In this document: one piece after another, positions 1 to 64,000 of the stretch | Layout: the number at the start of each line of letters is the position of its first letter | How positions within the stretch are numbered: the stretch's first letter is position 1 | From: Limnohabitans sp. Rim8 | GTDB taxonomy: Bacteria; Pseudomonadota; Gammaproteobacteria; Burkholderiales; Burkholderiaceae_C | DNA: 64,000 bases | NCBI RefSeq assembly: GCF_945869175.1 | Contig: NZ_CAMBNZ010000002.1 | Location: 1-64,000, forward strand | Direction of reading: 5' to 3' | Translations under genes and position numbers: made by a program | The notes under the pieces: generated by a model | Databases searched by the model: none | What the model was told of the DNA's origin: nothing | Seen by the model: the letters and a program-made list of their open reading frames with translations, nothing else

Positions 1-1
1 C

Positions 2-583
2 ATGTTGATGGTCGAGCCCATCGAGGCACAGGTTGAGTGGGGCTTTCCCATGCGGTGTGGCAGCCGAATCCCGCGCCTGGCACCCTGCAATGTCTACCGC
101 TGCAAGGACGGCTACGTGGCCTTGAACGCGGCCCCACCGCGTATCTGGAAGCGATTGGCCGCGGTCATGGAAAACGCCGAACTGCGCGATCCCCAGCTAT
201 TCTCACTGGCCGCACGCCTGGAGAGGCAGGACTGGATCGACAGTGAGGTGGCTCAATGGGTATCGGGCAAGGAAGTCGACGAGTTGATCGAGCTGACCCG
301 GCGCCATGGCGTTCCCTGCGCCAAGGTCATCGAGACGCTGGAAGAACTGATCGCCGATGAGTCGCTGGCCGCACGCCACATGCTGCACCCTGTCGAGCAT
401 CCCCGACTGGGCTTCGTGCCAGGCCTGAGTGCACCTGCCGTGCCGATCCTGACGGCGGGAATTGACGCACCAGCCTTAGCTCGCGCGCCCTATCTGGGCG
501 AGCACACCCACGAAGTCCTGAGGCTCTTTGCCGACCTCAGCGACGAAGACCTGAACAATCTGGAAGCGGATGGGATCATCTGA
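2..583 (+). CDS. CaiB/BaiF (family III) CoA-transferase, C-terminal part; 5' end outside window
   Basis: ORF open to the left edge; C-terminal motifs typical of family III CoA-transferases (CNVYRCKDGYVALNA, HGVPCAKVIETLEEL, LGEHTHEVL). Confidence 0.85.
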   Translation: MLMVEPIEAQVEWGFPMRCGSRIPRLAPCNVYRCKDGYVALNAAPPRIWKRLAAVMENAELRDPQLFSLAARLERQDWIDSEVAQWVSGKEVDELIELTRRHGVPCAKVIETLEELIADESLAARHMLHPVEHPRLGFVPGLSAPAVPILTAGIDAPALARAPYLGEHTHEVLRLFADLSDEDLNNLEADGII

Positions 584-584
584 C

Positions 585-1466
585 ATGGCACAACCCTCCA
601 TCCGCACGGTTCTGGTGGCAGGTGCTGGCTCTATCGGCATCGGAGTAGCGCGCTCCATGCGCAGTGAAGGCTACCGCACGCTCATCCTCAGCCGCAATCC
701 CGCTCGCCTGCAAGGCCAGGTCGAGGGGGTGGAGCTGATCTCGCAACTGCCCGTGGAGGCCCCGGACCTAGTGGTGGAGTGCCTGCCCGAACTCATTGAG
801 CTGAAGCACCGTTTTTACGCTGAGGTCGAGTCCGCATGGAGCGGCGCGCCCATCCTAGCAACCAACACTTCGAGCCTGTCGTTCGAGGAGCTTGCGCGGC
901 CCCTTGTCCACCCTGCACGCTTCGTCGGAATGCATTACATGTACCCGGCCCACCAGCGCGAACTGTTCGTGGAAGTCATCCGCATCGCAGGCACGAGTGA
1001 CGAGGTGGTCGAGTCGGTGCTCCAGTGCTTGGAGCGTTGCGGAAAAAAGGCGGTTGTTCTGAACCGGCCGGTGATCGGGGCCCTATTCAATCGCCTACAA
1101 CACGCCTTGCTGCGCGAGGCCTACTACCTGATCGACCAGGGCGTCGCGACACCCGAACAGATTGACGACATGGCCCGTCAATTCATTGCCCCCCGCATGT
1201 GTATCACCGGGCTGTTGCAGCAAAAGGACATCAACGGCCTGGACACCCATACCTACGCGCAACGCAGCCTGCGTCCGATGCTTTGCAACGACCCGCAGCC
1301 CAGCCAAGTTTTAGAGCAGCACTTTGCGCGAGGCGAGTTCGGGCTGAAAACTGGCCGCGGGTTCTACGACTGGACCGGTGCCGACTCTGCGGCAATCAGG
1401 TTGGCGACCGAAAAGAATGTCGCACGCATCACCGCGTTGATCCGTCAAATCAAGGCCGGCGACTAA
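585..1466 (+). CDS. 3-hydroxyacyl-CoA dehydrogenase, NAD-binding
   Basis: N-terminal Rossmann motif VAGAGSIGIGVA, ATNTSSLSFEELA, C-terminal KTGRGFYDW; ATG at 585 one base after the upstream stop. Confidence 0.88.
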   Translation: MAQPSIRTVLVAGAGSIGIGVARSMRSEGYRTLILSRNPARLQGQVEGVELISQLPVEAPDLVVECLPELIELKHRFYAEVESAWSGAPILATNTSSLSFEELARPLVHPARFVGMHYMYPAHQRELFVEVIRIAGTSDEVVESVLQCLERCGKKAVVLNRPVIGALFNRLQHALLREAYYLIDQGVATPEQIDDMARQFIAPRMCITGLLQQKDINGLDTHTYAQRSLRPMLCNDPQPSQVLEQHFARGEFGLKTGRGFYDWTGADSAAIRLATEKNVARITALIRQIKAGD

Positions 1467-1493
1467 AGCCACCCACAAAGGAACGCATTCAAT

Positions 1494-2252
1494 ATGAAAT
1501 TAGGAATCACCGGTAAAGTAGCGATCGTGACCGCTGCCAGTGGTGGTCTGGGCAGCGCGATCGCGCATGGCCTGGCCGCAGAGGGCGTGCGGGTTGTGGT
1601 TTTCTCGCGGTCGCAAGCGGCCCTTGAAGCACTTGCGTCTGACATCGAGAAGGAGCATGGTGTGCGCTCGCTCGCCGTGGTCGGCGATATGTGCGTGGCT
1701 GCGGACTTAAAGCGGCTGGTGGAGCTCACCCAAGCAGAGTTCGGCGGTGTCGACATCCTGGTTCTTAATACCGGGCGCCCTCCCTTGCCATCGCGCGATG
1801 CGATGGACGAAAATGACGACGCCCGCTGGGATCAGGCCTACCAGACCCAGCTCTGGGGCGCAGTGCAGGTGACTCGGGCCGTTGTTCCGCTCTTGGTAGC
1901 CAGGCGCTGGGGGCGAGTGGTGAACATCGGCTCTGCATCCGTCAAGCAGCCTATGCCCAAGCATGTGCTGTCCACGGTGTTTCGCGCCGGGGTCAGTGGT
2001 CTGATGAAACACCTCGCCAACGAGGTCGCGCAGCATGGTGTGACTGTCAACACGGTGTGTCCTGCATCCATCCAGACCAGCAGTTTGGCAAGCAGCTACA
2101 ATTTAAACGAACGACTCAAATCTATTCCCGTGGGCCGCCTCGGACGGCCGGAAGAGCTTGCCGCACTCGTGGCCTTTCTCGCTTCCGACCTCGCCGGCTT
2201 CATCAACGGAACCAACTTGCAGATAGACGGCGGTATGGTCGGCGCGCTGTAA
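1494..2252 (+). CDS. SDR family oxidoreductase
   Basis: TAASGGLGSAIA cofactor motif, NIGSAS, C-terminal GFINGTNLQIDGGM. Confidence 0.9.
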   Translation: MKLGITGKVAIVTAASGGLGSAIAHGLAAEGVRVVVFSRSQAALEALASDIEKEHGVRSLAVVGDMCVAADLKRLVELTQAEFGGVDILVLNTGRPPLPSRDAMDENDDARWDQAYQTQLWGAVQVTRAVVPLLVARRWGRVVNIGSASVKQPMPKHVLSTVFRAGVSGLMKHLANEVAQHGVTVNTVCPASIQTSSLASSYNLNERLKSIPVGRLGRPEELAALVAFLASDLAGFINGTNLQIDGGMVGAL

Positions 2253-2280
2253 CAAAAACAACCAACCATCTCTAAGACCC

Positions 2281-2970
2281 ATGAACACCAAAACCAGGCC
2301 CGACGTCGATCAGATCATGCAAGCCATTGAGGACGATGTCGTCGCGGGGCGTCTTCTTCCCGGCATCCGCCTCGACGAGCGCGTGCTGTCGGAGCGTTTC
2401 GACGTGTCACGCACTCCGGTGCGCGAGGCGCTGCTGCGGCTGTCCCTGGTCGGCATCGTCGAGATGCGCAGGAACAAGGGTACGTTCGTCACTGAACCCA
2501 CCTCGCAGCGACTGCTGGGCATGCTGGAGGTACTTGCGGAACTCAAGGTCTACGCAGCCTCACTAGCTGCGAGGCGCATGAGCGTGCCCGAGCGTCATGC
2601 CTTGGTGGCGTTGTCGGACCGCATGAAGGTTCTGGCCGATGCTAACGATTTGAAGAACTATTTTGCCCTGTCCAACGAGGTCCATGCGGCGATCTTCCAG
2701 GGCACGCAAAACACCTACCTGATTGAAACGGCGCGCAGCATCCAGAGCTGCATGTGCGCATACCGGCGGCAGCTGTCGGAGGCGATGCACCGGCCGCTGC
2801 TGACGTCCCTGGAGGAGAACCGCAACATCGTCGGTGCCATCTTCCGCGGCGACGCCGCCCAGGCTGCCCACTGGATGCGCGAGCAGACGGAATTGCGGCG
2901 CGAAGAGCTTTCCGACTTGATGCTCATGTTGACTCACAACGCGGCGCCACTCGAGCTCGAGCCTGCCTGA
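2281..2970 (+). CDS. GntR family transcriptional regulator (FCD-type)
   Basis: wHTH ...LDERVLSERFDVSRTPVREALLRLSLVGIVEMRRNKGTFV plus helical FCD-like C-terminus. Confidence 0.92.
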   Translation: MNTKTRPDVDQIMQAIEDDVVAGRLLPGIRLDERVLSERFDVSRTPVREALLRLSLVGIVEMRRNKGTFVTEPTSQRLLGMLEVLAELKVYAASLAARRMSVPERHALVALSDRMKVLADANDLKNYFALSNEVHAAIFQGTQNTYLIETARSIQSCMCAYRRQLSEAMHRPLLTSLEENRNIVGAIFRGDAAQAAHWMREQTELRREELSDLMLMLTHNAAPLELEPA

Positions 2971-2998
2971 ACGCAGGCGACCCCCAAGGATTCACGAT

Positions 2999-3928
2999 AT
3001 GTACAAGCTTGAAATACTCGCTACCGGACTGCGTTTTCCCGAGGGACCGATCGCCATGGCGGACGGCTCAGTTCTCTTGGTCGAGGTAGAGCCCGCCACG
3101 CTGACCCGCATCGACCGACGCGGCGAAAAATCCGTCATCGCCTACTTGGGCGGCGCCCCTAACGGCGCTGCAATCGGTCCGGATGGCGCCTGCTATATCT
3201 GCAATAGCGGCGGCTTCAAATGGCACGACGAGCCCGGCATGCTGCGGCCCATCGGTCAATCCGACCACTACACTGGCGGCAGCATCCAGCGCGTCGACCT
3301 GTCTACGGGCAGGGTCACCAACCTGTACGGTCGCGAGAACGGACCCGTGCTAAAGGGCCCCAACGACCTGGTGTTCGATGCGGCCGGCGGATTCTGGTTC
3401 TCCGACATGGGCAAGACGCGCGAGCGAAGCCTAGACCGGGCCAGTGTGTACTACGGCTTGCCGGATGGCTCGTCCCTGCAGGAAGTGATCTTTCCAATGA
3501 TCGGCGCTAACGGCATAGGCCTTTCGCCCGATGGCAGCAAGCTTTACGTGGCCGAGACCATCACGGCGCGTGTCTGGGAGTTCGCGCTTGCCGGTCCCGG
3601 CCGAATCGACCCCAAGCCTTGGCCCTCTCCAAACGGCGGCAGGCTGCTCACCGGTTCTGCCAACTATCAGTTGTTCGATTCGCTGGCGGTCGAGGAAAGC
3701 GGCAACATCTGCGTGGCGACCATAATCCATGGCGGCATTACGGTGGTCGCCCCGATGGGCGGCATCATCGAGCACGTGCCGATGCCCGATCTGTACACAA
3801 CAAACCTGTGCTTTGGGGGCCCGGATCTAAAGAAGGCCTTCGTCACGCTGTCGACCACCGGACAGTTGGTTGCCGTCGAGTGGCCTAGAGCAGGTCTACG
3901 CCTGAACTGGCAAGACCTGCCTGAGTAA
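2999..3928 (+). CDS. SMP-30/gluconolactonase/LRE family protein
   Basis: [48 protein letters not shown] beta-propeller motifs. Confidence 0.88.
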
Positions 3929-3933
3929 GCGCG

Positions 3934-5076
3934 ATGGCATCCGCAGTCTTGACTGTAGCTGTCGCCGGTGTCGGTACCACCGACTTCGGCGCACTGCACG
4001 CGCGCCGCGGTGAGTCGCGTTCTGCCTATGACCTAGGGATCACCGCGCTCGGGCAGGCCATCACAGATTCACGGCTGGAAAAGCAAGACATCGACGGCCT
4101 GATCTGCGTTCGCCTGCCGTCCTACCAGCAGTTCGCCGTACAGGCCGGGCTGGTTGACCTGCGCATGGCATTCAGCCTAGAGGGTACGGGACGCATGGCC
4201 GCGGTCGCGCTGCAGCACGCGGTTGATGCAATCCGCTGCGGTCGGGCGCGCACTGTGGCCATCGTCTACGGCAACAATGGGCAGTCAGCGGGGGATCGCT
4301 ACGGTGGCGGCTTCGACGCAGCATCGCCGGCCGCCTACGACGCCGTCCACGGCCTGACCTCCGTGGGCGCGCAGGCGGCGCTCATGTACCGGCGCTATGT
4401 GCATGAACACAACGTACCACCTGATGCGCTGGCGGCCATTGCCATCAACGCGAGGCACAACGGCGCACTGAACCCGCAGGCCGTGCTGCGCACGCCGATC
4501 GACCGTGATGCCTACCTAGCTTCGCCCCTGATTGCCGAACCGTTGCGGCGCGCCGATTACTGCCTCATCGATGACGGTGGCGTTTGCATCATCGTGACCG
4601 AACTCGCTTTTGCACAAGCGCGCTCGCGGGCGCCTGTTCGCGTACTCGCCAGTGCAACGGCCACCGAGTTGACGCCACATTACGCCTCGCGGGATTTCTT
4701 TTACCGATCCTCGAGCCAGGTGGCGGCTCAGTTGCATGCCCAGAGTGGACTGGAACCAGCGGCGATAGACTGCGCCCAGGTCTATGACAACTTCACACCG
4801 ATGGTGCTGTTCGCACTCGAGGGTTTCGGATTTGCCGATCAAGGCAGGGCAGCGCACTGGGTGCAGGGCGGGCGGATCGAAATCGGCGGCGAGCTTCCTC
4901 TCAATACCTGCGGCGGGCACCTCGCCGAAGGCTACATGCAGGGTTTCGCCCTGCAAGTCGAAGCCGTGCGCCAGGTGCGCGGCGAATGCGGCGAGCGCCA
5001 AGTAAGCGGCTGCCGCACTGCCCAGTATATGTGCGTCGCGCCAGTGCTTGGCGCCCAATTATTCTCACTCGCTTGA
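3934..5076 (+). CDS. Thiolase-like protein (lipid-transfer/acetyl-CoA acetyltransferase-like)
   Basis: Thiolase-like fold sequence with [15 protein letters not shown] near the C-terminus; canonical nucleophile-Cys motif not seen. Confidence 0.8.
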
Positions 5077-5483
5077 CACGCCGCGCCCCACCTTCCACTC
5101 TGCCGGCGGTGACTTCCGCCGCCAAACAGCATTGGGATGACGCCCGCCGAGGCGTGCTCTCGATCCTGCGCTGCGAAGCTTGCGGCTACCGCTGGTTCCC
5201 GCCGACGGCAAACTGCCCTACCTGCCTTTCGCACAGGTTGGCGACGCAGCCGGTATCCGGCCGCGCCCGCTTGTGGTCCTGGACGGTGATTTGCAGGCAA
5301 TACTTCAAGGATTTCCCACCCCCTTATGTGGTGGCCCTGGTCGAACTGGAGGAAGGACAGATGATCACAACCACCATCGTGCAGGCCCATCCCGAGACGC
5401 TTCGATGCGACCAGCCGCTCGTCGTCGTATTTGAAACCTTTGCGGACGGCACCGCCTTACCGCAGTTCCGGCCTGCGCAATGA
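5073..5483 (+). CDS. Zn-ribbon/OB-fold domain protein (DUF35), putative thiolase partner
   Basis: [18 protein letters not shown] zinc ribbon followed by an OB-fold; likely TTG start at 5073 overlapping the thiolase stop (TTGA), shorter than the provided ORF. Confidence 0.8.
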
Positions 5484-6265
5484 CTGTCACCACCGACACA
5501 CGCGACGCAGTAGCCTGGATCACCATCCACCGGCCCGAGACGGGCAATGCCCTGCGCGGAGCAGACGTTCAGGCCCTATCGGCAGGCGTTAGCCAAGCCC
5601 TAGGCGATGCAGCGGTGCGTGTTCTGGTCATCACCGGCGAAGGCAACAAGTTCTTTTGCACGGGCGGTGACCTGTCTGAGCTGGTGCAAGGGCTCGCGGA
5701 CATTGGCCTGCACATCCGGAAATGGCACGACCTGGTCGACATGATCGAGGCTGCCGAAAAGCCGGTGATCGCAGCCATGAACGGCCATGCGGTGGGGGGC
5801 GGCCTCGAGCTCGCGCTGGCCTGCCACCAACGCATCGCTAGCGCCCGCGGCCGGTTCGGCGTTCCAGAGTTGAATGCGGGCCTTTTCCCGTCCGCGGGCG
5901 GCGTTCGCCGGCTCACGCGCCTGCTTGGCGCCTCGACAGCGCTGGAGCTGATTTTGTCCACCGAGCTGTGGACCGCCCAGACGGCTCTGGCCAGAGGCCT
6001 GGTCACTCACATCTGCGAGCCCAGTGGACTTCTAGTGCAGGCAGGTGAGCTGGCGCGGCACCTCGCGACGTTCGAACCCAATGCGCTGCGTGCGGTGCTG
6101 GTGTGCGCCCGGGCAGCCGCCCTCAATATCGACAGCGTGGAGCTCGAAATCTCCTTGCTACGCGAGTGCTACCAGACCGACACTAACCGCGCTCGATTGC
6201 GCGATTTCCATCAGCAGCTGGGCCGGCCGGCCCAATCTTCCACAGACAAGGAATCGACCTCATGA
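5480..6265 (+). CDS. Enoyl-CoA hydratase/isomerase family protein
   Basis: AMNGHAVGGGLELALACHQRIA and LFPSAGGVRRLTRLLG crotonase motifs; overlaps upstream stop. Confidence 0.92.
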   Translation: MTVTTDTRDAVAWITIHRPETGNALRGADVQALSAGVSQALGDAAVRVLVITGEGNKFFCTGGDLSELVQGLADIGLHIRKWHDLVDMIEAAEKPVIAAMNGHAVGGGLELALACHQRIASARGRFGVPELNAGLFPSAGGVRRLTRLLGASTALELILSTELWTAQTALARGLVTHICEPSGLLVQAGELARHLATFEPNALRAVLVCARAAALNIDSVELEISLLRECYQTDTNRARLRDFHQQLGRPAQSSTDKESTS

Positions 6266-7116
6266 ACGACTACCCCGTCATCGACACTTGGTGCAACCTC
6301 TTCACACCGGCGTCCATGGAGAAGAACTACGCCGACAACCCAGAAATGGCCCATGTCGTAAAGCTTTGGTCCATGGGTGAGCGCACCCGCGGCTGGACGA
6401 CCCAAGAGTTCTCCAGGATCCTCGATGCGTCCAACGTTTCGACCGTCATCATCCCGGTTTGGCAATCCTGGTCCCACAAGACGCAGCGCATGTTCTGGGA
6501 CATGAAGGTCGAAGAGGTCGCGGAAGTCACGCGCGCCGATCCCAAGCGATTTAAGGGCATGTTCGGCATCAACCCCTACGCTCGCATGGACGGTGTTCGG
6601 GCGCTCGAATCTGCGGTACGAGACCATGGCTTTATTGCGGCCCAGTTGCATCACTACGGCTACAACCTGAACCCTGCCGACAAGGCCTTCTTTCCTTTCT
6701 ACGCCAAGTGCGTCGAACTGGACATCCCGGTGATGATCCAAATGGGTCATTCTGCCGAGCTAATGCCCAGCGAGGTCGGACGGCCGATTCATCTCGACGA
6801 GGTCGCGCTGTACTTTCCCGAATTGAGGATCATCGGAGCCCACACCGGATGGCCCTGGGTCGAGGAGTTAATCGCGATGGCCTGGAAGCACGCCAACGTG
6901 TACATCGCCACTACCGCGCATCTGCCCAAATACTGGGACAAGAGTCTTGTCCATTTCCTTAATAGCCGCGGGAGGGGCAAGGTGATGTACGGAACGGACT
7001 TTCCGGTCGTGAATCATGAGCAAAGCCTCGCGCAGATCGAACAGCTCGGCCTGAAACCGGAAGCGCGCAAGGCCCTGCTTTATGACACAGCGAGAAAGGT
7101 CTTCAAACTCGATTGA
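6262..7116 (+). CDS. Amidohydrolase family (amidohydrolase_2/ACMSD-like) protein
   Basis: IDTWCNLF start, IPVMIQMGH, IIGAHTGWPWVEELIAMAWKHANVYIATTA, MYGTDFPV motifs. Confidence 0.87.
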   Translation: MNDYPVIDTWCNLFTPASMEKNYADNPEMAHVVKLWSMGERTRGWTTQEFSRILDASNVSTVIIPVWQSWSHKTQRMFWDMKVEEVAEVTRADPKRFKGMFGINPYARMDGVRALESAVRDHGFIAAQLHHYGYNLNPADKAFFPFYAKCVELDIPVMIQMGHSAELMPSEVGRPIHLDEVALYFPELRIIGAHTGWPWVEELIAMAWKHANVYIATTAHLPKYWDKSLVHFLNSRGRGKVMYGTDFPVVNHEQSLAQIEQLGLKPEARKALLYDTARKVFKLD

Positions 7117-7128
7117 GGGTGGCGCAGT

Positions 7129-8001
7129 ATGCAAGTGCTTGAAGCCCGGTGCATCCTAAATGTGCGCAATGCGCTCGGTGAGGGTCCGTTGTGGCATCCC
7201 GTTGAACAGGCGCTCTACTGGCTGGACTGCATGTCGCGTGAACTTCTGCGCCACGTGCCCGGCCAAGAAGTCGTGCAGCGTTGGACGCTACGCGGCACCC
7301 CCGGCTCCTTTGCATTTTGTTCGGATGGAACGCTTCTGATCGTCTATCGCAATGGGCTCGCCTTCCTAGACCTCGCGACCGGCAGCGAAACGCCGATTGC
7401 GGCACGGGGACCGGACTTCGGCCTGGAACGCTTCAACGACGGCAAATGCGACTCACGCGGCCGGTTCTGGGTAGGCACCATGGACCGGGAACTGAAGGCG
7501 ACAGTCGGATCCCTCTATCGAATCGGCTCGGACTTGCTGCCCTACTGCGCTGACCGGGGCGCCTTCACCCTGTCCAATGGCATCGCCTGGAGCCCTGACG
7601 AGTGCGTGCTCTATGCCTGTGATTCGCGGCCAGGCCGCATCTTCGCGTATGCATTCGAACCCGAGACCGGCACACTGGGAGAGCGTCGGGTGTTCATCGA
7701 CTATGCGGGACGCAGCGGCCGTCCTGATGGCTGCACCATAGATGCGGAAGGCGGCTTGTGGGTGGCAGAGTACGATGGCGCTAGGGTCAGCCGATATGAC
7801 TCCGATGGCCGTTGCCGGCAAGTGATCCCACTGCCCATTCCGCGACCCACTAGCGTAACGTTTGGCGGACCGGGCTTGGCAACTCTGTTCATCACCTCGA
7901 TGAGGCACGGCGTCGATACTCAGGCCCATCCGGATGCGGGTGGCGTGTTTGCGGTAAAGCCCGGCGTCTGCGGGCTCCCGGCGTCGACATTTGTGCTCTG
8001 A
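7129..8001 (+). CDS. SMP-30/gluconolactonase/LRE family protein
   Basis: NALGEGPLWHPVEQALYWLD, RFNDGKCDSRGRFWVGTMD, LSNGIAWSPDECVLYACDS, GRPDGCTIDAEGGLWVAEY. Confidence 0.92.
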   Translation: MQVLEARCILNVRNALGEGPLWHPVEQALYWLDCMSRELLRHVPGQEVVQRWTLRGTPGSFAFCSDGTLLIVYRNGLAFLDLATGSETPIAARGPDFGLERFNDGKCDSRGRFWVGTMDRELKATVGSLYRIGSDLLPYCADRGAFTLSNGIAWSPDECVLYACDSRPGRIFAYAFEPETGTLGERRVFIDYAGRSGRPDGCTIDAEGGLWVAEYDGARVSRYDSDGRCRQVIPLPIPRPTSVTFGGPGLATLFITSMRHGVDTQAHPDAGGVFAVKPGVCGLPASTFVL

Positions 8002-8031
8002 GGACAGGCGGCCTTCTTGCCAATTCACCAA

Positions 8032-8053
8032 ACCCATTTAATGGGTGTACAAT
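8032..8053 (+). promoter_or_regulatory. Putative brnTA promoter/operator: ACCCATT-T-AATGGGT palindrome abutting a TACAAT -10-like hexamer
   Basis: Perfect 7-bp inverted arms at 8032-8046, TACAAT at 8048-8053, 8 bp before the remnant toxin ATG. Confidence 0.5.
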
Positions 8054-8060
8054 AAATCAC

Positions 8061-8158
8061 ATGGATCTTGAGTTTGACGTGGCAAACTGCGCCGCATCAT
8101 CAGCATGAGGAAAGCCAATGACCGAGAAAAAGCGCTCTACGTCCGCGCCCTGGATTGA
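8061..8158 (+). pseudogene. brnT: brnT toxin remnant (N-terminus and C-terminus retained, core deleted, frame shifted)
   Basis: 8061 frame reads MDLEFDVANCAASSA*; the frame at 8090 reads RRIISMRKANDREKALYVRALD*, resembling a BrnT C-terminus. Confidence 0.65.
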
Positions 8159-8387
8159 TCCTGATGACACGCCGCCTTTGACGGCCGAATTTTTCAAATC
8201 GGCTGAACTTTACGAAGGCAAGCAACTCACATCCCGAGGACGCCCCAAGGCCGCGATGACCAAAGAGCCCGTCAAGCTTCGTTTGGATGCAGATGTCCTG
8301 GCCGCCTTGCGTGCCAGTGGCGACGGCTGGCAGACGCGTATCAACGAGGCATTGCGCGCTTCCTTGAGATTGGCCGGGCAACTCTGA
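8118..8387 (+). CDS. brnA: BrnA-like antitoxin
   Basis: WIDPDDTPPLTAEFFKSAELYEG...KEPVKLRLDADVLAALRASGDGWQTRINEALR, typical BrnA/DUF4415 ribbon-helix-helix. Confidence 0.85.
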   Translation: MTEKKRSTSAPWIDPDDTPPLTAEFFKSAELYEGKQLTSRGRPKAAMTKEPVKLRLDADVLAALRASGDGWQTRINEALRASLRLAGQL

Positions 8388-8501
8388 AGCGCCACAAGCC
8401 AAGCCGCCAAGACTTGCTTTCTTAAGGACAGCAAATTCGACCGTTGACCTTTACCCGTTGCAAATGGCTGGCCCCATCGATGTGCCCAGAGGAGAGCGCG
8501 C

Positions 8502-9077
8502 TCAACGAACCGCCATCGCGACCGCTGCCACCACAACCACCAAGCCCAAAGCCCAGGCCCACGACGGCAAACCCGCAGAGGCCTGCTGAGACGATGCGGT
8601 GGATTCGATGCGCACGGGCTCTTCCAATGGGGGGTAACGCTTTTCAAGCTCTGCTTCAAACCGCTTGAAGAAGTCTTCGGCCATGTTCTTGGCCACACCA
8701 TCGACCAAGCGTTGTCCCAATTGCGCAATTTTTCCGCCCACAGAAGAGTGAACGGTGTAATGCAACTCACAACCCTTTTCCAATGGCTTGATTTCTACCG
8801 CAGCCTCGCCTTTGCCAAATCCAGCCACGCCGCCTTGGGCATCGAAATGGAGTTTGTAGCTTTGAGGGGCGACGATGTCTGTCAACTGAACACTGCCATT
8901 GAACAAGGCCGAGACGGGCCCCATCTTGATGCCGGCGGCCACCGTAAATTTCTGATCACCTGAAAGCTCAAATTTTTGACAGCCAGGGATGCAGGCCTTC
9001 AGGATTTCGGGGTCATTCAGAGCCACCCAAGCCTGTTGCTGGGTGACTTGAAGTGTGCGTTGGCCAGTCATGTCCAT
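8502..9077 (-). CDS. coxG: CoxG/SRPBCC family protein with C-terminal hydrophobic anchor
   Basis: AWVALNDPEILKACIPGCQKFE and SSVGGKIAQLGQRLVDGVAKNMAEDFFKRFE; C-terminal hydrophobic helix. Confidence 0.88.
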   Translation of the reverse strand: MDMTGQRTLQVTQQQAWVALNDPEILKACIPGCQKFELSGDQKFTVAAGIKMGPVSALFNGSVQLTDIVAPQSYKLHFDAQGGVAGFGKGEAAVEIKPLEKGCELHYTVHSSVGGKIAQLGQRLVDGVAKNMAEDFFKRFEAELEKRYPPLEEPVRIESTASSQQASAGLPSWAWALGLVVVVAAVAMAVR

Positions 9078-9092
9078 GGTGGGTGTCTCCTG

Positions 9093-10286
9093 TCAATATG
9101 AAATAGGTGCATGGCTTGAACGTTTCATGAGCTTGCTGATGGCTTGTGCAAGGTCTTCCAGCTTGCTGAGATTATGGACCGCGAGCATGCCATCGGCGTG
9201 CTGGTGCAAAACCTGCGCACCACTGGCCAACGGTGCGTAACCCTCAAAACGCAAGAGCGGATTGAGCCAAAACAGCTGCCTGCAATGCCTTTTGAGCCAC
9301 TGCACTTCGGATTGCAAGTTGATCGGCACTCCGGTGTCCAGACCGTCGCTGATGAGCAGCACCACCGTTCTGCGCCCAACCAAGCAACGCTCATGGTTCT
9401 CGCGCAAAGTGGTTAAAGAAGCGCCCAAGCGGGTCCCACCAGCGAAGTCAGCAATCCGCTCGTTGGCCTCCTGGAGCATGCGGTCGGTGTCTTGGTGCTT
9501 GAAAGCTGGGCGCAGATCTGTGAGGTCGGTGCCAAAAGCAAAGACAGCGCGTGGGTGAGCCTTTGTTGCTTGGTGCAAAAAGGCCAAGAGCAATCGGGCG
9601 TAGCGCTCCATGGACCCGGAAATGTCCACCAATACCAGCAGGGGCAAGGCCTGTGGTTGCCGCGCACGTTGGGGCAACCAGAGCAACTCGCCTTCTGAGC
9701 GGCCCGCGAGCCGCATGGCTGCGGGCCAATGCGGGCGCTGACCGCGCAGACCCGCACGGGTGCGCCGGCCTGGCACCGGGGCCAAAGACAATGGAATGTC
9801 GCGAACCAAGCGTTCAATCAGTCGAAACTCACTGGCGTTCAGTGTCGCAAAGTCTGCATGCTGCAGCCGCTGGCGGTCACTGGCGGTCATGGCCGCATCG
9901 AGTTGAATTTCACTTTCTTGGCGTGGGCCGCCTTCGGTTTTCTTGGGGGCAGCCAAGGCCTCTTGTACCCTGGCTTTGCGAGAAGGTGGCTGGCCTTGGC
10001 GCACTTTGGGCAACATTTGAGCCAGCAGTTGTTGCGCCAGTTCAGGGTTTCTGAACAAGGCGGAAAACAACTGGTCAAAAACCTCGATGTCTTGTTGGCG
10101 GTTGATCAACACAGAACCCAAAGCCGCATGCAGGTCGTCTTTTCGCTCAAGACCCACAAGGCGAGCCGCTTCAATGGCCAGGGCCATGCGCTGGCTGTCG
10201 ATGGGAACACCCGCCCTGCGCAAGGCACGGCCAAAACCAATGATGTTTTCGGGCAGCTTTCCGCTGCGCGCATCACCCAGTTTCAT
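9093..10286 (-). CDS. coxE: VWA domain protein, CoxE-like
   Basis: LVLVDISGSMERYARLLLAFLHQ MIDAS-type motif; VVLLISDGLDTG; cluster context. Confidence 0.86.
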   Translation of the reverse strand: MKLGDARSGKLPENIIGFGRALRRAGVPIDSQRMALAIEAARLVGLERKDDLHAALGSVLINRQQDIEVFDQLFSALFRNPELAQQLLAQMLPKVRQGQPPSRKARVQEALAAPKKTEGGPRQESEIQLDAAMTASDRQRLQHADFATLNASEFRLIERLVRDIPLSLAPVPGRRTRAGLRGQRPHWPAAMRLAGRSEGELLWLPQRARQPQALPLLVLVDISGSMERYARLLLAFLHQATKAHPRAVFAFGTDLTDLRPAFKHQDTDRMLQEANERIADFAGGTRLGASLTTLRENHERCLVGRRTVVLLISDGLDTGVPINLQSEVQWLKRHCRQLFWLNPLLRFEGYAPLASGAQVLHQHADGMLAVHNLSKLEDLAQAISKLMKRSSHAPISY

Positions 10287-10290
10287 GCGC

Positions 10291-11202
10291 TCAAACCTGC
10301 TGAGGCGCAGGTCGCAGAAGTTCGTCGATCATCGGCATCAGCGCAGCCACATCTTCTCGTTGCTTGAACAAGATTCCGGCCGTGTCTTGGATCACTTCCG
10401 GATCCAGCGCGAGGGTGTCGAGCGCCACCAGCGCCTTGGCCCACTCTACGCTCTCTGCAATGCCTGGTGAACGTTGGAAGGCATTTGCAAATGGCAAAGA
10501 ACGCAGGCGCGAGACAAATTCCGTAACCGCCTCGCTCAACAAGGGTCCGGCGTTGGGCGCCTGACTTTGCACAATCGCAAGCTCGCGTTCACGCTCGGGG
10601 TAATCCATCCACTGGTAAAGGCAGCGGCGTTTGACCGCATCGTTCAGGTCTCGCGTTCGGTTGCTGGTGAGGATGGTGATGGGTGCCACTTGGGCCTTGA
10701 TCGTGCCCAACTCGGGAATGCTCACCTGGTATTCGCCCAGGTACTCCAGCAAGAAGGCTTCAAAAGGTTCATCCGCCCGATCAACTTCGTCGATCAAGAG
10801 CACGGCACCCGGAGCCGGTGCTTCCAAGGCTTGCAGCAAAGGCCGACGAATCAAATAGCGCGATTGGTAGACTTCCTGCTCGATCTCGGCCGCAGTCTGA
10901 GTGGCTTGCGCAGCACGCATGTGCAGCAGCTGCGCCGTGTGGTTCCACTCGTACAAGGCCTCGCGCTGCTCCATGCCGTCGTAACACTGCAAGCGCAGCA
11001 TGGGCCGATGGAGCACCTTGGCCAAGGCTTTGGCCAATTCTGTCTTGCCGACGCCGGGTTCGCCCTCCAGCAACAGCGGCCTACCCAGCTTCATCGCCAG
11101 GAAAACCGATGTCACCAGTCGCCGCGGCGCATGGTAACCCACCCTCTCCAAGGCGTGGGTCAGTTCATCGATGCTGCGCAATTCGTGAATGGGTTCACCC
11201 AT
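10291..11202 (-). CDS. coxD: MoxR family AAA+ ATPase, CoxD-like
   Basis: LLLEGEPGVGKTELAKALA Walker A, AVLLIDEVDRADEPFEAFLLE Walker B. Confidence 0.9.
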   Translation of the reverse strand: MGEPIHELRSIDELTHALERVGYHAPRRLVTSVFLAMKLGRPLLLEGEPGVGKTELAKALAKVLHRPMLRLQCYDGMEQREALYEWNHTAQLLHMRAAQATQTAAEIEQEVYQSRYLIRRPLLQALEAPAPGAVLLIDEVDRADEPFEAFLLEYLGEYQVSIPELGTIKAQVAPITILTSNRTRDLNDAVKRRCLYQWMDYPERERELAIVQSQAPNAGPLLSEAVTEFVSRLRSLPFANAFQRSPGIAESVEWAKALVALDTLALDPEVIQDTAGILFKQREDVAALMPMIDELLRPAPQQV

Positions 11203-11986
11203 TGGCCTGTTGCACCGCCCGCTGAGTTTGCACCTTGATCAACTGGGCACGGAAAGCCGCTGAGGCATGCAAGTCACCATTGAGCTCATTGGCATCGATC
11301 GTCACGCCTTCCACAGCCTCGGCAGTGAAACTCTTGGACAAGGCCGCTTCCAGCCCTGCATGGCGAAAAACACCATTGCCAGCGCCGGTGATGGCCACGC
11401 GTACGCCTTGGTCTGTTTGCGCCACAAACACACCCACCAGTGCAAAGCGCGAAGCAGGTTGGCGGAACTTGGCATAAGCCGACTTTTGCGCCAAGGGGAA
11501 ATGGATGGCCGTGATCAACTCACCTTCTTCCAAGGCTGTGGTGTACATGCCCTGGAAAAAATCATCGGCTGCGATTTTGCGTTTGTTGGTTTGCACGGTG
11601 GCACCGAGTGCCAAGACCGCGCTGGGGTAGCAAGCTGCAGGATCGTTGTTGGCCACCGATCCGCCCAGGGTGCCCATGGCACGAACCTGACGGTCACCAA
11701 TTTGACCTGCCAATGAGGCCAATCCGGGAACCGAGGATTTCACTTCGGCGCTGTCGGCCACAAATTCATGGCGCGTCATCGCGCCAATGACGAGTGTGTT
11801 GCCTTCTTTTTTGATCCCGCTCAGTTCACTGAGACTGCCCAAGTCCACCAAACTGCCGGGCTGAGCCAAGCGCTGCTTGAGAGAAGCGATCAGGGTCTGG
11901 CCACCGGCCAACGCTTGGCCTCCGGCAGAGATTTTGGCCACGGCGTCCGCCAATGCGGCGGGGCGTTCGTATGCGAATGCGTACAT
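11195..11986 (-). CDS. coxM: FAD-binding subunit of Mo-hydroxylase (CoxM-like)
   Basis: MYAFAYERPAALADAV...LAGGQTLIASLKQRLAQP, LGGSVANNDPAACYP; start trimmed to ATG at 11986. Confidence 0.9.
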   Translation of the reverse strand: MYAFAYERPAALADAVAKISAGGQALAGGQTLIASLKQRLAQPGSLVDLGSLSELSGIKKEGNTLVIGAMTRHEFVADSAEVKSSVPGLASLAGQIGDRQVRAMGTLGGSVANNDPAACYPSAVLALGATVQTNKRKIAADDFFQGMYTTALEEGELITAIHFPLAQKSAYAKFRQPASRFALVGVFVAQTDQGVRVAITGAGNGVFRHAGLEAALSKSFTAEAVEGVTIDANELNGDLHASAAFRAQLIKVQTQRAVQQANG

Positions 11987-11997
11987 GTTGTGATTCC

Positions 11998-14379
11998 TCA
12001 GGCTTTGGCTTGTTGAATGGCGGTCCACACCCGGTTCGGGCTGGCGGGCATGTCCAGGTCTTTCACACCCAGAGGTGCCAAGGCGTCGAGCACGGCGTTC
12101 ATCACCGCAGGTGGCGAGCCAATGGCGCCGGCTTCGCCGCAACCTTTGGTGCCCAAGGGGTTGGTGGTGCAAGGGGTGCACACATGGCCGATGGTGAAGT
12201 TGGGGAAATCGTCGGCACGTGGCATGGTGTAGTCCATGAACGAACCCGTCACGAGTTGTCCCGTCTCGCGGTCGTACACGCAGTGTTCCATCAGCGCCTG
12301 TCCGATACCTTGAACCAAACCACCGTGCACTTGGCCTTCAACGATCATCGGGTTGATGATGGTGCCAAAGTCATCCACAGCGGTGAAACGGTCCAAACGA
12401 ACGACACCTGTTTCAGGGTCAATCTCCACCTCGCAAATGTAGGTACCCGCAGGGAAAGTGAAGTTGGTCGGGTCGTAGAAGGCGGTCTCGTTCAAACCCG
12501 GCTCCAATTTGTCGAGCGGATAGTTGTGCGGCACATAGGCGGTCAGCGCAACTTGGCCAAACGTGACCATTTTGTCGGTGCCCTTGACCTTGAACTCACC
12601 ACCGGCGAAGTCGATGTCGGCATCACTGGCTTCCATCAGGTGGGCTGCGATCTTCTTGGCTTTGGCTTCAATTTTGTCCAGTGCGCGCATGATGGCAGCA
12701 CCGCCCACCGAGATGGACCGCGAGCCATAAGTGCCCATGCCGAAGGGGACCCGACCGGTGTCGCCGTGCACGATGTCCACCTGCTCCGGCGAGAGGCCCA
12801 AGCGTGCGGCCACCACCTGTGCAAACGTGGTTTCGTGGCCCTGGCCATGGCTGTGTGAACCGGTGAAAACGGTCACGCTGCCCGTGGGGTGGACGCGTAC
12901 TTCGCCGCACTCGAACAGACCTGCTCGCGCACCCAAAGCACCCGCCACATTCGAAGGGGCCAGACCGCAAGCCTCGATGTAGCTGGAGTAACCCAGGCCA
13001 CGCAACATGCCTTTGGCTTTGGATTGGGCTTTGCGTTGTTCCAAGCCCGCCACGTCGGCCAATTCATTGGCTTGTTTCAGGCACGCATGGAAGTCACCCG
13101 TGTCGTACTGCAAGGCCACCGGCGTCTGGTAAGGGAACTCGGTGATGAAATTGCGACGGCGAATTTCGTCTTGAGACAGGCCCATTTCCCAAGCGGCTCG
13201 AGACACGATGCGCTCCAGCAAATAAGTAGCCTCTGGGCGGCCTGCACCTCGGTAGGCATCGACGGGCGCTGTGTTGGTGAACCAGGAATCCACCTCCACA
13301 TAGACCTGCGGCGTCTTGTACTGACCCGCCAACAGCGTGGCGTAAAGAATGGTCGGCACTGCGGTCGAGAAGGTCGAGAGGTAGGCCCCCAGATTGGCAT
13401 CGGTGTGGACACGGAAGCCCAAAAACTTGCCATCTTTGTCCATGGCCAGCTCCGCATGGCTGACGTGGTCGCGGCCATGGGCGTCAGACAGGAAAGCCTC
13501 TGAGCGGTCGCAATTCCACTTGATGGGTCGGTTGAGCTTTTTAGAAGCCCAGGTCAGGCACACATCTTCCGCGTAGAGGTAAATCTTGGCCCCAAAGCCG
13601 CCACCCACATCGGGCGCAATCACACGCACTTTGTGTTCTGGCAGGCCCATCACAAACGCCGTCATCAGCAGTCGCTCGACGTGTGGGTTCTGGTTGGACA
13701 CATAGAGGGTGTAGTCATCTCCCGCCCGGTTGTAGTGTCCGATGGCCGCACGCGGCTCCATCGGGTTGGGTGCCAGGCGGTTGTTGACCAGGTCAAGCTT
13801 GGTCACATGCGCTGCATTGGCAAATGTGGCATCGACGACCGCCTTGTCACCAATGGCCCACTTGTAGCACTGGTTGTTGGGGGCTATGTCGTGAATCACA
13901 GGCGCACCCGGGGCTTGCGCATCGCGCACATCCACCACGGCCGCCAAAGGCTCGTAATCCACCATCACCAGTTCAGCAGCATCGCGGGCTTGCTCGTAGG
14001 TTTCGGCCACGACCATGGCCACATGGTCGCCCACATAGCGCACTTTTTCGAAAGCCAAAATCGGATGAGGCGGCTCTTTCATGGGCTCGCCGTTGGTGCT
14101 GGTGATCAACCAGCCGCAAGGCAAACCGTTGATCTTGTCTGCGGCCACATCTTGGCCATCCAAAATACCGATCACGCCCGGCGCGGCCAAGGCTGCGGTT
14201 TTGTCGATGCTGCGGATCTTGGCGTGCGCATGGGGTGAACGGACAAAATAGCACTGGGCCATGTTGGCCAGCACGATGTCGTCGGTGTATTGGCCTGCGC
14301 CCGTCAGAAAACGGTAGTCTTCCTTGCGGCGGAGGGATTCCCCAATGTGGGGCAGGTTGGCGAAATCAGAAGCACCCAT
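11998..14379 (-). CDS. Xanthine dehydrogenase family molybdopterin-binding subunit (form II CoxL-like)
   Basis: Long Mo-hydroxylase large subunit; active-site-region motif AYRGAGRPEA (form II) rather than AYXCSFR; start trimmed to MGASDFANLPHIG. Confidence 0.92.
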   Translation of the reverse strand: MGASDFANLPHIGESLRRKEDYRFLTGAGQYTDDIVLANMAQCYFVRSPHAHAKIRSIDKTAALAAPGVIGILDGQDVAADKINGLPCGWLITSTNGEPMKEPPHPILAFEKVRYVGDHVAMVVAETYEQARDAAELVMVDYEPLAAVVDVRDAQAPGAPVIHDIAPNNQCYKWAIGDKAVVDATFANAAHVTKLDLVNNRLAPNPMEPRAAIGHYNRAGDDYTLYVSNQNPHVERLLMTAFVMGLPEHKVRVIAPDVGGGFGAKIYLYAEDVCLTWASKKLNRPIKWNCDRSEAFLSDAHGRDHVSHAELAMDKDGKFLGFRVHTDANLGAYLSTFSTAVPTILYATLLAGQYKTPQVYVEVDSWFTNTAPVDAYRGAGRPEATYLLERIVSRAAWEMGLSQDEIRRRNFITEFPYQTPVALQYDTGDFHACLKQANELADVAGLEQRKAQSKAKGMLRGLGYSSYIEACGLAPSNVAGALGARAGLFECGEVRVHPTGSVTVFTGSHSHGQGHETTFAQVVAARLGLSPEQVDIVHGDTGRVPFGMGTYGSRSISVGGAAIMRALDKIEAKAKKIAAHLMEASDADIDFAGGEFKVKGTDKMVTFGQVALTAYVPHNYPLDKLEPGLNETAFYDPTNFTFPAGTYICEVEIDPETGVVRLDRFTAVDDFGTIINPMIVEGQVHGGLVQGIGQALMEHCVYDRETGQLVTGSFMDYTMPRADDFPNFTIGHVCTPCTTNPLGTKGCGEAGAIGSPPAVMNAVLDALAPLGVKDLDMPASPNRVWTAIQQAKA

Positions 14380-14390
14380 GTTCGATCTCC

Positions 14391-14858
14391 TTAAGACTTC
14401 ATAGCCGCTGCACCCTGCAGAACGGACTTGACAATGTTTTGATAACCGGTGCAGCGGCAAATATTGCCCTCGAGTGCTTCACGCACCTCTTGTTCGCCTG
14501 CATCGGGCTGACGCTTGCAAAGGTCGAGCGCGCTCATGACCATGCCAGGGGTGCAGAAACCGCACTGCAGTCCGTGGCACTCTTTAAAGGCCGCTTGCAT
14601 GGGGTGCATGGTGCCGTCGGTGGCCGCCAAGCCCTCGATGGTCTCCACATCGCTGCCAACAGCCTGTGCCAACAGCATGTTGCAGGACTTGACTGCTTTG
14701 CCATTCATGAGCACGGTGCAGGCGCCACATTGGGCCGTATCGCACCCGACGTGTGTTCCCGTGAGTTTGAGTTGCTCGCGCAACGCTTGAACCAGCAGCG
14801 TGTTCGGCGCTGCATCCACCACAACGGGTTTGCCGTTGACCTTGAGTTGAACCTGCAT
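14391..14858 (-). CDS. coxS: (2Fe-2S)-binding subunit (CoxS-like)
   Basis: GCDTAQCGACTVLMNGKAVKSC and CGFCTPGMVMS...GNICRCTGY 2Fe-2S motifs. Confidence 0.93.
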   Translation of the reverse strand: MQVQLKVNGKPVVVDAAPNTLLVQALREQLKLTGTHVGCDTAQCGACTVLMNGKAVKSCNMLLAQAVGSDVETIEGLAATDGTMHPMQAAFKECHGLQCGFCTPGMVMSALDLCKRQPDAGEQEVREALEGNICRCTGYQNIVKSVLQGAAAMKS

Positions 14859-14970
14859 TCGTGTCTCCTGTTAAAGGGGTTTCATTGAATATTTCAACAT
14901 GCGTAGGTGAGGGCTTCCATGGGTGAAAGCCCTAGGTTTTGGTCGAAAATCAAGCCAGCCTTGGGACGCA

Positions 14971-15786
14971 TCACTTGCCCGCGTTCGGAAAAAACAGTTG
15001 CTCGCCGCCAATTTTGTAATCGGCAATCACGCCCTGCCCTGCGGCCGAGGTGATCCAGTCCACAAACTTCTGCGCATCGGCCTGTTTGACATGCGCATGC
15101 TTGGCGGGGTTGACCACCATCACTCCGTACTGGTTGAACAAGCGGTTGTCGCCCTCCACCAAGATGGCCAAATCGGCGCGGTTCTTGAAATTGAGCCAAG
15201 TGGCACGGTCGGCCAGCACATAAGCGCCAGAAGAGGCCGCGATGTTCAGGGCTGGGCCCATGCCACAGCCGCATTCTTTGTAGCCACTGCCCTTTTTCTC
15301 TGAGAGGTTGGCCGTTTTCCAAAAACGCAACTCGGCTGCATGCGTGCCGCTCTTGTCACCGCGCGAAACAAAGGACGCGTTACCGGCAGACAGTTTGGCC
15401 AAGGCCGCCACGATGTCTTTGCCCTTGGTGGCTGACGGATCGGCCTTGGGGCCAATCAGCACAAAGTCGTTGTACATGACCGGCAGACGCTTGAGGCCAA
15501 ATCCATCGGCGACAAACTTTTCTTCGGCCACCTGGTCGTGCACGAACACCACATCGGCGTCACCGCGGCGCGCCATGTCCAGCGCCTGGCCTGTGCCCAG
15601 TGCCACCACTTTCACGTCCAGCCCGCTGGCTTTTTTGAAGGCAGGCAGCAAGTGGGCGAACAAGCCCGATTGTTCCGTCGATGTGGTGGACGACATCACG
15701 ATCGATTGGGCTTGCGCCCAGACCGAGGTGCTGGCCAAAACGGCGCACACCAGGGCGCGACGGGTCATGGAAGTTTTGAAAGTCAT
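14971..15786 (-). CDS. tupA: Tungstate ABC transporter substrate-binding protein (TupA-like)
   Basis: Signal peptide then SSTTSTEQSGLFAHLLPAFKKASGLDVKVVALGTGQALDMARRGDADVVFVHD, characteristic TupA region. Confidence 0.88.
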   Translation of the reverse strand: MTFKTSMTRRALVCAVLASTSVWAQAQSIVMSSTTSTEQSGLFAHLLPAFKKASGLDVKVVALGTGQALDMARRGDADVVFVHDQVAEEKFVADGFGLKRLPVMYNDFVLIGPKADPSATKGKDIVAALAKLSAGNASFVSRGDKSGTHAAELRFWKTANLSEKKGSGYKECGCGMGPALNIAASSGAYVLADRATWLNFKNRADLAILVEGDNRLFNQYGVMVVNPAKHAHVKQADAQKFVDWITSAAGQGVIADYKIGGEQLFFPNAGK

Positions 15787-16505
15787 GAAAGTTCTCCTTG
15801 AACAAAAGCATGGGCTGCAGGGCTGAGCTCAACCAGCAGAACGGGGTTGAAAAAATCAGAAACAGGCAGATCGGCCAAAACGCGGCCGAACTCCAAATAA
15901 ATCACGCGGGTAGCCAGGCGCTTGACCTGCCCCAGGTTGTGGCTGGCCCAGACCAAGGTCATGGGTCGCTCTTGGCTGCAGGCCCATTCGGTCATCAGGG
16001 CTTCGACTTCGCGTTTGGCATGGGGGTCGAGACTGGCGGTGGGCTCGTCCAGCAGCAGCACATCGGGCTGACGTGCCCAAGCCCGGGCCAAGGCCAAGCG
16101 CTGCTGCTGCCCGCCCGACAACTGGCGGCCGTTTTGCTGGGCCACAGACTGCAAACCCACGCGCTGCAAGGCTTGCAGACCCAGCACTTTGGCAGCGGAC
16201 CACTTCAGGCCCCGTTCACGGTCCAGCCACAAGCCCAGGGCGACGTTGTTCAAAGCGGACATGCGCAACAGATGCGGCCTTTGAAAAAGCATGGCCTGGC
16301 GAACGCCCGGCGCTTGCAGCACTAGCCCTTGCTCAACGGGCACCAAACCATGCAAGGTGCGAAGCGCCGTGCTTTTGCCCGAGCCATTGGCTCCCACCAA
16401 TGCCACCCGTTCGCCCGACACGATGCGAAAACTCACGTCCGTCAGAGCCGATTGAGCACCCAGTTGCACATGCACGGCATCCAAGCCGATCTGGACGGCC
16501 GTCAT
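15783..16505 (-). CDS. tupC: ABC transporter ATP-binding protein (TupC-like)
   Basis: GANGSGKSTALRTLHGL, LSGGQQQRLALARAWARQPDVLLLDEPTASLD; ATGA overlaps with neighbours. Confidence 0.9.
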   Translation of the reverse strand: MTAVQIGLDAVHVQLGAQSALTDVSFRIVSGERVALVGANGSGKSTALRTLHGLVPVEQGLVLQAPGVRQAMLFQRPHLLRMSALNNVALGLWLDRERGLKWSAAKVLGLQALQRVGLQSVAQQNGRQLSGGQQQRLALARAWARQPDVLLLDEPTASLDPHAKREVEALMTEWACSQERPMTLVWASHNLGQVKRLATRVIYLEFGRVLADLPVSDFFNPVLLVELSPAAHAFVQGELS

Positions 16506-17254
16506 GCGCGCACCGCATTCAAGCCCACACCCGTCACAGGCCGTGCATGCAGCCGCTCAGCCCACAGGCGAAGCCCGGCCACCAGCGCATTGAGCAGCAA
16601 GACCACCACCAGCAAGACCATGCCCAGCCCCAGCGCCAGCGGCAAATCGCCCTTGCTGGTTTCCAGCGCAATGGCCGTGGTCATAACGCGGGTGAAACCG
16701 TCGATGTTGCCACCCACGATCATCACCGCGCCGACCTCCGAGATGGCGCGGCCAAATGCCGTGACGCCAATGGTCAAGAGTGCCAATCGTTCGTCCCAGG
16801 CCAACAACAAACTGCGCAACCAAGGGCCCGCGCCGAGCGACGCCCACTGCTAGCCATGCTGGCGCTCCACGTCTTCTACCACTTGGCGGGTCAACGCCGT
16901 GACCACCGGCACCACCAAAATGAACTGGGCCAACACCATGGCCTGAAAACTGAACATCCAACCCAAAAAACCCAAGGGTCCGGTGCGCGAAAGCAGCAAA
17001 TACACCACCAGGCCCACCACCACCGAGGGCAATGCCAGCAAAGTGTTGAGCCCCAGCAACACAGCCCCTCGGCCCCGAAAACGCGACACCGCGAGCCAGG
17101 ACCCCATTGCCACGCCCACACCATAAGCCAGCAGGCAGGCCGTGGCACTGACTGCCAAAGACCGGGCGACGACCCGCCACAGGGTGGGATCCCAAGAAGT
17201 GACAAGATTCAGCGCGGTCAAGACGCTGTCGGTGAAGGTGTTCATAAGGCGCAC
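16502..17254 (-). pseudogene. tupB: Tungstate ABC transporter permease (TupB-like) interrupted by an in-frame TAG
   Basis: ORFs 17254-16850 and 16819-16502 are in one frame; continuous reading is ...VEDVERQHG*QWASLGAGPWLRSLLLAWDERLALLTIGVTAFGRAISEVGAVMIVGGNIDG...; stop is the codon at 16852-16850. Confidence 0.82.
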
Positions 17255-17330
17255 TGCATGCTAAGTGACAAGCCCCTGGCCCAGCATGAGGGGTGTCCAC
17301 TATGAAAAAATTTGCATAGGCCTGCGCCAT

Positions 17331-17356
17331 GAAAAAAGCCCGGCGTACCGGGCTCT
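17331..17356 (-). terminator. Rho-independent terminator of the TRAP operon
   Basis: Minus strand: AGCCCGG-TACG-CCGGGCT followed by TTTTTT, just downstream of dctM. Confidence 0.8.
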
Positions 17357-17375
17357 TCATGGGGGCGACAAAAAT

Positions 17376-19178
17376 TTACTTCTTGCCAGCCTTCATCTCG
17401 GCTTCCAAGGCCTTGGCGGGGTCCTGTTCAGCCGACTCATCTGTCGCAGGTTTCATGTCGTCCATGTTCACCACATCGTCTTTGTCAGTTTCTTGACCTG
17501 CTTGGTCGGCCATTTGCTCAAACGCCGCATCGGCATCGATCTTGACACCCTCCTTGAGACCGCCTGTCACCAGGTTGGGGAAGACGATGATGGCCGCCAC
17601 CATGATCAACTGCAAAACAATGAACGCGATCGAGCCTTTGTAGATTTCAGAGGTCTTCACCGAGGGAATATTTTCCCCCGTGATGCGGTCCTTGTAATCG
17701 TTTTTAGGCGCCACGCTGCGCAAATAGAACAGGGCAAAGCCAAACGGCGGCGTCAAGAACGAGGTCTGCAAGTTCATCGCCACGATCACCCCAAACCAGA
17801 TCATGGCTTGGTCGGCGGTCATGCCGGGTACCAAACCGGGCAAGATTTTTTCGGCCACGGGGGCCAGGATCGGGATCACGATGAAGGCGATTTCAAAGAA
17901 ATCGATGAAACAACCCAAGATGAAAATCAGGATGTTCACCACGATCAAGAAACCGATCGCGCCGCCGGGCATGTCCAAGAACAGGTGCTCCACCCAGATG
18001 TGGCCATCGGCCGCATTGAAGGTGAAGCTGAAGACGGTGGAGCCGATCAGAATGAACAGCACGAAAGACGCCAGCTTGGCCGTGTTTTCCAGTGCTTGGT
18101 TCATCAGCTTTTTATCCAGGCGCTTTCTGCTCACCGCCAAGATCAAAGCACCCAAAGCGCCCATCGCGCCGCCTTCTGTGGGGGTCGCGACACCCAAGAA
18201 GATGGTGCCCAACACCAAAAAAATCAGGATCAGGGGTGGCATCAGCACAAAGGTCACTTGCTCGGCCAAGCGCGACAGCAAACCCATGCTGGTGATCCGA
18301 TTCACGATGGCCAAGGCCAAAGCCACGAGGGATGCGACGGTCAAGGACATGATGACCATTTCATCGCCGGGCGACTCTTGGGTGCGGTCGAGCCAAGCGG
18401 TCATGATGGCATCGTGGGACGAAGCCCATGCAAAACCAACCACCGTGCACACAACCAAAAGGAACATCAAGGACACATGACCCGATTTGCCATTGGCCTC
18501 GCGGTAGATCCGGGCTTCGGGCGGCAAGGCGGGGACCATGGCGGGCTTGAAAATCGCCACCACCACGATGAACAAGATGTACAGCCCCACCAGCAACAGA
18601 CCGGGCACCAAAGCACCTGCGTACATGTCACCCACCGAACGGCCCAGTTGGTCGGCCAAGACGATCAACACCAACGAAGGGGGGATAGCTTGCGCCAAAG
18701 TGCCCGAAGCCGTGATGGTTCCGGTCGCAATGACACGGCTGTAGCCGTAGCGCAGCATGATGGGCAGAGAAATCAAGCCCATGGAAATCACGGCTGCTGC
18801 CACCACGCCGGTGGTGGCAGCCAGCAAGGCCCCCACCAAAATCACCGCGATGGCCACGCCACCACGCACTGGGCCAAACACCTGGCCCACCGTCTCCAGC
18901 AAGTCCTCGGCCATGCCGGATTTTTGCAAGATGATGCCCATGAAGGTGAAAAACGGAATGGCCAGCAAGGTATCGTTTTGCATGATGCCGAAAATACGCA
19001 GCGGCAAGGCCTGGAACAAGGAGGGCGGGAACAGCCCAGCCTCCATGCCAATGAAACCAAAACCTAAGCCACAAGCAGCCAGCGCGAAAGCCACCGGAAA
19101 CCCGGTCAGCAGCAGCACAAACAAACCGGCAAACATGATGGGCACAAAGTTCTGTGCCAAAAAAGTCGCTTCCATCAA
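17376..19178 (-). CDS. TRAP transporter large permease (DctM-like), extended form with acidic C-terminal tail
   Basis: Multi-helix DctM motifs (GVATPTEGGAMGALGALILA, FIDFFEIAFIVIPILAPV); about 600 aa. Confidence 0.9.
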   Translation of the reverse strand: MMEATFLAQNFVPIMFAGLFVLLLTGFPVAFALAACGLGFGFIGMEAGLFPPSLFQALPLRIFGIMQNDTLLAIPFFTFMGIILQKSGMAEDLLETVGQVFGPVRGGVAIAVILVGALLAATTGVVAAAVISMGLISLPIMLRYGYSRVIATGTITASGTLAQAIPPSLVLIVLADQLGRSVGDMYAGALVPGLLLVGLYILFIVVVAIFKPAMVPALPPEARIYREANGKSGHVSLMFLLVVCTVVGFAWASSHDAIMTAWLDRTQESPGDEMVIMSLTVASLVALALAIVNRITSMGLLSRLAEQVTFVLMPPLILIFLVLGTIFLGVATPTEGGAMGALGALILAVSRKRLDKKLMNQALENTAKLASFVLFILIGSTVFSFTFNAADGHIWVEHLFLDMPGGAIGFLIVVNILIFILGCFIDFFEIAFIVIPILAPVAEKILPGLVPGMTADQAMIWFGVIVAMNLQTSFLTPPFGFALFYLRSVAPKNDYKDRITGENIPSVKTSEIYKGSIAFIVLQLIMVAAIIVFPNLVTGGLKEGVKIDADAAFEQMADQAGQETDKDDVVNMDDMKPATDESAEQDPAKALEAEMKAGKK

Positions 19179-19774
19179 CGTGCTCCCTGCGCTTGCTGCG
19201 CGATTTTTTCAAGTTCCAGCAGTTCTTTTTCTTCGTCTGACATGGTGTCTTCAGAGGACAGGGGGTCTTCGCCCGTACCGGTCAAGTAAGAAAGACGCTT
19301 GATCAACTCGGAAACACCTTGCAACATCAGCAAGCCAAAACCCAGGGGCACCAAGGCGTACACCGGCCAGCGGATCAGACCGCCCGCGTTAGAAGACATT
19401 TCACCGGAGTTGAAGGCCTGCACAAACAAAGGCCAGGACAGGTAAATGCACAAGAAACAAAACGGGAACAGGGCCAACAAGATGCCACCCACATCGATCC
19501 AATTGCGGGCACGCGCCGTCAACATGGTCGAAATAAAGTCAATGCGCACATGGGCGTTTTTGAGGAAGCCGTAGCCGGCACCCAACAAGAACACGGCGGC
19601 AAACAGGTACCACTGGATTTCCAGCAGGCCGTTGGAGCTGACATTGAAGGCTTTGCGGACAATGGCATTGCCAGCGCTGACAAGGGTCACAATCAAAATC
19701 AGCCAGGTGGTGAATTTACCCACCCCCTTGTTCAAACGGTCAATGCCGCTTGATAGTTGCAATAAAGATGACAT
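19175..19774 (-). CDS. TRAP transporter small permease (DctQ-like)
   Basis: Small multi-TM protein, EIQWYLFAAVFLLGAGYGFLKNAHVRIDF motif; ATG at 19774 preferred. Confidence 0.87.
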   Translation of the reverse strand: MSSLLQLSSGIDRLNKGVGKFTTWLILIVTLVSAGNAIVRKAFNVSSNGLLEIQWYLFAAVFLLGAGYGFLKNAHVRIDFISTMLTARARNWIDVGGILLALFPFCFLCIYLSWPLFVQAFNSGEMSSNAGGLIRWPVYALVPLGFGLLMLQGVSELIKRLSYLTGTGEDPLSSEDTMSDEEKELLELEKIAQQAQGAR

Positions 19775-19902
19775 CTGAACTCCAAAAAACTTGCGCGATT
19801 GTAAGTCTGTGTTGGCGGGTTCCGGGATCAAGCCCCAAAAACTAAAGTTGATATATTTGATGCTCGGCATGAATGCCGTTCAAACGGCCCAACCGGCACC
19901 GA

Positions 19903-21027
19903 TCAAGCGGCCGCGCCGTGCCTTGAAGACCTGAATTGCCACCAAGGGAGCATGCTGCGCAAAGACTGCACCTGACCGGTCTGGGGTGTCGGACTGTACC
20001 CGCCCAGACCCTGCAGCCTGGCTTGCCAGGTCGCACTGGCCAACAAGCGACGCAGCTGCACGACGGGTGGGGTGTCGAGTGCCGAGGCCAAGCACACCAG
20101 CCAATAATGCTCTTGGTGCAGGGGCACAAAATCAAGGCCATGGGCATGGGCGGCGTGGGCGATGCCCAGACCCGCATCGGCCTGACCCGCCGCGATGCGC
20201 GCGGCCACAGCTGAATGGGAGTTTTCTTCTTGCCCATAGCCCTGTAGAGCCGAGGCCAGCAGGCCTCTTTCCTCCAAACACTGGTCCAGCAATAAACGGG
20301 TGCCGGTTCCACTGCTGCGGTTCACAAAGCGCAAACCCGCTTGGAACAGATCGACCCAGTCCTGCAAGCCCAGGGGGTTCCCTTTGGCGACCATCAGCCC
20401 CTGCGATCGCTTGGCAAAACCGATCAATTTGTGCTGACCCGTTTTGAGCAAGGGCTTGTAAGTGCGTGCAACCAAGGACTCGGCGTCGGGTTGCCAAGGC
20501 GCATGAAAGCCGGCCACATGGCATCGCCCCTCGTTCAAGGCGCGAATCGCGTCCACACTGCCACAAAACCTCAAGTCCAAGTGCAAAGCTGTGGCTGCGG
20601 CCTCTTCGCGCAGCAAGTCCATGGCCGCGTCATGGCTAGCAAAGACCGGCAGGGCCAAGTGGGCAGGGTCAAATGCCACCGCAAATGTTTTTTCAAGGTC
20701 GGCATGCAGTGCGCTAATTTGGGGCAGTAACCGAGCCTGCGCTTGACGCTCTGCCCAAAGCAACTTGTCGGCAAACCCGGTGAGCCTGGCTGCCTTGCCC
20801 TTTTCCCAAAGGATTAAGGGCTGGCCCAGCCGCTGCTCCCAGCGCTTGAGCTCACCCCAAACATGGCGGTAAGACAAGCCCAAAGACTTGGCGGCACCCC
20901 CGATCGAGCCGGCATCGCGCACCGCTTGCAACAAGTCCATCAGCGGGTTGCGCAGCGGACTTTGGCGGTTGCGCACAGGTTCAGCGCCTATGGGTGCCCA
21001 TTGATAAGAAAACTCGATGTGTTGCAT
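19903..21027 (-). CDS. ModE-like HTH fused to PBP-like substrate-binding domain (cytoplasmic one-component regulator)
   Basis: N-terminus LLQAVRDAGSIGGAAKSLGLSYRHVWGELKRWEQRLGQPLI resembles a ModE HTH; C-terminus resembles a PBP-like domain (FVNRSSGTGTRLLLDQCL, EENSHSAVAARIAAGQADAGLGIAHAA); no signal peptide. Confidence 0.82.
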   Translation of the reverse strand: MQHIEFSYQWAPIGAEPVRNRQSPLRNPLMDLLQAVRDAGSIGGAAKSLGLSYRHVWGELKRWEQRLGQPLILWEKGKAARLTGFADKLLWAERQAQARLLPQISALHADLEKTFAVAFDPAHLALPVFASHDAAMDLLREEAAATALHLDLRFCGSVDAIRALNEGRCHVAGFHAPWQPDAESLVARTYKPLLKTGQHKLIGFAKRSQGLMVAKGNPLGLQDWVDLFQAGLRFVNRSSGTGTRLLLDQCLEERGLLASALQGYGQEENSHSAVAARIAAGQADAGLGIAHAAHAHGLDFVPLHQEHYWLVCLASALDTPPVVQLRRLLASATWQARLQGLGGYSPTPQTGQVQSLRSMLPWWQFRSSRHGAAA

Positions 21028-21071
21028 GGAGTCGAGTTTGCACGACGACTTGGTGAAAGGGACAAGTTCAT

Positions 21072-21098
21072 GAAAAAAGGCCCCGAGGGGCCTCTTTG
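21072..21098 (-). terminator. Rho-independent terminator downstream of TRAP dctP
   Basis: Minus strand AGAGGCCCC-TC-GGGGCCTTTTTT. Confidence 0.8.
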
Positions 21099-21117
21099 AA
21101 TCGATCGCGCCAGACGC

Positions 21118-22197
21118 TTACAGCTTGGCCGATTGCATGTAGCGATCGAATGTGGCTTCCGTGAAACGGAACCACTGGTTCTGGTCCTTGCGGAAAGCAG
21201 CGTAGTCGTCGTAGATTTTTTTCCAGTTGGGGTTGGTCTCGCGCAGCTCTTCGTACAGGCCCATGGACTGCTTGAAAGCCTCATCCATCACCACCTTGGG
21301 GAAAGGCAAGAGCTTGACGCCACCGGCCACCAAACGCTTGAGCGCCGCAGGGTTGCGATTGTCGTATTTGGCTTGCATGTTGACGTGAGCGTAAGAAGCA
21401 GCCGCTTCCACGATGGCCTTGTTCTCTGCCGACAGGCTGTTGAAAGCCGCCTTGTTGATGAAGAAGTCCAGCTGTGCGCCGCCTTCCCAGAAACCTGGGT
21501 AGTAGTAGTTTTTGGCAACTTTTTGGAAGCCGAGCTTCTCGTCGTCGTAAGGACCGACCCACTCAACGGCGTCAATCGTGCCTTTTTCAAGGGCTTGGTA
21601 AATCTCGCCACCGGGGATGTTCTGGGGCACAGCGCCCATGCGGGTCATGACCTTGCCAGCGAAACCGCCGACGCGGAACTTCAGGCCCTTGATGTCGGCC
21701 ATGGTCTTGATTTCCTTGCGGAACCAGCCACCCATTTGGGCGCCTGTGTTACCACCAGGGAAGTTCACGATGTTGTACTTGTCGTAGAACTCGCGGAACA
21801 GCTTCATGCCGTTGCCGTCATAGAACCACGAGGTCAACTGGCGGCTGTTCAGGCCAAACGGAATGGCTGTACCCAAGGCAAAGGTGTCGTCCTTGCCAAA
21901 AAAGTAGTAAGGGGCTGTGTGGGCGATTTCGACGGTGCCTTGCTGCACGCCGTCCACCACACCAAAAGCGGGCATCAACTCGCCAGCAGCGTGGGTAGTG
22001 ACCACAAATTTGCCACCCGACATGGCATTGACTTGGGCCGCGAACACATCGGCGGAGCCGAAAATGGTGTCCAAGGCTTTGGGGAAGCTGGAAGCGAGAC
22101 GCCAGCGAATGGCGGCCTGTGCGTGAACTGCTGGTGCAGCACCAGCAGCCAAAACGCCAGCAATACCGGCGTTTTTGATTACGGAACGACGATCCAT
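21118..22197 (-). CDS. TRAP transporter substrate-binding protein (DctP-like)
   Basis: MDRRSVIKNAGIAGVLAAGAAPAVHAQ leader, then ASSFPKALDTIFGSADVFA, LKFRVGGFAGKVMTRMGAVPQNIPGGEIYQALEKGTIDAVEWVGPYDDEKLGF. Confidence 0.92.
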   Translation of the reverse strand: MDRRSVIKNAGIAGVLAAGAAPAVHAQAAIRWRLASSFPKALDTIFGSADVFAAQVNAMSGGKFVVTTHAAGELMPAFGVVDGVQQGTVEIAHTAPYYFFGKDDTFALGTAIPFGLNSRQLTSWFYDGNGMKLFREFYDKYNIVNFPGGNTGAQMGGWFRKEIKTMADIKGLKFRVGGFAGKVMTRMGAVPQNIPGGEIYQALEKGTIDAVEWVGPYDDEKLGFQKVAKNYYYPGFWEGGAQLDFFINKAAFNSLSAENKAIVEAAASYAHVNMQAKYDNRNPAALKRLVAGGVKLLPFPKVVMDEAFKQSMGLYEELRETNPNWKKIYDDYAAFRKDQNQWFRFTEATFDRYMQSAKL

Positions 22198-22350
22198 AGA
22201 GGACTCCTGTTGATAGTGAAAGACACACCCGAGACTGTGGGGCATTGACTCTTGGGTCAATGTGTATTGTATGAAGTTGAAACACACCCACTCACAAGGG
22301 TTTACCCTTTTTGCGGATTCAAACGACAGATTTTGGGGCGGTACGGAAGG

Positions 22351-24228
22351 TCAAAAAGCGATGTGGGCGTGACCTTGGTCGTCAGTTGGCCAACGGCGGG
22401 TGATGGCATTCGTGATGCCCACAGCGTCCAGCCCCTGCAAAGCCAGCAATTTGGCCGGGTCGCCGTGCTCGATGAACACATCCGGCAAACCCAAGTGCAA
22501 CACTGGGCGGATGATCTGCAGTTGCTGCAAGGCCTCTGCCACCGCGCTGCCTGCGCCGCCCATGATGCAGCCCTCCTCCACCGTGACCAAGCGCTCGTGG
22601 GTTTGGGCAATTTGGGCCAACAAGTCCACATCGAGCGGCTTGACCCAGCGCATGTTGACCACCGTGGCATTGAGTTTTTCTGCGGCTTCCAGGGCCGGGG
22701 CCAGCAAGGTGCCAAAGGCCAAAATGGCCAATTTTTCACCTTCACGGCGCACATCGCCTTTGCCAAATGGCAAGGGCTCCAAGTCCCTTCCCGGTAACGC
22801 GCCCACGCCCGCGCCGCGAGGGTAGCGCACCACCACCGGGTGGTTTTGCGCATAGGCGGTGCTGAGCAACTGGCGGCATTCGCGTTCATCGGCCGGACAA
22901 GCCAGGCTCATGTTGGGGATACAGCGCACGTAAGCGATGTCGTAAGCGCCCGCGTGGGTGGCCCCGTCGGCCCCCACCAAGCCTGCGCGGTCCAAGGCAA
23001 ACACCACCGGCAGGTTTTGCAGCGCCACATCGTGGATCAGTTGGTCGTAGCCGCGTTGCAAAAAAGTGGAATAAATGGCCACCACGGGCTTGAGCCCTTC
23101 ACAGGCCATGCCGGCGGCAAAGGTGACCGCGTGTTGCTCGGCAATGCCCACATCGTAATAACGCTTGGGGAAGCGTTGATGGAACGCCACCATGCCCGAG
23201 CCCTCGCGCATGGCCGGAGTGATGCCCACCAAACGCAGGTCTTTCTCGGCCATGTCGCACAACCACTGACCAAAGACTTGTGTGAAGGTGGTTTTGGCCG
23301 GGTTGGCCGCAGGCACCAGGCCCACAGTCGGGTCAAACTTACCCGGGCCGTGGTAGGCCACCGGATCGGCCTCCGCTTTGTCGTAGCCCTGGCCTTTTTT
23401 GGTAACCACATGCAAAAACTGCGGCCCCTCCAAATGCTTGATGTTCTCCAGCGTCGGAATCAGCGAATCCAGATCGTGCCCATCGATGGGGCCGATGTAA
23501 TTGAACCCAAATTTTTCAAACAAGGTCGCAGGCACCACCATGCCTTTGGCGTGTTCTTCCAGGCGTTTGGCCAGCTCGAACAGGGGCGGGGCATTTTTCA
23601 GCACGTTCTTACCCACATTTTTGGCTGCCGAGTAAAAGCGCCCGCTCATCAGTTGCGCCAGATACCGGTTCAAAGCACCCACTGGTGGGCTGATGGACAT
23701 GTCGTTGTCGTTCAGAATCACCAACAACTTGCATTCTTCAACACCCGCGTTGTTCAGGGCCTCAAAGGCCATGCCGGCTGTCATGGCGCCATCGCCAATC
23801 ACGGCAATGGCGTGGCGCGACTCACCTTTTTGACGGGCCGCCACGGCCATGCCTAAAGCGGCCGAAATGCTGGTGGAAGAATGGGCTGTGCCAAAGGTGT
23901 CGTATTCGCTCTCGTCCCGGCGCGGAAAGCCCGACAAACCTTCGAACTGCCGTAGCGTGGGCATGCGCTCGCGTCGACCGGTCAAAATCTTGTGCGGGTA
24001 AGTCTGATGGCCCACGTCCCAGACGATGCGGTCCTCAGGGGTGTTGAACACATAGTGCAAAGCCACCGTCAACTCCACCGTGCCCAGATTGGAGCTCAGG
24101 TGACCGCCGGTTTTGGACACGTTGTCCAGCACACATTGACGCAACTCATCGGCCAAACCAGGCAAATCGGTACGGGCTAAGCGTCGCAGGTCAGCAGGTG
24201 AATCGATCTTTTCAAGTAGTGCGGTCAT
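22351..24228 (-). CDS. dxs: 1-deoxy-D-xylulose-5-phosphate synthase
   Basis: [51 protein letters not shown], full-length DXS. Confidence 0.97.
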
Positions 24229-24231
24229 AAA

Positions 24232-25137
24232 TCAGTTGTTTCTTTGTACCACCATCACAGCCAAGCCACGCAGGGCAGCCAAACGGTCATCGCTCAAGCC
24301 AGTGTCTTCCAAGGCCTGCATGGCATCCGCAGCCAAGGCATCAGCGTAGGCTTTGGCGGCCTCCAATCCCATCAGCGCCACATAGGTGGGCTTGTCAGCG
24401 GCCTCGTCTTTGCCAGCGGTCTTGCCCAGTGTGGCCGAATCGGCCGTCACATCCAGCACGTCGTCGACCACCTGGAAGGCCAAACCGAGCGATTCGCCAA
24501 AGCGGGCCAAAGCGTTTTGAACGCCTGCGGACACTTGGGGCACGCATGCCACACCCATCTGCACACTGCACAAGAGCAAAGCGCCTGTTTTGAGTCGGTG
24601 CATCTGGCGCAACTGCGCTTCATTCAAACGCAAACCCACGCTGGCCAAATCGATCGCCTGACCGCCCGCCATGCCTTGGTAACCCGAAGCCCGGGCCAAC
24701 AAGGCCACGCAGGAAGCCTGTATGGCTGGGGCCACGCTGTCGTCTTGCGGGGTGAGCATTTCAAAAGCCAGGGTTTGCAAAGCGTCGCCGGCGAGCAAGG
24801 CCTGGGCTTGGCCAAATTGAACATGCACCGTGGGTTTTCCACGCCGCAGCACGTCGTTGTCCATGCACGGCATGTCGTCGTGCACCAGCGAGTAAGCATG
24901 GATCAACTCGATCGCACAGGCAGCATTCAAAGCAGCAACACCGTTGGGTTCATGCCCCACGGCCTGCGCGCTGGCCAACACGAGCAGAGGCCGCAAACGC
25001 TTGCCACCATCCAGCACCGCGTAGCGCATGGCCTCGCCCAAGCCAGCCGCCGAATGGGCCTGGATTCCATCAGACAAAGCAGCCTCAACTCGGTCCAGAT
25101 GCCACTGCATCCAAGCTTTCAGGTCAAAAGCACTCAC
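24232..25137 (-). CDS. ispA: Polyprenyl synthetase / farnesyl diphosphate synthase
   Basis: [22 protein letters not shown] and VVDDVLD Asp-rich motifs; GTG start at 25137 overlaps the xseB stop. Confidence 0.93.
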
Positions 25138-25388
25138 GCTCCGCTCCACGGTTTGAGTTGACCGCCATCCAGCACCTGGATCTGGTCTTCCACGGCTTTG
25201 AGCTTGTCTCGGCAAAAGGCCAGCAAGGTCGCGCCACGCTGGTAGCCGCTGAGCAGCTGGTCCAAGGGCATTTGGCCCGACTCCAGTTGGCCCACCAACA
25301 ATTCCAGCTCAGACAAAGCCGCCTCATAGTTGACAGGCAAAAACGCATCGGTCGCGTCAGCGTGGTCAGTTTTGGCAGCCTTGGACAT
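25134..25388 (-). CDS. xseB: Exodeoxyribonuclease VII small subunit
   Basis: [53 protein letters not shown]. Confidence 0.93.
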
Positions 25389-25644
25389 GAGATTTTCCGC
25401 AAAAACACCAATTTTAGGCTTTATGCCTTGACTCGGCTGACCCAGCCACCATGAGGCCTTTGCGAATCATAAGGGACGGTTTTTTACCCGCTGCTTCGCC
25501 TCGAGGCGCCGGTTCGCAGGGCCTGCGGGTTAGAATCGCGCCTCATCGGCAGTCTTTCCCCTGTCATTTTTTTGTGTTGTTTTCTTCGAATTCCGCACTA
25601 TTTTCCTGCCCCTTCATAGGGGGAGTCTCTAGGTCAGGTCACCC

Positions 25645-26772
25645 ATGTCTGATTTAAGTCTTCAACTGCAGCAGGCCGCAAGCCAACTACCAGTTTCCAC
25701 TTATTTCGATGAAGCGCTTTTTCAGCGCGAATTGAACACGCTCTTCCGGCAAGGACCACGCTATGTGGGCCATCAGTTGGCTGTGCCCAACCCGGGCGAT
25801 TATTTTGCCTTGCCCCACGAAGCCGAAGGACGTGCCCTGGTGCGCAACGCCCAAGGTGGGGTCGAGCTCATCTCCAACGTTTGCAGGCACCGCCAAGCGG
25901 TCATGCTCAATGGCCGAGGCAACCTGAACACGCAGCAAAAAGGCAGCGCGGGTGGCAACATCGTTTGCCCCCTGCACCGCTGGACCTATTCGCCCGATGG
26001 TGCGCTGCTGGGCGCCCCGCATTTCGCGCAAGACCCCTGCCTGAACTTGAACAACTACAAGCTCCAGGAGTGGAACGGCCTGCTTTTTGAAGACAACGGC
26101 CGCGACATTGCAGGCGATCTGGCGGACATGGGCCCCCGATCAGAGCTGGATTTCACGGGTTACGCCCTGGACCGGGTGGAACTGCACGAGTGCAACTACA
26201 ACTGGAAAACCTTCATCGAGGTGTACCTCGAGGACTACCACGTCGGCCCTTTCCACCCCGGTCTGGGGCAATTTGTGACCTGCGATGACCTGAGCTGGGA
26301 GTTCAAAGAGCACTACTCGGTGCAAACCGTGGGGGTGTCGGGGGGCTTTGACAAGCCCGGCTCAGACACTTACAAAAAGTGGCATGAAGTGCTGCTCAAA
26401 TACCGCAAGGGCCAGTTGCCTGAACGCGGCGCGATCTGGTTGACGTATTACCCGCACATCATGGTCGAGTGGTACCCCCATGTTCTGACCGTGTCCACAT
26501 TGCACCCGATCAGCCCGAACAAAACCCTGAACAGGGTCGAGTTCTATTACCCCGAAGAAATCGTGGCCTTCGAGCGCGAATTTGTCGAAGCCCAACAGGC
26601 TGCCTACATGGAGACCTGCACCGAAGACGACGAAATTGCCGAACGCATGGATGCAGGCCGCAAAGCGCTGCTGGCTCGCGGCGACAACGAAGTCGGCCCT
26701 TACCAAAGCCCGATGGAAGATGGCATGCAGCACTTTCATGAGTGGTACCGCCGCCAATTGAGCGCCACCTGA
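25645..26772 (+). CDS. Aromatic ring-hydroxylating oxygenase alpha subunit (Rieske)
   Basis: Rieske CRHRQAVML...CPLHRWTYSPDGALLG; EVYLEDYHVGPFHP iron-ligand region. Confidence 0.92.
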   Translation: MSDLSLQLQQAASQLPVSTYFDEALFQRELNTLFRQGPRYVGHQLAVPNPGDYFALPHEAEGRALVRNAQGGVELISNVCRHRQAVMLNGRGNLNTQQKGSAGGNIVCPLHRWTYSPDGALLGAPHFAQDPCLNLNNYKLQEWNGLLFEDNGRDIAGDLADMGPRSELDFTGYALDRVELHECNYNWKTFIEVYLEDYHVGPFHPGLGQFVTCDDLSWEFKEHYSVQTVGVSGGFDKPGSDTYKKWHEVLLKYRKGQLPERGAIWLTYYPHIMVEWYPHVLTVSTLHPISPNKTLNRVEFYYPEEIVAFEREFVEAQQAAYMETCTEDDEIAERMDAGRKALLARGDNEVGPYQSPMEDGMQHFHEWYRRQLSAT

Positions 26773-26785
26773 ACCGAAGGCAACC

Positions 26786-27673
26786 ATGCAAGCCTCCTGG
26801 ATGATCCTGGCATCCTTGTTTTTCTCCATGATGGGGGTTTGCATCAAATACGCATCGGTCCACTTCCACACTTCTGAGCTGGTTTTTTTCCGGGGTCTGA
26901 TCGGCGTGGTGTTCATGGCCAGCCTCTGCCGGTTAAAAGGTGTGACTTTGCGAACGCATATTCCCATGATGCATGTCTGGCGCTCGGTGGTGGGCGTCAC
27001 TTCGCTGGCCGCCTGGTTTTATGCCATTGCCCACCTGCCTCTGGCCACCGCCATAACGCTCAATTACATGAGCGGCATCTGGGTGGCGGTTTTTCTGGTG
27101 GGTGGCACCCTGGTCATGGGCAAACTGCAAGACGCGACCCGACAAGGGCCCATCGTGCTGACGGTGATCGCAGGTTTTGGCGGTGTCATTTTGTTGCTGC
27201 GCCCCACCATCGAACAAGACCAATTGTTTGCCGGCATCGTCGGCCTGCTGTCGGGCCTGATCGCGGCTTTGGCTTACATGCAGGTGGCTGCTTTGGGACG
27301 TCTGAACGAGCCCGAAGCACGCACTGTCTTTTATTTTTCTGTCGGCACCGCCGTGGTGGGCGCCGCGTTGATGATGGTCAAGGGCATGAGTCCTTGGGTT
27401 TGGCCCAGCGTGCTGTGGTTGCTGCCCATTGGCGTGCTGGCCGCGCTGGGCCAGTTGTGCATGACCAACGCCTACAGCCGGGGCTCAACCTTGGTCGTGG
27501 CGAACCTGCAGTATTCGGGCATCGTCTTTGGTGCATTGTTCAGCCTGATCCTGTTTGGCGACCAGATCCCACTTATGGGCTGGTTGGGCATGGCCCTCAT
27601 CATGGCCAGCGGCATCGCCTCGACCGTGCTGCGCAACCGTACACTGCCCAGTGCCCCTGCTGAAGAACACTGA
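26786..27673 (+). CDS. DMT family transporter (EamA)
   Basis: Ten-TM pattern, FFRGLIGVVFMASL, C-terminal EamA half. Confidence 0.88.
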   Translation: MQASWMILASLFFSMMGVCIKYASVHFHTSELVFFRGLIGVVFMASLCRLKGVTLRTHIPMMHVWRSVVGVTSLAAWFYAIAHLPLATAITLNYMSGIWVAVFLVGGTLVMGKLQDATRQGPIVLTVIAGFGGVILLLRPTIEQDQLFAGIVGLLSGLIAALAYMQVAALGRLNEPEARTVFYFSVGTAVVGAALMMVKGMSPWVWPSVLWLLPIGVLAALGQLCMTNAYSRGSTLVVANLQYSGIVFGALFSLILFGDQIPLMGWLGMALIMASGIASTVLRNRTLPSAPAEEH

Positions 27674-27689
27674 ACCTTGGAGACACGCC

Positions 27690-28547
27690 ATGTACCCCCT
27701 GCTGATCGATGCCCCCCAATTGAAAACCTTGCAACACCTGGGCACCCCCTGCGCTGTGTTTGACTGCAGTTTTGATCTGATGAAACCTGAGTTGGCGGGC
27801 GGGTTGTTTACAGCCGAGCGCATCGCTGGCGCACTTCCTGCCGACTTGGACAAAAACCTGAGCACACACGAGGCGGGCCTGGCTGTGAATGGTGGTCGCC
27901 ACCCTTTGCCGCAGCGCGAAGCCGTGGCCCGGTGGCTGGGCAGTCTGGGTGTGCACAACGGCATGCAGATCGTGGTGTATGACCGAAACAAAAGCCAGTA
28001 CTGCGGTCGTTTGTGGTGGATGCTCAAATGGTTGGGGCACGAGGCCGTGGCCGTGCTCGACGGCGGCTTGCAAGCCTGGAAAGACGCAGGTGGAAGCACC
28101 GACTCGGGCCCCTTCACGCGCCCTGAGCCTGCGCAATTCGAACTGAAAGCACCGCTGCGCCAGCTGGTGCTCACCAAAATGGTTGCAGCCCACTTGGGTC
28201 AGCCCGCACAAACCGTGGTCGATGCCCGCGCCGGAGCCCGTTACCGGGGCGAAGTGGAACCGCTGGACCCCGTGGCGGGGCACATTCCTGGCGCTTTGAA
28301 CCGGCCATTCACCGACAATTTCACCGAAGACGGTCGATTCAAAAGCCCGCAACAGCTCAAAGCGGAATGGACCGAAGTGCTCGCGGGCCGCCCGGCCAGC
28401 AGTGTGGTGCACCACTGCGGCAGTGGCGTGACCGCCGTGCCCAATGTGTTGGCAATGGAGTTGGCCGGTTTCGGCCCCACCGCTTTGTATGCCGGCAGCT
28501 GGAGTGAATGGTGCCGTACCCCCGGCTTGCCATGCGCCAAGGGTTAA
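27690..28547 (+). CDS. Sulfurtransferase, tandem rhodanese (thiosulfate/3-mercaptopyruvate type)
   Basis: VVYDRNKSQYCGRLWWMLKWLGH, VVDARAGARYRGEVEP, catalytic HHCGSGVTA. Confidence 0.92.
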   Translation: MYPLLIDAPQLKTLQHLGTPCAVFDCSFDLMKPELAGGLFTAERIAGALPADLDKNLSTHEAGLAVNGGRHPLPQREAVARWLGSLGVHNGMQIVVYDRNKSQYCGRLWWMLKWLGHEAVAVLDGGLQAWKDAGGSTDSGPFTRPEPAQFELKAPLRQLVLTKMVAAHLGQPAQTVVDARAGARYRGEVEPLDPVAGHIPGALNRPFTDNFTEDGRFKSPQQLKAEWTEVLAGRPASSVVHHCGSGVTAVPNVLAMELAGFGPTALYAGSWSEWCRTPGLPCAKG

Positions 28548-28558
28548 AGCCCCTCAAC

Positions 28559-29374
28559 TCAGTGGCTGTGACCTGCCAAGGCGCTGATCACGACCACCAT
28601 GCCCATGCCAGCACCCAGCCAAAAAATTTGGGATGCGGTTTCTCGGGCAGACAAACGTTTTTGCAGCTGCGGTATCAAGTCTGCCAAAGCCACATAGACA
28701 AAACTGCTGCTGGCCACAACCAGGAAAAATGGCAACAAGTCTTGTAAAGCATCGACCAGCACATAGCCCACCGCCCCACCTAAAGCGGTGATGGCCCCGG
28801 CCATCGACACCTTGACGATCGCCGCACGGCGACTGCTGCTGCCTTGGCGTAAAACAGCCAGATCGCCCATGTGGTGAGGCACTTCGTGCGCCAAGACCGC
28901 CAGCGAAGCAATCACCCCCAAACGCATGTCGGCCATGAAGGCCGAGGCGATCAGGATGCCATCGCCAAAACAATGCACACTGTCGCCTGCCAAAATCGCC
29001 CATTGCCCACGGGACGGCTCACTGGGGTCAACGCCATGGGTGGCGTGCTCGTGGCCATGGTGATTATGGTGATCATGGGGGCCATGGTCGTGTCCGTGTT
29101 CATGGCCGTGGTGCCAAAGTTCTGCCTTGTCGAGCAAGAAAAAGAACACCAGACCCATCAAAAGTGTCAAAAACAACTGTTGTGCACCGACTTCACTTTC
29201 AAAGGCCTCGGGCAACAAATGCAAAAACGATGTGGCCATCAAGGCCCCTGCGGCCAAGCTCAGCATGTGCTGTGTGTATCGGCTCAAGATGCCAAAACTC
29301 AGCCAGGCCGCCAACCAAACGCTGCCAATGCCCGCCACCAAGGTGCCCACCAAAATCGCCAAAAAAGTCATCAT
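28559..29374 (-). CDS. ZIP family metal transporter with His-rich loop
   Basis: HGHEHGHDHGPHDHHNHHGHEHATHG loop; HEVPHHMGDLAVL motif. Confidence 0.9.
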   Translation of the reverse strand: MMTFLAILVGTLVAGIGSVWLAAWLSFGILSRYTQHMLSLAAGALMATSFLHLLPEAFESEVGAQQLFLTLLMGLVFFFLLDKAELWHHGHEHGHDHGPHDHHNHHGHEHATHGVDPSEPSRGQWAILAGDSVHCFGDGILIASAFMADMRLGVIASLAVLAHEVPHHMGDLAVLRQGSSSRRAAIVKVSMAGAITALGGAVGYVLVDALQDLLPFFLVVASSSFVYVALADLIPQLQKRLSARETASQIFWLGAGMGMVVVISALAGHSH

Positions 29375-29402
29375 GTTTCCCGGAGTGCCCTGCACCCCAA
29401 AA

Positions 29403-29428
29403 CAAACCGCCCCGAAGGGCGGTTTTAA
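29403..29428 (-). terminator. Rho-independent terminator downstream of dienelactone hydrolase gene
   Basis: ACCGCCC/GGGCGGT stem flanked by A and T runs. Confidence 0.65.
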
Positions 29429-29467
29429 GTTCTTACGTCCCAAAGGACGGTCAATGCATCCCCATCA

Positions 29468-30364
29468 TCAGGCCACGCCGTTACGCTGCAACCAGGCCAG
29501 CAAGCGCTGCCAGCCATCGTCTGCCGCCGCTTTGCGGTAACTGGGACGGTAATCGGCATGGAAAGCATGAGGGGCCTCAGGATAAACCACAAACTCGCTG
29601 GCTTTGGCCGCTGCTGACCCTTGGGCCAATTCAGCCTTCATCTTATCAACCGTGTCAAGGGGGATGCCAGTGTCCGCCGCGCCGTACAAACCCAGCACCG
29701 GAGCCTTCAGGCTGCCCACCAAAGCCAGCGGGTGCGCGGGCGTCTGCGCCGTGGTGTTGCCGACCAGGCGCCCATACCAGGCCACGCCCGCTTTGATCTT
29801 GGGCTGATGCGCCGCATACAGCCAAGTGATGCGCCCACCCCAGCAAAAACCGGTGATGGCCAGTTTGTCGGTGTTGCCACCCTGGGCTGCGGCCCAAGCC
29901 ACCGTGGCATCCAGATCGCCCATGACCTGCGCATCGGGCACTTTGGCGATGATTTCGGCTTGCAGCTTGGCGAGTTCGCCGTATTCGTTGGGGTCGCCCT
30001 GGCGCACAAAGAGCTCTGGCGCAATGGCCAAATACCCGGCATGGGCCAAACGGCGCGTGACGTCGGCAATGTACTCGTGCACCCCAAAAATCTCGGAGAT
30101 CACCAGCACCACCGGCAAACCGGTCTTGCCCGCAGGGGCGCTGCGGTAAGCGGGCATCTTGAAGCCATTCACATCGATGGTCACTTCACCAGAAACCAGG
30201 CCCTCCGCACGGGTTTTGATCGCTGTTTGCGCCATAAGGGGCATGGCCGCAGCGGCATAACCCACACCCAAAGCCGCTTTCAAAGCCGTACGTCGGGTGG
30301 CCACAGCGTCTCCCGGGTGTCCGCCCAGCAGGGCTTGCGTGTCTTCGATCCAATCGTTGTTCAT
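29468..30364 (-). CDS. Dienelactone hydrolase family protein
   Basis: VISEIFGVHEYIADVTRRLAHAGYLAIAPELF, ITGFCWGGRITWLYAA, PHAFHADYRPSY; N-terminal leader. Confidence 0.9.
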   Translation of the reverse strand: MNNDWIEDTQALLGGHPGDAVATRRTALKAALGVGYAAAAMPLMAQTAIKTRAEGLVSGEVTIDVNGFKMPAYRSAPAGKTGLPVVLVISEIFGVHEYIADVTRRLAHAGYLAIAPELFVRQGDPNEYGELAKLQAEIIAKVPDAQVMGDLDATVAWAAAQGGNTDKLAITGFCWGGRITWLYAAHQPKIKAGVAWYGRLVGNTTAQTPAHPLALVGSLKAPVLGLYGAADTGIPLDTVDKMKAELAQGSAAAKASEFVVYPEAPHAFHADYRPSYRKAAADDGWQRLLAWLQRNGVA

Positions 30365-30456
30365 GTCAGCGCTCCAACATCATTGCGTTCAAAAAAGAAA
30401 TCATCTTGGCACAAGGGCCTATTTATGGCCAGACCCAGCCCCCTTAAACTGCCCCC

Positions 30457-31134
30457 ATGCCCAACACAGCAAGCCCTGTTTTGTATTCCTTTCGCCGCTG
30501 CCCTTATGCCATGCGGGCCCGTTTGGCCTTGCAAGTGAGCCAAGTGGCCTACGAACACCGGGAAATCGTGCTGAAAAACAAGCCCGCGCACATGTTGGCC
30601 TTGTCCCCCAAAGGCACCGTGCCGGTGCTTTGGCTTTCTGATGCCAGTGGCGCCAGGGTACTGGATCAAAGTCTGGACATCATGCTTTGGGCACTGGCCC
30701 AACATGACCCCTTGGGTTGGCTGCCGACGTCTCCAGAGGAAATGAGTTCTGCTTTGGCATGGGTTGCCTTGAACGACGGGCGCTTCAAACAGCAGCTGGA
30801 CCGCTACAAATACCCCCTTCGGTTTGGCCTGAACTCAGGCACTCAGGACCGGGACTTGGGCAGTGATTTTCTTTGGCAAATCAACACGCATCTGCAGAAA
30901 AATGACTTTCTGACCGGCGCCCGATGGGGCCTGACCGATGCCGCGCTGGCACCTTTTGTCAGACAGTTTGCACATGTCGACCCTGTGTGGTTCGCCTCGC
31001 AAGCGTGGTCTGCATTGCGTGTTTGGCTAGAGAACTTCGAAAACTCTCCCGGCTTTCTGAAGGCCATGCAAAAAATTGACCTGTGGCGAGCCGATAAATT
31101 TCATGGCGAAGCCTTTCAACCTGGAGACACCTGA
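30457..31134 (+). CDS. Glutathione S-transferase family protein
   Basis: LYSFRRCPYAMRARLAL, HMLALSPKGTVPVLWL. Confidence 0.88.
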   Translation: MPNTASPVLYSFRRCPYAMRARLALQVSQVAYEHREIVLKNKPAHMLALSPKGTVPVLWLSDASGARVLDQSLDIMLWALAQHDPLGWLPTSPEEMSSALAWVALNDGRFKQQLDRYKYPLRFGLNSGTQDRDLGSDFLWQINTHLQKNDFLTGARWGLTDAALAPFVRQFAHVDPVWFASQAWSALRVWLENFENSPGFLKAMQKIDLWRADKFHGEAFQPGDT

Positions 31135-31136
31135 AT

Positions 31137-31580
31137 ATGAAAAAACTGCTGATCCTTTGCGCTTTTGTGACCTTGTCTTGGCCCTGCATGGCACGAGACT
31201 CCACCGCTGATGTTTCGCCTCCCGAATGGTTCAGCCTAGCTCGCCAAGCCATTGAGATGAAGAACTACGATTTGGCAATCCAGGTCCTCTCGCAAGCCCC
31301 TGAAAAACAATCAGCCGATTGGCATAACCTGATGGGCTACAGCTTGCGTCTGAAAACACCCCCACAGTTGATGATGGCCGAACGGCATTACCAAGCCGCG
31401 CTGGAAAAAAATCCGATGCACTTGGGCGCTCTGGAGTATTACGGCGAACTGCTTTTGTTGAAAAAGGATTTGTACGGCGCACAAACCCTGTTAAAGCGGC
31501 TTGAAAAGGCTTGCACTTCAGGGTGCGAGGAGCTGAACGATCTGCAAAAAAGCATTGCAGAGTTCAAAACCAAGAATTGA
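31137..31580 (+). CDS. Small secreted TPR-like protein (copy 1)
   Basis: N-terminal signal peptide, NYDLAIQVL...SADWHNLMGYSLR...ALEYYGELLLLKKDLYGAQTLLKRLEKACTSGCEEL. Confidence 0.78.
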   Translation: MKKLLILCAFVTLSWPCMARDSTADVSPPEWFSLARQAIEMKNYDLAIQVLSQAPEKQSADWHNLMGYSLRLKTPPQLMMAERHYQAALEKNPMHLGALEYYGELLLLKKDLYGAQTLLKRLEKACTSGCEELNDLQKSIAEFKTKN

Positions 31581-31622
31581 TCTTTTTAAACCTGAACCCA
31601 GCTCTGAAGGAGAAACCTCTCA

Positions 31623-32072
31623 ATGAAAAAACAATTGGCTCTTGTCATTCTCTGCGCTGCCTCATGGGCCAGCATGGCCGCCGACACACCATCCGCTCCC
31701 GGTTCGGCTTCATCCTCTTGGCTTGCCCAAGCTCGGCAAGCCGTTGAGGGGAAAAATTACGATTTAGCCATCCAAGTGCTGAATCAATCCAATGACAAAG
31801 CCTCTGCCGACTGGCATAACCTGATGGGTTACAGCTTGCGCAAAAAGACACCGCCTGATTTGCCCGCTGCCGAAAAAAATTACCAGATGGCTTTGGAAAA
31901 AGACCCCAAGCACCGTGGCGCCTTGGAGTATTACGGTGAGTTGTTGCTGTTAAAAAATGATTTACCAGGCGCCGAAATCCTGCTGCAGCGCCTGGAAAAA
32001 GCCTGCTTTTTTGGCTGCGAAGAACTCCGTGACCTGAGAAAAAGTGTGGCGGACTTCAAAGCCAAAAAATGA
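31623..32072 (+). CDS. Small secreted TPR-like protein (copy 2, tandem paralogue)
   Basis: Same architecture and long identical blocks as copy 1 (SADWHNLMGYSLR, GALEYYGELLLLK). Confidence 0.78.
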   Translation: MKKQLALVILCAASWASMAADTPSAPGSASSSWLAQARQAVEGKNYDLAIQVLNQSNDKASADWHNLMGYSLRKKTPPDLPAAEKNYQMALEKDPKHRGALEYYGELLLLKNDLPGAEILLQRLEKACFFGCEELRDLRKSVADFKAKK

Positions 32073-32075
32073 GCT

Positions 32076-34922
32076 TCAGTGGGCCTGCTCCCAATTGGGG
32101 CCAAAGCCCACTTCGGCCAACAGCGGCACCTTCAAATTGGCCACACCGGCCATGATGCGCGGCACCTCGGTGCGCACCCACTCGACTTCTGACTCAGGCA
32201 CTTCGAAGACCAGTTCATCGTGTACCTGCATGATGACCTTGGTGGTCTTGCCTTGCGCGTCCAGTGCTTTTTGCACCGCAACCATGCTCAGCTTGATCAG
32301 GTCGGCCGCTGTGCCCTGCATGGGCGCGTTGATGGCGGCCCGCTCGGCCCCGGCGCGGCGGGGGCCGTTGGGGCTGTTGATTTCGGGCAAGACCAAGCGC
32401 CTGCCAAATACGGTCTGCACATAGCCCAAGGCTTTGGCCTGCTCGCGGGTCGCATCCATGTAGTGTTTGACGCCCGCAAAACGTTCGAAGTAGCGGGTGA
32501 TGTAGTTCTTGGCGGCGGTGTTGTCAATGGCAAGCGCCTTGGCCAAACCGAAGGCGCTCATGCCGTAAATCAAGCCAAAATTGATGGTTTTGGCGTATCG
32601 GCGCTGTTCGCTGCTCACCGTGTCGGGCGTTGCGCCAAACACCTCGGCCGCGGTGGCTTTGTGCACATCCAGGCCTTCATGGAAGGCCTTGAGCAAGGCC
32701 GCATCGTCGCTCAGGTGTGCCATGATGCGCAGCTCGATCTGGCTGTAGTCGGCGCTCGCAATCACGCAGCCTGCAGGGGCCACAAAGGCCTCGCGCACCT
32801 TGCGCCCCTCGGCGGTGCGCACCGGGATGTTTTGCAGGTTGGGCTCGTTGCTCGACAAGCGGCCGGTGACGGCCACGGCCTGCGCGTAATGCGTGTGCAC
32901 ACGCCCCGTGCGCGGCAAGGCCAACTGGGCCAGCTTGTCGGTGTAGGTGCCCTTCAACTTACTCAAACTGCGGTGCTCCAGAATGCGGGCGGGCAACGGG
33001 TAGTCTTCGGCCAGTTTTTCCAGCACCTCTTCGTCGGTGCTGCGCGCACCGGTGGCGGTTTTTTTGACGACGGGCAAGCCCAGTTTGTCAAAAAAGATCT
33101 CGCCCAACTGTTTGGGGCTGGCCAGGTTGAAAGGCTGGCCAGCGATCTCGTAGGCCTCGGTTTCAAGCTGCACGATGCGCTCGCCCAGTGCCTGGCTTTG
33201 CGCGGCCAGTGTGGGGGCGTCGATCAACACACCGTTGCGCTCGATGTGGTACAGCGCCTCGCTGGTCGCGATTTCCAATTCGTACACGTACTTCAGCCCT
33301 GCATGCGCTTCGATCTGCGGCCACAGCGCCAGGTGCACGTCCAGGCACTGGTCCGAGTCTTCGCAAGAATAATGCGCCGCCTTGTCCACATCCACCTGCG
33401 CAAACGGGATCTGTTGCGCACCTTTGCCGCACAGGTCTTCATACGTCACACCCCGGCGACCCACATGCCGCTCGGCCAAGCTGGAGAGGCCATGCGGCTT
33501 GTGCACTTCGAGCACATAGCTTTCCAGCATGGTGTCGTGGGCATAGCCCTGCACCTCGATGCCGTGGTTGGCGAACACATGGCGGTCGTATTTGATGTTT
33601 TGACCCAATTTCAAGCGCGCGGGGTTTTCCAGCCAGGGCTTGAGCTTGGCCAGCACTTCCGTCAGCGGTAACTGCTCGGGTGCACCCGGGCCCTTGTGGG
33701 CCAGCGGAATGTAAGCCGCCTCACCGGGCGTGACGCTGAGCGAAATGCCCACGATTTCGGCACGCATGGCGTCCAGCGAAGTCGTTTCGGTATCGATGGC
33801 CGTGAGCGGCGCTTGCTCGATGCGGGCCAGCCACTGGTCAAATATCGCCCAGTCGAGCACCGTGTCGTATTTCAAGTCGCCTTGCACGGCGCTGGCGGCG
33901 CTGTTCAACTCGGGCAAGGCCTCTGGCGCTTCTTCTTGGGCCGAGCCAAACAAGTCGCCCATGCCCGTGTCTTTGGGCTTGGCGGTTTTGGCTTTAGGCG
34001 AAGGCGCGGGCACAGCACCACCCAGCGATTGCACCAAACCCTTGAAGCCGTAGGTCTGGTAAAAGTTCAACAACTTTTCTTTGTCTGGTTCGTGCAGGTG
34101 CAAACTGGCCAGCGACGGCAAACCCGGCACCCAGGCACTCAAATCGCAATCGGTTTTCATGGTGACAAGCGCCCGGCCCTTGGGCAACCAATCCACCGCT
34201 TGACGCAAGTTCTCGCCTGCCACACCCTTGATCTCTTGGGCATTCTCCATGAGCTTGTCGAGCGAGCCGTATTCCAGCAGCCACTTGGCGGCCGTCTTGG
34301 GCCCCACCTTGGCCACACCTGGCACGTTGTCCACCGTGTCGCCCACCAGCGTCTGGTAGTCGATCATGAGGGAGGGCGGCACGCCAAACTCTTCGGTCAC
34401 TCCCGCCACATCGCGCACCTTGCCGTTCATGGTGTCGATGATGGTGATGTGCGCATTCACCAGCTGACTCAAGTCCTTGTCGCCGCTGGACACCGTGACT
34501 TGGATGCCCTGCTGGGCGGCCACATGGGCCAACGTGGCGATCACGTCGTCGGCCTCCACGCCCGGCACATCCAGCACCGTCCAGCCCATCAGGCGCACCA
34601 GTTCGTGGATGGGCTCGATCTGGGTGCGCAAATCGTCGGGCATGGGGCTGCGGTTGGCCTTGTACGCTGGGTACATCTCATCGCGAAAAGTGGGGCCCTT
34701 GGCGTCGAACACGCACACGGCATAAACGGCTGGCACATCCTTGCGCAGCCGCTCCATCATGTTGATCATGCCGCGAATGGCCCCGGTAGCGGGGCTGTTG
34801 GGGTCGCCCGGCACAGCCCGCAGGTCCGGCATGGCATGGAAGGCGCGGTACAGGTAACTGGAGCCGTCGACCAGCAAGAGGCTGGCTTGGGGGGATGCAG
34901 ATTCAGGGGTGTTTTCGCTCAT
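32076..34922 (-). CDS. polA: DNA polymerase I
   Basis: 5'-3' exo, 3'-5' exo (AIDTETTSLDAMRAEIVGISL) and polymerase motifs (SADYSQIELRIMAHLS, QVHDELVFEVP); ATG at 34922. Confidence 0.97.
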   Translation of the reverse strand: MSENTPESASPQASLLLVDGSSYLYRAFHAMPDLRAVPGDPNSPATGAIRGMINMMERLRKDVPAVYAVCVFDAKGPTFRDEMYPAYKANRSPMPDDLRTQIEPIHELVRLMGWTVLDVPGVEADDVIATLAHVAAQQGIQVTVSSGDKDLSQLVNAHITIIDTMNGKVRDVAGVTEEFGVPPSLMIDYQTLVGDTVDNVPGVAKVGPKTAAKWLLEYGSLDKLMENAQEIKGVAGENLRQAVDWLPKGRALVTMKTDCDLSAWVPGLPSLASLHLHEPDKEKLLNFYQTYGFKGLVQSLGGAVPAPSPKAKTAKPKDTGMGDLFGSAQEEAPEALPELNSAASAVQGDLKYDTVLDWAIFDQWLARIEQAPLTAIDTETTSLDAMRAEIVGISLSVTPGEAAYIPLAHKGPGAPEQLPLTEVLAKLKPWLENPARLKLGQNIKYDRHVFANHGIEVQGYAHDTMLESYVLEVHKPHGLSSLAERHVGRRGVTYEDLCGKGAQQIPFAQVDVDKAAHYSCEDSDQCLDVHLALWPQIEAHAGLKYVYELEIATSEALYHIERNGVLIDAPTLAAQSQALGERIVQLETEAYEIAGQPFNLASPKQLGEIFFDKLGLPVVKKTATGARSTDEEVLEKLAEDYPLPARILEHRSLSKLKGTYTDKLAQLALPRTGRVHTHYAQAVAVTGRLSSNEPNLQNIPVRTAEGRKVREAFVAPAGCVIASADYSQIELRIMAHLSDDAALLKAFHEGLDVHKATAAEVFGATPDTVSSEQRRYAKTINFGLIYGMSAFGLAKALAIDNTAAKNYITRYFERFAGVKHYMDATREQAKALGYVQTVFGRRLVLPEINSPNGPRRAGAERAAINAPMQGTAADLIKLSMVAVQKALDAQGKTTKVIMQVHDELVFEVPESEVEWVRTEVPRIMAGVANLKVPLLAEVGFGPNWEQAH

Positions 34923-34982
34923 CCCCCAATTGTGTACCGGGATCAAGGCAAGACCGTCAATCCACCTCATGATTGGGTGGCC

Positions 34983-35218
34983 GGGCCTGCGCCTGGGCGA
35001 TATGGCCAAGCGAAGCGCTGCGACCACTGACGACCCTCCAGACAGTGTGTGGGGCCTGCGTTGAGGCGATGTGGCAAAGCGAAGCGCCTCTGAGCCTCGG
35101 CGGAGCCACCACACACCATCGCCCCGACAAATGCAAACCCGTTAAGGACTGACGGCACAGGGCCTCAGAGGCGCTTCGCTTTGCCACATCGGCCCCGCGC
35201 CGTCAGCCCTTAACGGGT
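34983..35218. repeat. Interleaved inverted/direct repeat array between polA and thrB
   Basis: Arm A 35067-35094 is the perfect reverse complement of A' 35164-35191 (28 bp); arm B 35137-35156 pairs with B' 35199-35218 with one mismatch; degenerate direct copy of A at about 34983-35019. Confidence 0.85.
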
Positions 35219-35301
35219 CATTGGGAGCTTTTCGCCCTCTACAATCGTTACTTTCCCACCTCAGCCAGCAACCTCCTGGCGCTTTGACGGTTTTCTCCCC
35301 C

Positions 35302-36264
35302 ATGGCGGTATTCACCGAAGTCACCGAAACCCAGGCCAACGACCTGATGCAAGCCCTGAACCTGGGGAACTTGACTGCTTTGCGCGGCATTGAAGGCGGC
35401 ATCGAAAACACCAACTACTTCGCCACGACCGAGCAAGGTGAGTACGTGCTCACCCTGTTCGAGCGCCTGACTCAAGAACAACTGCCGTTTTACCTGTACC
35501 TGATGAAACACTTGGCCAGCCAAGGCATCCCGGTGCCCAACCCGGCGGCCAACCGCGATGGCGACATCTTGCACACCGTGAGTGGCAAACCGGCCGCCGT
35601 GGTGAACAAACTCGCTGGCAAAAGCCAATTGCAACCCCAAGCCGCGCATTGTGCTGGCGTGGGCGACATGCTGGCCCGCATGCACCTGGCCGGAGCCGAC
35701 TACAACCGCAGCCAGCCCAATTTACGCGGCCTCAATTGGTGGAACGACACCGTGCCCTTGGTGCTGCCCTATTTGGATGGCGATCAAGCCGCGTTGCTGC
35801 GCAGCGAACTGGCGTTCCAAAACCACATCGCGGTCGGTGCCGCGTATGCCGCTTTGCCGCGTGGGCCGGTTCATGCCGACCTGTTCCGGGACAACGTGAT
35901 GTTCGACGGTGAGCAACTCACCGGCTTTTTTGACTTCTATTTCGCTGGTGTGGACACCTGGCTGTTTGATTTGGCCGTCTGCCTGAACGACTGGTGCATC
36001 GATTTGCCCACTGGCGTGCATGACAGCGGCCGCACCCAAGCCATGCTGAGCGCCTACAACCAAGTTCGCCCACTGACTGCCTGCGAGCGTGACCTGCTGC
36101 CTGCCCTTTTGCGGGCAGGGGCTTTGCGTTTTTGGATTTCACGCCTGTGGGACTACCATCTGCCCCGTGAGGCGTCCATGCTCAAACCCCACGACCCAAC
36201 TCACTTTGAACGCGTATTGCGCGGCCGGGTCCGGCACCCGCTCTGTGCCTCTGCCCTGATCTGA
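35302..36264 (+). CDS. thrB: Homoserine kinase (ThrB/aminoglycoside phosphotransferase type)
   Basis: MAVFTEVTETQANDLMQALNLGNLTALRGIEGGIENTNYFATT, GPVHADLFRDNVMFDGEQLTGFFDFYFAG. Confidence 0.95.
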   Translation: MAVFTEVTETQANDLMQALNLGNLTALRGIEGGIENTNYFATTEQGEYVLTLFERLTQEQLPFYLYLMKHLASQGIPVPNPAANRDGDILHTVSGKPAAVVNKLAGKSQLQPQAAHCAGVGDMLARMHLAGADYNRSQPNLRGLNWWNDTVPLVLPYLDGDQAALLRSELAFQNHIAVGAAYAALPRGPVHADLFRDNVMFDGEQLTGFFDFYFAGVDTWLFDLAVCLNDWCIDLPTGVHDSGRTQAMLSAYNQVRPLTACERDLLPALLRAGALRFWISRLWDYHLPREASMLKPHDPTHFERVLRGRVRHPLCASALI

Positions 36265-36268
36265 CACC

Positions 36269-37069
36269 ATGAACCTGCAAATCGTTCCCACCCGCGCTGG
36301 CCTCAAATGGGCTCGCCAAGGCATTCGCACCTTTTGGCGGCAGCCTTTGGCCATGTCTGGCCTGTTCTTTTTGTTCATGGCCACCGTGTCGGTGGTGTCC
36401 ATGGTGCCTTTCATTGGGGGGGCCTTGGCCTTGGTGGTTTTACCGGCCCTCACACTGGGCATGATGGCGGCGACCCAGGTGGCCTCCGACGGCAAGTTCC
36501 CAATGCCCAGCGTGCTGTTTGTGGCCTTCAAATCGGGACCACACCGCCAAACCATGTTCATTCTGGGCGGTTTGTATGCCGTGATTTTTTTGGTGGTGAT
36601 GGGTTTATCCACACTGGCCGATGGTGGCACCTTTGCCAAGGTTTACTTTGGCGGTGCCCCCATGACGCCTGAAGTGGTCAGTACCGACGCGTTTCAGACC
36701 GCCTTGTGGGTGTCCATGTTGTTTTATTTACCGCTGTCCATGATGTTCTGGCATGCACCGGCCTTGGTGCATTGGTACGGCATGCCTGCCGTCAAAAGCC
36801 TGTTTTTCAGCTTTGTGGCGTGTTGGCGCAACCTCAAAGCCTTCACCGTTTATGTGTTCGCCTGGGGTGTGGTTTTCATGACGGCCGGGGTTTTGGCCAT
36901 GCTCATCGCCACCTTGCTGGGCAATCCGGGCCTGATGATGGCCACCTTCATGCCTATGGCACTGATGGTGGCGGCCATGTTCTTCACGTCCATGCTGTTT
37001 TCGGTACGCGATTGTTTCGCAACCGATGTCTTCGACGAACCACCCACCAACGCAGGGCAGCCCGACTGA
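36269..37069 (+). CDS. BPSS1780-like integral membrane protein
   Basis: Start NLQIVPTRAGLKWARQGIRTFWRQPLAMSGLFFLF and multiple TM helices. Confidence 0.75.
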   Translation: MNLQIVPTRAGLKWARQGIRTFWRQPLAMSGLFFLFMATVSVVSMVPFIGGALALVVLPALTLGMMAATQVASDGKFPMPSVLFVAFKSGPHRQTMFILGGLYAVIFLVVMGLSTLADGGTFAKVYFGGAPMTPEVVSTDAFQTALWVSMLFYLPLSMMFWHAPALVHWYGMPAVKSLFFSFVACWRNLKAFTVYVFAWGVVFMTAGVLAMLIATLLGNPGLMMATFMPMALMVAAMFFTSMLFSVRDCFATDVFDEPPTNAGQPD

Positions 37070-37074
37070 TGCGT

Positions 37075-37551
37075 TCAGTGGTGGTGGCCATGCGCACCAT
37101 GCGCGTGGCGGTGCGTGATCTCTTCGGCTGAAGCAGCCCGCACTTCCTGCACCGTCAAGCTGAGTGTCAGGTGCTGACCGGCCCAAGGGTGGTTGGCATC
37201 CAAAATCACCTTGTCGCCCTTGATCTTGACCACGTTGAACACCTGCTCATGGCCCTCGGCCGAGCGGCCCCGCAGTTGGCCCCCCACTTTCACACCCGGC
37301 GGAAACTCGCTTTTGGGAATGGTTTGCACCAGGCTCTCGTCGCGCTCGCCAAAGGCGTCGGCCGGGGCCAGCTTCAAGGTGGTGGTGAAACCCACTTCCT
37401 GGCCTTCGAGTGCGGCTTCGATTTTGGGGAAGGTGTTGTCATAACCGCCGTGCAGGTAGGACGTGGGCTCTTTCGTCTTGTCGAGCAACTGGCCTTGGGC
37501 GTTCACCACTTTGTGGTGCATGGTGACAACGGTGTCTTGGCTGATTTTCAT
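37075..37551 (-). CDS. slyD: FKBP-type peptidyl-prolyl cis-trans isomerase (SlyD-like)
   Basis: MKISQDTVVTMHHKVVNAQGQLLD, ANHPWAGQHLTLSLTVQEVR, His-rich C-terminus. Confidence 0.9.
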   Translation of the reverse strand: MKISQDTVVTMHHKVVNAQGQLLDKTKEPTSYLHGGYDNTFPKIEAALEGQEVGFTTTLKLAPADAFGERDESLVQTIPKSEFPPGVKVGGQLRGRSAEGHEQVFNVVKIKGDKVILDANHPWAGQHLTLSLTVQEVRAASAEEITHRHAHGAHGHHH

Positions 37552-37577
37552 GGGAAGCTTTCAAACAGTGAACAGGG

Positions 37578-39989
37578 TTAAACCAGGGTGAGTTTGGCCA
37601 CGCTCAGCGCCAGCCATTTCAAGCCGTGGCGAGGGAAGTTGACTTGGGCACGGGCATCGCCCCCCACACCTTCGACCGCCAACACCTTGCCTTCACCAAA
37701 CTTGGTGTGGAACACATTTTTGCCGGCCGCGATGCCGTGTTCGGGCACGGCTTTCTGAACGGGCACGGGCGGGCTTTTGTAGGTCTCGGTGCTCAGGCTG
37801 CTTTGTCCCCAGGCCGGGCGGGTGTGGCGGTTGAAGGCTGGCGTTTGTGGCCAGCCGCCTGCGCTCCCACCTGCCCCACCCGCCTGTCCGCCAGCGCTGC
37901 CCAAATTGGAGAAACCGCCGTTCTTGGGCGTCACCCACTTCAGGCAGTTTTCAGGCAACTCGTCGAGAAAGCGGCTTTTCAGGTTGTAGCGGGTTTGGCC
38001 ATGCAGCATGCGGGTTTGCGAATGGCTCAGATACAGGCGTTTGCGGGCACGGGTGATGGCCACATACATCAGTCGGCGCTCTTCTTCGAGACCGTCAAAG
38101 TCGTTCATGGCGTTTTCGTGCGGAAACAGGCCTTCTTCCAAGCCCGTGATGAAGACAGCCTCAAATTCAAGTCCTTTGCTGGCGTGCACCGTCATGAGTT
38201 GCACCGCGTCTTCTCCGGCTTGGGCTTGGTTGTCACCTGCCTCCAATGAGGCGTGACTCAAAAAGGCGGCCAAGGGGCTCATGATGACACCGTCTTCGCT
38301 GAATTCGTCGAGGGTGCCCAAGCTTGTATCGGTTGAACCGCTGACCCCTTGGCTGGCCGGGCTTTGGGTCAAGCCTTGCGGCAACGCCACAGCGCTTCGG
38401 CCAAAGCCTTCTTGCGTGACAAAACTTTCGGCGGCGTTGACCAGTTCTTGCAAGTTCTCCACACGGTCCGCGCCTTCTTTTTCAGCGCGGTAGTGGTTGA
38501 CCAAACCGGTTTTGTCGAGCACCAGATCAATGATCTCGCGCAGCGTCAAGCCTTCGGTCTGCTCACGCAGCACATCGACCATGGCCACAAACGCGGCCAA
38601 ATTGGCCCCGGCCTTGCCGGTGGTGGCACTCACGGCATCGTGCAAGGAACAGCCTGCAGCGCGTGCCGCGTCTTGCAACTGCTCGATGCTGCGGGCCCCA
38701 ATGCCGCGGGGTGGAAAGTTGACCACCCGCAAAAAGCTGGTGTCGTCGTTCGGGTTCTCCATCAGGCGCAGATAGGCCAACGCATGCTTGACCTCGGCGC
38801 GTTCAAAAAAGCGCAAACCGCCGTACACCCGGTACGGAAATCCGGCATTGAACAGCGCGGTTTCCAGCACCCGGCTTTGCGCGTTGCTGCGGTAAAGCAG
38901 CGCCACTTCCTTGCGCGAAAAACCATCTTGTTTGACCAACTGCCCCAACTCCTCCACCAACCACTGCGCCTCGGCAAAGTCAGAGGGCGATTCGACCACC
39001 CGCACCGGCTCGCCCGCACCTTGGTCTGTGCGCAGGGTTTTGCCCAAACGGGTTCTGTTGTGGCTGATCAGGTGGTTGGCCGAATCGAGGATGTTGCTGA
39101 AACTGCGGTAGTTTTGCTCCAGCTTGATCTGGTGGCGCACCTGAAACTCGCGCACAAAATCGGCCATATTGCCCACACGGGCCCCCCGGAAGGCATAAAT
39201 GCTCTGGTCGTCATCGCCCACAGCCAATACCGCACAGGTGCCACCCTCACCCGGTAAGCCTGCCAATTGCTTGAGCCAGGCATATTGCAATTTGTTGGTG
39301 TCCTGGAATTCGTCCACCAAGATGTGGCGAAAGCGGCGGCGGTAATGCTCGCGCAAATGTGCGTTGTCGCGCAGCAACTCATAAGAACGCAGCATCAACT
39401 CACCAAAATCCACCACGCCTTCGCGCAGGCATTGCTCTTCATAAAGCTGGTACAGCTCCACCTTGCGGCGGGTTTCGTCGTCGCGCACCGGCACATCGCC
39501 CGGCCGCTGTCCGTCTTCCCTGCAGCCCGAAATGAAATACTGCACCTGCTTGGGCGGAAAGCGGTCCTCGTCCACATTGAACTGCTTGCACAGCCGCTTG
39601 ACAGCCGAAAGTTGGTCTTGCGTGTCCAGAATCTGAAAAGTCTGCGGCAAACCGGCCAGTTGGTAATGCGCTCGCAAAAACCGGTTGCACAGGCCGTGAA
39701 AAGTGCCGATCCACATGGCGTTCACGTTCACCGGCAGCATGGACTGCAGGCGCAACTTCATCTCCTTGGCCGCCTTGTTGGTGAAGGTCACCGCCAAAAT
39801 GCCGCTGGGTGATACCTGCGAGGTTTGTAAGAGCCAGGCGATTCGGGTGGTCAACACCCGGGTTTTGCCAGAACCCGCCCCGGCCAAAATCAAAGCGTGC
39901 TCAGCAGGCAAGGCCACCGCCCGGTGCTGCTGATCGTTGAGCTGGGCCAGCAAAAGGGAAGATGTGTTCGGCGAAGTGTCTGAAAGCAT
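37578..39989 (-). CDS. uvrD: UvrD/Rep family DNA helicase (UvrD-like)
   Basis: LNDQQHRAVALPAEHALILAGAGSGKTRVLTTRIAWL, VGDDDQSIYAFRGA, VQLMTVHASKGLEFEAVFITGLEEGLFPHE. Confidence 0.95.
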   Translation of the reverse strand: MLSDTSPNTSSLLLAQLNDQQHRAVALPAEHALILAGAGSGKTRVLTTRIAWLLQTSQVSPSGILAVTFTNKAAKEMKLRLQSMLPVNVNAMWIGTFHGLCNRFLRAHYQLAGLPQTFQILDTQDQLSAVKRLCKQFNVDEDRFPPKQVQYFISGCREDGQRPGDVPVRDDETRRKVELYQLYEEQCLREGVVDFGELMLRSYELLRDNAHLREHYRRRFRHILVDEFQDTNKLQYAWLKQLAGLPGEGGTCAVLAVGDDDQSIYAFRGARVGNMADFVREFQVRHQIKLEQNYRSFSNILDSANHLISHNRTRLGKTLRTDQGAGEPVRVVESPSDFAEAQWLVEELGQLVKQDGFSRKEVALLYRSNAQSRVLETALFNAGFPYRVYGGLRFFERAEVKHALAYLRLMENPNDDTSFLRVVNFPPRGIGARSIEQLQDAARAAGCSLHDAVSATTGKAGANLAAFVAMVDVLREQTEGLTLREIIDLVLDKTGLVNHYRAEKEGADRVENLQELVNAAESFVTQEGFGRSAVALPQGLTQSPASQGVSGSTDTSLGTLDEFSEDGVIMSPLAAFLSHASLEAGDNQAQAGEDAVQLMTVHASKGLEFEAVFITGLEEGLFPHENAMNDFDGLEEERRLMYVAITRARKRLYLSHSQTRMLHGQTRYNLKSRFLDELPENCLKWVTPKNGGFSNLGSAGGQAGGAGGSAGGWPQTPAFNRHTRPAWGQSSLSTETYKSPPVPVQKAVPEHGIAAGKNVFHTKFGEGKVLAVEGVGGDARAQVNFPRHGLKWLALSVAKLTLV

Positions 39990-40230
39990 AAGGTGAGATT
40001 GTAGGAAGTTCGCTCTTCGGATGGCCCCGGAACTGGGTCAGGTGTGACGGGGCAGCATCCAGGCCGGTTTTCGTCGACTTCGGGACAGCTGAAAAACACG
40101 CACCGTGACACGATGCTGTTGGTTTTTCACACTCTGACAGAACGATCCCCATGAGCCCTGACAGTTGCCACCGGACACAACGCCACAAGCCTGGGCGAAG
40201 CAGGATCACGGGGTTCGAAAGGTCTGAAAA

Positions 40231-41487
40231 GTGAGCTCTTTTTATGGCTGGCGCATGGTGGGCGCCGCTTGCGGCATCCAGTTTTTGTTGGCCGCTTTTC
40301 TCACGCAAACTCTGGGTCTGTACATCGCCGTGTTGTCAGACGAGATGGGCTGGAGCAAAACCACCTTGTCAGGCGCTGCGGCGCTGCAATCGGTCGAAGC
40401 GGCCATCATCGGTCCCGTGTTGGGCTGGGTCATGGACCGGGTGGGCCCACAAAAAATGATCCGATGGGGCATGGTGTTGTTTGCAGCCGGCTTGTTGCTG
40501 TTGAGCCAAGTGGACAGCGTTGGCAGCTTTTATGCCAGTGCCATCCTGATGGCCATCGGTGCCAGCTTGGGGGGCTACTTTCCCCTGTCGGTCGCGCTGG
40601 TTCAATGGTTTGAGAAGTTCCGCGCGCGCGCCTTGTCCATCATGAGCCTGGGTCTGGCCATGGGTGGACTGGTGGTGCCGCTGATGGCTGGGTCCATCCA
40701 AGCCTGGGGTTGGCGGGCCACGGCCGCAGGCTCGGGTGTGCTGGTTTTACTGGCCGGCTTGCCGATGGCCAACATCATCCGCCGCCGCCCCGAGGACCAT
40801 GGTGAACACGTCGATGGCATTGACCCGGCCAAAGCGGCGGCTGCCGATCTGGTCCAAGGCCGTCCAGCGCCCCCTGTCCAAATTGAATTCACCGTGGCAC
40901 AAGCACTGCGCACACGGGCTTTTTGGATGCTGGCCATCGGCCACGGTCTGGCCTTGCTGGTGGTCTCTGCTGTGAACGTGCATGCCATCACCCACATGAA
41001 AGAAGGCCTGGGCTATTCGTTCACCACCGCCAGTTGGGTGATTCTGATCATGACCTTTGGCCAGCTGGCCGGGGTGCTGATGGGGGCCAGCATGGGCGAC
41101 TGGTTCGACAAAAAAAAGGTGGCCGCCTTGTGCATGCTGGCCCACGGTATCGGCATGCTGTGCCTGACCTTTGCCAACCACATGGCCATGTTGGTGGCAT
41201 TTGGGGTGTTTCACGGCATCGCCTGGGGCCTGCGTGGCCCCTTCATGCAGGCCATCCGGGCCGATTATTTTGGGCGCAACGCGATCGGCCTGATCCTGGG
41301 CCTCTCCGCTGCCATCATCGCGCTGGGGCAAATTGCCGGACCCATGATCGCCGGGATTTTGGCCGACCTGACCGGCGATTACCAACTGGGCTTCAGCCTG
41401 CTGGCCTTGCTGGCCGCCCTGGGTTCGCTGGCCTTCATGTTGGCCACCAAACCGATATTGCCCCAAGCCGCGGAGACACCGGCTTGA
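40231..41487 (+). CDS. MFS transporter
   Basis: 12-TM pattern; MDRVGPQKMIRWGMVLF loop; GTG start. Confidence 0.88.
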   Translation: MSSFYGWRMVGAACGIQFLLAAFLTQTLGLYIAVLSDEMGWSKTTLSGAAALQSVEAAIIGPVLGWVMDRVGPQKMIRWGMVLFAAGLLLLSQVDSVGSFYASAILMAIGASLGGYFPLSVALVQWFEKFRARALSIMSLGLAMGGLVVPLMAGSIQAWGWRATAAGSGVLVLLAGLPMANIIRRRPEDHGEHVDGIDPAKAAAADLVQGRPAPPVQIEFTVAQALRTRAFWMLAIGHGLALLVVSAVNVHAITHMKEGLGYSFTTASWVILIMTFGQLAGVLMGASMGDWFDKKKVAALCMLAHGIGMLCLTFANHMAMLVAFGVFHGIAWGLRGPFMQAIRADYFGRNAIGLILGLSAAIIALGQIAGPMIAGILADLTGDYQLGFSLLALLAALGSLAFMLATKPILPQAAETPA

Positions 41488-41541
41488 AATCGAATCACGC
41501 TCGCCTGTTTGTGAGCTGATGGAACACGGGTAGAATCAGCC

Positions 41542-41575
41542 ACCGGGCCCAAGATTCTTGCGCCCGGTTTTTTTT
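41542..41575 (+). terminator. Rho-independent terminator after MFS gene
   Basis: ACCGGGC...GCCCGGT stem followed by TTTTTTTT. Confidence 0.8.
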
Positions 41576-41679
41576 GGCCCTGAACCTGCAACGGGTTCGC
41601 CCCAAGGCGTCAAAAAACCGGCCAGGCCAAGCGCTCATTCGTTCCTTTCAACGATTCCTTTTTGGAGCTTGGTTTTCTC

Positions 41680-42657
41680 ATGGAAATTTTTGACTACGAC
41701 AACATCCTGCTTTTGCCACGCAAGTGCCGCGTGGAAAGCCGCTCCGAGTGTGACACCAGTGTCGCCTTGGGCAGTCGCACTTTCCGCCTGCCGGTCGTGC
41801 CTGCCAACATGAAGACGGTGGTGGACGAAAGCATCTGCCTGTGGATGGCGCAAAACAACTACTTTTACGTGATGCACCGCTTTGACCTGGACAACGTCCA
41901 GTTCGTGCGCGACATGTACACCAGGGGGGTTTACGCCTCCATCTCGCTGGGCGTCAAGGCCCCTGACCGTGCGACCGTCGACGAGTTGGCCGCGGCGAAT
42001 CTGGTGCCTGAATTCATCACGATCGATATCGCCCACGGCCATGCCGACAGCGTGCGCGACATGATTGGTTACATCAAGGCCAAACTGCCCAACAGCTTCG
42101 TGATCGCGGGCAATGTGGCCACGCCCGAGGCCGTGATCGACCTGGAAAACTGGGGCGCTGACGCCACCAAAGTGGGCGTGGGCCCCGGCAAGGTGTGCAT
42201 CACCAAGCTCAAGACCGGTTTTGGCACCGGCGGCTGGCAGTTGTCTGCGCTGAAATGGTGTGCACGCGTGGCCACCAAACCCATCATTGCCGATGGCGGT
42301 ATCCGCAGCCACGGCGACATCGCCAAGAGCATCCGTTTTGGCGCGAGCATGGTCATGATCGGCTCGCTGTTTGCGGGCCACGAAGAGTCGCCCGGCAAAA
42401 CAGTGGAGGTCGATGGCGAGCTGTTTAAGGAATACTACGGCTCGGCATCCGACTTCAACAAGGGCGAATACAAACACGTCGAAGGCAAGCGCATTCTGGA
42501 GCCGATCAAGGGCAAGCTGGCCAACACGCTGATCGAGATGGAGCAGGACGTGCAAAGCTCGATCAGCTATTCGGGCGGCACCAAGCTGATGGACATCCGC
42601 AAAGTGAACTATGTGACCCTGGGCGGCGACAACGCAGGTGAACACCTGCTGATGTGA
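41680..42657 (+). CDS. guaC: GMP reductase
   Basis: [93 protein letters not shown]. Confidence 0.94.
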
Positions 42658-42720
42658 CCCTGTCTGGGTTGCAGAAAGAGGACACTGCAGACGCCCTTTG
42701 GGGGTCTCAGCCCCATGGTC

Positions 42721-43455
42721 TCAGCGCAATGCCCCATAGGCCAGCATCAGGCCGCTGACCACCAACAAGGCGCAAATGATCTGCCTTAGCCTGGCCACGG
42801 GAACACGGTGGGCCAGGCGGTGCCCCAGCCAAACGCCGGCCAAGGCCACGCCCATCAAGACCATCCAGCGCTGCCACAGCACCTCACTGGCCAATCGCCC
42901 ATCCCAGGCCATGCCAACCAACACGGTGCTGGCGGCGACCGAAATCACCATGGGCGTGCTGGCCCGCATTTGCTGAACATCGGCCAAACGGCGGCTGAGC
43001 CAAGCCACCACGAGCGGGCCTGCGGTGCCAAACAGCATTTCGACCAAGCCAATGGCGGTCCCCACCGGCCAGGCCCAGTAGGGTGCAGGCGGTGCCCATT
43101 TGGCCAAAGACTTGGGGCGCAAGGCATTGAATCCCACGCTCGCCACATACAAACCGAGCAACAACAAGGGCCAGCTGGCCTGCAAATAGCGCATCAACCA
43201 CAAGCCCAACAAGGTACCCACCACCATGGCGGGCAGCAGGCGTCGCAACTCGCGCCACTGCACCTGACGCCAGTTCAGACCGCTGTGAAAGGCCGAAGCG
43301 GGCACATCCATGAGCAGCGTCAGCGCGACCACCTCGGGCAAGGGCCATTGCCAGGCCAGAAGCGGCACGATGACCAGCGCGGAGCCAAAGCCGGTCAACC
43401 CCAGCACGGTGTAACCCAGCAAAACCACCCCCATGGGGCCCAGCCACTCTTGCAT
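42721..43455 (-). CDS. Sulfite exporter TauE/SafE family protein
   Basis: GLTGFGSALVIVPLLAWQWPLPEVVALTLL, multiple TM segments. Confidence 0.85.
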   Translation of the reverse strand: MQEWLGPMGVVLLGYTVLGLTGFGSALVIVPLLAWQWPLPEVVALTLLMDVPASAFHSGLNWRQVQWRELRRLLPAMVVGTLLGLWLMRYLQASWPLLLLGLYVASVGFNALRPKSLAKWAPPAPYWAWPVGTAIGLVEMLFGTAGPLVVAWLSRRLADVQQMRASTPMVISVAASTVLVGMAWDGRLASEVLWQRWMVLMGVALAGVWLGHRLAHRVPVARLRQIICALLVVSGLMLAYGALR

Positions 43456-43474
43456 CCTAATTCCTTTGAGACCG

Positions 43475-44380
43475 TCAATCGATCAAATGCTTTTGGACAA
43501 AGTCGCGAAACACCGACATGACGGGCAACTCGGTTCTGCCCGCCAGTGTGATGAGGGCCAGCCGCGCTTGGCCTTGCCAGGGTGTGCTCATGCCCAACTC
43601 CACCAAACGACCTTGGACCAAGCCCTCCCGCGCGGCCCCCACGATGCCCAGGTAAATCGCATCGGTTTGTCTCACCACATCGAGCAAACTGGCGATGTCC
43701 TCGCACTGCAAAGTGGTCATTTGTGCCGGGTTCGCCTGCGGTCCATAGTGGTCCACCAACAAACGGGCCACCTCTTGTGACAGTTGGATGGAGGCGATGG
43801 GGAAAGACAGCACCGCTTCAAAGGGCACACCTCCAGGGTGAAGGCTGAGCAAAGGGTGCCCTTGGCGGCACACAAAGCCTGCACGCATCTCCACCACATG
43901 CGTGATTTTCAAGTCCGGCGCGGCCTCTACCCGCCGCATGTCCACCACCAGAGCATCAAGTTGCCTTTCGCGCAACTGGGTCAATTGCAGCTCGGTGGAC
44001 CCGCGTGAGACCGTCACCTGCACCGTGGGATGGTGTCTGGCCATGTAGACCAGCCAAGGCGTCATCAGCATCGCGCCGGGGCCAGAGCCCAAGCCCACCC
44101 GCAATGTGCCCAAACCCCCTTGCTGGAGCAAGGCGGCCCCTTGTTGGAGTTCATGGGCCTCATGCACGATGCGCCGCGCCCGCTCCATCACCGCGCGGCC
44201 CAAGGGTGTGAGTTCGTTTTTTTTGCCGACCCGGTCCACCAGCATTCCGCCCAAGTCGTCCTCCAGCGCCTGGATGCTTCGACTCAGGGCCGACTGGGTG
44301 ATGTGCAGCTTCTCTGCCGCACGGCTGAAGGAGCCGGTTTCGGCCAGTGCCAGCCAATGCTCAAGGTGCCGGAGGTTCAT
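43475..44380 (-). CDS. LysR family transcriptional regulator
   Basis: MNLRHLEHWLALAETGSFSRAAEKLHITQSALSRSIQALEDDLGGMLVDR. Confidence 0.95.
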   Translation of the reverse strand: MNLRHLEHWLALAETGSFSRAAEKLHITQSALSRSIQALEDDLGGMLVDRVGKKNELTPLGRAVMERARRIVHEAHELQQGAALLQQGGLGTLRVGLGSGPGAMLMTPWLVYMARHHPTVQVTVSRGSTELQLTQLRERQLDALVVDMRRVEAAPDLKITHVVEMRAGFVCRQGHPLLSLHPGGVPFEAVLSFPIASIQLSQEVARLLVDHYGPQANPAQMTTLQCEDIASLLDVVRQTDAIYLGIVGAAREGLVQGRLVELGMSTPWQGQARLALITLAGRTELPVMSVFRDFVQKHLID

Positions 44381-44382
44381 GC

Positions 44383-44401
44383 ATTCATTTTACGAATGAA
44401 T
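44383..44401. promoter_or_regulatory. Candidate LysR-type operator ATTCATT-N5-AATGAAT
   Basis: Perfect 7-bp inverted repeat with T-N11-A character in the divergent lysR / Bug-SBP intergenic region, 3 bp from the lysR ATG. Confidence 0.55.
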
Positions 44402-44499
44402 ATCAGGAAAATAAGTCATTGGACACATTGATTTAGCGTTTTTACGATGTCCTCATGGTCAGTTGAACCATGCAGAACCTTGAAACGAACGGTGACATC

Positions 44500-45474
44500 A
44501 TGAACATCAAACACCTTCTCGCCAGCCTGGTCGTGGTCACCAACGCCTTTGGCCCTGCCCTAGCGCAAACCTATCCCGCGAAAACGATCAACCTGATCGT
44601 GCCCTACCCAGCTGGCGGTCCCTCTGACTTTTTCGCTCGCAAGGTGCAGCCCGAAGCGGCCGCCAAACTGGGGCAAACGATGGTCATTGAAAACATCGGT
44701 GGGGCTGGCGGCGCGATCGGCATGGCCAAACTCGTCAACGCACCTGCCGACGGCTACACCCTGAGCTTGGGCAGCCCCATGGAACTGGTGCTGGCGCCCA
44801 TGGCCATCCAGGGCGTCAAGTACAAATCCGAAGATTTCAAACTGGTCGCGCAATTTGCCACCACCAACACGATCCTGGCCGTGCGCAACTCGCTCAACGT
44901 CAAGACGGTCGATGAACTGCTGGCTCTGGCACGCAAAAACAACGACAAACCGCTGAGCTACGGCAGCGTGGGCCCTGGTTCGCTGTACCACCTGATTGGC
45001 GAAAAGTTCTCTCAAATCACCAAAGTGGAGATGCTGCACGTGCCCTACAAGGGCATTGCTCCCCTGCTGTCTGACTTGATGGGGGGCCAAATCGACATGG
45101 CTTTCTTGCCCATGGCCGGCTCGATCCCACAAACCCTCATCGACGGCAAGGTTCAGGGCTTGGCCGTGACCTCGAAAACCCCACATGCGCTGTTCAAACA
45201 GTTCCCGGCCATGGCAGCCATGAAAGGGCTGGAAGCCATGGAATTCGATATCTGGGCTGGGGTCCAAGTCCACAAGAACACGCCGGACACCGTGGTGAAC
45301 ACCTTGAACAAGGCTTTTTATGCTTCGGCCGACGCCCCAGAAACCCGCAAGGCGCTGGAAGCCAGTGGCAATGTGGTCTTGCCCTCGCGCAACCCTGCCG
45401 AACTGGCCCGGATCTACACTGGGGAAATCGAGCGCTACCGCGCGATTGCCAAATCGATTAACCTGCAGGCTTAA
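44500..45474 (+). CDS. Tripartite tricarboxylate transporter substrate-binding protein (Bug/TctC)
   Basis: YPAKTINLIVPYPAGGPSDFFARKV, VENIGGAGGAIGMAKLVNAPADGYTL, signal peptide. Confidence 0.92.
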   Translation: MNIKHLLASLVVVTNAFGPALAQTYPAKTINLIVPYPAGGPSDFFARKVQPEAAAKLGQTMVIENIGGAGGAIGMAKLVNAPADGYTLSLGSPMELVLAPMAIQGVKYKSEDFKLVAQFATTNTILAVRNSLNVKTVDELLALARKNNDKPLSYGSVGPGSLYHLIGEKFSQITKVEMLHVPYKGIAPLLSDLMGGQIDMAFLPMAGSIPQTLIDGKVQGLAVTSKTPHALFKQFPAMAAMKGLEAMEFDIWAGVQVHKNTPDTVVNTLNKAFYASADAPETRKALEASGNVVLPSRNPAELARIYTGEIERYRAIAKSINLQA

Positions 45475-45501
45475 TGACTCACTTTGAAACGAGGTCCTGC
45501 C

Positions 45502-46707
45502 ATGAACGCCCCCAGCGAAGCTTTTTTGCACGAGAAACTGCATGCCCTGCAAGCCCATGCAGATGAATTCATCGCGGTTCGCCGTGACATCCACAAGCAC
45601 CCGGAGATGGGCTACAAGGAGTACCGCACCAGTGACCTGGTGGCCGAGCAACTGAGCGCCTGGGGTTACCAAGTCACGCGCGGTTTGGGCGGCACCGGTT
45701 TGGTCGGTCAGCTCAAAAGAGGCTCGGGCCCCAAAAGCATCGGCATCCGCGCCGACATGGACGCCTTGCCGATTGACGAGGCCACCGGCCTGCCTTATGC
45801 CAGCTGCAATGTGGGCATCATGCACGCCTGCGGCCACGATGGGCACACCGCCATGCTGCTGGCGGCGGCCAAGCACATCGCGCAAAAAGGCGCGTTCTCG
45901 GGCACCGTGAACCTGATTTTTCAGCCCGCCGAAGAAGGCTTGGGCGGGGCCAAGAAAATGATGGAAGACGGCCTGTTCAAGCAGTTTCCGTGCGACGCCA
46001 TCTTTGCCATGCACAACATGCCCACCCACCCGCAAGGCCACTTGGTCTTGCGCGATGGCTCGGCCATGGCCTCGTCCGACAACGTGACCATCACCTTGCA
46101 TGGCAAGGGCGGGCACGGTGCCATGCCGCATGTGTCTGTGGACCCAGTGGTAGCAGGCTCGGCCATCGTCATTGGCCTGCAAAGCATCGTGGCCCGCAAC
46201 GTTGACCCACAACAAATGGCCATCATCACGGTGGGCGCGTTCAATGCGGGCGTGGCCAACAATGTGATTCCACAGACCGCCACGCTCAAACTCAGCGTGC
46301 GATCACTGGACCGCGATGTGCGCATCCTGCTTGAAAAACGCATCACCGAACTGGTCCATGCGCAAGCCCAAAGCTATGGCGTCACAGCCGACATCGACTA
46401 CCAACGCGGCTACCCGGTGCTGGTCAATCACCTGGCCGAAACCGATTTCGCCCGCGATGTGGCTGAGGAGTTGGTGGGTGCCGACAAAGTGATGCGCCAA
46501 GGCCGCGCTCTGAACGGCAGCGAAGACTTCGCCTTCATGCTCGAAGAGGTACCAGGCAGCTATTTGCTGATCGGCAACGGCGATGGTTCGGGCGACGGTC
46601 ACGGGGCATGCATGGTGCACAACCCGGGCTACGACTTCAACGACAAGAATGTGGCTGTGGGCTCGGCCTATTGGTCGCTTCTGGTGGAAAGGTTCTTGCC
46701 CGCTTGA
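45502..46707 (+). CDS. M20 family amidohydrolase (hippurate hydrolase/aminoacylase-like)
   Basis: RRDIHKHPEMGYKEYRTSDLVAEQL, IMHACGHDGHTAMLLAAAK, SEDFAFMLEEVPGSYLLIGNGDG. Confidence 0.93.
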   Translation: MNAPSEAFLHEKLHALQAHADEFIAVRRDIHKHPEMGYKEYRTSDLVAEQLSAWGYQVTRGLGGTGLVGQLKRGSGPKSIGIRADMDALPIDEATGLPYASCNVGIMHACGHDGHTAMLLAAAKHIAQKGAFSGTVNLIFQPAEEGLGGAKKMMEDGLFKQFPCDAIFAMHNMPTHPQGHLVLRDGSAMASSDNVTITLHGKGGHGAMPHVSVDPVVAGSAIVIGLQSIVARNVDPQQMAIITVGAFNAGVANNVIPQTATLKLSVRSLDRDVRILLEKRITELVHAQAQSYGVTADIDYQRGYPVLVNHLAETDFARDVAEELVGADKVMRQGRALNGSEDFAFMLEEVPGSYLLIGNGDGSGDGHGACMVHNPGYDFNDKNVAVGSAYWSLLVERFLPA

Positions 46708-46735
46708 TCCCTCAGCAGCGGTCCATCAACGCCAC

Positions 46736-46767
46736 AAAAAGGGCAAGCCCAATGGCTTGCCCTTTTT
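46736..46767. terminator. Bidirectional Rho-independent terminator between convergent genes
   Basis: AAAAAGGGCAAGCC-CAAT-GGCTTGCCCTTTTT, a perfect symmetric hairpin. Confidence 0.9.
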
Positions 46768-46784
46768 GATTCGATGCCCCAGGC

Positions 46785-47660
46785 TCAGACAGGCTTTTGG
46801 TCAATCAAGGTCTGCGCCAAGATGTTCAGGCGTGTGCCCACTCGCGTGAGGTCCGTCACCACGCTGAAGTGGTTCAGGCCAGGCAACTCTTCACAAACAG
46901 GAACGGTCTTGGGGCCCCACGCTTGATGAATCAAGCGGTTGTGTCGCAAAAATTCCGGGCTCTCATCACCCCCCACCAAGGTGAACAAAACACCCTTTCG
47001 CGGCCGCTGCCATTTGGCCGGACTGGCCATGCGCACATGGGCCGGGGTCAGGCGCAAATCGCCCCGGACAAAAGGCGTTTTACGCACAGGTGCCAGATCA
47101 AACAGCCCCGAGATGGACATGGCTTTGCGCACCAAGCCCGCAGGCAGATCGCGCCCCACAGCTTTCCAGTCACAGCCCAGCAGCATGGCCGCCAAGTGCC
47201 CTCCTGCAGAATGGCCGATCACCGTGATGTTCTGCCGGTCACCGCCATGCTCGGCGATGTGGCGCCAGACCCAGGCTGAGGCCTTGGCCATTTGCCGCGC
47301 GATATCCGGGACCGTCACAGGCTGGACCTCGGTGCCAGGGCACAAGGCGTAATTGACCACCACCACACAAGCGCCCATCTCGCGCAACGCCGGGGCCACA
47401 AAAGAATGGTCGGATTTGTCCAGGCTGCGCCAGTAGCCCCCGTGGATGAAGATGACCACGGGCGCATCCGCCCGAGCGGCAGGAAAGATGTCGAGGGTTT
47501 CACCCAAACCCTCGCCGTAAGGCAGGTCCAACACAGGCTTGAGGGTCTCACGCGCTAGCACGGAAGCATTCTTCCAGTGCGCAAAGTGGTCTGCAAAATC
47601 GGGCACCAGAGCCCGGTTGTTGTACATGCGGTCGTGCCATGCGGCGTCTTGGATGGGCAT
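46785..47660 (-). CDS. Alpha/beta hydrolase (esterase/kynurenine formamidase-like)
   Basis: VIFIHGGYWRSLDKSDHSFVAPAL, VIGHSAGGHLAAMLL. Confidence 0.88.
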   Translation of the reverse strand: MPIQDAAWHDRMYNNRALVPDFADHFAHWKNASVLARETLKPVLDLPYGEGLGETLDIFPAARADAPVVIFIHGGYWRSLDKSDHSFVAPALREMGACVVVVNYALCPGTEVQPVTVPDIARQMAKASAWVWRHIAEHGGDRQNITVIGHSAGGHLAAMLLGCDWKAVGRDLPAGLVRKAMSISGLFDLAPVRKTPFVRGDLRLTPAHVRMASPAKWQRPRKGVLFTLVGGDESPEFLRHNRLIHQAWGPKTVPVCEELPGLNHFSVVTDLTRVGTRLNILAQTLIDQKPV

Positions 47661-47673
47661 GTGCGTCTCCTGT

Positions 47674-49896
47674 TTAAATTTTCATCTCGAGGCGAAGCTG
47701 GATGTTTTGCCAATTGCGGTCGGTGGTGCGGGCCGTCTCTTGCTGGACGCCCGTATTGAACGTGGTGGCGGTTTCGTAATCTCGGGGCACAAGGTTGCTG
47801 ATGGTCAGACGCAAGGCGGTCGCGGCCGAGAACCGCCATTGGCCATACACGTCCACCACGCGCTTGACGCCTTGGTAGGACCACTGCTCTTGGCTGCGTC
47901 GCGTGTCGTAGTCAGGGTTCCAGTTGACGTTGCCCCCCAGCGTCAGTGGCATGCCCCTCAAGCGGTAGTCACCCCCGAAGTTGGCAGTCATACTGGGCTG
48001 TTGGTCCAAACGGTTATCAGGTCCAGGCACCTCTTTCACCTTGGACCGGAAGAAACTGACGTTGCTGCGGATGTCCACTGGCCAAGCCGAGGACCAAGCT
48101 TGGTTCAAACGGAATTTGGCTTCCAGCTCCACACCTTGGGTGATGGCATCACCCACGTTTTGGGGACTGGACAACCAGCGCTGCTGGTTGGACCAGGACA
48201 CCGTCTGCAACTGGGTCTGGTAACGGATCAGGTCTTGAATATTGCGACGGAACACATTGGCGCTGAGCACACCTCCGCCTTGCAGATAGCGCTCAAATCC
48301 CAATTCAATGCCGGTGGCCAACTCGGGCCGCAGGTCGGGGTTGCCCACACGGTCGGGCTGGGTGGGCACGTTGCTGGGAAAGACATCCGGATGGTAATCG
48401 CGCGAGTAACGCAACGGCGCCACCATGTTGTACAGCGTCGGGGTCTTGTAACTGCGCGTCAGACTCATGCGCACTTGGTCGCGCTTGGCAGGATCAGGCT
48501 TCCACATCGCATGAAGCAATGGGGTCCACACCTGGCTTTGGTTGCTTTTAGCGGTGTCACTCACCTGCCCCTCAGTCAGGATGCTCTCGTACCGAACACC
48601 CGCATAGGCAGACCAATTCGGGTTGATCTTGAATTCGTCTTGGGTGTAAGCCGCCCATCGGGCTGTGCGAGCCTTCAAGTTGCCACTCTCGTCACCCGCA
48701 CCCGCACTCGCTTCCTCGACACGCCGCACCCCTTCGTGCTCCAGCCCGGTCACCCACTGGTGACCACTGTCCAGAACACGGGTCCACTTGGCATTCAGAC
48801 TGGCACTGCGGTCGGTGAAGCGTTGCTCATCCAATGCGTTGGACAAGAGTCCCGTGCTGGCAACAGCGGTCTGGGTGATCTGCTGGTCGTACTTGGCCTG
48901 ACCCAGTCCAAAGCGGACCTCCAATCGGTCATCGGCCGACAAACGCTGGCCCCATTGACCATTCAGGCGTGCGGCGGCGTATCGGCTCTCGTTGTCGGTC
49001 AAAGCGGTGTCGGTTATGGCTGCTGAGGAAAGCCGTCGTGCATCGATACGGCCTTGGGCGGCGTACTCGGAGTAAATCAAAAAAGGCGTCAAGGTCAGAG
49101 TTTTGCCCTGCTCGCCTTTCCATTGCAAGCGGGCGTTGGCGTGTACACCTTGCCGACGGCCCGCAAACTCGGCCATGCGGACTTGGTCATCGCGGTAATC
49201 CGAATCGATCTCGATCAAGCTTTGGTCGGCACGCTGGTTGTCCATGGCCGACAGCGTGAACGTGCCGCTCACGGGTGCCGTGCTCAGGTTGTGCACCCAG
49301 TTCAGCATATTCGAGTCTTGACCGTACTCTTGGCTGCGGGTGATTTTCAAATCGTCCGGGGTGGCTTTGCGGCCTTCGCGCAGCACGATGTTGATGGTGC
49401 CCGCGATCGCCCGGGCGCCGGTTTCGGCAGTGGGTGCGCGCAAAATTTCAATGCGTTCCACCTGCTCGGGCGTCAGCGAGTCGACGGAAAAACCCGGCGG
49501 CATGCGCTCCCCGTCCAGCAAAATTTGGGTATAGCCCCCACCCAAACCTCGCATGCGGATGGCTCCGCCTCGGCCAGGCGCGCCTTGTACCGTCACGCCC
49601 GGTAAACGCTTGAGCACATCGCCCAGTGTGGCATCGCCTTGTTTTTCGATCTCCTCACGGCCGATCACAATTTTGGAGGCCGTGGACTCTTGCCGCGCTT
49701 CGGTGTCATTGTTACGGGTGCTGCGGATGTCGATTTGTCCGAGATCGGTTGTCGACGGTGTTTGTGCCATGGCAAAGCCAGAGGTGCACAGCAAAAAGGC
49801 CGCAGAGGAGACAAAGCCAAGCGACAAAGCCGGTTCTTGGCCCATCAAAGACTGTTGGGAAAAAGAATGTGGGAGATGAGGAAAAGTATCGCGCAT
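47674..49896 (-). CDS. TonB-dependent receptor
   Basis: Plug domain EEIEKQGDATLGDVLKRLPGVTVQGAPGRGGAIRMRGLGGGYTQILLDGERMP; beta-barrel C-terminus. Confidence 0.92.
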   Translation of the reverse strand: MRDTFPHLPHSFSQQSLMGQEPALSLGFVSSAAFLLCTSGFAMAQTPSTTDLGQIDIRSTRNNDTEARQESTASKIVIGREEIEKQGDATLGDVLKRLPGVTVQGAPGRGGAIRMRGLGGGYTQILLDGERMPPGFSVDSLTPEQVERIEILRAPTAETGARAIAGTINIVLREGRKATPDDLKITRSQEYGQDSNMLNWVHNLSTAPVSGTFTLSAMDNQRADQSLIEIDSDYRDDQVRMAEFAGRRQGVHANARLQWKGEQGKTLTLTPFLIYSEYAAQGRIDARRLSSAAITDTALTDNESRYAAARLNGQWGQRLSADDRLEVRFGLGQAKYDQQITQTAVASTGLLSNALDEQRFTDRSASLNAKWTRVLDSGHQWVTGLEHEGVRRVEEASAGAGDESGNLKARTARWAAYTQDEFKINPNWSAYAGVRYESILTEGQVSDTAKSNQSQVWTPLLHAMWKPDPAKRDQVRMSLTRSYKTPTLYNMVAPLRYSRDYHPDVFPSNVPTQPDRVGNPDLRPELATGIELGFERYLQGGGVLSANVFRRNIQDLIRYQTQLQTVSWSNQQRWLSSPQNVGDAITQGVELEAKFRLNQAWSSAWPVDIRSNVSFFRSKVKEVPGPDNRLDQQPSMTANFGGDYRLRGMPLTLGGNVNWNPDYDTRRSQEQWSYQGVKRVVDVYGQWRFSAATALRLTISNLVPRDYETATTFNTGVQQETARTTDRNWQNIQLRLEMKI

Positions 49897-50011
49897 GGGG
49901 CGATTTTGACATCCTCACATGACATGCGTTTGAAGCCCCGCCAAAGACCGGGACCTGTGCCCCATCAAGCCCACCAGCATTCGTCCGGTGGGCAAACACC
50001 CCTGCATGCGA

Positions 50012-51463
50012 TCACTCGCCGGACTTGAACAAGGCCGCTACCTTGCGTTTGGGTTTGATGTTGGCCGAAATCGACGATCGAACCGTTTTGGGACCGCTGG
50101 GCTCCCAGCTGGGGGGCGCGTCGGTGGCCGCTGCCTCGTAAGGCTTTTGGAAGAAGGGATCGCGATTGATAGGCGCAGGGCGAAAGCCGCCGCGTCGCTC
50201 GTGAGGCACATCTAGCGCATCACGGGGGTCGTGCTCACGGCGACGGCCCTCAAAAGCGCGAGCACGCGGGCGGTCTTCGGCCCGATCACCCCACTTCTCA
50301 GGAGGCGGGCCTGCAGGCCGAGTGTCCAGCTGCAAGGTTTCCACTTCCAGCTTTTTCTTGATCAGCTTTTCGATATCGCCCACCAAACGCGTGTCCGAAG
50401 GGCTGACCAAGGTCACGGCCAGACCGGAAGCGCCGGCACGTCCCGTGCGGCCAATCCGGTGCACATAATCTTCGGCGTTGAAAGGCACGTCAAAGTTGAA
50501 CACCGCCGGCACGTCCTTGATGTCCAAGCCGCGCGCAGCCACATCGGTGCAGACCAGCAAATCGACTTCGCCTTGTTTGAAGGCTTCAAGCGCTTTCAAG
50601 CGTTCGTCCTGGCTCTTGTCGCCGTGCAAGGCCGCCGTGCGCAAACCCTCGCGTTCGAGTGAGCGGGCCAGACGGCCGCAGCCGAGTTTGCTGTTCACAA
50701 AGATGAACGCCTGCTTGATGCCCCGATCGTCCAGCACCTTGCGGATCACGCGACGCTTGTCGTCGTCTTGTGCGGCGTAAAACCGCTGCTCCACGGTCGA
50801 AGCCGTTTCGTTCGGACGCGCCACCTCGATGGTGATGGGGTTTTGCAAATAACTGCCTGCCAAGCGCTTGATCTCGGGCGAGAACGTCGCCGAAAACAAC
50901 AGCGTGGTGCGTTGTTTGGGCAAAAAGCTCAGGATGCGCTGCAAATCGGGCAAAAAGCCGATGTCCAGCATGCGGTCGGCTTCGTCGAGCACCACGTACT
51001 CGACCTGGTTCAAGACCGCGTTTTTGGCTTCGATGTGGTCCAGCAAACGGCCAGGTGTGGCCACCAGCACCTCGACACCTTTTTTCAGCTCCAAAGTCTG
51101 GGGCTTCATGTCCATGCCACCAAATACCACGGCGCTGCGCAGTTGGGTGTACTTGGCGTACATCTTGATTTGTTGGGCAACTTGGTCGGCCAACTCACGC
51201 GTGGGCAGCAGCACCAAGGCACGCACCGGATGGCGTGCGGGTGAAGTGGAAGGGTTTTCGTGTTTGAGCAGGCGCTGCAGCAAGGGCAGCGAAAACGCCG
51301 CCGTTTTCCCTGTGCCGGTCTGGGCTGCGCCCATCACGTCCTGGCCCGTCAACACCACCGGAATGGCTTGGGCCTGAATAGGGGTCATAGATTCGTAGCC
51401 CATTTCGGCCACGGCTCGTGCCAGCGTGGGCGCCAGCGATAAATTGGAAAAAGAGTCGGTCAT
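50012..51463 (-). CDS. DEAD-box RNA helicase (RhlE-like)
   Basis: AAQTGTGKTAAFSLPLLQRL, VLDEADRMLDIGF, HRIGRTGRAG; basic C-terminal tail. Confidence 0.93.
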   Translation of the reverse strand: MTDSFSNLSLAPTLARAVAEMGYESMTPIQAQAIPVVLTGQDVMGAAQTGTGKTAAFSLPLLQRLLKHENPSTSPARHPVRALVLLPTRELADQVAQQIKMYAKYTQLRSAVVFGGMDMKPQTLELKKGVEVLVATPGRLLDHIEAKNAVLNQVEYVVLDEADRMLDIGFLPDLQRILSFLPKQRTTLLFSATFSPEIKRLAGSYLQNPITIEVARPNETASTVEQRFYAAQDDDKRRVIRKVLDDRGIKQAFIFVNSKLGCGRLARSLEREGLRTAALHGDKSQDERLKALEAFKQGEVDLLVCTDVAARGLDIKDVPAVFNFDVPFNAEDYVHRIGRTGRAGASGLAVTLVSPSDTRLVGDIEKLIKKKLEVETLQLDTRPAGPPPEKWGDRAEDRPRARAFEGRRREHDPRDALDVPHERRGGFRPAPINRDPFFQKPYEAAATDAPPSWEPSGPKTVRSSISANIKPKRKVAALFKSGE

Positions 51464-51517
51464 TAACCCGCTATTGTCGCATTTTGGGGTGACAGGCCAA
51501 AAACCGGGTTTGGGACC

Positions 51518-52087
51518 TCAGGTTTTGGGCAATGTCACACCCACTTGGCCTTGGTACTTGCCGCCCCGGTCCTTGTAGCTGGTTTCACAGACTTCATCGC
51601 TCTCGAGGAACAGCACCTGGGCGCAGCCCTCACCGGCGTAAATTTTGGCGGGCAAGGGGGTGGTGTTGCTGAACTCCAGCGTCACGTAGCCTTCCCACTC
51701 AGGCTCAAAAGGCGTGACGTTGACGATGATGCCGCAACGGGCGTAGGTGCTTTTGCCCAGGCAAATGGTCAGCACATTGCGCGGAATGCGGAAATACTCC
51801 ACGGTGCGGGCCAGTGCGAAACTGTTGGGCGGGATGATGCAGACATCGCCTTCGATGTCCACAAAACTGCGCTCGTCGAAGTTTTTCGGGTCAACCACCG
51901 TGCTGTAGATGTTGGTGAACACCTTGAACTCGGGCGCACAGCGGATGTCGTAGCCATAACTGCTGGTGCCGTAGCTCACGATCTTTTGGCCAGCGGCGTT
52001 TTGCCGGACTTGGCCAGGCTCGAACGGCTCGATCATGCCGTGCTGCTCAGCCATGCGGCGGATCCATTTGTCGCTCTTGATGCTCAT
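51518..52087 (-). CDS. dcd: dCTP deaminase
   Basis: [95 protein letters not shown]. Confidence 0.97.
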
Positions 52088-52154
52088 GCTGTGCCTTTGT
52101 GTCAATCGCGCTATTTTAGGGTCTTGCCCGGACACTTTGGCCCAAGCGGACATC

Positions 52155-53264
52155 TCAACGGCTGATGCGGCCGACCACGCCCTGCACCAGGTAGTTCATG
52201 CCCAAAATCTGGGCATCGCTCAAGGCTTGGCCAGCAGGCGCAACCCCTTTGCCCTCGTTGTCGGTGATGGGCCCGACAAATGGCAAGAGCTTGCCCGTGC
52301 CTATGGCTTTTTGCTGGGTCAAGATCTCGTCCTGAACCGCTTTGGGCACTTTGGGGCCAAAGTCGCCCACGCGGATCATGCCGTCCTTGACGCCACCCCA
52401 GACCGTTCCCGATGTCCAACTCCCATTCATGGCGGCCTTCACGCGGGCCGAGTAGTAGTTACCCCACTGGTGCGTGACCGCGATGATCTGTGCATCCGGT
52501 CCGATTTTGCGCATGTCGGAGTGGTAGGCCACGGCCATCTTGCCGCGTTCTTGCGCGGCGGCCATCACCGCTGTGGAGCCGGTGTGAAAGGCGATCACGT
52601 CCACGTCTTGGTTGAACAAGGCCATGGCCGCTTCACGCTCTTTGGGTGGGTCAAACCAGGCGTTCAGCCAGACCACCTTCACAGTGGCTTTCGGGTTGAC
52701 CGAGCGCATGCCCAATGTGAAAGCGTTGATGCCTTGCAGTACCTCGGGAATCGGAAAGCCCGCCACATAACCGGCAACGTGGGTCTGTGTCATGCGTCCG
52801 GCCGCGATGCCGGCCAGATAGCGGCCTTCGTAATACCGGGCGTTTGAAGCCGCCACGTTGGCAGCCGTTTTGAAGCCCGTGACCGATTCAAACTTCACAT
52901 TCGGGAAGTCTTTGGCCACCTTGAGTGTGGGCTCCATGTAGCCAAAGCTGGGGGTGAAAATGATCTGATGGCCCTGCTGCGCCAAATCACGGATCACGCG
53001 TTCGGCATCAGCACCCTCCGCCACATCGGCCACCCAGGTGGTTTTTACTTGATCACCCAAAGCCTTCTCAACGGCCTTGCGGCCATCATCATGCTGTTTG
53101 GTCCAACCCGCCTCGGTGATGGGCGAGACATAGACAAAACCGGCCTTGATCGGCTCGTTCGCTTTTTTTGAAGTCGGGGTTGAAATTGGCGCAGACGTTT
53201 GAGCCTGGGCGATCGGAAGAAAAAAGCAGGCGGCCACGAGCGTGGCTGCGAGGTTTTTATACAT
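52155..53264 (-). CDS. BMP family (Med/basic membrane lipoprotein-like) ABC transporter substrate-binding protein, orphan
   Basis: [32 protein letters not shown]...[31 protein letters not shown]. Confidence 0.92.
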
Positions 53265-53300
53265 GGTAGTCCTCTACATGGCCCCGGAAATTGAACACAA

Positions 53301-53327
53301 CAAAGCCCGCCGGGGCGGCGGGCTTAG
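53301..53327 (-). terminator. Rho-independent terminator downstream of add
   Basis: AAGCCCGCC-GGGGC-GGCGGGCTT hairpin. Confidence 0.65.
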
Positions 53328-53358
53328 GGAATAGATTTTATCAAGGGTGCCGCGGTTC

Positions 53359-55571
<2,213 letters not shown>

Positions 55572-55584
55572 AAGAAAAACCAAG

Positions 55585-56115
55585 ATGAAAGCTATTACGA
55601 CCAAGAAGTCCGGCCCTCCAGCCCGATCCGAGGGCTACCAAGCAGGCTTGGCCATGCGCAAAAAGGTGCTGGGGGATGACTATGTCGAGCGCTCATTTGC
55701 CAACGCCGATGACCTGAACATGCCTTTTCAGGAACTGGCCACCGAGTTCGCTTGGGGCAAAGTGTGGACTCGACCTGGATTGACCCTGAAAGAGCGCAGT
55801 TTGGCCACTTTGTCCATGTGCATCGCCTTGAACCGACCTGCAGAAATCAAGATTCACCTGCGGGGTGCTGTGCGCAACGGCGTGTCGCGGGAAGAGTTGA
55901 GGGAACTGATTTTGCACTCCTTCCTGTACTGCGGCGGTCCCGCGGCTTTGGACGCCTACAAGGCTGTTCGCGATGAGTTGCCTCTGATCGAAGCAGCGGA
56001 AAAAGAGGCCCAGAAACTGGCTCGCCCGGCCAAGGTCAAAGTTGTCAAACGTCCTGTGAATACCCCCGTTAAAGCCAAAGCCAAATCATCAGCCAAAGCC
56101 AAGGTCAAGGCTTGA
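55585..56115 (+). CDS. Carboxymuconolactone decarboxylase family protein with Lys/Ala-rich C-terminal tail
   Basis: TEFAWGKVWTRPGLTLKERSLATLSMCIALNRPAEIKIHLRGAVRNGVSREELRELILHSFLYCGGPAALDAY; tail KVVKRPVNTPVKAKAKSSAKAKVKA. Confidence 0.9.
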   Translation: MKAITTKKSGPPARSEGYQAGLAMRKKVLGDDYVERSFANADDLNMPFQELATEFAWGKVWTRPGLTLKERSLATLSMCIALNRPAEIKIHLRGAVRNGVSREELRELILHSFLYCGGPAALDAYKAVRDELPLIEAAEKEAQKLARPAKVKVVKRPVNTPVKAKAKSSAKAKVKA

Positions 56116-57058
56116 GCTGTTTCTTGCCACGGCCCTTGGCGGGCGCAATACCTGCCATGGCCGACAGGACCTCGGCAGTCGACGCCGTGTCTTCCATCGA
56201 CAGCCCCAAGGCCATGGCGCTGGTGTAAATCGCTGCGCAAGTTGAAAACAGTGGCGTCGGACAATCCACCGACTTGGCCATGTCGCCAATCACCTGCATG
56301 TCCTTTTGCCAAACCTCGACCTTCATGGTCGCCGGGCTGTACTGGCGCGTCAGCATCATGGGCATGCGCAACCGCATGACACCGGTGCCCAACACGGGGC
56401 TGTTGCCAAAGAGGTCAAGAACGTCCTGGGGGTTGAGCCCCATTTTTCGCGCCAAAGTCACCGACTCTGCATAAGCCACGTTGTAAATGGCCACGAGATG
56501 GTTGGCGGCAAACTTCATTTTGGTGCCGTTGCCGTAAGGCCCCACAAAAGACACCTTGTCGGTGAAGACCTGCAACACGGGCAGGACCTTGCGGTAGGCC
56601 GTTTCCTTGCCGCTGACAAAAAACGTCCAGGCCCGCTCTTTGATGCGCACCGCCGTACCGCTGATGGGTGCGTCCAAGGTGGTGATGCCCAATCGGCTCA
56701 AGGCCTGGGCACATGCGTCTTTGTCCTCTATGGGCAAAGTACTGGTCTCGATGACGATGGGCTTGTGTTGCCATTGCCCCTTGGGCACTGCGGCGATCGA
56801 TTCGGTGATTTGGGCCAACGCTTGCGAGGTGGACAAGGACACGATCACCACATCCGATCGACCGGCCACCTCCGCCGCACTCTTCAAACACAGGCCACCC
56901 GCACGCTGGAGGCGGGCCAGGGCCTTGGGCTCGATGTCCGAACCGCAAACCACATACCCTTGTTGCAGCAAAGCCTCGGCCATGGTGCCCCCCATGATGC
57001 CCAGCCCCACCAAGCCGACACGCGGCAAAACCGCCTTGCTTTTTCCACACGCGGCCAT
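56105..57058 (-). CDS. NAD(P)-dependent oxidoreductase (3-hydroxyisobutyrate dehydrogenase family)
   Basis: GLVGLGIMGGTMAEALLQQGYVV, TTLDAPISGTAV, GNGTKMKFAANHLVAIYNVAYAESV. Confidence 0.92.
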   Translation of the reverse strand: MAACGKSKAVLPRVGLVGLGIMGGTMAEALLQQGYVVCGSDIEPKALARLQRAGGLCLKSAAEVAGRSDVVIVSLSTSQALAQITESIAAVPKGQWQHKPIVIETSTLPIEDKDACAQALSRLGITTLDAPISGTAVRIKERAWTFFVSGKETAYRKVLPVLQVFTDKVSFVGPYGNGTKMKFAANHLVAIYNVAYAESVTLARKMGLNPQDVLDLFGNSPVLGTGVMRLRMPMMLTRQYSPATMKVEVWQKDMQVIGDMAKSVDCPTPLFSTCAAIYTSAMALGLSMEDTASTAEVLSAMAGIAPAKGRGKKQLKP

Positions 57059-57062
57059 GGCT

Positions 57063-57578
57063 TTAACCGGCCACCAGGCCAGCGGCCTGAATGCCTGCGA
57101 TGCAGATCAACTCGTCTTCGTCGCCAGTGCCACCACTGGCACCAGCAGCGCCCAGAATGAGGCCTTGCGCATCTTTGATGAGCACAGCCCCCGGTTGAGG
57201 CAAAAACTTGCCTTCGGCCGTCGCGGCCAAAGCCACGAAAAAGTTGGGATTGTCCTTGGCCCGTTCAGCCAATGCGCGGCTGGACGAGCCCATGCCCACA
57301 GCGCCCCAGGCTTTGCCCCGCGCAATGTCAAAGCGAAACATGCTGGCCCCGTCTTCACGCGCAAACGCGACCAATTGCCCGGAGGCATCCAAAACCACAA
57401 TGCCCATGGGTTTGTAATGGGCCGCGCGAGCCGCCGCGATGGCACCTTGCAAAATAAGTGAGGCTTGGTTCAAGGACAGAGGGTTCACGTCAAATTTTCC
57501 GATAGAAATAAAAGATAGATTCAGACTATCAGAATCACATTCAAAGCCTGTCTTCTGCTTGACAAAGGCCCGAAGCAA
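57063..57578 (-). CDS. GlcG/HbpS-like heme-binding family protein
   Basis: PMGIVVLDASGQLVAFAREDGASMFRFDIARGKAWGAVGMGSSSRAL; start uncertain (GTG near 57488 possible). Confidence 0.85.
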   Translation of the reverse strand: MLRAFVKQKTGFECDSDSLNLSFISIGKFDVNPLSLNQASLILQGAIAAARAAHYKPMGIVVLDASGQLVAFAREDGASMFRFDIARGKAWGAVGMGSSSRALAERAKDNPNFFVALAATAEGKFLPQPGAVLIKDAQGLILGAAGASGGTGDEDELICIAGIQAAGLVAG

Positions 57579-57617
57579 ACTGTCAGCGCGCCGCGCCTTC
57601 GGACACTGTGCGCCTTG

Positions 57618-58901
57618 TCAAACCAGCTTGTCCACGGCGCGTGAAAAACTGACCGTCTTTTGGCTGAAGGCCTCGTGCTGCTCCTCCACTTTGTCCAGCT
57701 CGTAAAGGTAATTGACCATCAGGCCGCCTGACTGTTGCAGCCCTTTTTTGGACAGGTCAGCGGCCCAATTGATCTGGTGCAGGGTCGCGCCATTGCTCAG
57801 GTGGAACTTGCCCACCGCATCGCCCCGGGCTTCGGGGGTCTTGTGCATCAGGTAAAGGGCGCACAGGCGCAAGATGGCGGTTTTTTCATCATCGGCACAG
57901 CGCTCGGGGTGCCAGCCGGTCTTCAGGCGATCGGCCCAGTTCATGCCACCCACCGACAGGGTTTTTTGGGCTTCATGCCATTTGCGGCGCTGCACCGCGC
58001 TGAGTTTATCTTCGGGCAAAGGCGCACCTGCGTCCAGCCATGCACTCCAACCGGGAATGGGTGACAAGGTGCAAAAGGTTTTCAGGAAGGGCATCTCCTC
58101 AATCAATTTTTGCGCCACACGCTTGATCAAAAAGTTGCCCAAGGACACGCCTTTGAGGCCGGGTTGGCAATTGCTGATGGAGTAAAAAATAGCGGCCTTG
58201 AAACTTTTGGGTTCGCCCACCGGGGTCTGTTTGTTGATCAGCCCCGCAATGTCTTTGGCGATGCCGGGCACCAAGGCCACCTCGACAAAAATCAAGGGTT
58301 CACCCGGCAGTTGTGGATGGAAGAATGCAAAACAGCGGCGGTCCGGTTGCAAGCGGCGGCGCAAGTCGTCCCAGCCATCGATGGCATGCACCGACTCGTG
58401 CTCAATGATTTTCTCAAGTAACTGGGCTGGCGAGTTCCAGGTGATTTGGTGCAACTCCAAAAAGCCGGGGTTGAACCATGAGCTGAGCAGGTGGTGCATG
58501 TCGGCATCTGTGGCCGCAAAAGCCGGGTGCTCTTTCAGATAGGTCAGCAAGGTCTGACGCATCTTCAAAATGATCGAGGTGCCCGCAGGCGCTCGGTTCA
58601 CGCGCCGCAGCAGCTCTTGACGGGGTGGCTCGACGGTCTGGCACAAATGAATCAGGCTGGCCTCGTTGCGTTCAGCGTTGTATTTGTTAGCGGCATCCAG
58701 AACCATGGCCGGGTCCGGGTTGAACTGGCTGGACAGGAAATGGAAAAATTCGATCTGGCTGCGCTTGTCCAGGTGCTCGTAGTGGTCGATCAGTTTCACG
58801 GCCATGCTCTGCGCATTGGCCTCTCCCCGAGCACTCAGCAGCTTTTTGGCACTCAGTTTGGCCGCATCGAGTTGCTTGTTTTGAATGAAGCGTTCCAGCA
58901 T
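57618..58901 (-). CDS. Malonyl-CoA decarboxylase
   Basis: NSPAQLLEKIIEHESVHAIDGWDDLRRRLQPDRRCFAFFHPQLPGEPLIFVEVALVPGIA, FYSISNCQPGLKGVSLGNFLIKRV, FCTLSPIPGW. Confidence 0.93.
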   Translation of the reverse strand: MLERFIQNKQLDAAKLSAKKLLSARGEANAQSMAVKLIDHYEHLDKRSQIEFFHFLSSQFNPDPAMVLDAANKYNAERNEASLIHLCQTVEPPRQELLRRVNRAPAGTSIILKMRQTLLTYLKEHPAFAATDADMHHLLSSWFNPGFLELHQITWNSPAQLLEKIIEHESVHAIDGWDDLRRRLQPDRRCFAFFHPQLPGEPLIFVEVALVPGIAKDIAGLINKQTPVGEPKSFKAAIFYSISNCQPGLKGVSLGNFLIKRVAQKLIEEMPFLKTFCTLSPIPGWSAWLDAGAPLPEDKLSAVQRRKWHEAQKTLSVGGMNWADRLKTGWHPERCADDEKTAILRLCALYLMHKTPEARGDAVGKFHLSNGATLHQINWAADLSKKGLQQSGGLMVNYLYELDKVEEQHEAFSQKTVSFSRAVDKLV

Positions 58902-59083
58902 AGGACTTATGGTGTCTCGGTATTTGGCTTGATTTGATTCCGTTAGAAATCACTCTCACAGCTTACACCTTACGCTGCATCAACGGCCTATTTTTGACGC
59001 CGAAGCACACAGATGACGTCAAATACCGACAGTAGAGCCATTTTTGTATTTAGCATATGCACATGGTGTACATCCCAAGATCT

Positions 59084-60310
59084 TCAACGGCTCTGAAAAT
59101 CGGCGCGCTCCATCCACCACGACACCGCGAACCCGGCCACCAAGCCCCAGAAAGCTGCACCGATGTTGAACAAGCCGATGTCGGCCACCGTGACCAGCAA
59201 ACTGACCAAGGCGCCCAAGGAAAATCGGCCCGCCCCAAATGAAGCCACAAACGCGCCCTGCAAAACGCGCAACATGGCCAGACCGCCCAGCACCATGATG
59301 AACTCTTTGGGTGCGGCCAACATCAAACCGGTGAAGGTGGGCGCCATGAGGCCAAACAACAAGGCCAGCACGCCGAACATCAAGGCCCCTGTGTAATGGC
59401 GAGGCTTGTCCCCTGAGGACGTGAGCAGGCCGTTGGTCGGCCCCGTCAGGCAGGTGCTGACGGCCCCAAACACGGCGCTGAGGGCTGCGCCCAAACCACA
59501 GGCCACAGCGATCATGTTGACCGGTGGCTCGTGTCCAGCGTTTTTAAGCACGGCGACACCCTGCCCGTTTTGCACCACCAAGACCGTGATGGCCAAGGGA
59601 ACCACCAGTTCCAACAACGCCGCCAAGGACCAAGCGGGCGTTTGAATGACCGGTTGTGCCAAAGTCAAGTGCCCCACGGCCGAAGCGTCGAGTCGGCCCG
59701 ACAGCGCCACGGCCAAAGCCCCCACCAACAACGCCCCGATAACAGGCGGCAGGCGCTTGCCCCAATCGGCCCGCGCCGACAACAACAAGAACACGGCCAC
59801 CATCGGCGCTGCGATGGCCGCATCGCTTTGCAGTGCCCGGACGATGTCCAGGCCAAATCGCAAGAACACCCCAGCCACCATGCCCATGACGATGGGCATG
59901 GGCAGTGCCGCCATGACCCGCTTGACCCAGCCGCTCAGGCCCAGCAACAAGACCAAGGCACTGGTCACATAAAAAGCACCAATCACCTCGGGAAAAGTCA
60001 GGTGCTGCAAAGCAGGCCCCACCAGCACGGTGCCGGGAATCGTCCAACCAAACGCCAGCGGCGTGGTGTAGCGCCAGCTCATGAGCAAGCTGACCAAGCC
60101 ATTGACAAAGAACACCCCAAACACCCAGGACGCCAGTTCTTGGGGTGACAAACCGCCACGCGTGCCCACCGACAAGATCACCGCCACGGGACCTGTGGCT
60201 GCAAAAATGAAGCCAATCAGCGCGTTGGCCGCATAGGTGCTGCCAAAGTCAACGCGAATTTGTCGCCAGCCCTTGGGGGTTGCGCTAGAGGTTTCCAGAT
60301 GGTTGAACAC
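59084..60310 (-). CDS. benE: Benzoate/H+ symporter BenE family transporter
   Basis: LSPQELASWVFGVFFVNGLVSLLMSWRYTTPLAFGWTIPGTVLVGPAL, MGMVAGVFLRFGLDIV. Confidence 0.92.
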   Translation of the reverse strand: MFNHLETSSATPKGWRQIRVDFGSTYAANALIGFIFAATGPVAVILSVGTRGGLSPQELASWVFGVFFVNGLVSLLMSWRYTTPLAFGWTIPGTVLVGPALQHLTFPEVIGAFYVTSALVLLLGLSGWVKRVMAALPMPIVMGMVAGVFLRFGLDIVRALQSDAAIAAPMVAVFLLLSARADWGKRLPPVIGALLVGALAVALSGRLDASAVGHLTLAQPVIQTPAWSLAALLELVVPLAITVLVVQNGQGVAVLKNAGHEPPVNMIAVACGLGAALSAVFGAVSTCLTGPTNGLLTSSGDKPRHYTGALMFGVLALLFGLMAPTFTGLMLAAPKEFIMVLGGLAMLRVLQGAFVASFGAGRFSLGALVSLLVTVADIGLFNIGAAFWGLVAGFAVSWWMERADFQSR

Positions 60311-60395
60311 AACTTGGCCTTTGAAAGGTGCGAGACAGCGTCCAGCGTATCAAATCGGCGCAGTTTAGCCGTCGCCAAGGGGCCAAGCGCGCATG

Positions 60396-60427
60396 AAAAA
60401 ACCGCCTGACTGGCGCCAGGCGGTTCT
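60396..60427 (-). terminator. Rho-independent terminator downstream of the BMP/nup-like operon start region
   Basis: Minus strand AACCGCCTG...CAGGCGGTTTTTTC. Confidence 0.75.
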
Positions 60428-60462
60428 GGTTTTCGGCCCACGGCCGGCATGGACCCGAGGGT

Positions 60463-61605
60463 TTATTTGCCGCCAGGAATCTTGCCTTCCACGCCCTTGA
60501 CATAGAACATCACACCACCCAGGAACTTGTCGTCGGCCACCGCATCTTTGGCCAGCATCACTTTACCGGCCTGGTCCACGATCGGGCCTTTCCAGATGGC
60601 GAAGCTGCCGTCTTTCAGACCGGCTTTGATCTCATCGACCTTCTTTTTGGTGTCTTCTGGCACGTCAGCGGCCACATTGACCATGTCGATCGCACCTTCT
60701 TTCACGCCCCACCAGCTTTGGCCAGTGCTCCACTTGCCTTCCAGGGCTTCACCCACGGCCTTGACGTAGTAAGGGCCCCAGTTGATCACGGCCGAACCCA
60801 AGTGGGCCTTGGGACCGTAGGCGGTCATGTCGGAGTCCCAGCCGAAGGCACGCTTGCCCAATTTTTCGGCGGTCTGCAACACGGCCGAAGAATCGGTGTT
60901 TTGCATCAACACGTCCGCACCACCATTGATCAGCGATGTCGCGGCTTCGGTTTCTTTCGGTGGGTTGAACCACTCGTTGACCCACACCACTTTGGTCTTG
61001 ACCTTGGGGTTGACCGACTGGGCGCCCATGGTGTAGCTGTTGATGTTGCGAATCACCTCGGGGATTGGGATGGAAGCCACCACGCCCAAGACGTTGGTTT
61101 TGGTCATCTTGCCCGCGATCACACCGGCCATGTACGCGCCTTCGTAGGTGCGGCTGTCGTAAGTGCGCATGTTTTCGGCGGTTTTGTAGCCCGTGGCGTG
61201 CTCAAACTTCGCGTCTTTGATGTCTGCAGCCACTTTGAGCATGGGCTCCATGTAACCGAAAGTGGTGCCAAAAATCAATTTATTGCCTTGGGCGGCCATG
61301 TCGCGGATCACGCGCTCCGCATCGGCGCTTTCTGGCACTTTTTCAACAAAACTGGTGACCACTTTGTCGCCATACGCTTTTTCGACTTCCTTGCGGCCGT
61401 TGTCGTGTGCAAAGGTCCAACCGCCGTCGCCCACCGGGCCGACATAAGCAAACGCCACCTTCAGAGGCTCGGGCTTGGCGGGCGCAGCAGCAGGAGCCTC
61501 GGCCTTGGGCGCTTCTTCTTTTTTGCCACAGCCCACCAATGCGGCGGCAGCCACAGCGCTCAGGGCCACCATCTTGACGAGGGTGCGCTTGGAAATGTCT
61601 GTCAT
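60463..61605 (-). CDS. BMP family ABC transporter substrate-binding lipoprotein
   Basis: Lipobox-like LVGCGKK; KVAFAYVGPVGDGGWTFAHDNGRKEVEKAYGDKV...FGTTFGYMEPMLKVA. Confidence 0.93.
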   Translation of the reverse strand: MTDISKRTLVKMVALSAVAAAALVGCGKKEEAPKAEAPAAAPAKPEPLKVAFAYVGPVGDGGWTFAHDNGRKEVEKAYGDKVVTSFVEKVPESADAERVIRDMAAQGNKLIFGTTFGYMEPMLKVAADIKDAKFEHATGYKTAENMRTYDSRTYEGAYMAGVIAGKMTKTNVLGVVASIPIPEVIRNINSYTMGAQSVNPKVKTKVVWVNEWFNPPKETEAATSLINGGADVLMQNTDSSAVLQTAEKLGKRAFGWDSDMTAYGPKAHLGSAVINWGPYYVKAVGEALEGKWSTGQSWWGVKEGAIDMVNVAADVPEDTKKKVDEIKAGLKDGSFAIWKGPIVDQAGKVMLAKDAVADDKFLGGVMFYVKGVEGKIPGGK

Positions 61606-61648
61606 GTCAGGTCCTTTGGAACAGGTTTACAGGGTTAGAAAAACACGA

Positions 61649-62572
61649 TTATGAACCGGGATAAAACGGCTTGCCCAAGGATGCGGGCATGTTCACACGT
61701 ATCCAGGTCGGGTTGCGCGAGATCATCGCCAGCACCACGATGGTGGCGATATAGGGCAGCGCCGTGAGCATCTGGCTGGGCACCTCAACGCCCATGCCTT
61801 GCAAATGGAACTGCAGCATCGTCACGCCACCGAACAGGTAAGCACCCAGCAAAACCCGTGCCGGACGCCAAGTGGCAAAAGTGGTCAGCGCCAAAGCAAT
61901 CCAGCCCTTGCCCGCCACCATGCCCTCGACCCACAAAGGCGTGTAGCTCACCGAGATGTACGCCCCGGCCAGCCCGCACAAAGCGCCACCGGCCACCACG
62001 GCCGCCAAGCGAATGCGCCGAACGGGATAGCCCAAAGCATGGGCCGAGGCGGGAGATTCCCCCACCGCCCTCAGCACCAAACCGGTGCGGCTTTTGTACA
62101 AGAACCAAACGAGTGCGACCACCAAGAGCATCGCACCATAAACCAGCGGGTGCTGCTTGAACAAGGCAGGCCCCAGGAGCGGGATATCGGCCAAGCCAGG
62201 GATGGCGTAATGCGGCCGATCCGGCAACTTTTCTTGCACGTAAGCGATGCCCACAAAAGCCGAAAACCCGACCCCAAACAAGCTCAGAGCCAACCCCGTC
62301 GCATATTGGTTGGTGCCCAGCCAGATCACCAGCACCCCGAAAATGGCGGCCAACAAAGCGCCTGCGCCCATGCCCGCCGCAAAACCCAGCCAGTCGTTGC
62401 CGGTGTGCACCACGCAGGCAAAGCCTGCTATGGCGGCACACAGCATCATGCCCTCGGCGCCCAAATTGACCACGCCGGCTTTTTCATTGATGAGCAAACC
62501 CAAAGCGGCCAGCGCCAGCACGGTGCCCGCGTTCAAGGTGGCTGCGATCAGCAAGGCATAAGACTCCATCAC
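61649..62572 (-). CDS. ABC transporter permease (nucleoside/BMP type, NupQ-like)
   Basis: ALAALGLLINEKAGVVNLGAEGMMLCAAIAGF, LRAVGESPASAHALGYPVRRIRL. Confidence 0.9.
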   Translation of the reverse strand: MMESYALLIAATLNAGTVLALAALGLLINEKAGVVNLGAEGMMLCAAIAGFACVVHTGNDWLGFAAGMGAGALLAAIFGVLVIWLGTNQYATGLALSLFGVGFSAFVGIAYVQEKLPDRPHYAIPGLADIPLLGPALFKQHPLVYGAMLLVVALVWFLYKSRTGLVLRAVGESPASAHALGYPVRRIRLAAVVAGGALCGLAGAYISVSYTPLWVEGMVAGKGWIALALTTFATWRPARVLLGAYLFGGVTMLQFHLQGMGVEVPSQMLTALPYIATIVVLAMISRNPTWIRVNMPASLGKPFYPGS

Positions 62573-63642
62573 ACGCTCCCCGTCTTTTGGGCCACCCAGC
62601 GCAGGCGGTAGGCCACCAAAGTGTCACACGCCAACAGGCAAAACAACAACAAGCCCTGAAACACACCCGTGATCGATTTGGGCAGGCCCAGGCGCGATTG
62701 CGCCAACTCGCCCCCAATGTAGAACATGCTCATGAGCACCGCCGACAGCACCATGCCCGCCGGGTGCAAACGCCCGACAAAGGCCACGATGATCGCGGCA
62801 AAACCATAACCTGCAGGCACATAAGGCGTGAGCTGGCCAATGGGCCCGGCCACCTCCAAAGCGCCAGCCAGGCCTGCCGCTCCACCTGAAGTCAGCAAAG
62901 CCACCCACAAGGCATTGCGCGAAGAAAAACCTGCGTACCGCGCCGCATCTGGCGCCAATCCGCCCACCTGCTGGGCAAAGCCGGCCCGCGTGCGGAACAA
63001 AAATACCCACAACAAGCCTGCCCCCACCAAACCCAGCAGCAAGCCCACACTCACGCGCGAACCCGTCATCAAGCGGGGGATTTGCGTCACCGCCTCAAAC
63101 GTTTTGGACTGCGGAAAATTGAACCCCGCCGGGTCCTTCCAAGGCCCATAGACCAAGTAGCTCAGCACCATGTCGGCCACATAAACCAGCATCAGGCTGA
63201 CCAGAATTTCGCTGGCGTTGAAACGGTCCCGCAGCAGGGCCGTGATGCCCGCCCACAACATGCCGCCCAAGACGCCCGCCAAGAGCACGGCCAACACGAT
63301 CCAACGGCCGGTGTCTTTGTCGGCCAACAAGGCCACACCGCCAGCGCACACCGCACCGATGACAAATTGCCCCTCGGCCCCAATGTTCCAGACGTTGGAG
63401 CGAAAGCACACCGACAAACCCAGCGCGATCACCAAAAGCGGTGTGGCCTTGACCATCAACTCACCCAGGGCATACGTGGTTTTGAGCGGTTCCCAAAAAA
63501 ACATTTGCAAACCGCGCACGGGGTCTTTGCCCAGCGCCATGAACAGCGCCACGCCCAAAAGCACCGTGAGCACGAGCGCCAGCAAAGGAGAAGCGTATGT
63601 CCACAAGCGTGAGGCCTGGGCACGGGGTTCAAGCCGCAGCAT
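62569..63642 (-). CDS. ABC transporter permease (nucleoside/BMP type, NupP-like)
   Basis: KATPLLVIALGLSVCFRSNVWNIGAEGQFVIGAV; C-terminal permease half; overlaps neighbours. Confidence 0.9.
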   Translation of the reverse strand: MLRLEPRAQASRLWTYASPLLALVLTVLLGVALFMALGKDPVRGLQMFFWEPLKTTYALGELMVKATPLLVIALGLSVCFRSNVWNIGAEGQFVIGAVCAGGVALLADKDTGRWIVLAVLLAGVLGGMLWAGITALLRDRFNASEILVSLMLVYVADMVLSYLVYGPWKDPAGFNFPQSKTFEAVTQIPRLMTGSRVSVGLLLGLVGAGLLWVFLFRTRAGFAQQVGGLAPDAARYAGFSSRNALWVALLTSGGAAGLAGALEVAGPIGQLTPYVPAGYGFAAIIVAFVGRLHPAGMVLSAVLMSMFYIGGELAQSRLGLPKSITGVFQGLLLFCLLACDTLVAYRLRWVAQKTGSV

Positions 63643-64000
63643 GCTGGACTCCTTCTTTGGCTAAAGGCCAAAGGCCACTCATCCACTCGCCAATCTTCGG
63701 TGCGGTGGCCTCGGCCCGCGCCACCGAAGGCGACAAACGCCCTTTGGCGATCACATGGATGCGGTCAGACAGCTCAAACAACTCTTCCAACTCCTCGCTC
63801 ACCACCAAGACCGCGCAACCCGCATCGCGCAGCGCCAAAATCTCGGCGCGAATCTGCGCGGCAGCGCCCACGTCCACGCCCCAGGTGGGTTGCGAGACGA
63901 TCAAGAGTTTCGGGGCCGCGCTGATTTCGCGCCCCACAATGAATTTTTGCAAATTGCCACCCGACAAAGACTGCGCAGGGGCCTGCGGCCCAGCCGCCTT
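63629..64000 (-). CDS. ABC transporter ATP-binding protein (nucleoside/BMP type), C-terminal part; 5' end outside window
   Basis: SLSGGNLQKFIVGREISAAPKLLIVSQPTWGVDVGAAAQIRAEILALRDAGCAVLVVSEELEELFELSDRIHVIAKGRLSP. Confidence 0.9.
   Translation of the reverse strand, partial: KAAGPQAPAQSLSGGNLQKFIVGREISAAPKLLIVSQPTWGVDVGAAAQIRAEILALRDAGCAVLVVSEELEELFELSDRIHVIAKGRLSPSVARAEATAPKIGEWMSGLWPLAKEGVQHAAA

Follow-up and report, generated by a model that had tools for sequence, protein, structure and literature searches.

What are the inverted repeats that crowd the space between polA and a thrB-like homoserine kinase gene in Limnohabitans sp. Rim8, and which of their possible pairings matters? We analysed a window of 64,000 nucleotides (positions 1 to 64,000 of contig NZ_CAMBNZ010000002.1) in which a first-pass annotation had placed, between these divergent genes, a perfect 28-bp inverted pair, A (35067-35094) and A' (35164-35191); an inverted pair with one mismatch, B (35137-35156) and B' (35199-35218); and a degenerate direct copy of A. 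All of these are present as described, including the divergence of the genes—the direct copy (34983-35018) matches at 83% over 36 nt, and the A/A' inverted match stretches to 37 nt at 89%. The window holds three matches to motif A and two to motif B, with 0.04 and 0.01 expected by chance, respectively.

The order A-B-A'-B' had been taken to mean interleaved, alternative hairpins. As an arrangement kept by selection this is rejected; B-A'-B' is one conserved hairpin, with B and B' flanking its tip, A', symmetrically. A belongs to a neighbouring hairpin of opposite orientation, of which it forms the tip and which has decayed arms of its own. An A:A' pairing is physically possible, and structure prediction for the + strand ranks it best; A matches A' because both are the constant tip of an element family, and no separate selection is needed to account for the match. 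We designate the elements at this locus X, Y, and Z; their coordinates are given in Table 1.

Table 1. Elements X, Y, and Z and the genes that flank them (window coordinates).
Feature	Position	Strand	Evidence or remark
polA, flanking gene (context only)	32076..34922	-	Start 34922; Pfam DNA_pol_A, E 9e-158
Remnant of element X: 5' arm and first 20 tip bases (the "degenerate copy")	34970..35018	+	
Element Y, second hairpin, opposite orientation to Z	35039..35122	+	Covariance-model match, E 1.5e-12
Constant tip of Y (motif A)	35068..35093	+	
Element Z, complete hairpin: 29-bp stem and 26-nt tip (B, A', B')	35136..35219	-	Covariance-model match 1-84, E 4.6e-18
3' arm of Z (includes B)	35136..35164	-	Compensatory changes relative to other species at the same site
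Constant tip of Z, GATGTGGCAAAGCGAAGCGCCTCTGA	35165..35190	-	Same as 153/168 tips
5' arm of Z (includes B')	35191..35219	-	29-bp pairing with 35136-35164
thrB-like homoserine kinase, flanking gene (context only)	35302..36264	+	Start 35302; Pfam APH fold, E 6e-43

Folded as single-stranded DNA, Z reaches -34.7 kcal/mol (z -8.3); Y, whose stem is partly decayed in this genome, folds more weakly (z -1.9). X is intact in relatives (L096, L101, L144), the arrangement of half an X with complete Y and Z recurs in L035, L117, and L118, and L067 is an X/Y hybrid. A TTTTCG-YCTC-like stretch on both sides is suggestive of a target-site duplication, at this locus only. With modest support, the distribution of polA/thrB carriers on a ThrB tree is consistent with just two changes, a single gain and a single loss, where shuffled carriers need 11.1.

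The genome-wide search proposed in the first-pass annotation gave opposite results for the two motifs. In the 2.77-Mb genome motif A has eight copies, the remnant in the window among them, distributed over five places; motif B has none outside this locus, because each locus has its own arms. Compared together with their flanks, the copies of A each prove to be the tip of a long hairpin whose arms differ from locus to locus. With up to three mismatches allowed, the tip occurs in 50 of 90 Limnohabitans genomes, at 1-15 copies each, and a reversed control pattern gave zero matches in the same search. A chance or one-off rearrangement, the fallback considered earlier, does not fit these copies in the genome and its relatives. 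Exact tips in named genomes come overwhelmingly from Limnohabitans and from Comamonadaceae/Burkholderiales MAGs; one MAG titled Akkermansia muciniphila (CALQKH02; L067, L092, L098) has Limnohabitans-type loci and is probably mislabelled.

Sorted by orthologous site, the collected copies make up eleven groups, of which nine are large, and 168 well-flanked copies form 28 arm clusters. In 153 of these 168 the tips are identical, across species, while the arms diverge. Species lacking the tip have clean empty sites at six loci, with neither arm present, and likewise at polA/thrB; a pre-existing terminator or palindrome later invaded by the tip is thereby rejected. Most Limnohabitans copies sit between transcription units—at polA/thrB and at a thiolase locus, between divergent genes—and inverted pairs occur at polA/thrB, at several other loci, and in other genera. 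Rearranged copies include truncated forms and an arm hybrid (L110), and the tips in L097 (1341) and L036 (1502) have the opposite orientation, with respect to the flanking genes, to those at the same site in other species.

The element is about 84 nt long: a stem of 29 bp, its sequence specific to the locus, is closed by a tip of 26 nt that is nearly invariant. The tip comprises a tandem G.A/A.G, a T.T, a covarying pair, a second T.T, GGC:GCC, an AAA bulge, and a C(GNA)G triloop. The tandem G.A/A.G, which adjoins a closing pair of pyrimidine-purine type, and the T.T mismatches at 3-24 and 5-22 are invariant or nearly so; the triloop is present in 65 of the 73 elements with a recognised tip, with A, C, or T as N. 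Among 37 non-redundant elements, two-sided changes are seen at 31 of 35 pairs, namely all 29 stem pairs and two tip pairs, and 88.3% of pair cells hold standard pairs, compared with 58.3% after shuffling and 38-45% after sliding. The stem ends sharply, with pairing falling to background at pair 30. The covarying tip pairs are 4-23 (G-C/T-A) and 6-21 (G-C/C-G), and the variants behind them come from other genera (g16, g44, g52, g122). Part of this compensation-like pattern could stem from template-switch correction of palindromes. We also considered a kink-turn, as GAUG/CUGA resembles box C/D; the idea was dropped since the three-nucleotide bulge is missing.

On the tip-sense strand G.T mismatches outnumber A.C by 273 to 57 cells, or by 130 to 49 distinct events, and of the 17 arm clusters that could be decided 16 have more G.T; as events from one cluster are not entirely independent, these counts serve as a guide rather than a formal test. 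The excess is seen in C>T and in A>G steps alike, is missing in some clusters (groups 1- and 5), and stands beside full two-sided replacements, the commonest class of all (114). The bias follows the tip and not the genes: it holds for the two partners at polA/thrB, which face opposite ways, as well as in group 3, whose element is antisense to the genes on either side of it (genes only 10-15 bp apart in two non-carrier species). For group 3, selection on a sense mRNA hairpin is rejected on this ground, and in general a bias independent of gene orientation favours one folded DNA strand over mRNA. The conserved feature is the fold of one strand, the strand with the GNA triloop.

Relatives extend well beyond the genus. 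Scanned with a first covariance model (R1), G004, which is without the first tip type, proved to have a second one, GATTTGGCGAGCGNAGCGAGTATGA; one second-type copy also lies in the genome studied here (G000:C76:9452-9535), and at a fabI/arginine decarboxylase locus (L123, L129, L142, L176, and others) an element of each type lies about 250 bp from the other in opposite orientation. A second model (R2) found relatives, often as inverted pairs, in at least 59 of 401 genomes and at least 29 of 141 sampled genera of the family; these counts are lower bounds, as scoring was limited to about eleven candidates in each genome. Other tips (GATTTCAAAAAGCGNAGCGTATGA; ...CCGAAGG...; ...CCGCGCAGCGG...) retain the triloop, with compensated closing pairs. 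Among more distant matches, L296 (G506, another family; 1501-1615, - strand) has a relative with an additional inner hairpin in its tip, and L298 (G775; 1143-1584) has three model matches within 450 bp, two with nearly identical arms—a possible local amplification of what are likely distant relatives. A search of plasmids, phages, and viral contigs gave zero element matches.

Some elements enclose genes, and some in other genera lie inside an open reading frame. Inverted pairs at L337 (1501-2509) and L332 (1501-2831) enclose a CcdB/Phd toxin-antitoxin pair, that at L332 together with a GNAT-like gene. Elements with other tips lie inside an open MmeI-type restriction-modification gene that reads through them, at L295 (160-241, - strand; 1501-1582, + strand) and L322 (124-205, - strand; 1501-1582, + strand). 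An autonomous mobile unit between the widely spaced pairs was sought and rejected; the pairs at L332/L337 contain CcdB/Phd, and those at L295/L322 sit within the MmeI-type gene rather than around a transposase. Elements inside open reading frames do not suggest a regulatory site in those genera.

Several known systems share part of this design. Rickettsia palindromic elements (RPE) can lie in-frame inside genes, as do the elements in the MmeI-type genes; they differ in sequence and lineage, and we know of no constant-tip, variable-stem rule for them. Repetitive extragenic palindromes are a second comparison: like REP, BIME, and REPIN sequences, the elements are short intergenic palindromes with internal mismatches, often arranged as inverted dimers, and REP sequences are recognised as one folded strand (PMC8266576, PMC3733652). 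In contrast to the conserved 5-13 bp stem of REP (PMC3733652), the stem here is 29 bp long and different at each locus, and where REP combine a constant stem with a GTAG/CGTC tag, this family combines a variable stem with a constant tip at few copies per genome. GTAG and CGTC are absent from the 5' foot in all 28 arm-cluster representatives and occur in at most three in the 3' window; the foot columns carry at most about 0.5 bit. Unlike REP with their TnpA_REP (RAYT), the elements have no adjoining RAYT. The RAYT link that the first-pass annotation proposed to look for is absent across the genus: 85 of 90 genomes have a Y1 transposase, whether or not they carry the element, and of the 32 loci with a Y1_Tnp gene that we read, none had an element beside it. 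At one of these genes (L032; G000:C21:4301-4633), a single-copy Y1 transposase is flanked by different palindromes of its own, TTAATTGGGGTCAGATCCCAATTAA-like. Integron attC sites are likewise recognised as a folded single strand of variable sequence and conserved structure (PMC8266576); however, attC conserves its foot and varies its tip, whereas here the information is in the tip and not the foot, and we saw no cassette array with the elements. The N4 vRNAP promoter hairpins share the C-closed G..A triloop, and they extrude with only one strand stable (PMC4496689), but their stems are short and lie at promoters, whereas the elements are chromosomal repeats with 29-bp stems. The family works like a strand-specific structured DNA repeat and is a member of none of the families tested; it did not turn up in the literature searched and is apparently undescribed.

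How, then, might the hairpins act? Our leading reading, which we hold with about even confidence, is that they are DNA elements of a REP-like kind, whose folded hairpin is read strand-specifically by way of the GNA-triloop tip. A GNA tip on the very strand that has the G.T bias points to a hairpin of DNA, extruded or single-stranded, that is recognised by this tip. Mini-hairpins of the d(GCGNAGC) type are unusually stable in DNA, and where the DNA is supercoiled or transiently single-stranded such a very stable GNA mini-hairpin may nucleate extrusion of the tip-sense strand, which the long stem would then keep out. N4 promoter hairpins offer a precedent, as they extrude at physiological supercoiling and need the C:G closing pair and the loop G and A to do so (PMC4496689). 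The constant tip would be read by a putative trans-acting factor, in a manner similar to the recognition of folded DNA by TnpA_REP, IntI, or N4 vRNAP. The elements would have been inserted at the sites examined, as the empty sites in relatives suggest, often as inverted pairs, and would now be mostly inherited vertically and seldom copied. A broader version, which we put forward tentatively and consider rather unlikely, is a Burkholderiaceae-wide class of DNA signals, neither REP nor attC, in which a cellular protein with specificity for structure reads the fixed, GNA-capped tip on a single extruded strand, and the 29-bp stem is free to vary provided that it pairs.

Much of the same evidence could be claimed for RNA. 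A structured small RNA—a tip-sense transcript from its own or a distant promoter, whose hairpin tip binds a protein as a decoy or regulator—would show such a fold and covariation at 31 of 35 pairs, a dedicated antisense or small RNA would be expected to carry the same strand bias, and internal loops of RNA often contain tandem G.A together with U.U. We nevertheless regard this as unlikely, as we found no sigma-70-like promoter in the polA/thrB region, in groups 4 and 7 the tip-sense strand starts only about 12 nt, or slightly more, past the end of an intrinsic terminator, and the group 3 element is antisense to both its neighbours. No Rfam family fits either: against release 15 the window gave only sub-threshold microRNA-hairpin matches and the relatives none, with no family above its gathering score.

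The elements might instead have no present function, as a neutral selfish repeat spread on rare occasions by a putative transposase and kept symmetrical by template-switch correction only. The rearranged copies (the L067 hybrid, truncated forms, L110, the flipped tips of L097 and L036) and the elements within MmeI-type reading frames are in keeping with this, yet 153 of 168 identical tips beside diverging arms are not, and palindrome correction predicts neither the covarying pairs in variant tips nor a strand-specific G.T bias; we judge this account improbable. Least credible, and in our view very improbable, is a role as bidirectional transcription terminators or as hairpins that stabilise mRNA. 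The length and stability of the hairpins, and the position of several in 3' regions, would suit it, but a terminator has no need of a fixed tip, elements lie between divergent genes at polA/thrB and the thiolase locus, and groups 4, 7, and 8 have separate intrinsic terminators adjoining the elements. The absence of a T-tract and of any terminator call at 34880-35340 of the window bears out the first-pass view that these repeats are not terminators.

The usual hallmark of a palindromic repeat in bacteria is a conserved stem or tag. This family inverts the rule—the tip is fixed, the stem is free but compensated, one strand is preferred, and insertions are marked by empty orthologues. Ordinary repeat finders miss such a family because its copies have only about 26 bases in common. 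Whether palindromic repeats act as DNA or as RNA is a long-standing question, and the many natural compensatory replicates of this family make both that question and the identity of the reader directly testable. The stem sequence differs at each site and yet stays paired; it seems to be the folded strand itself that matters.
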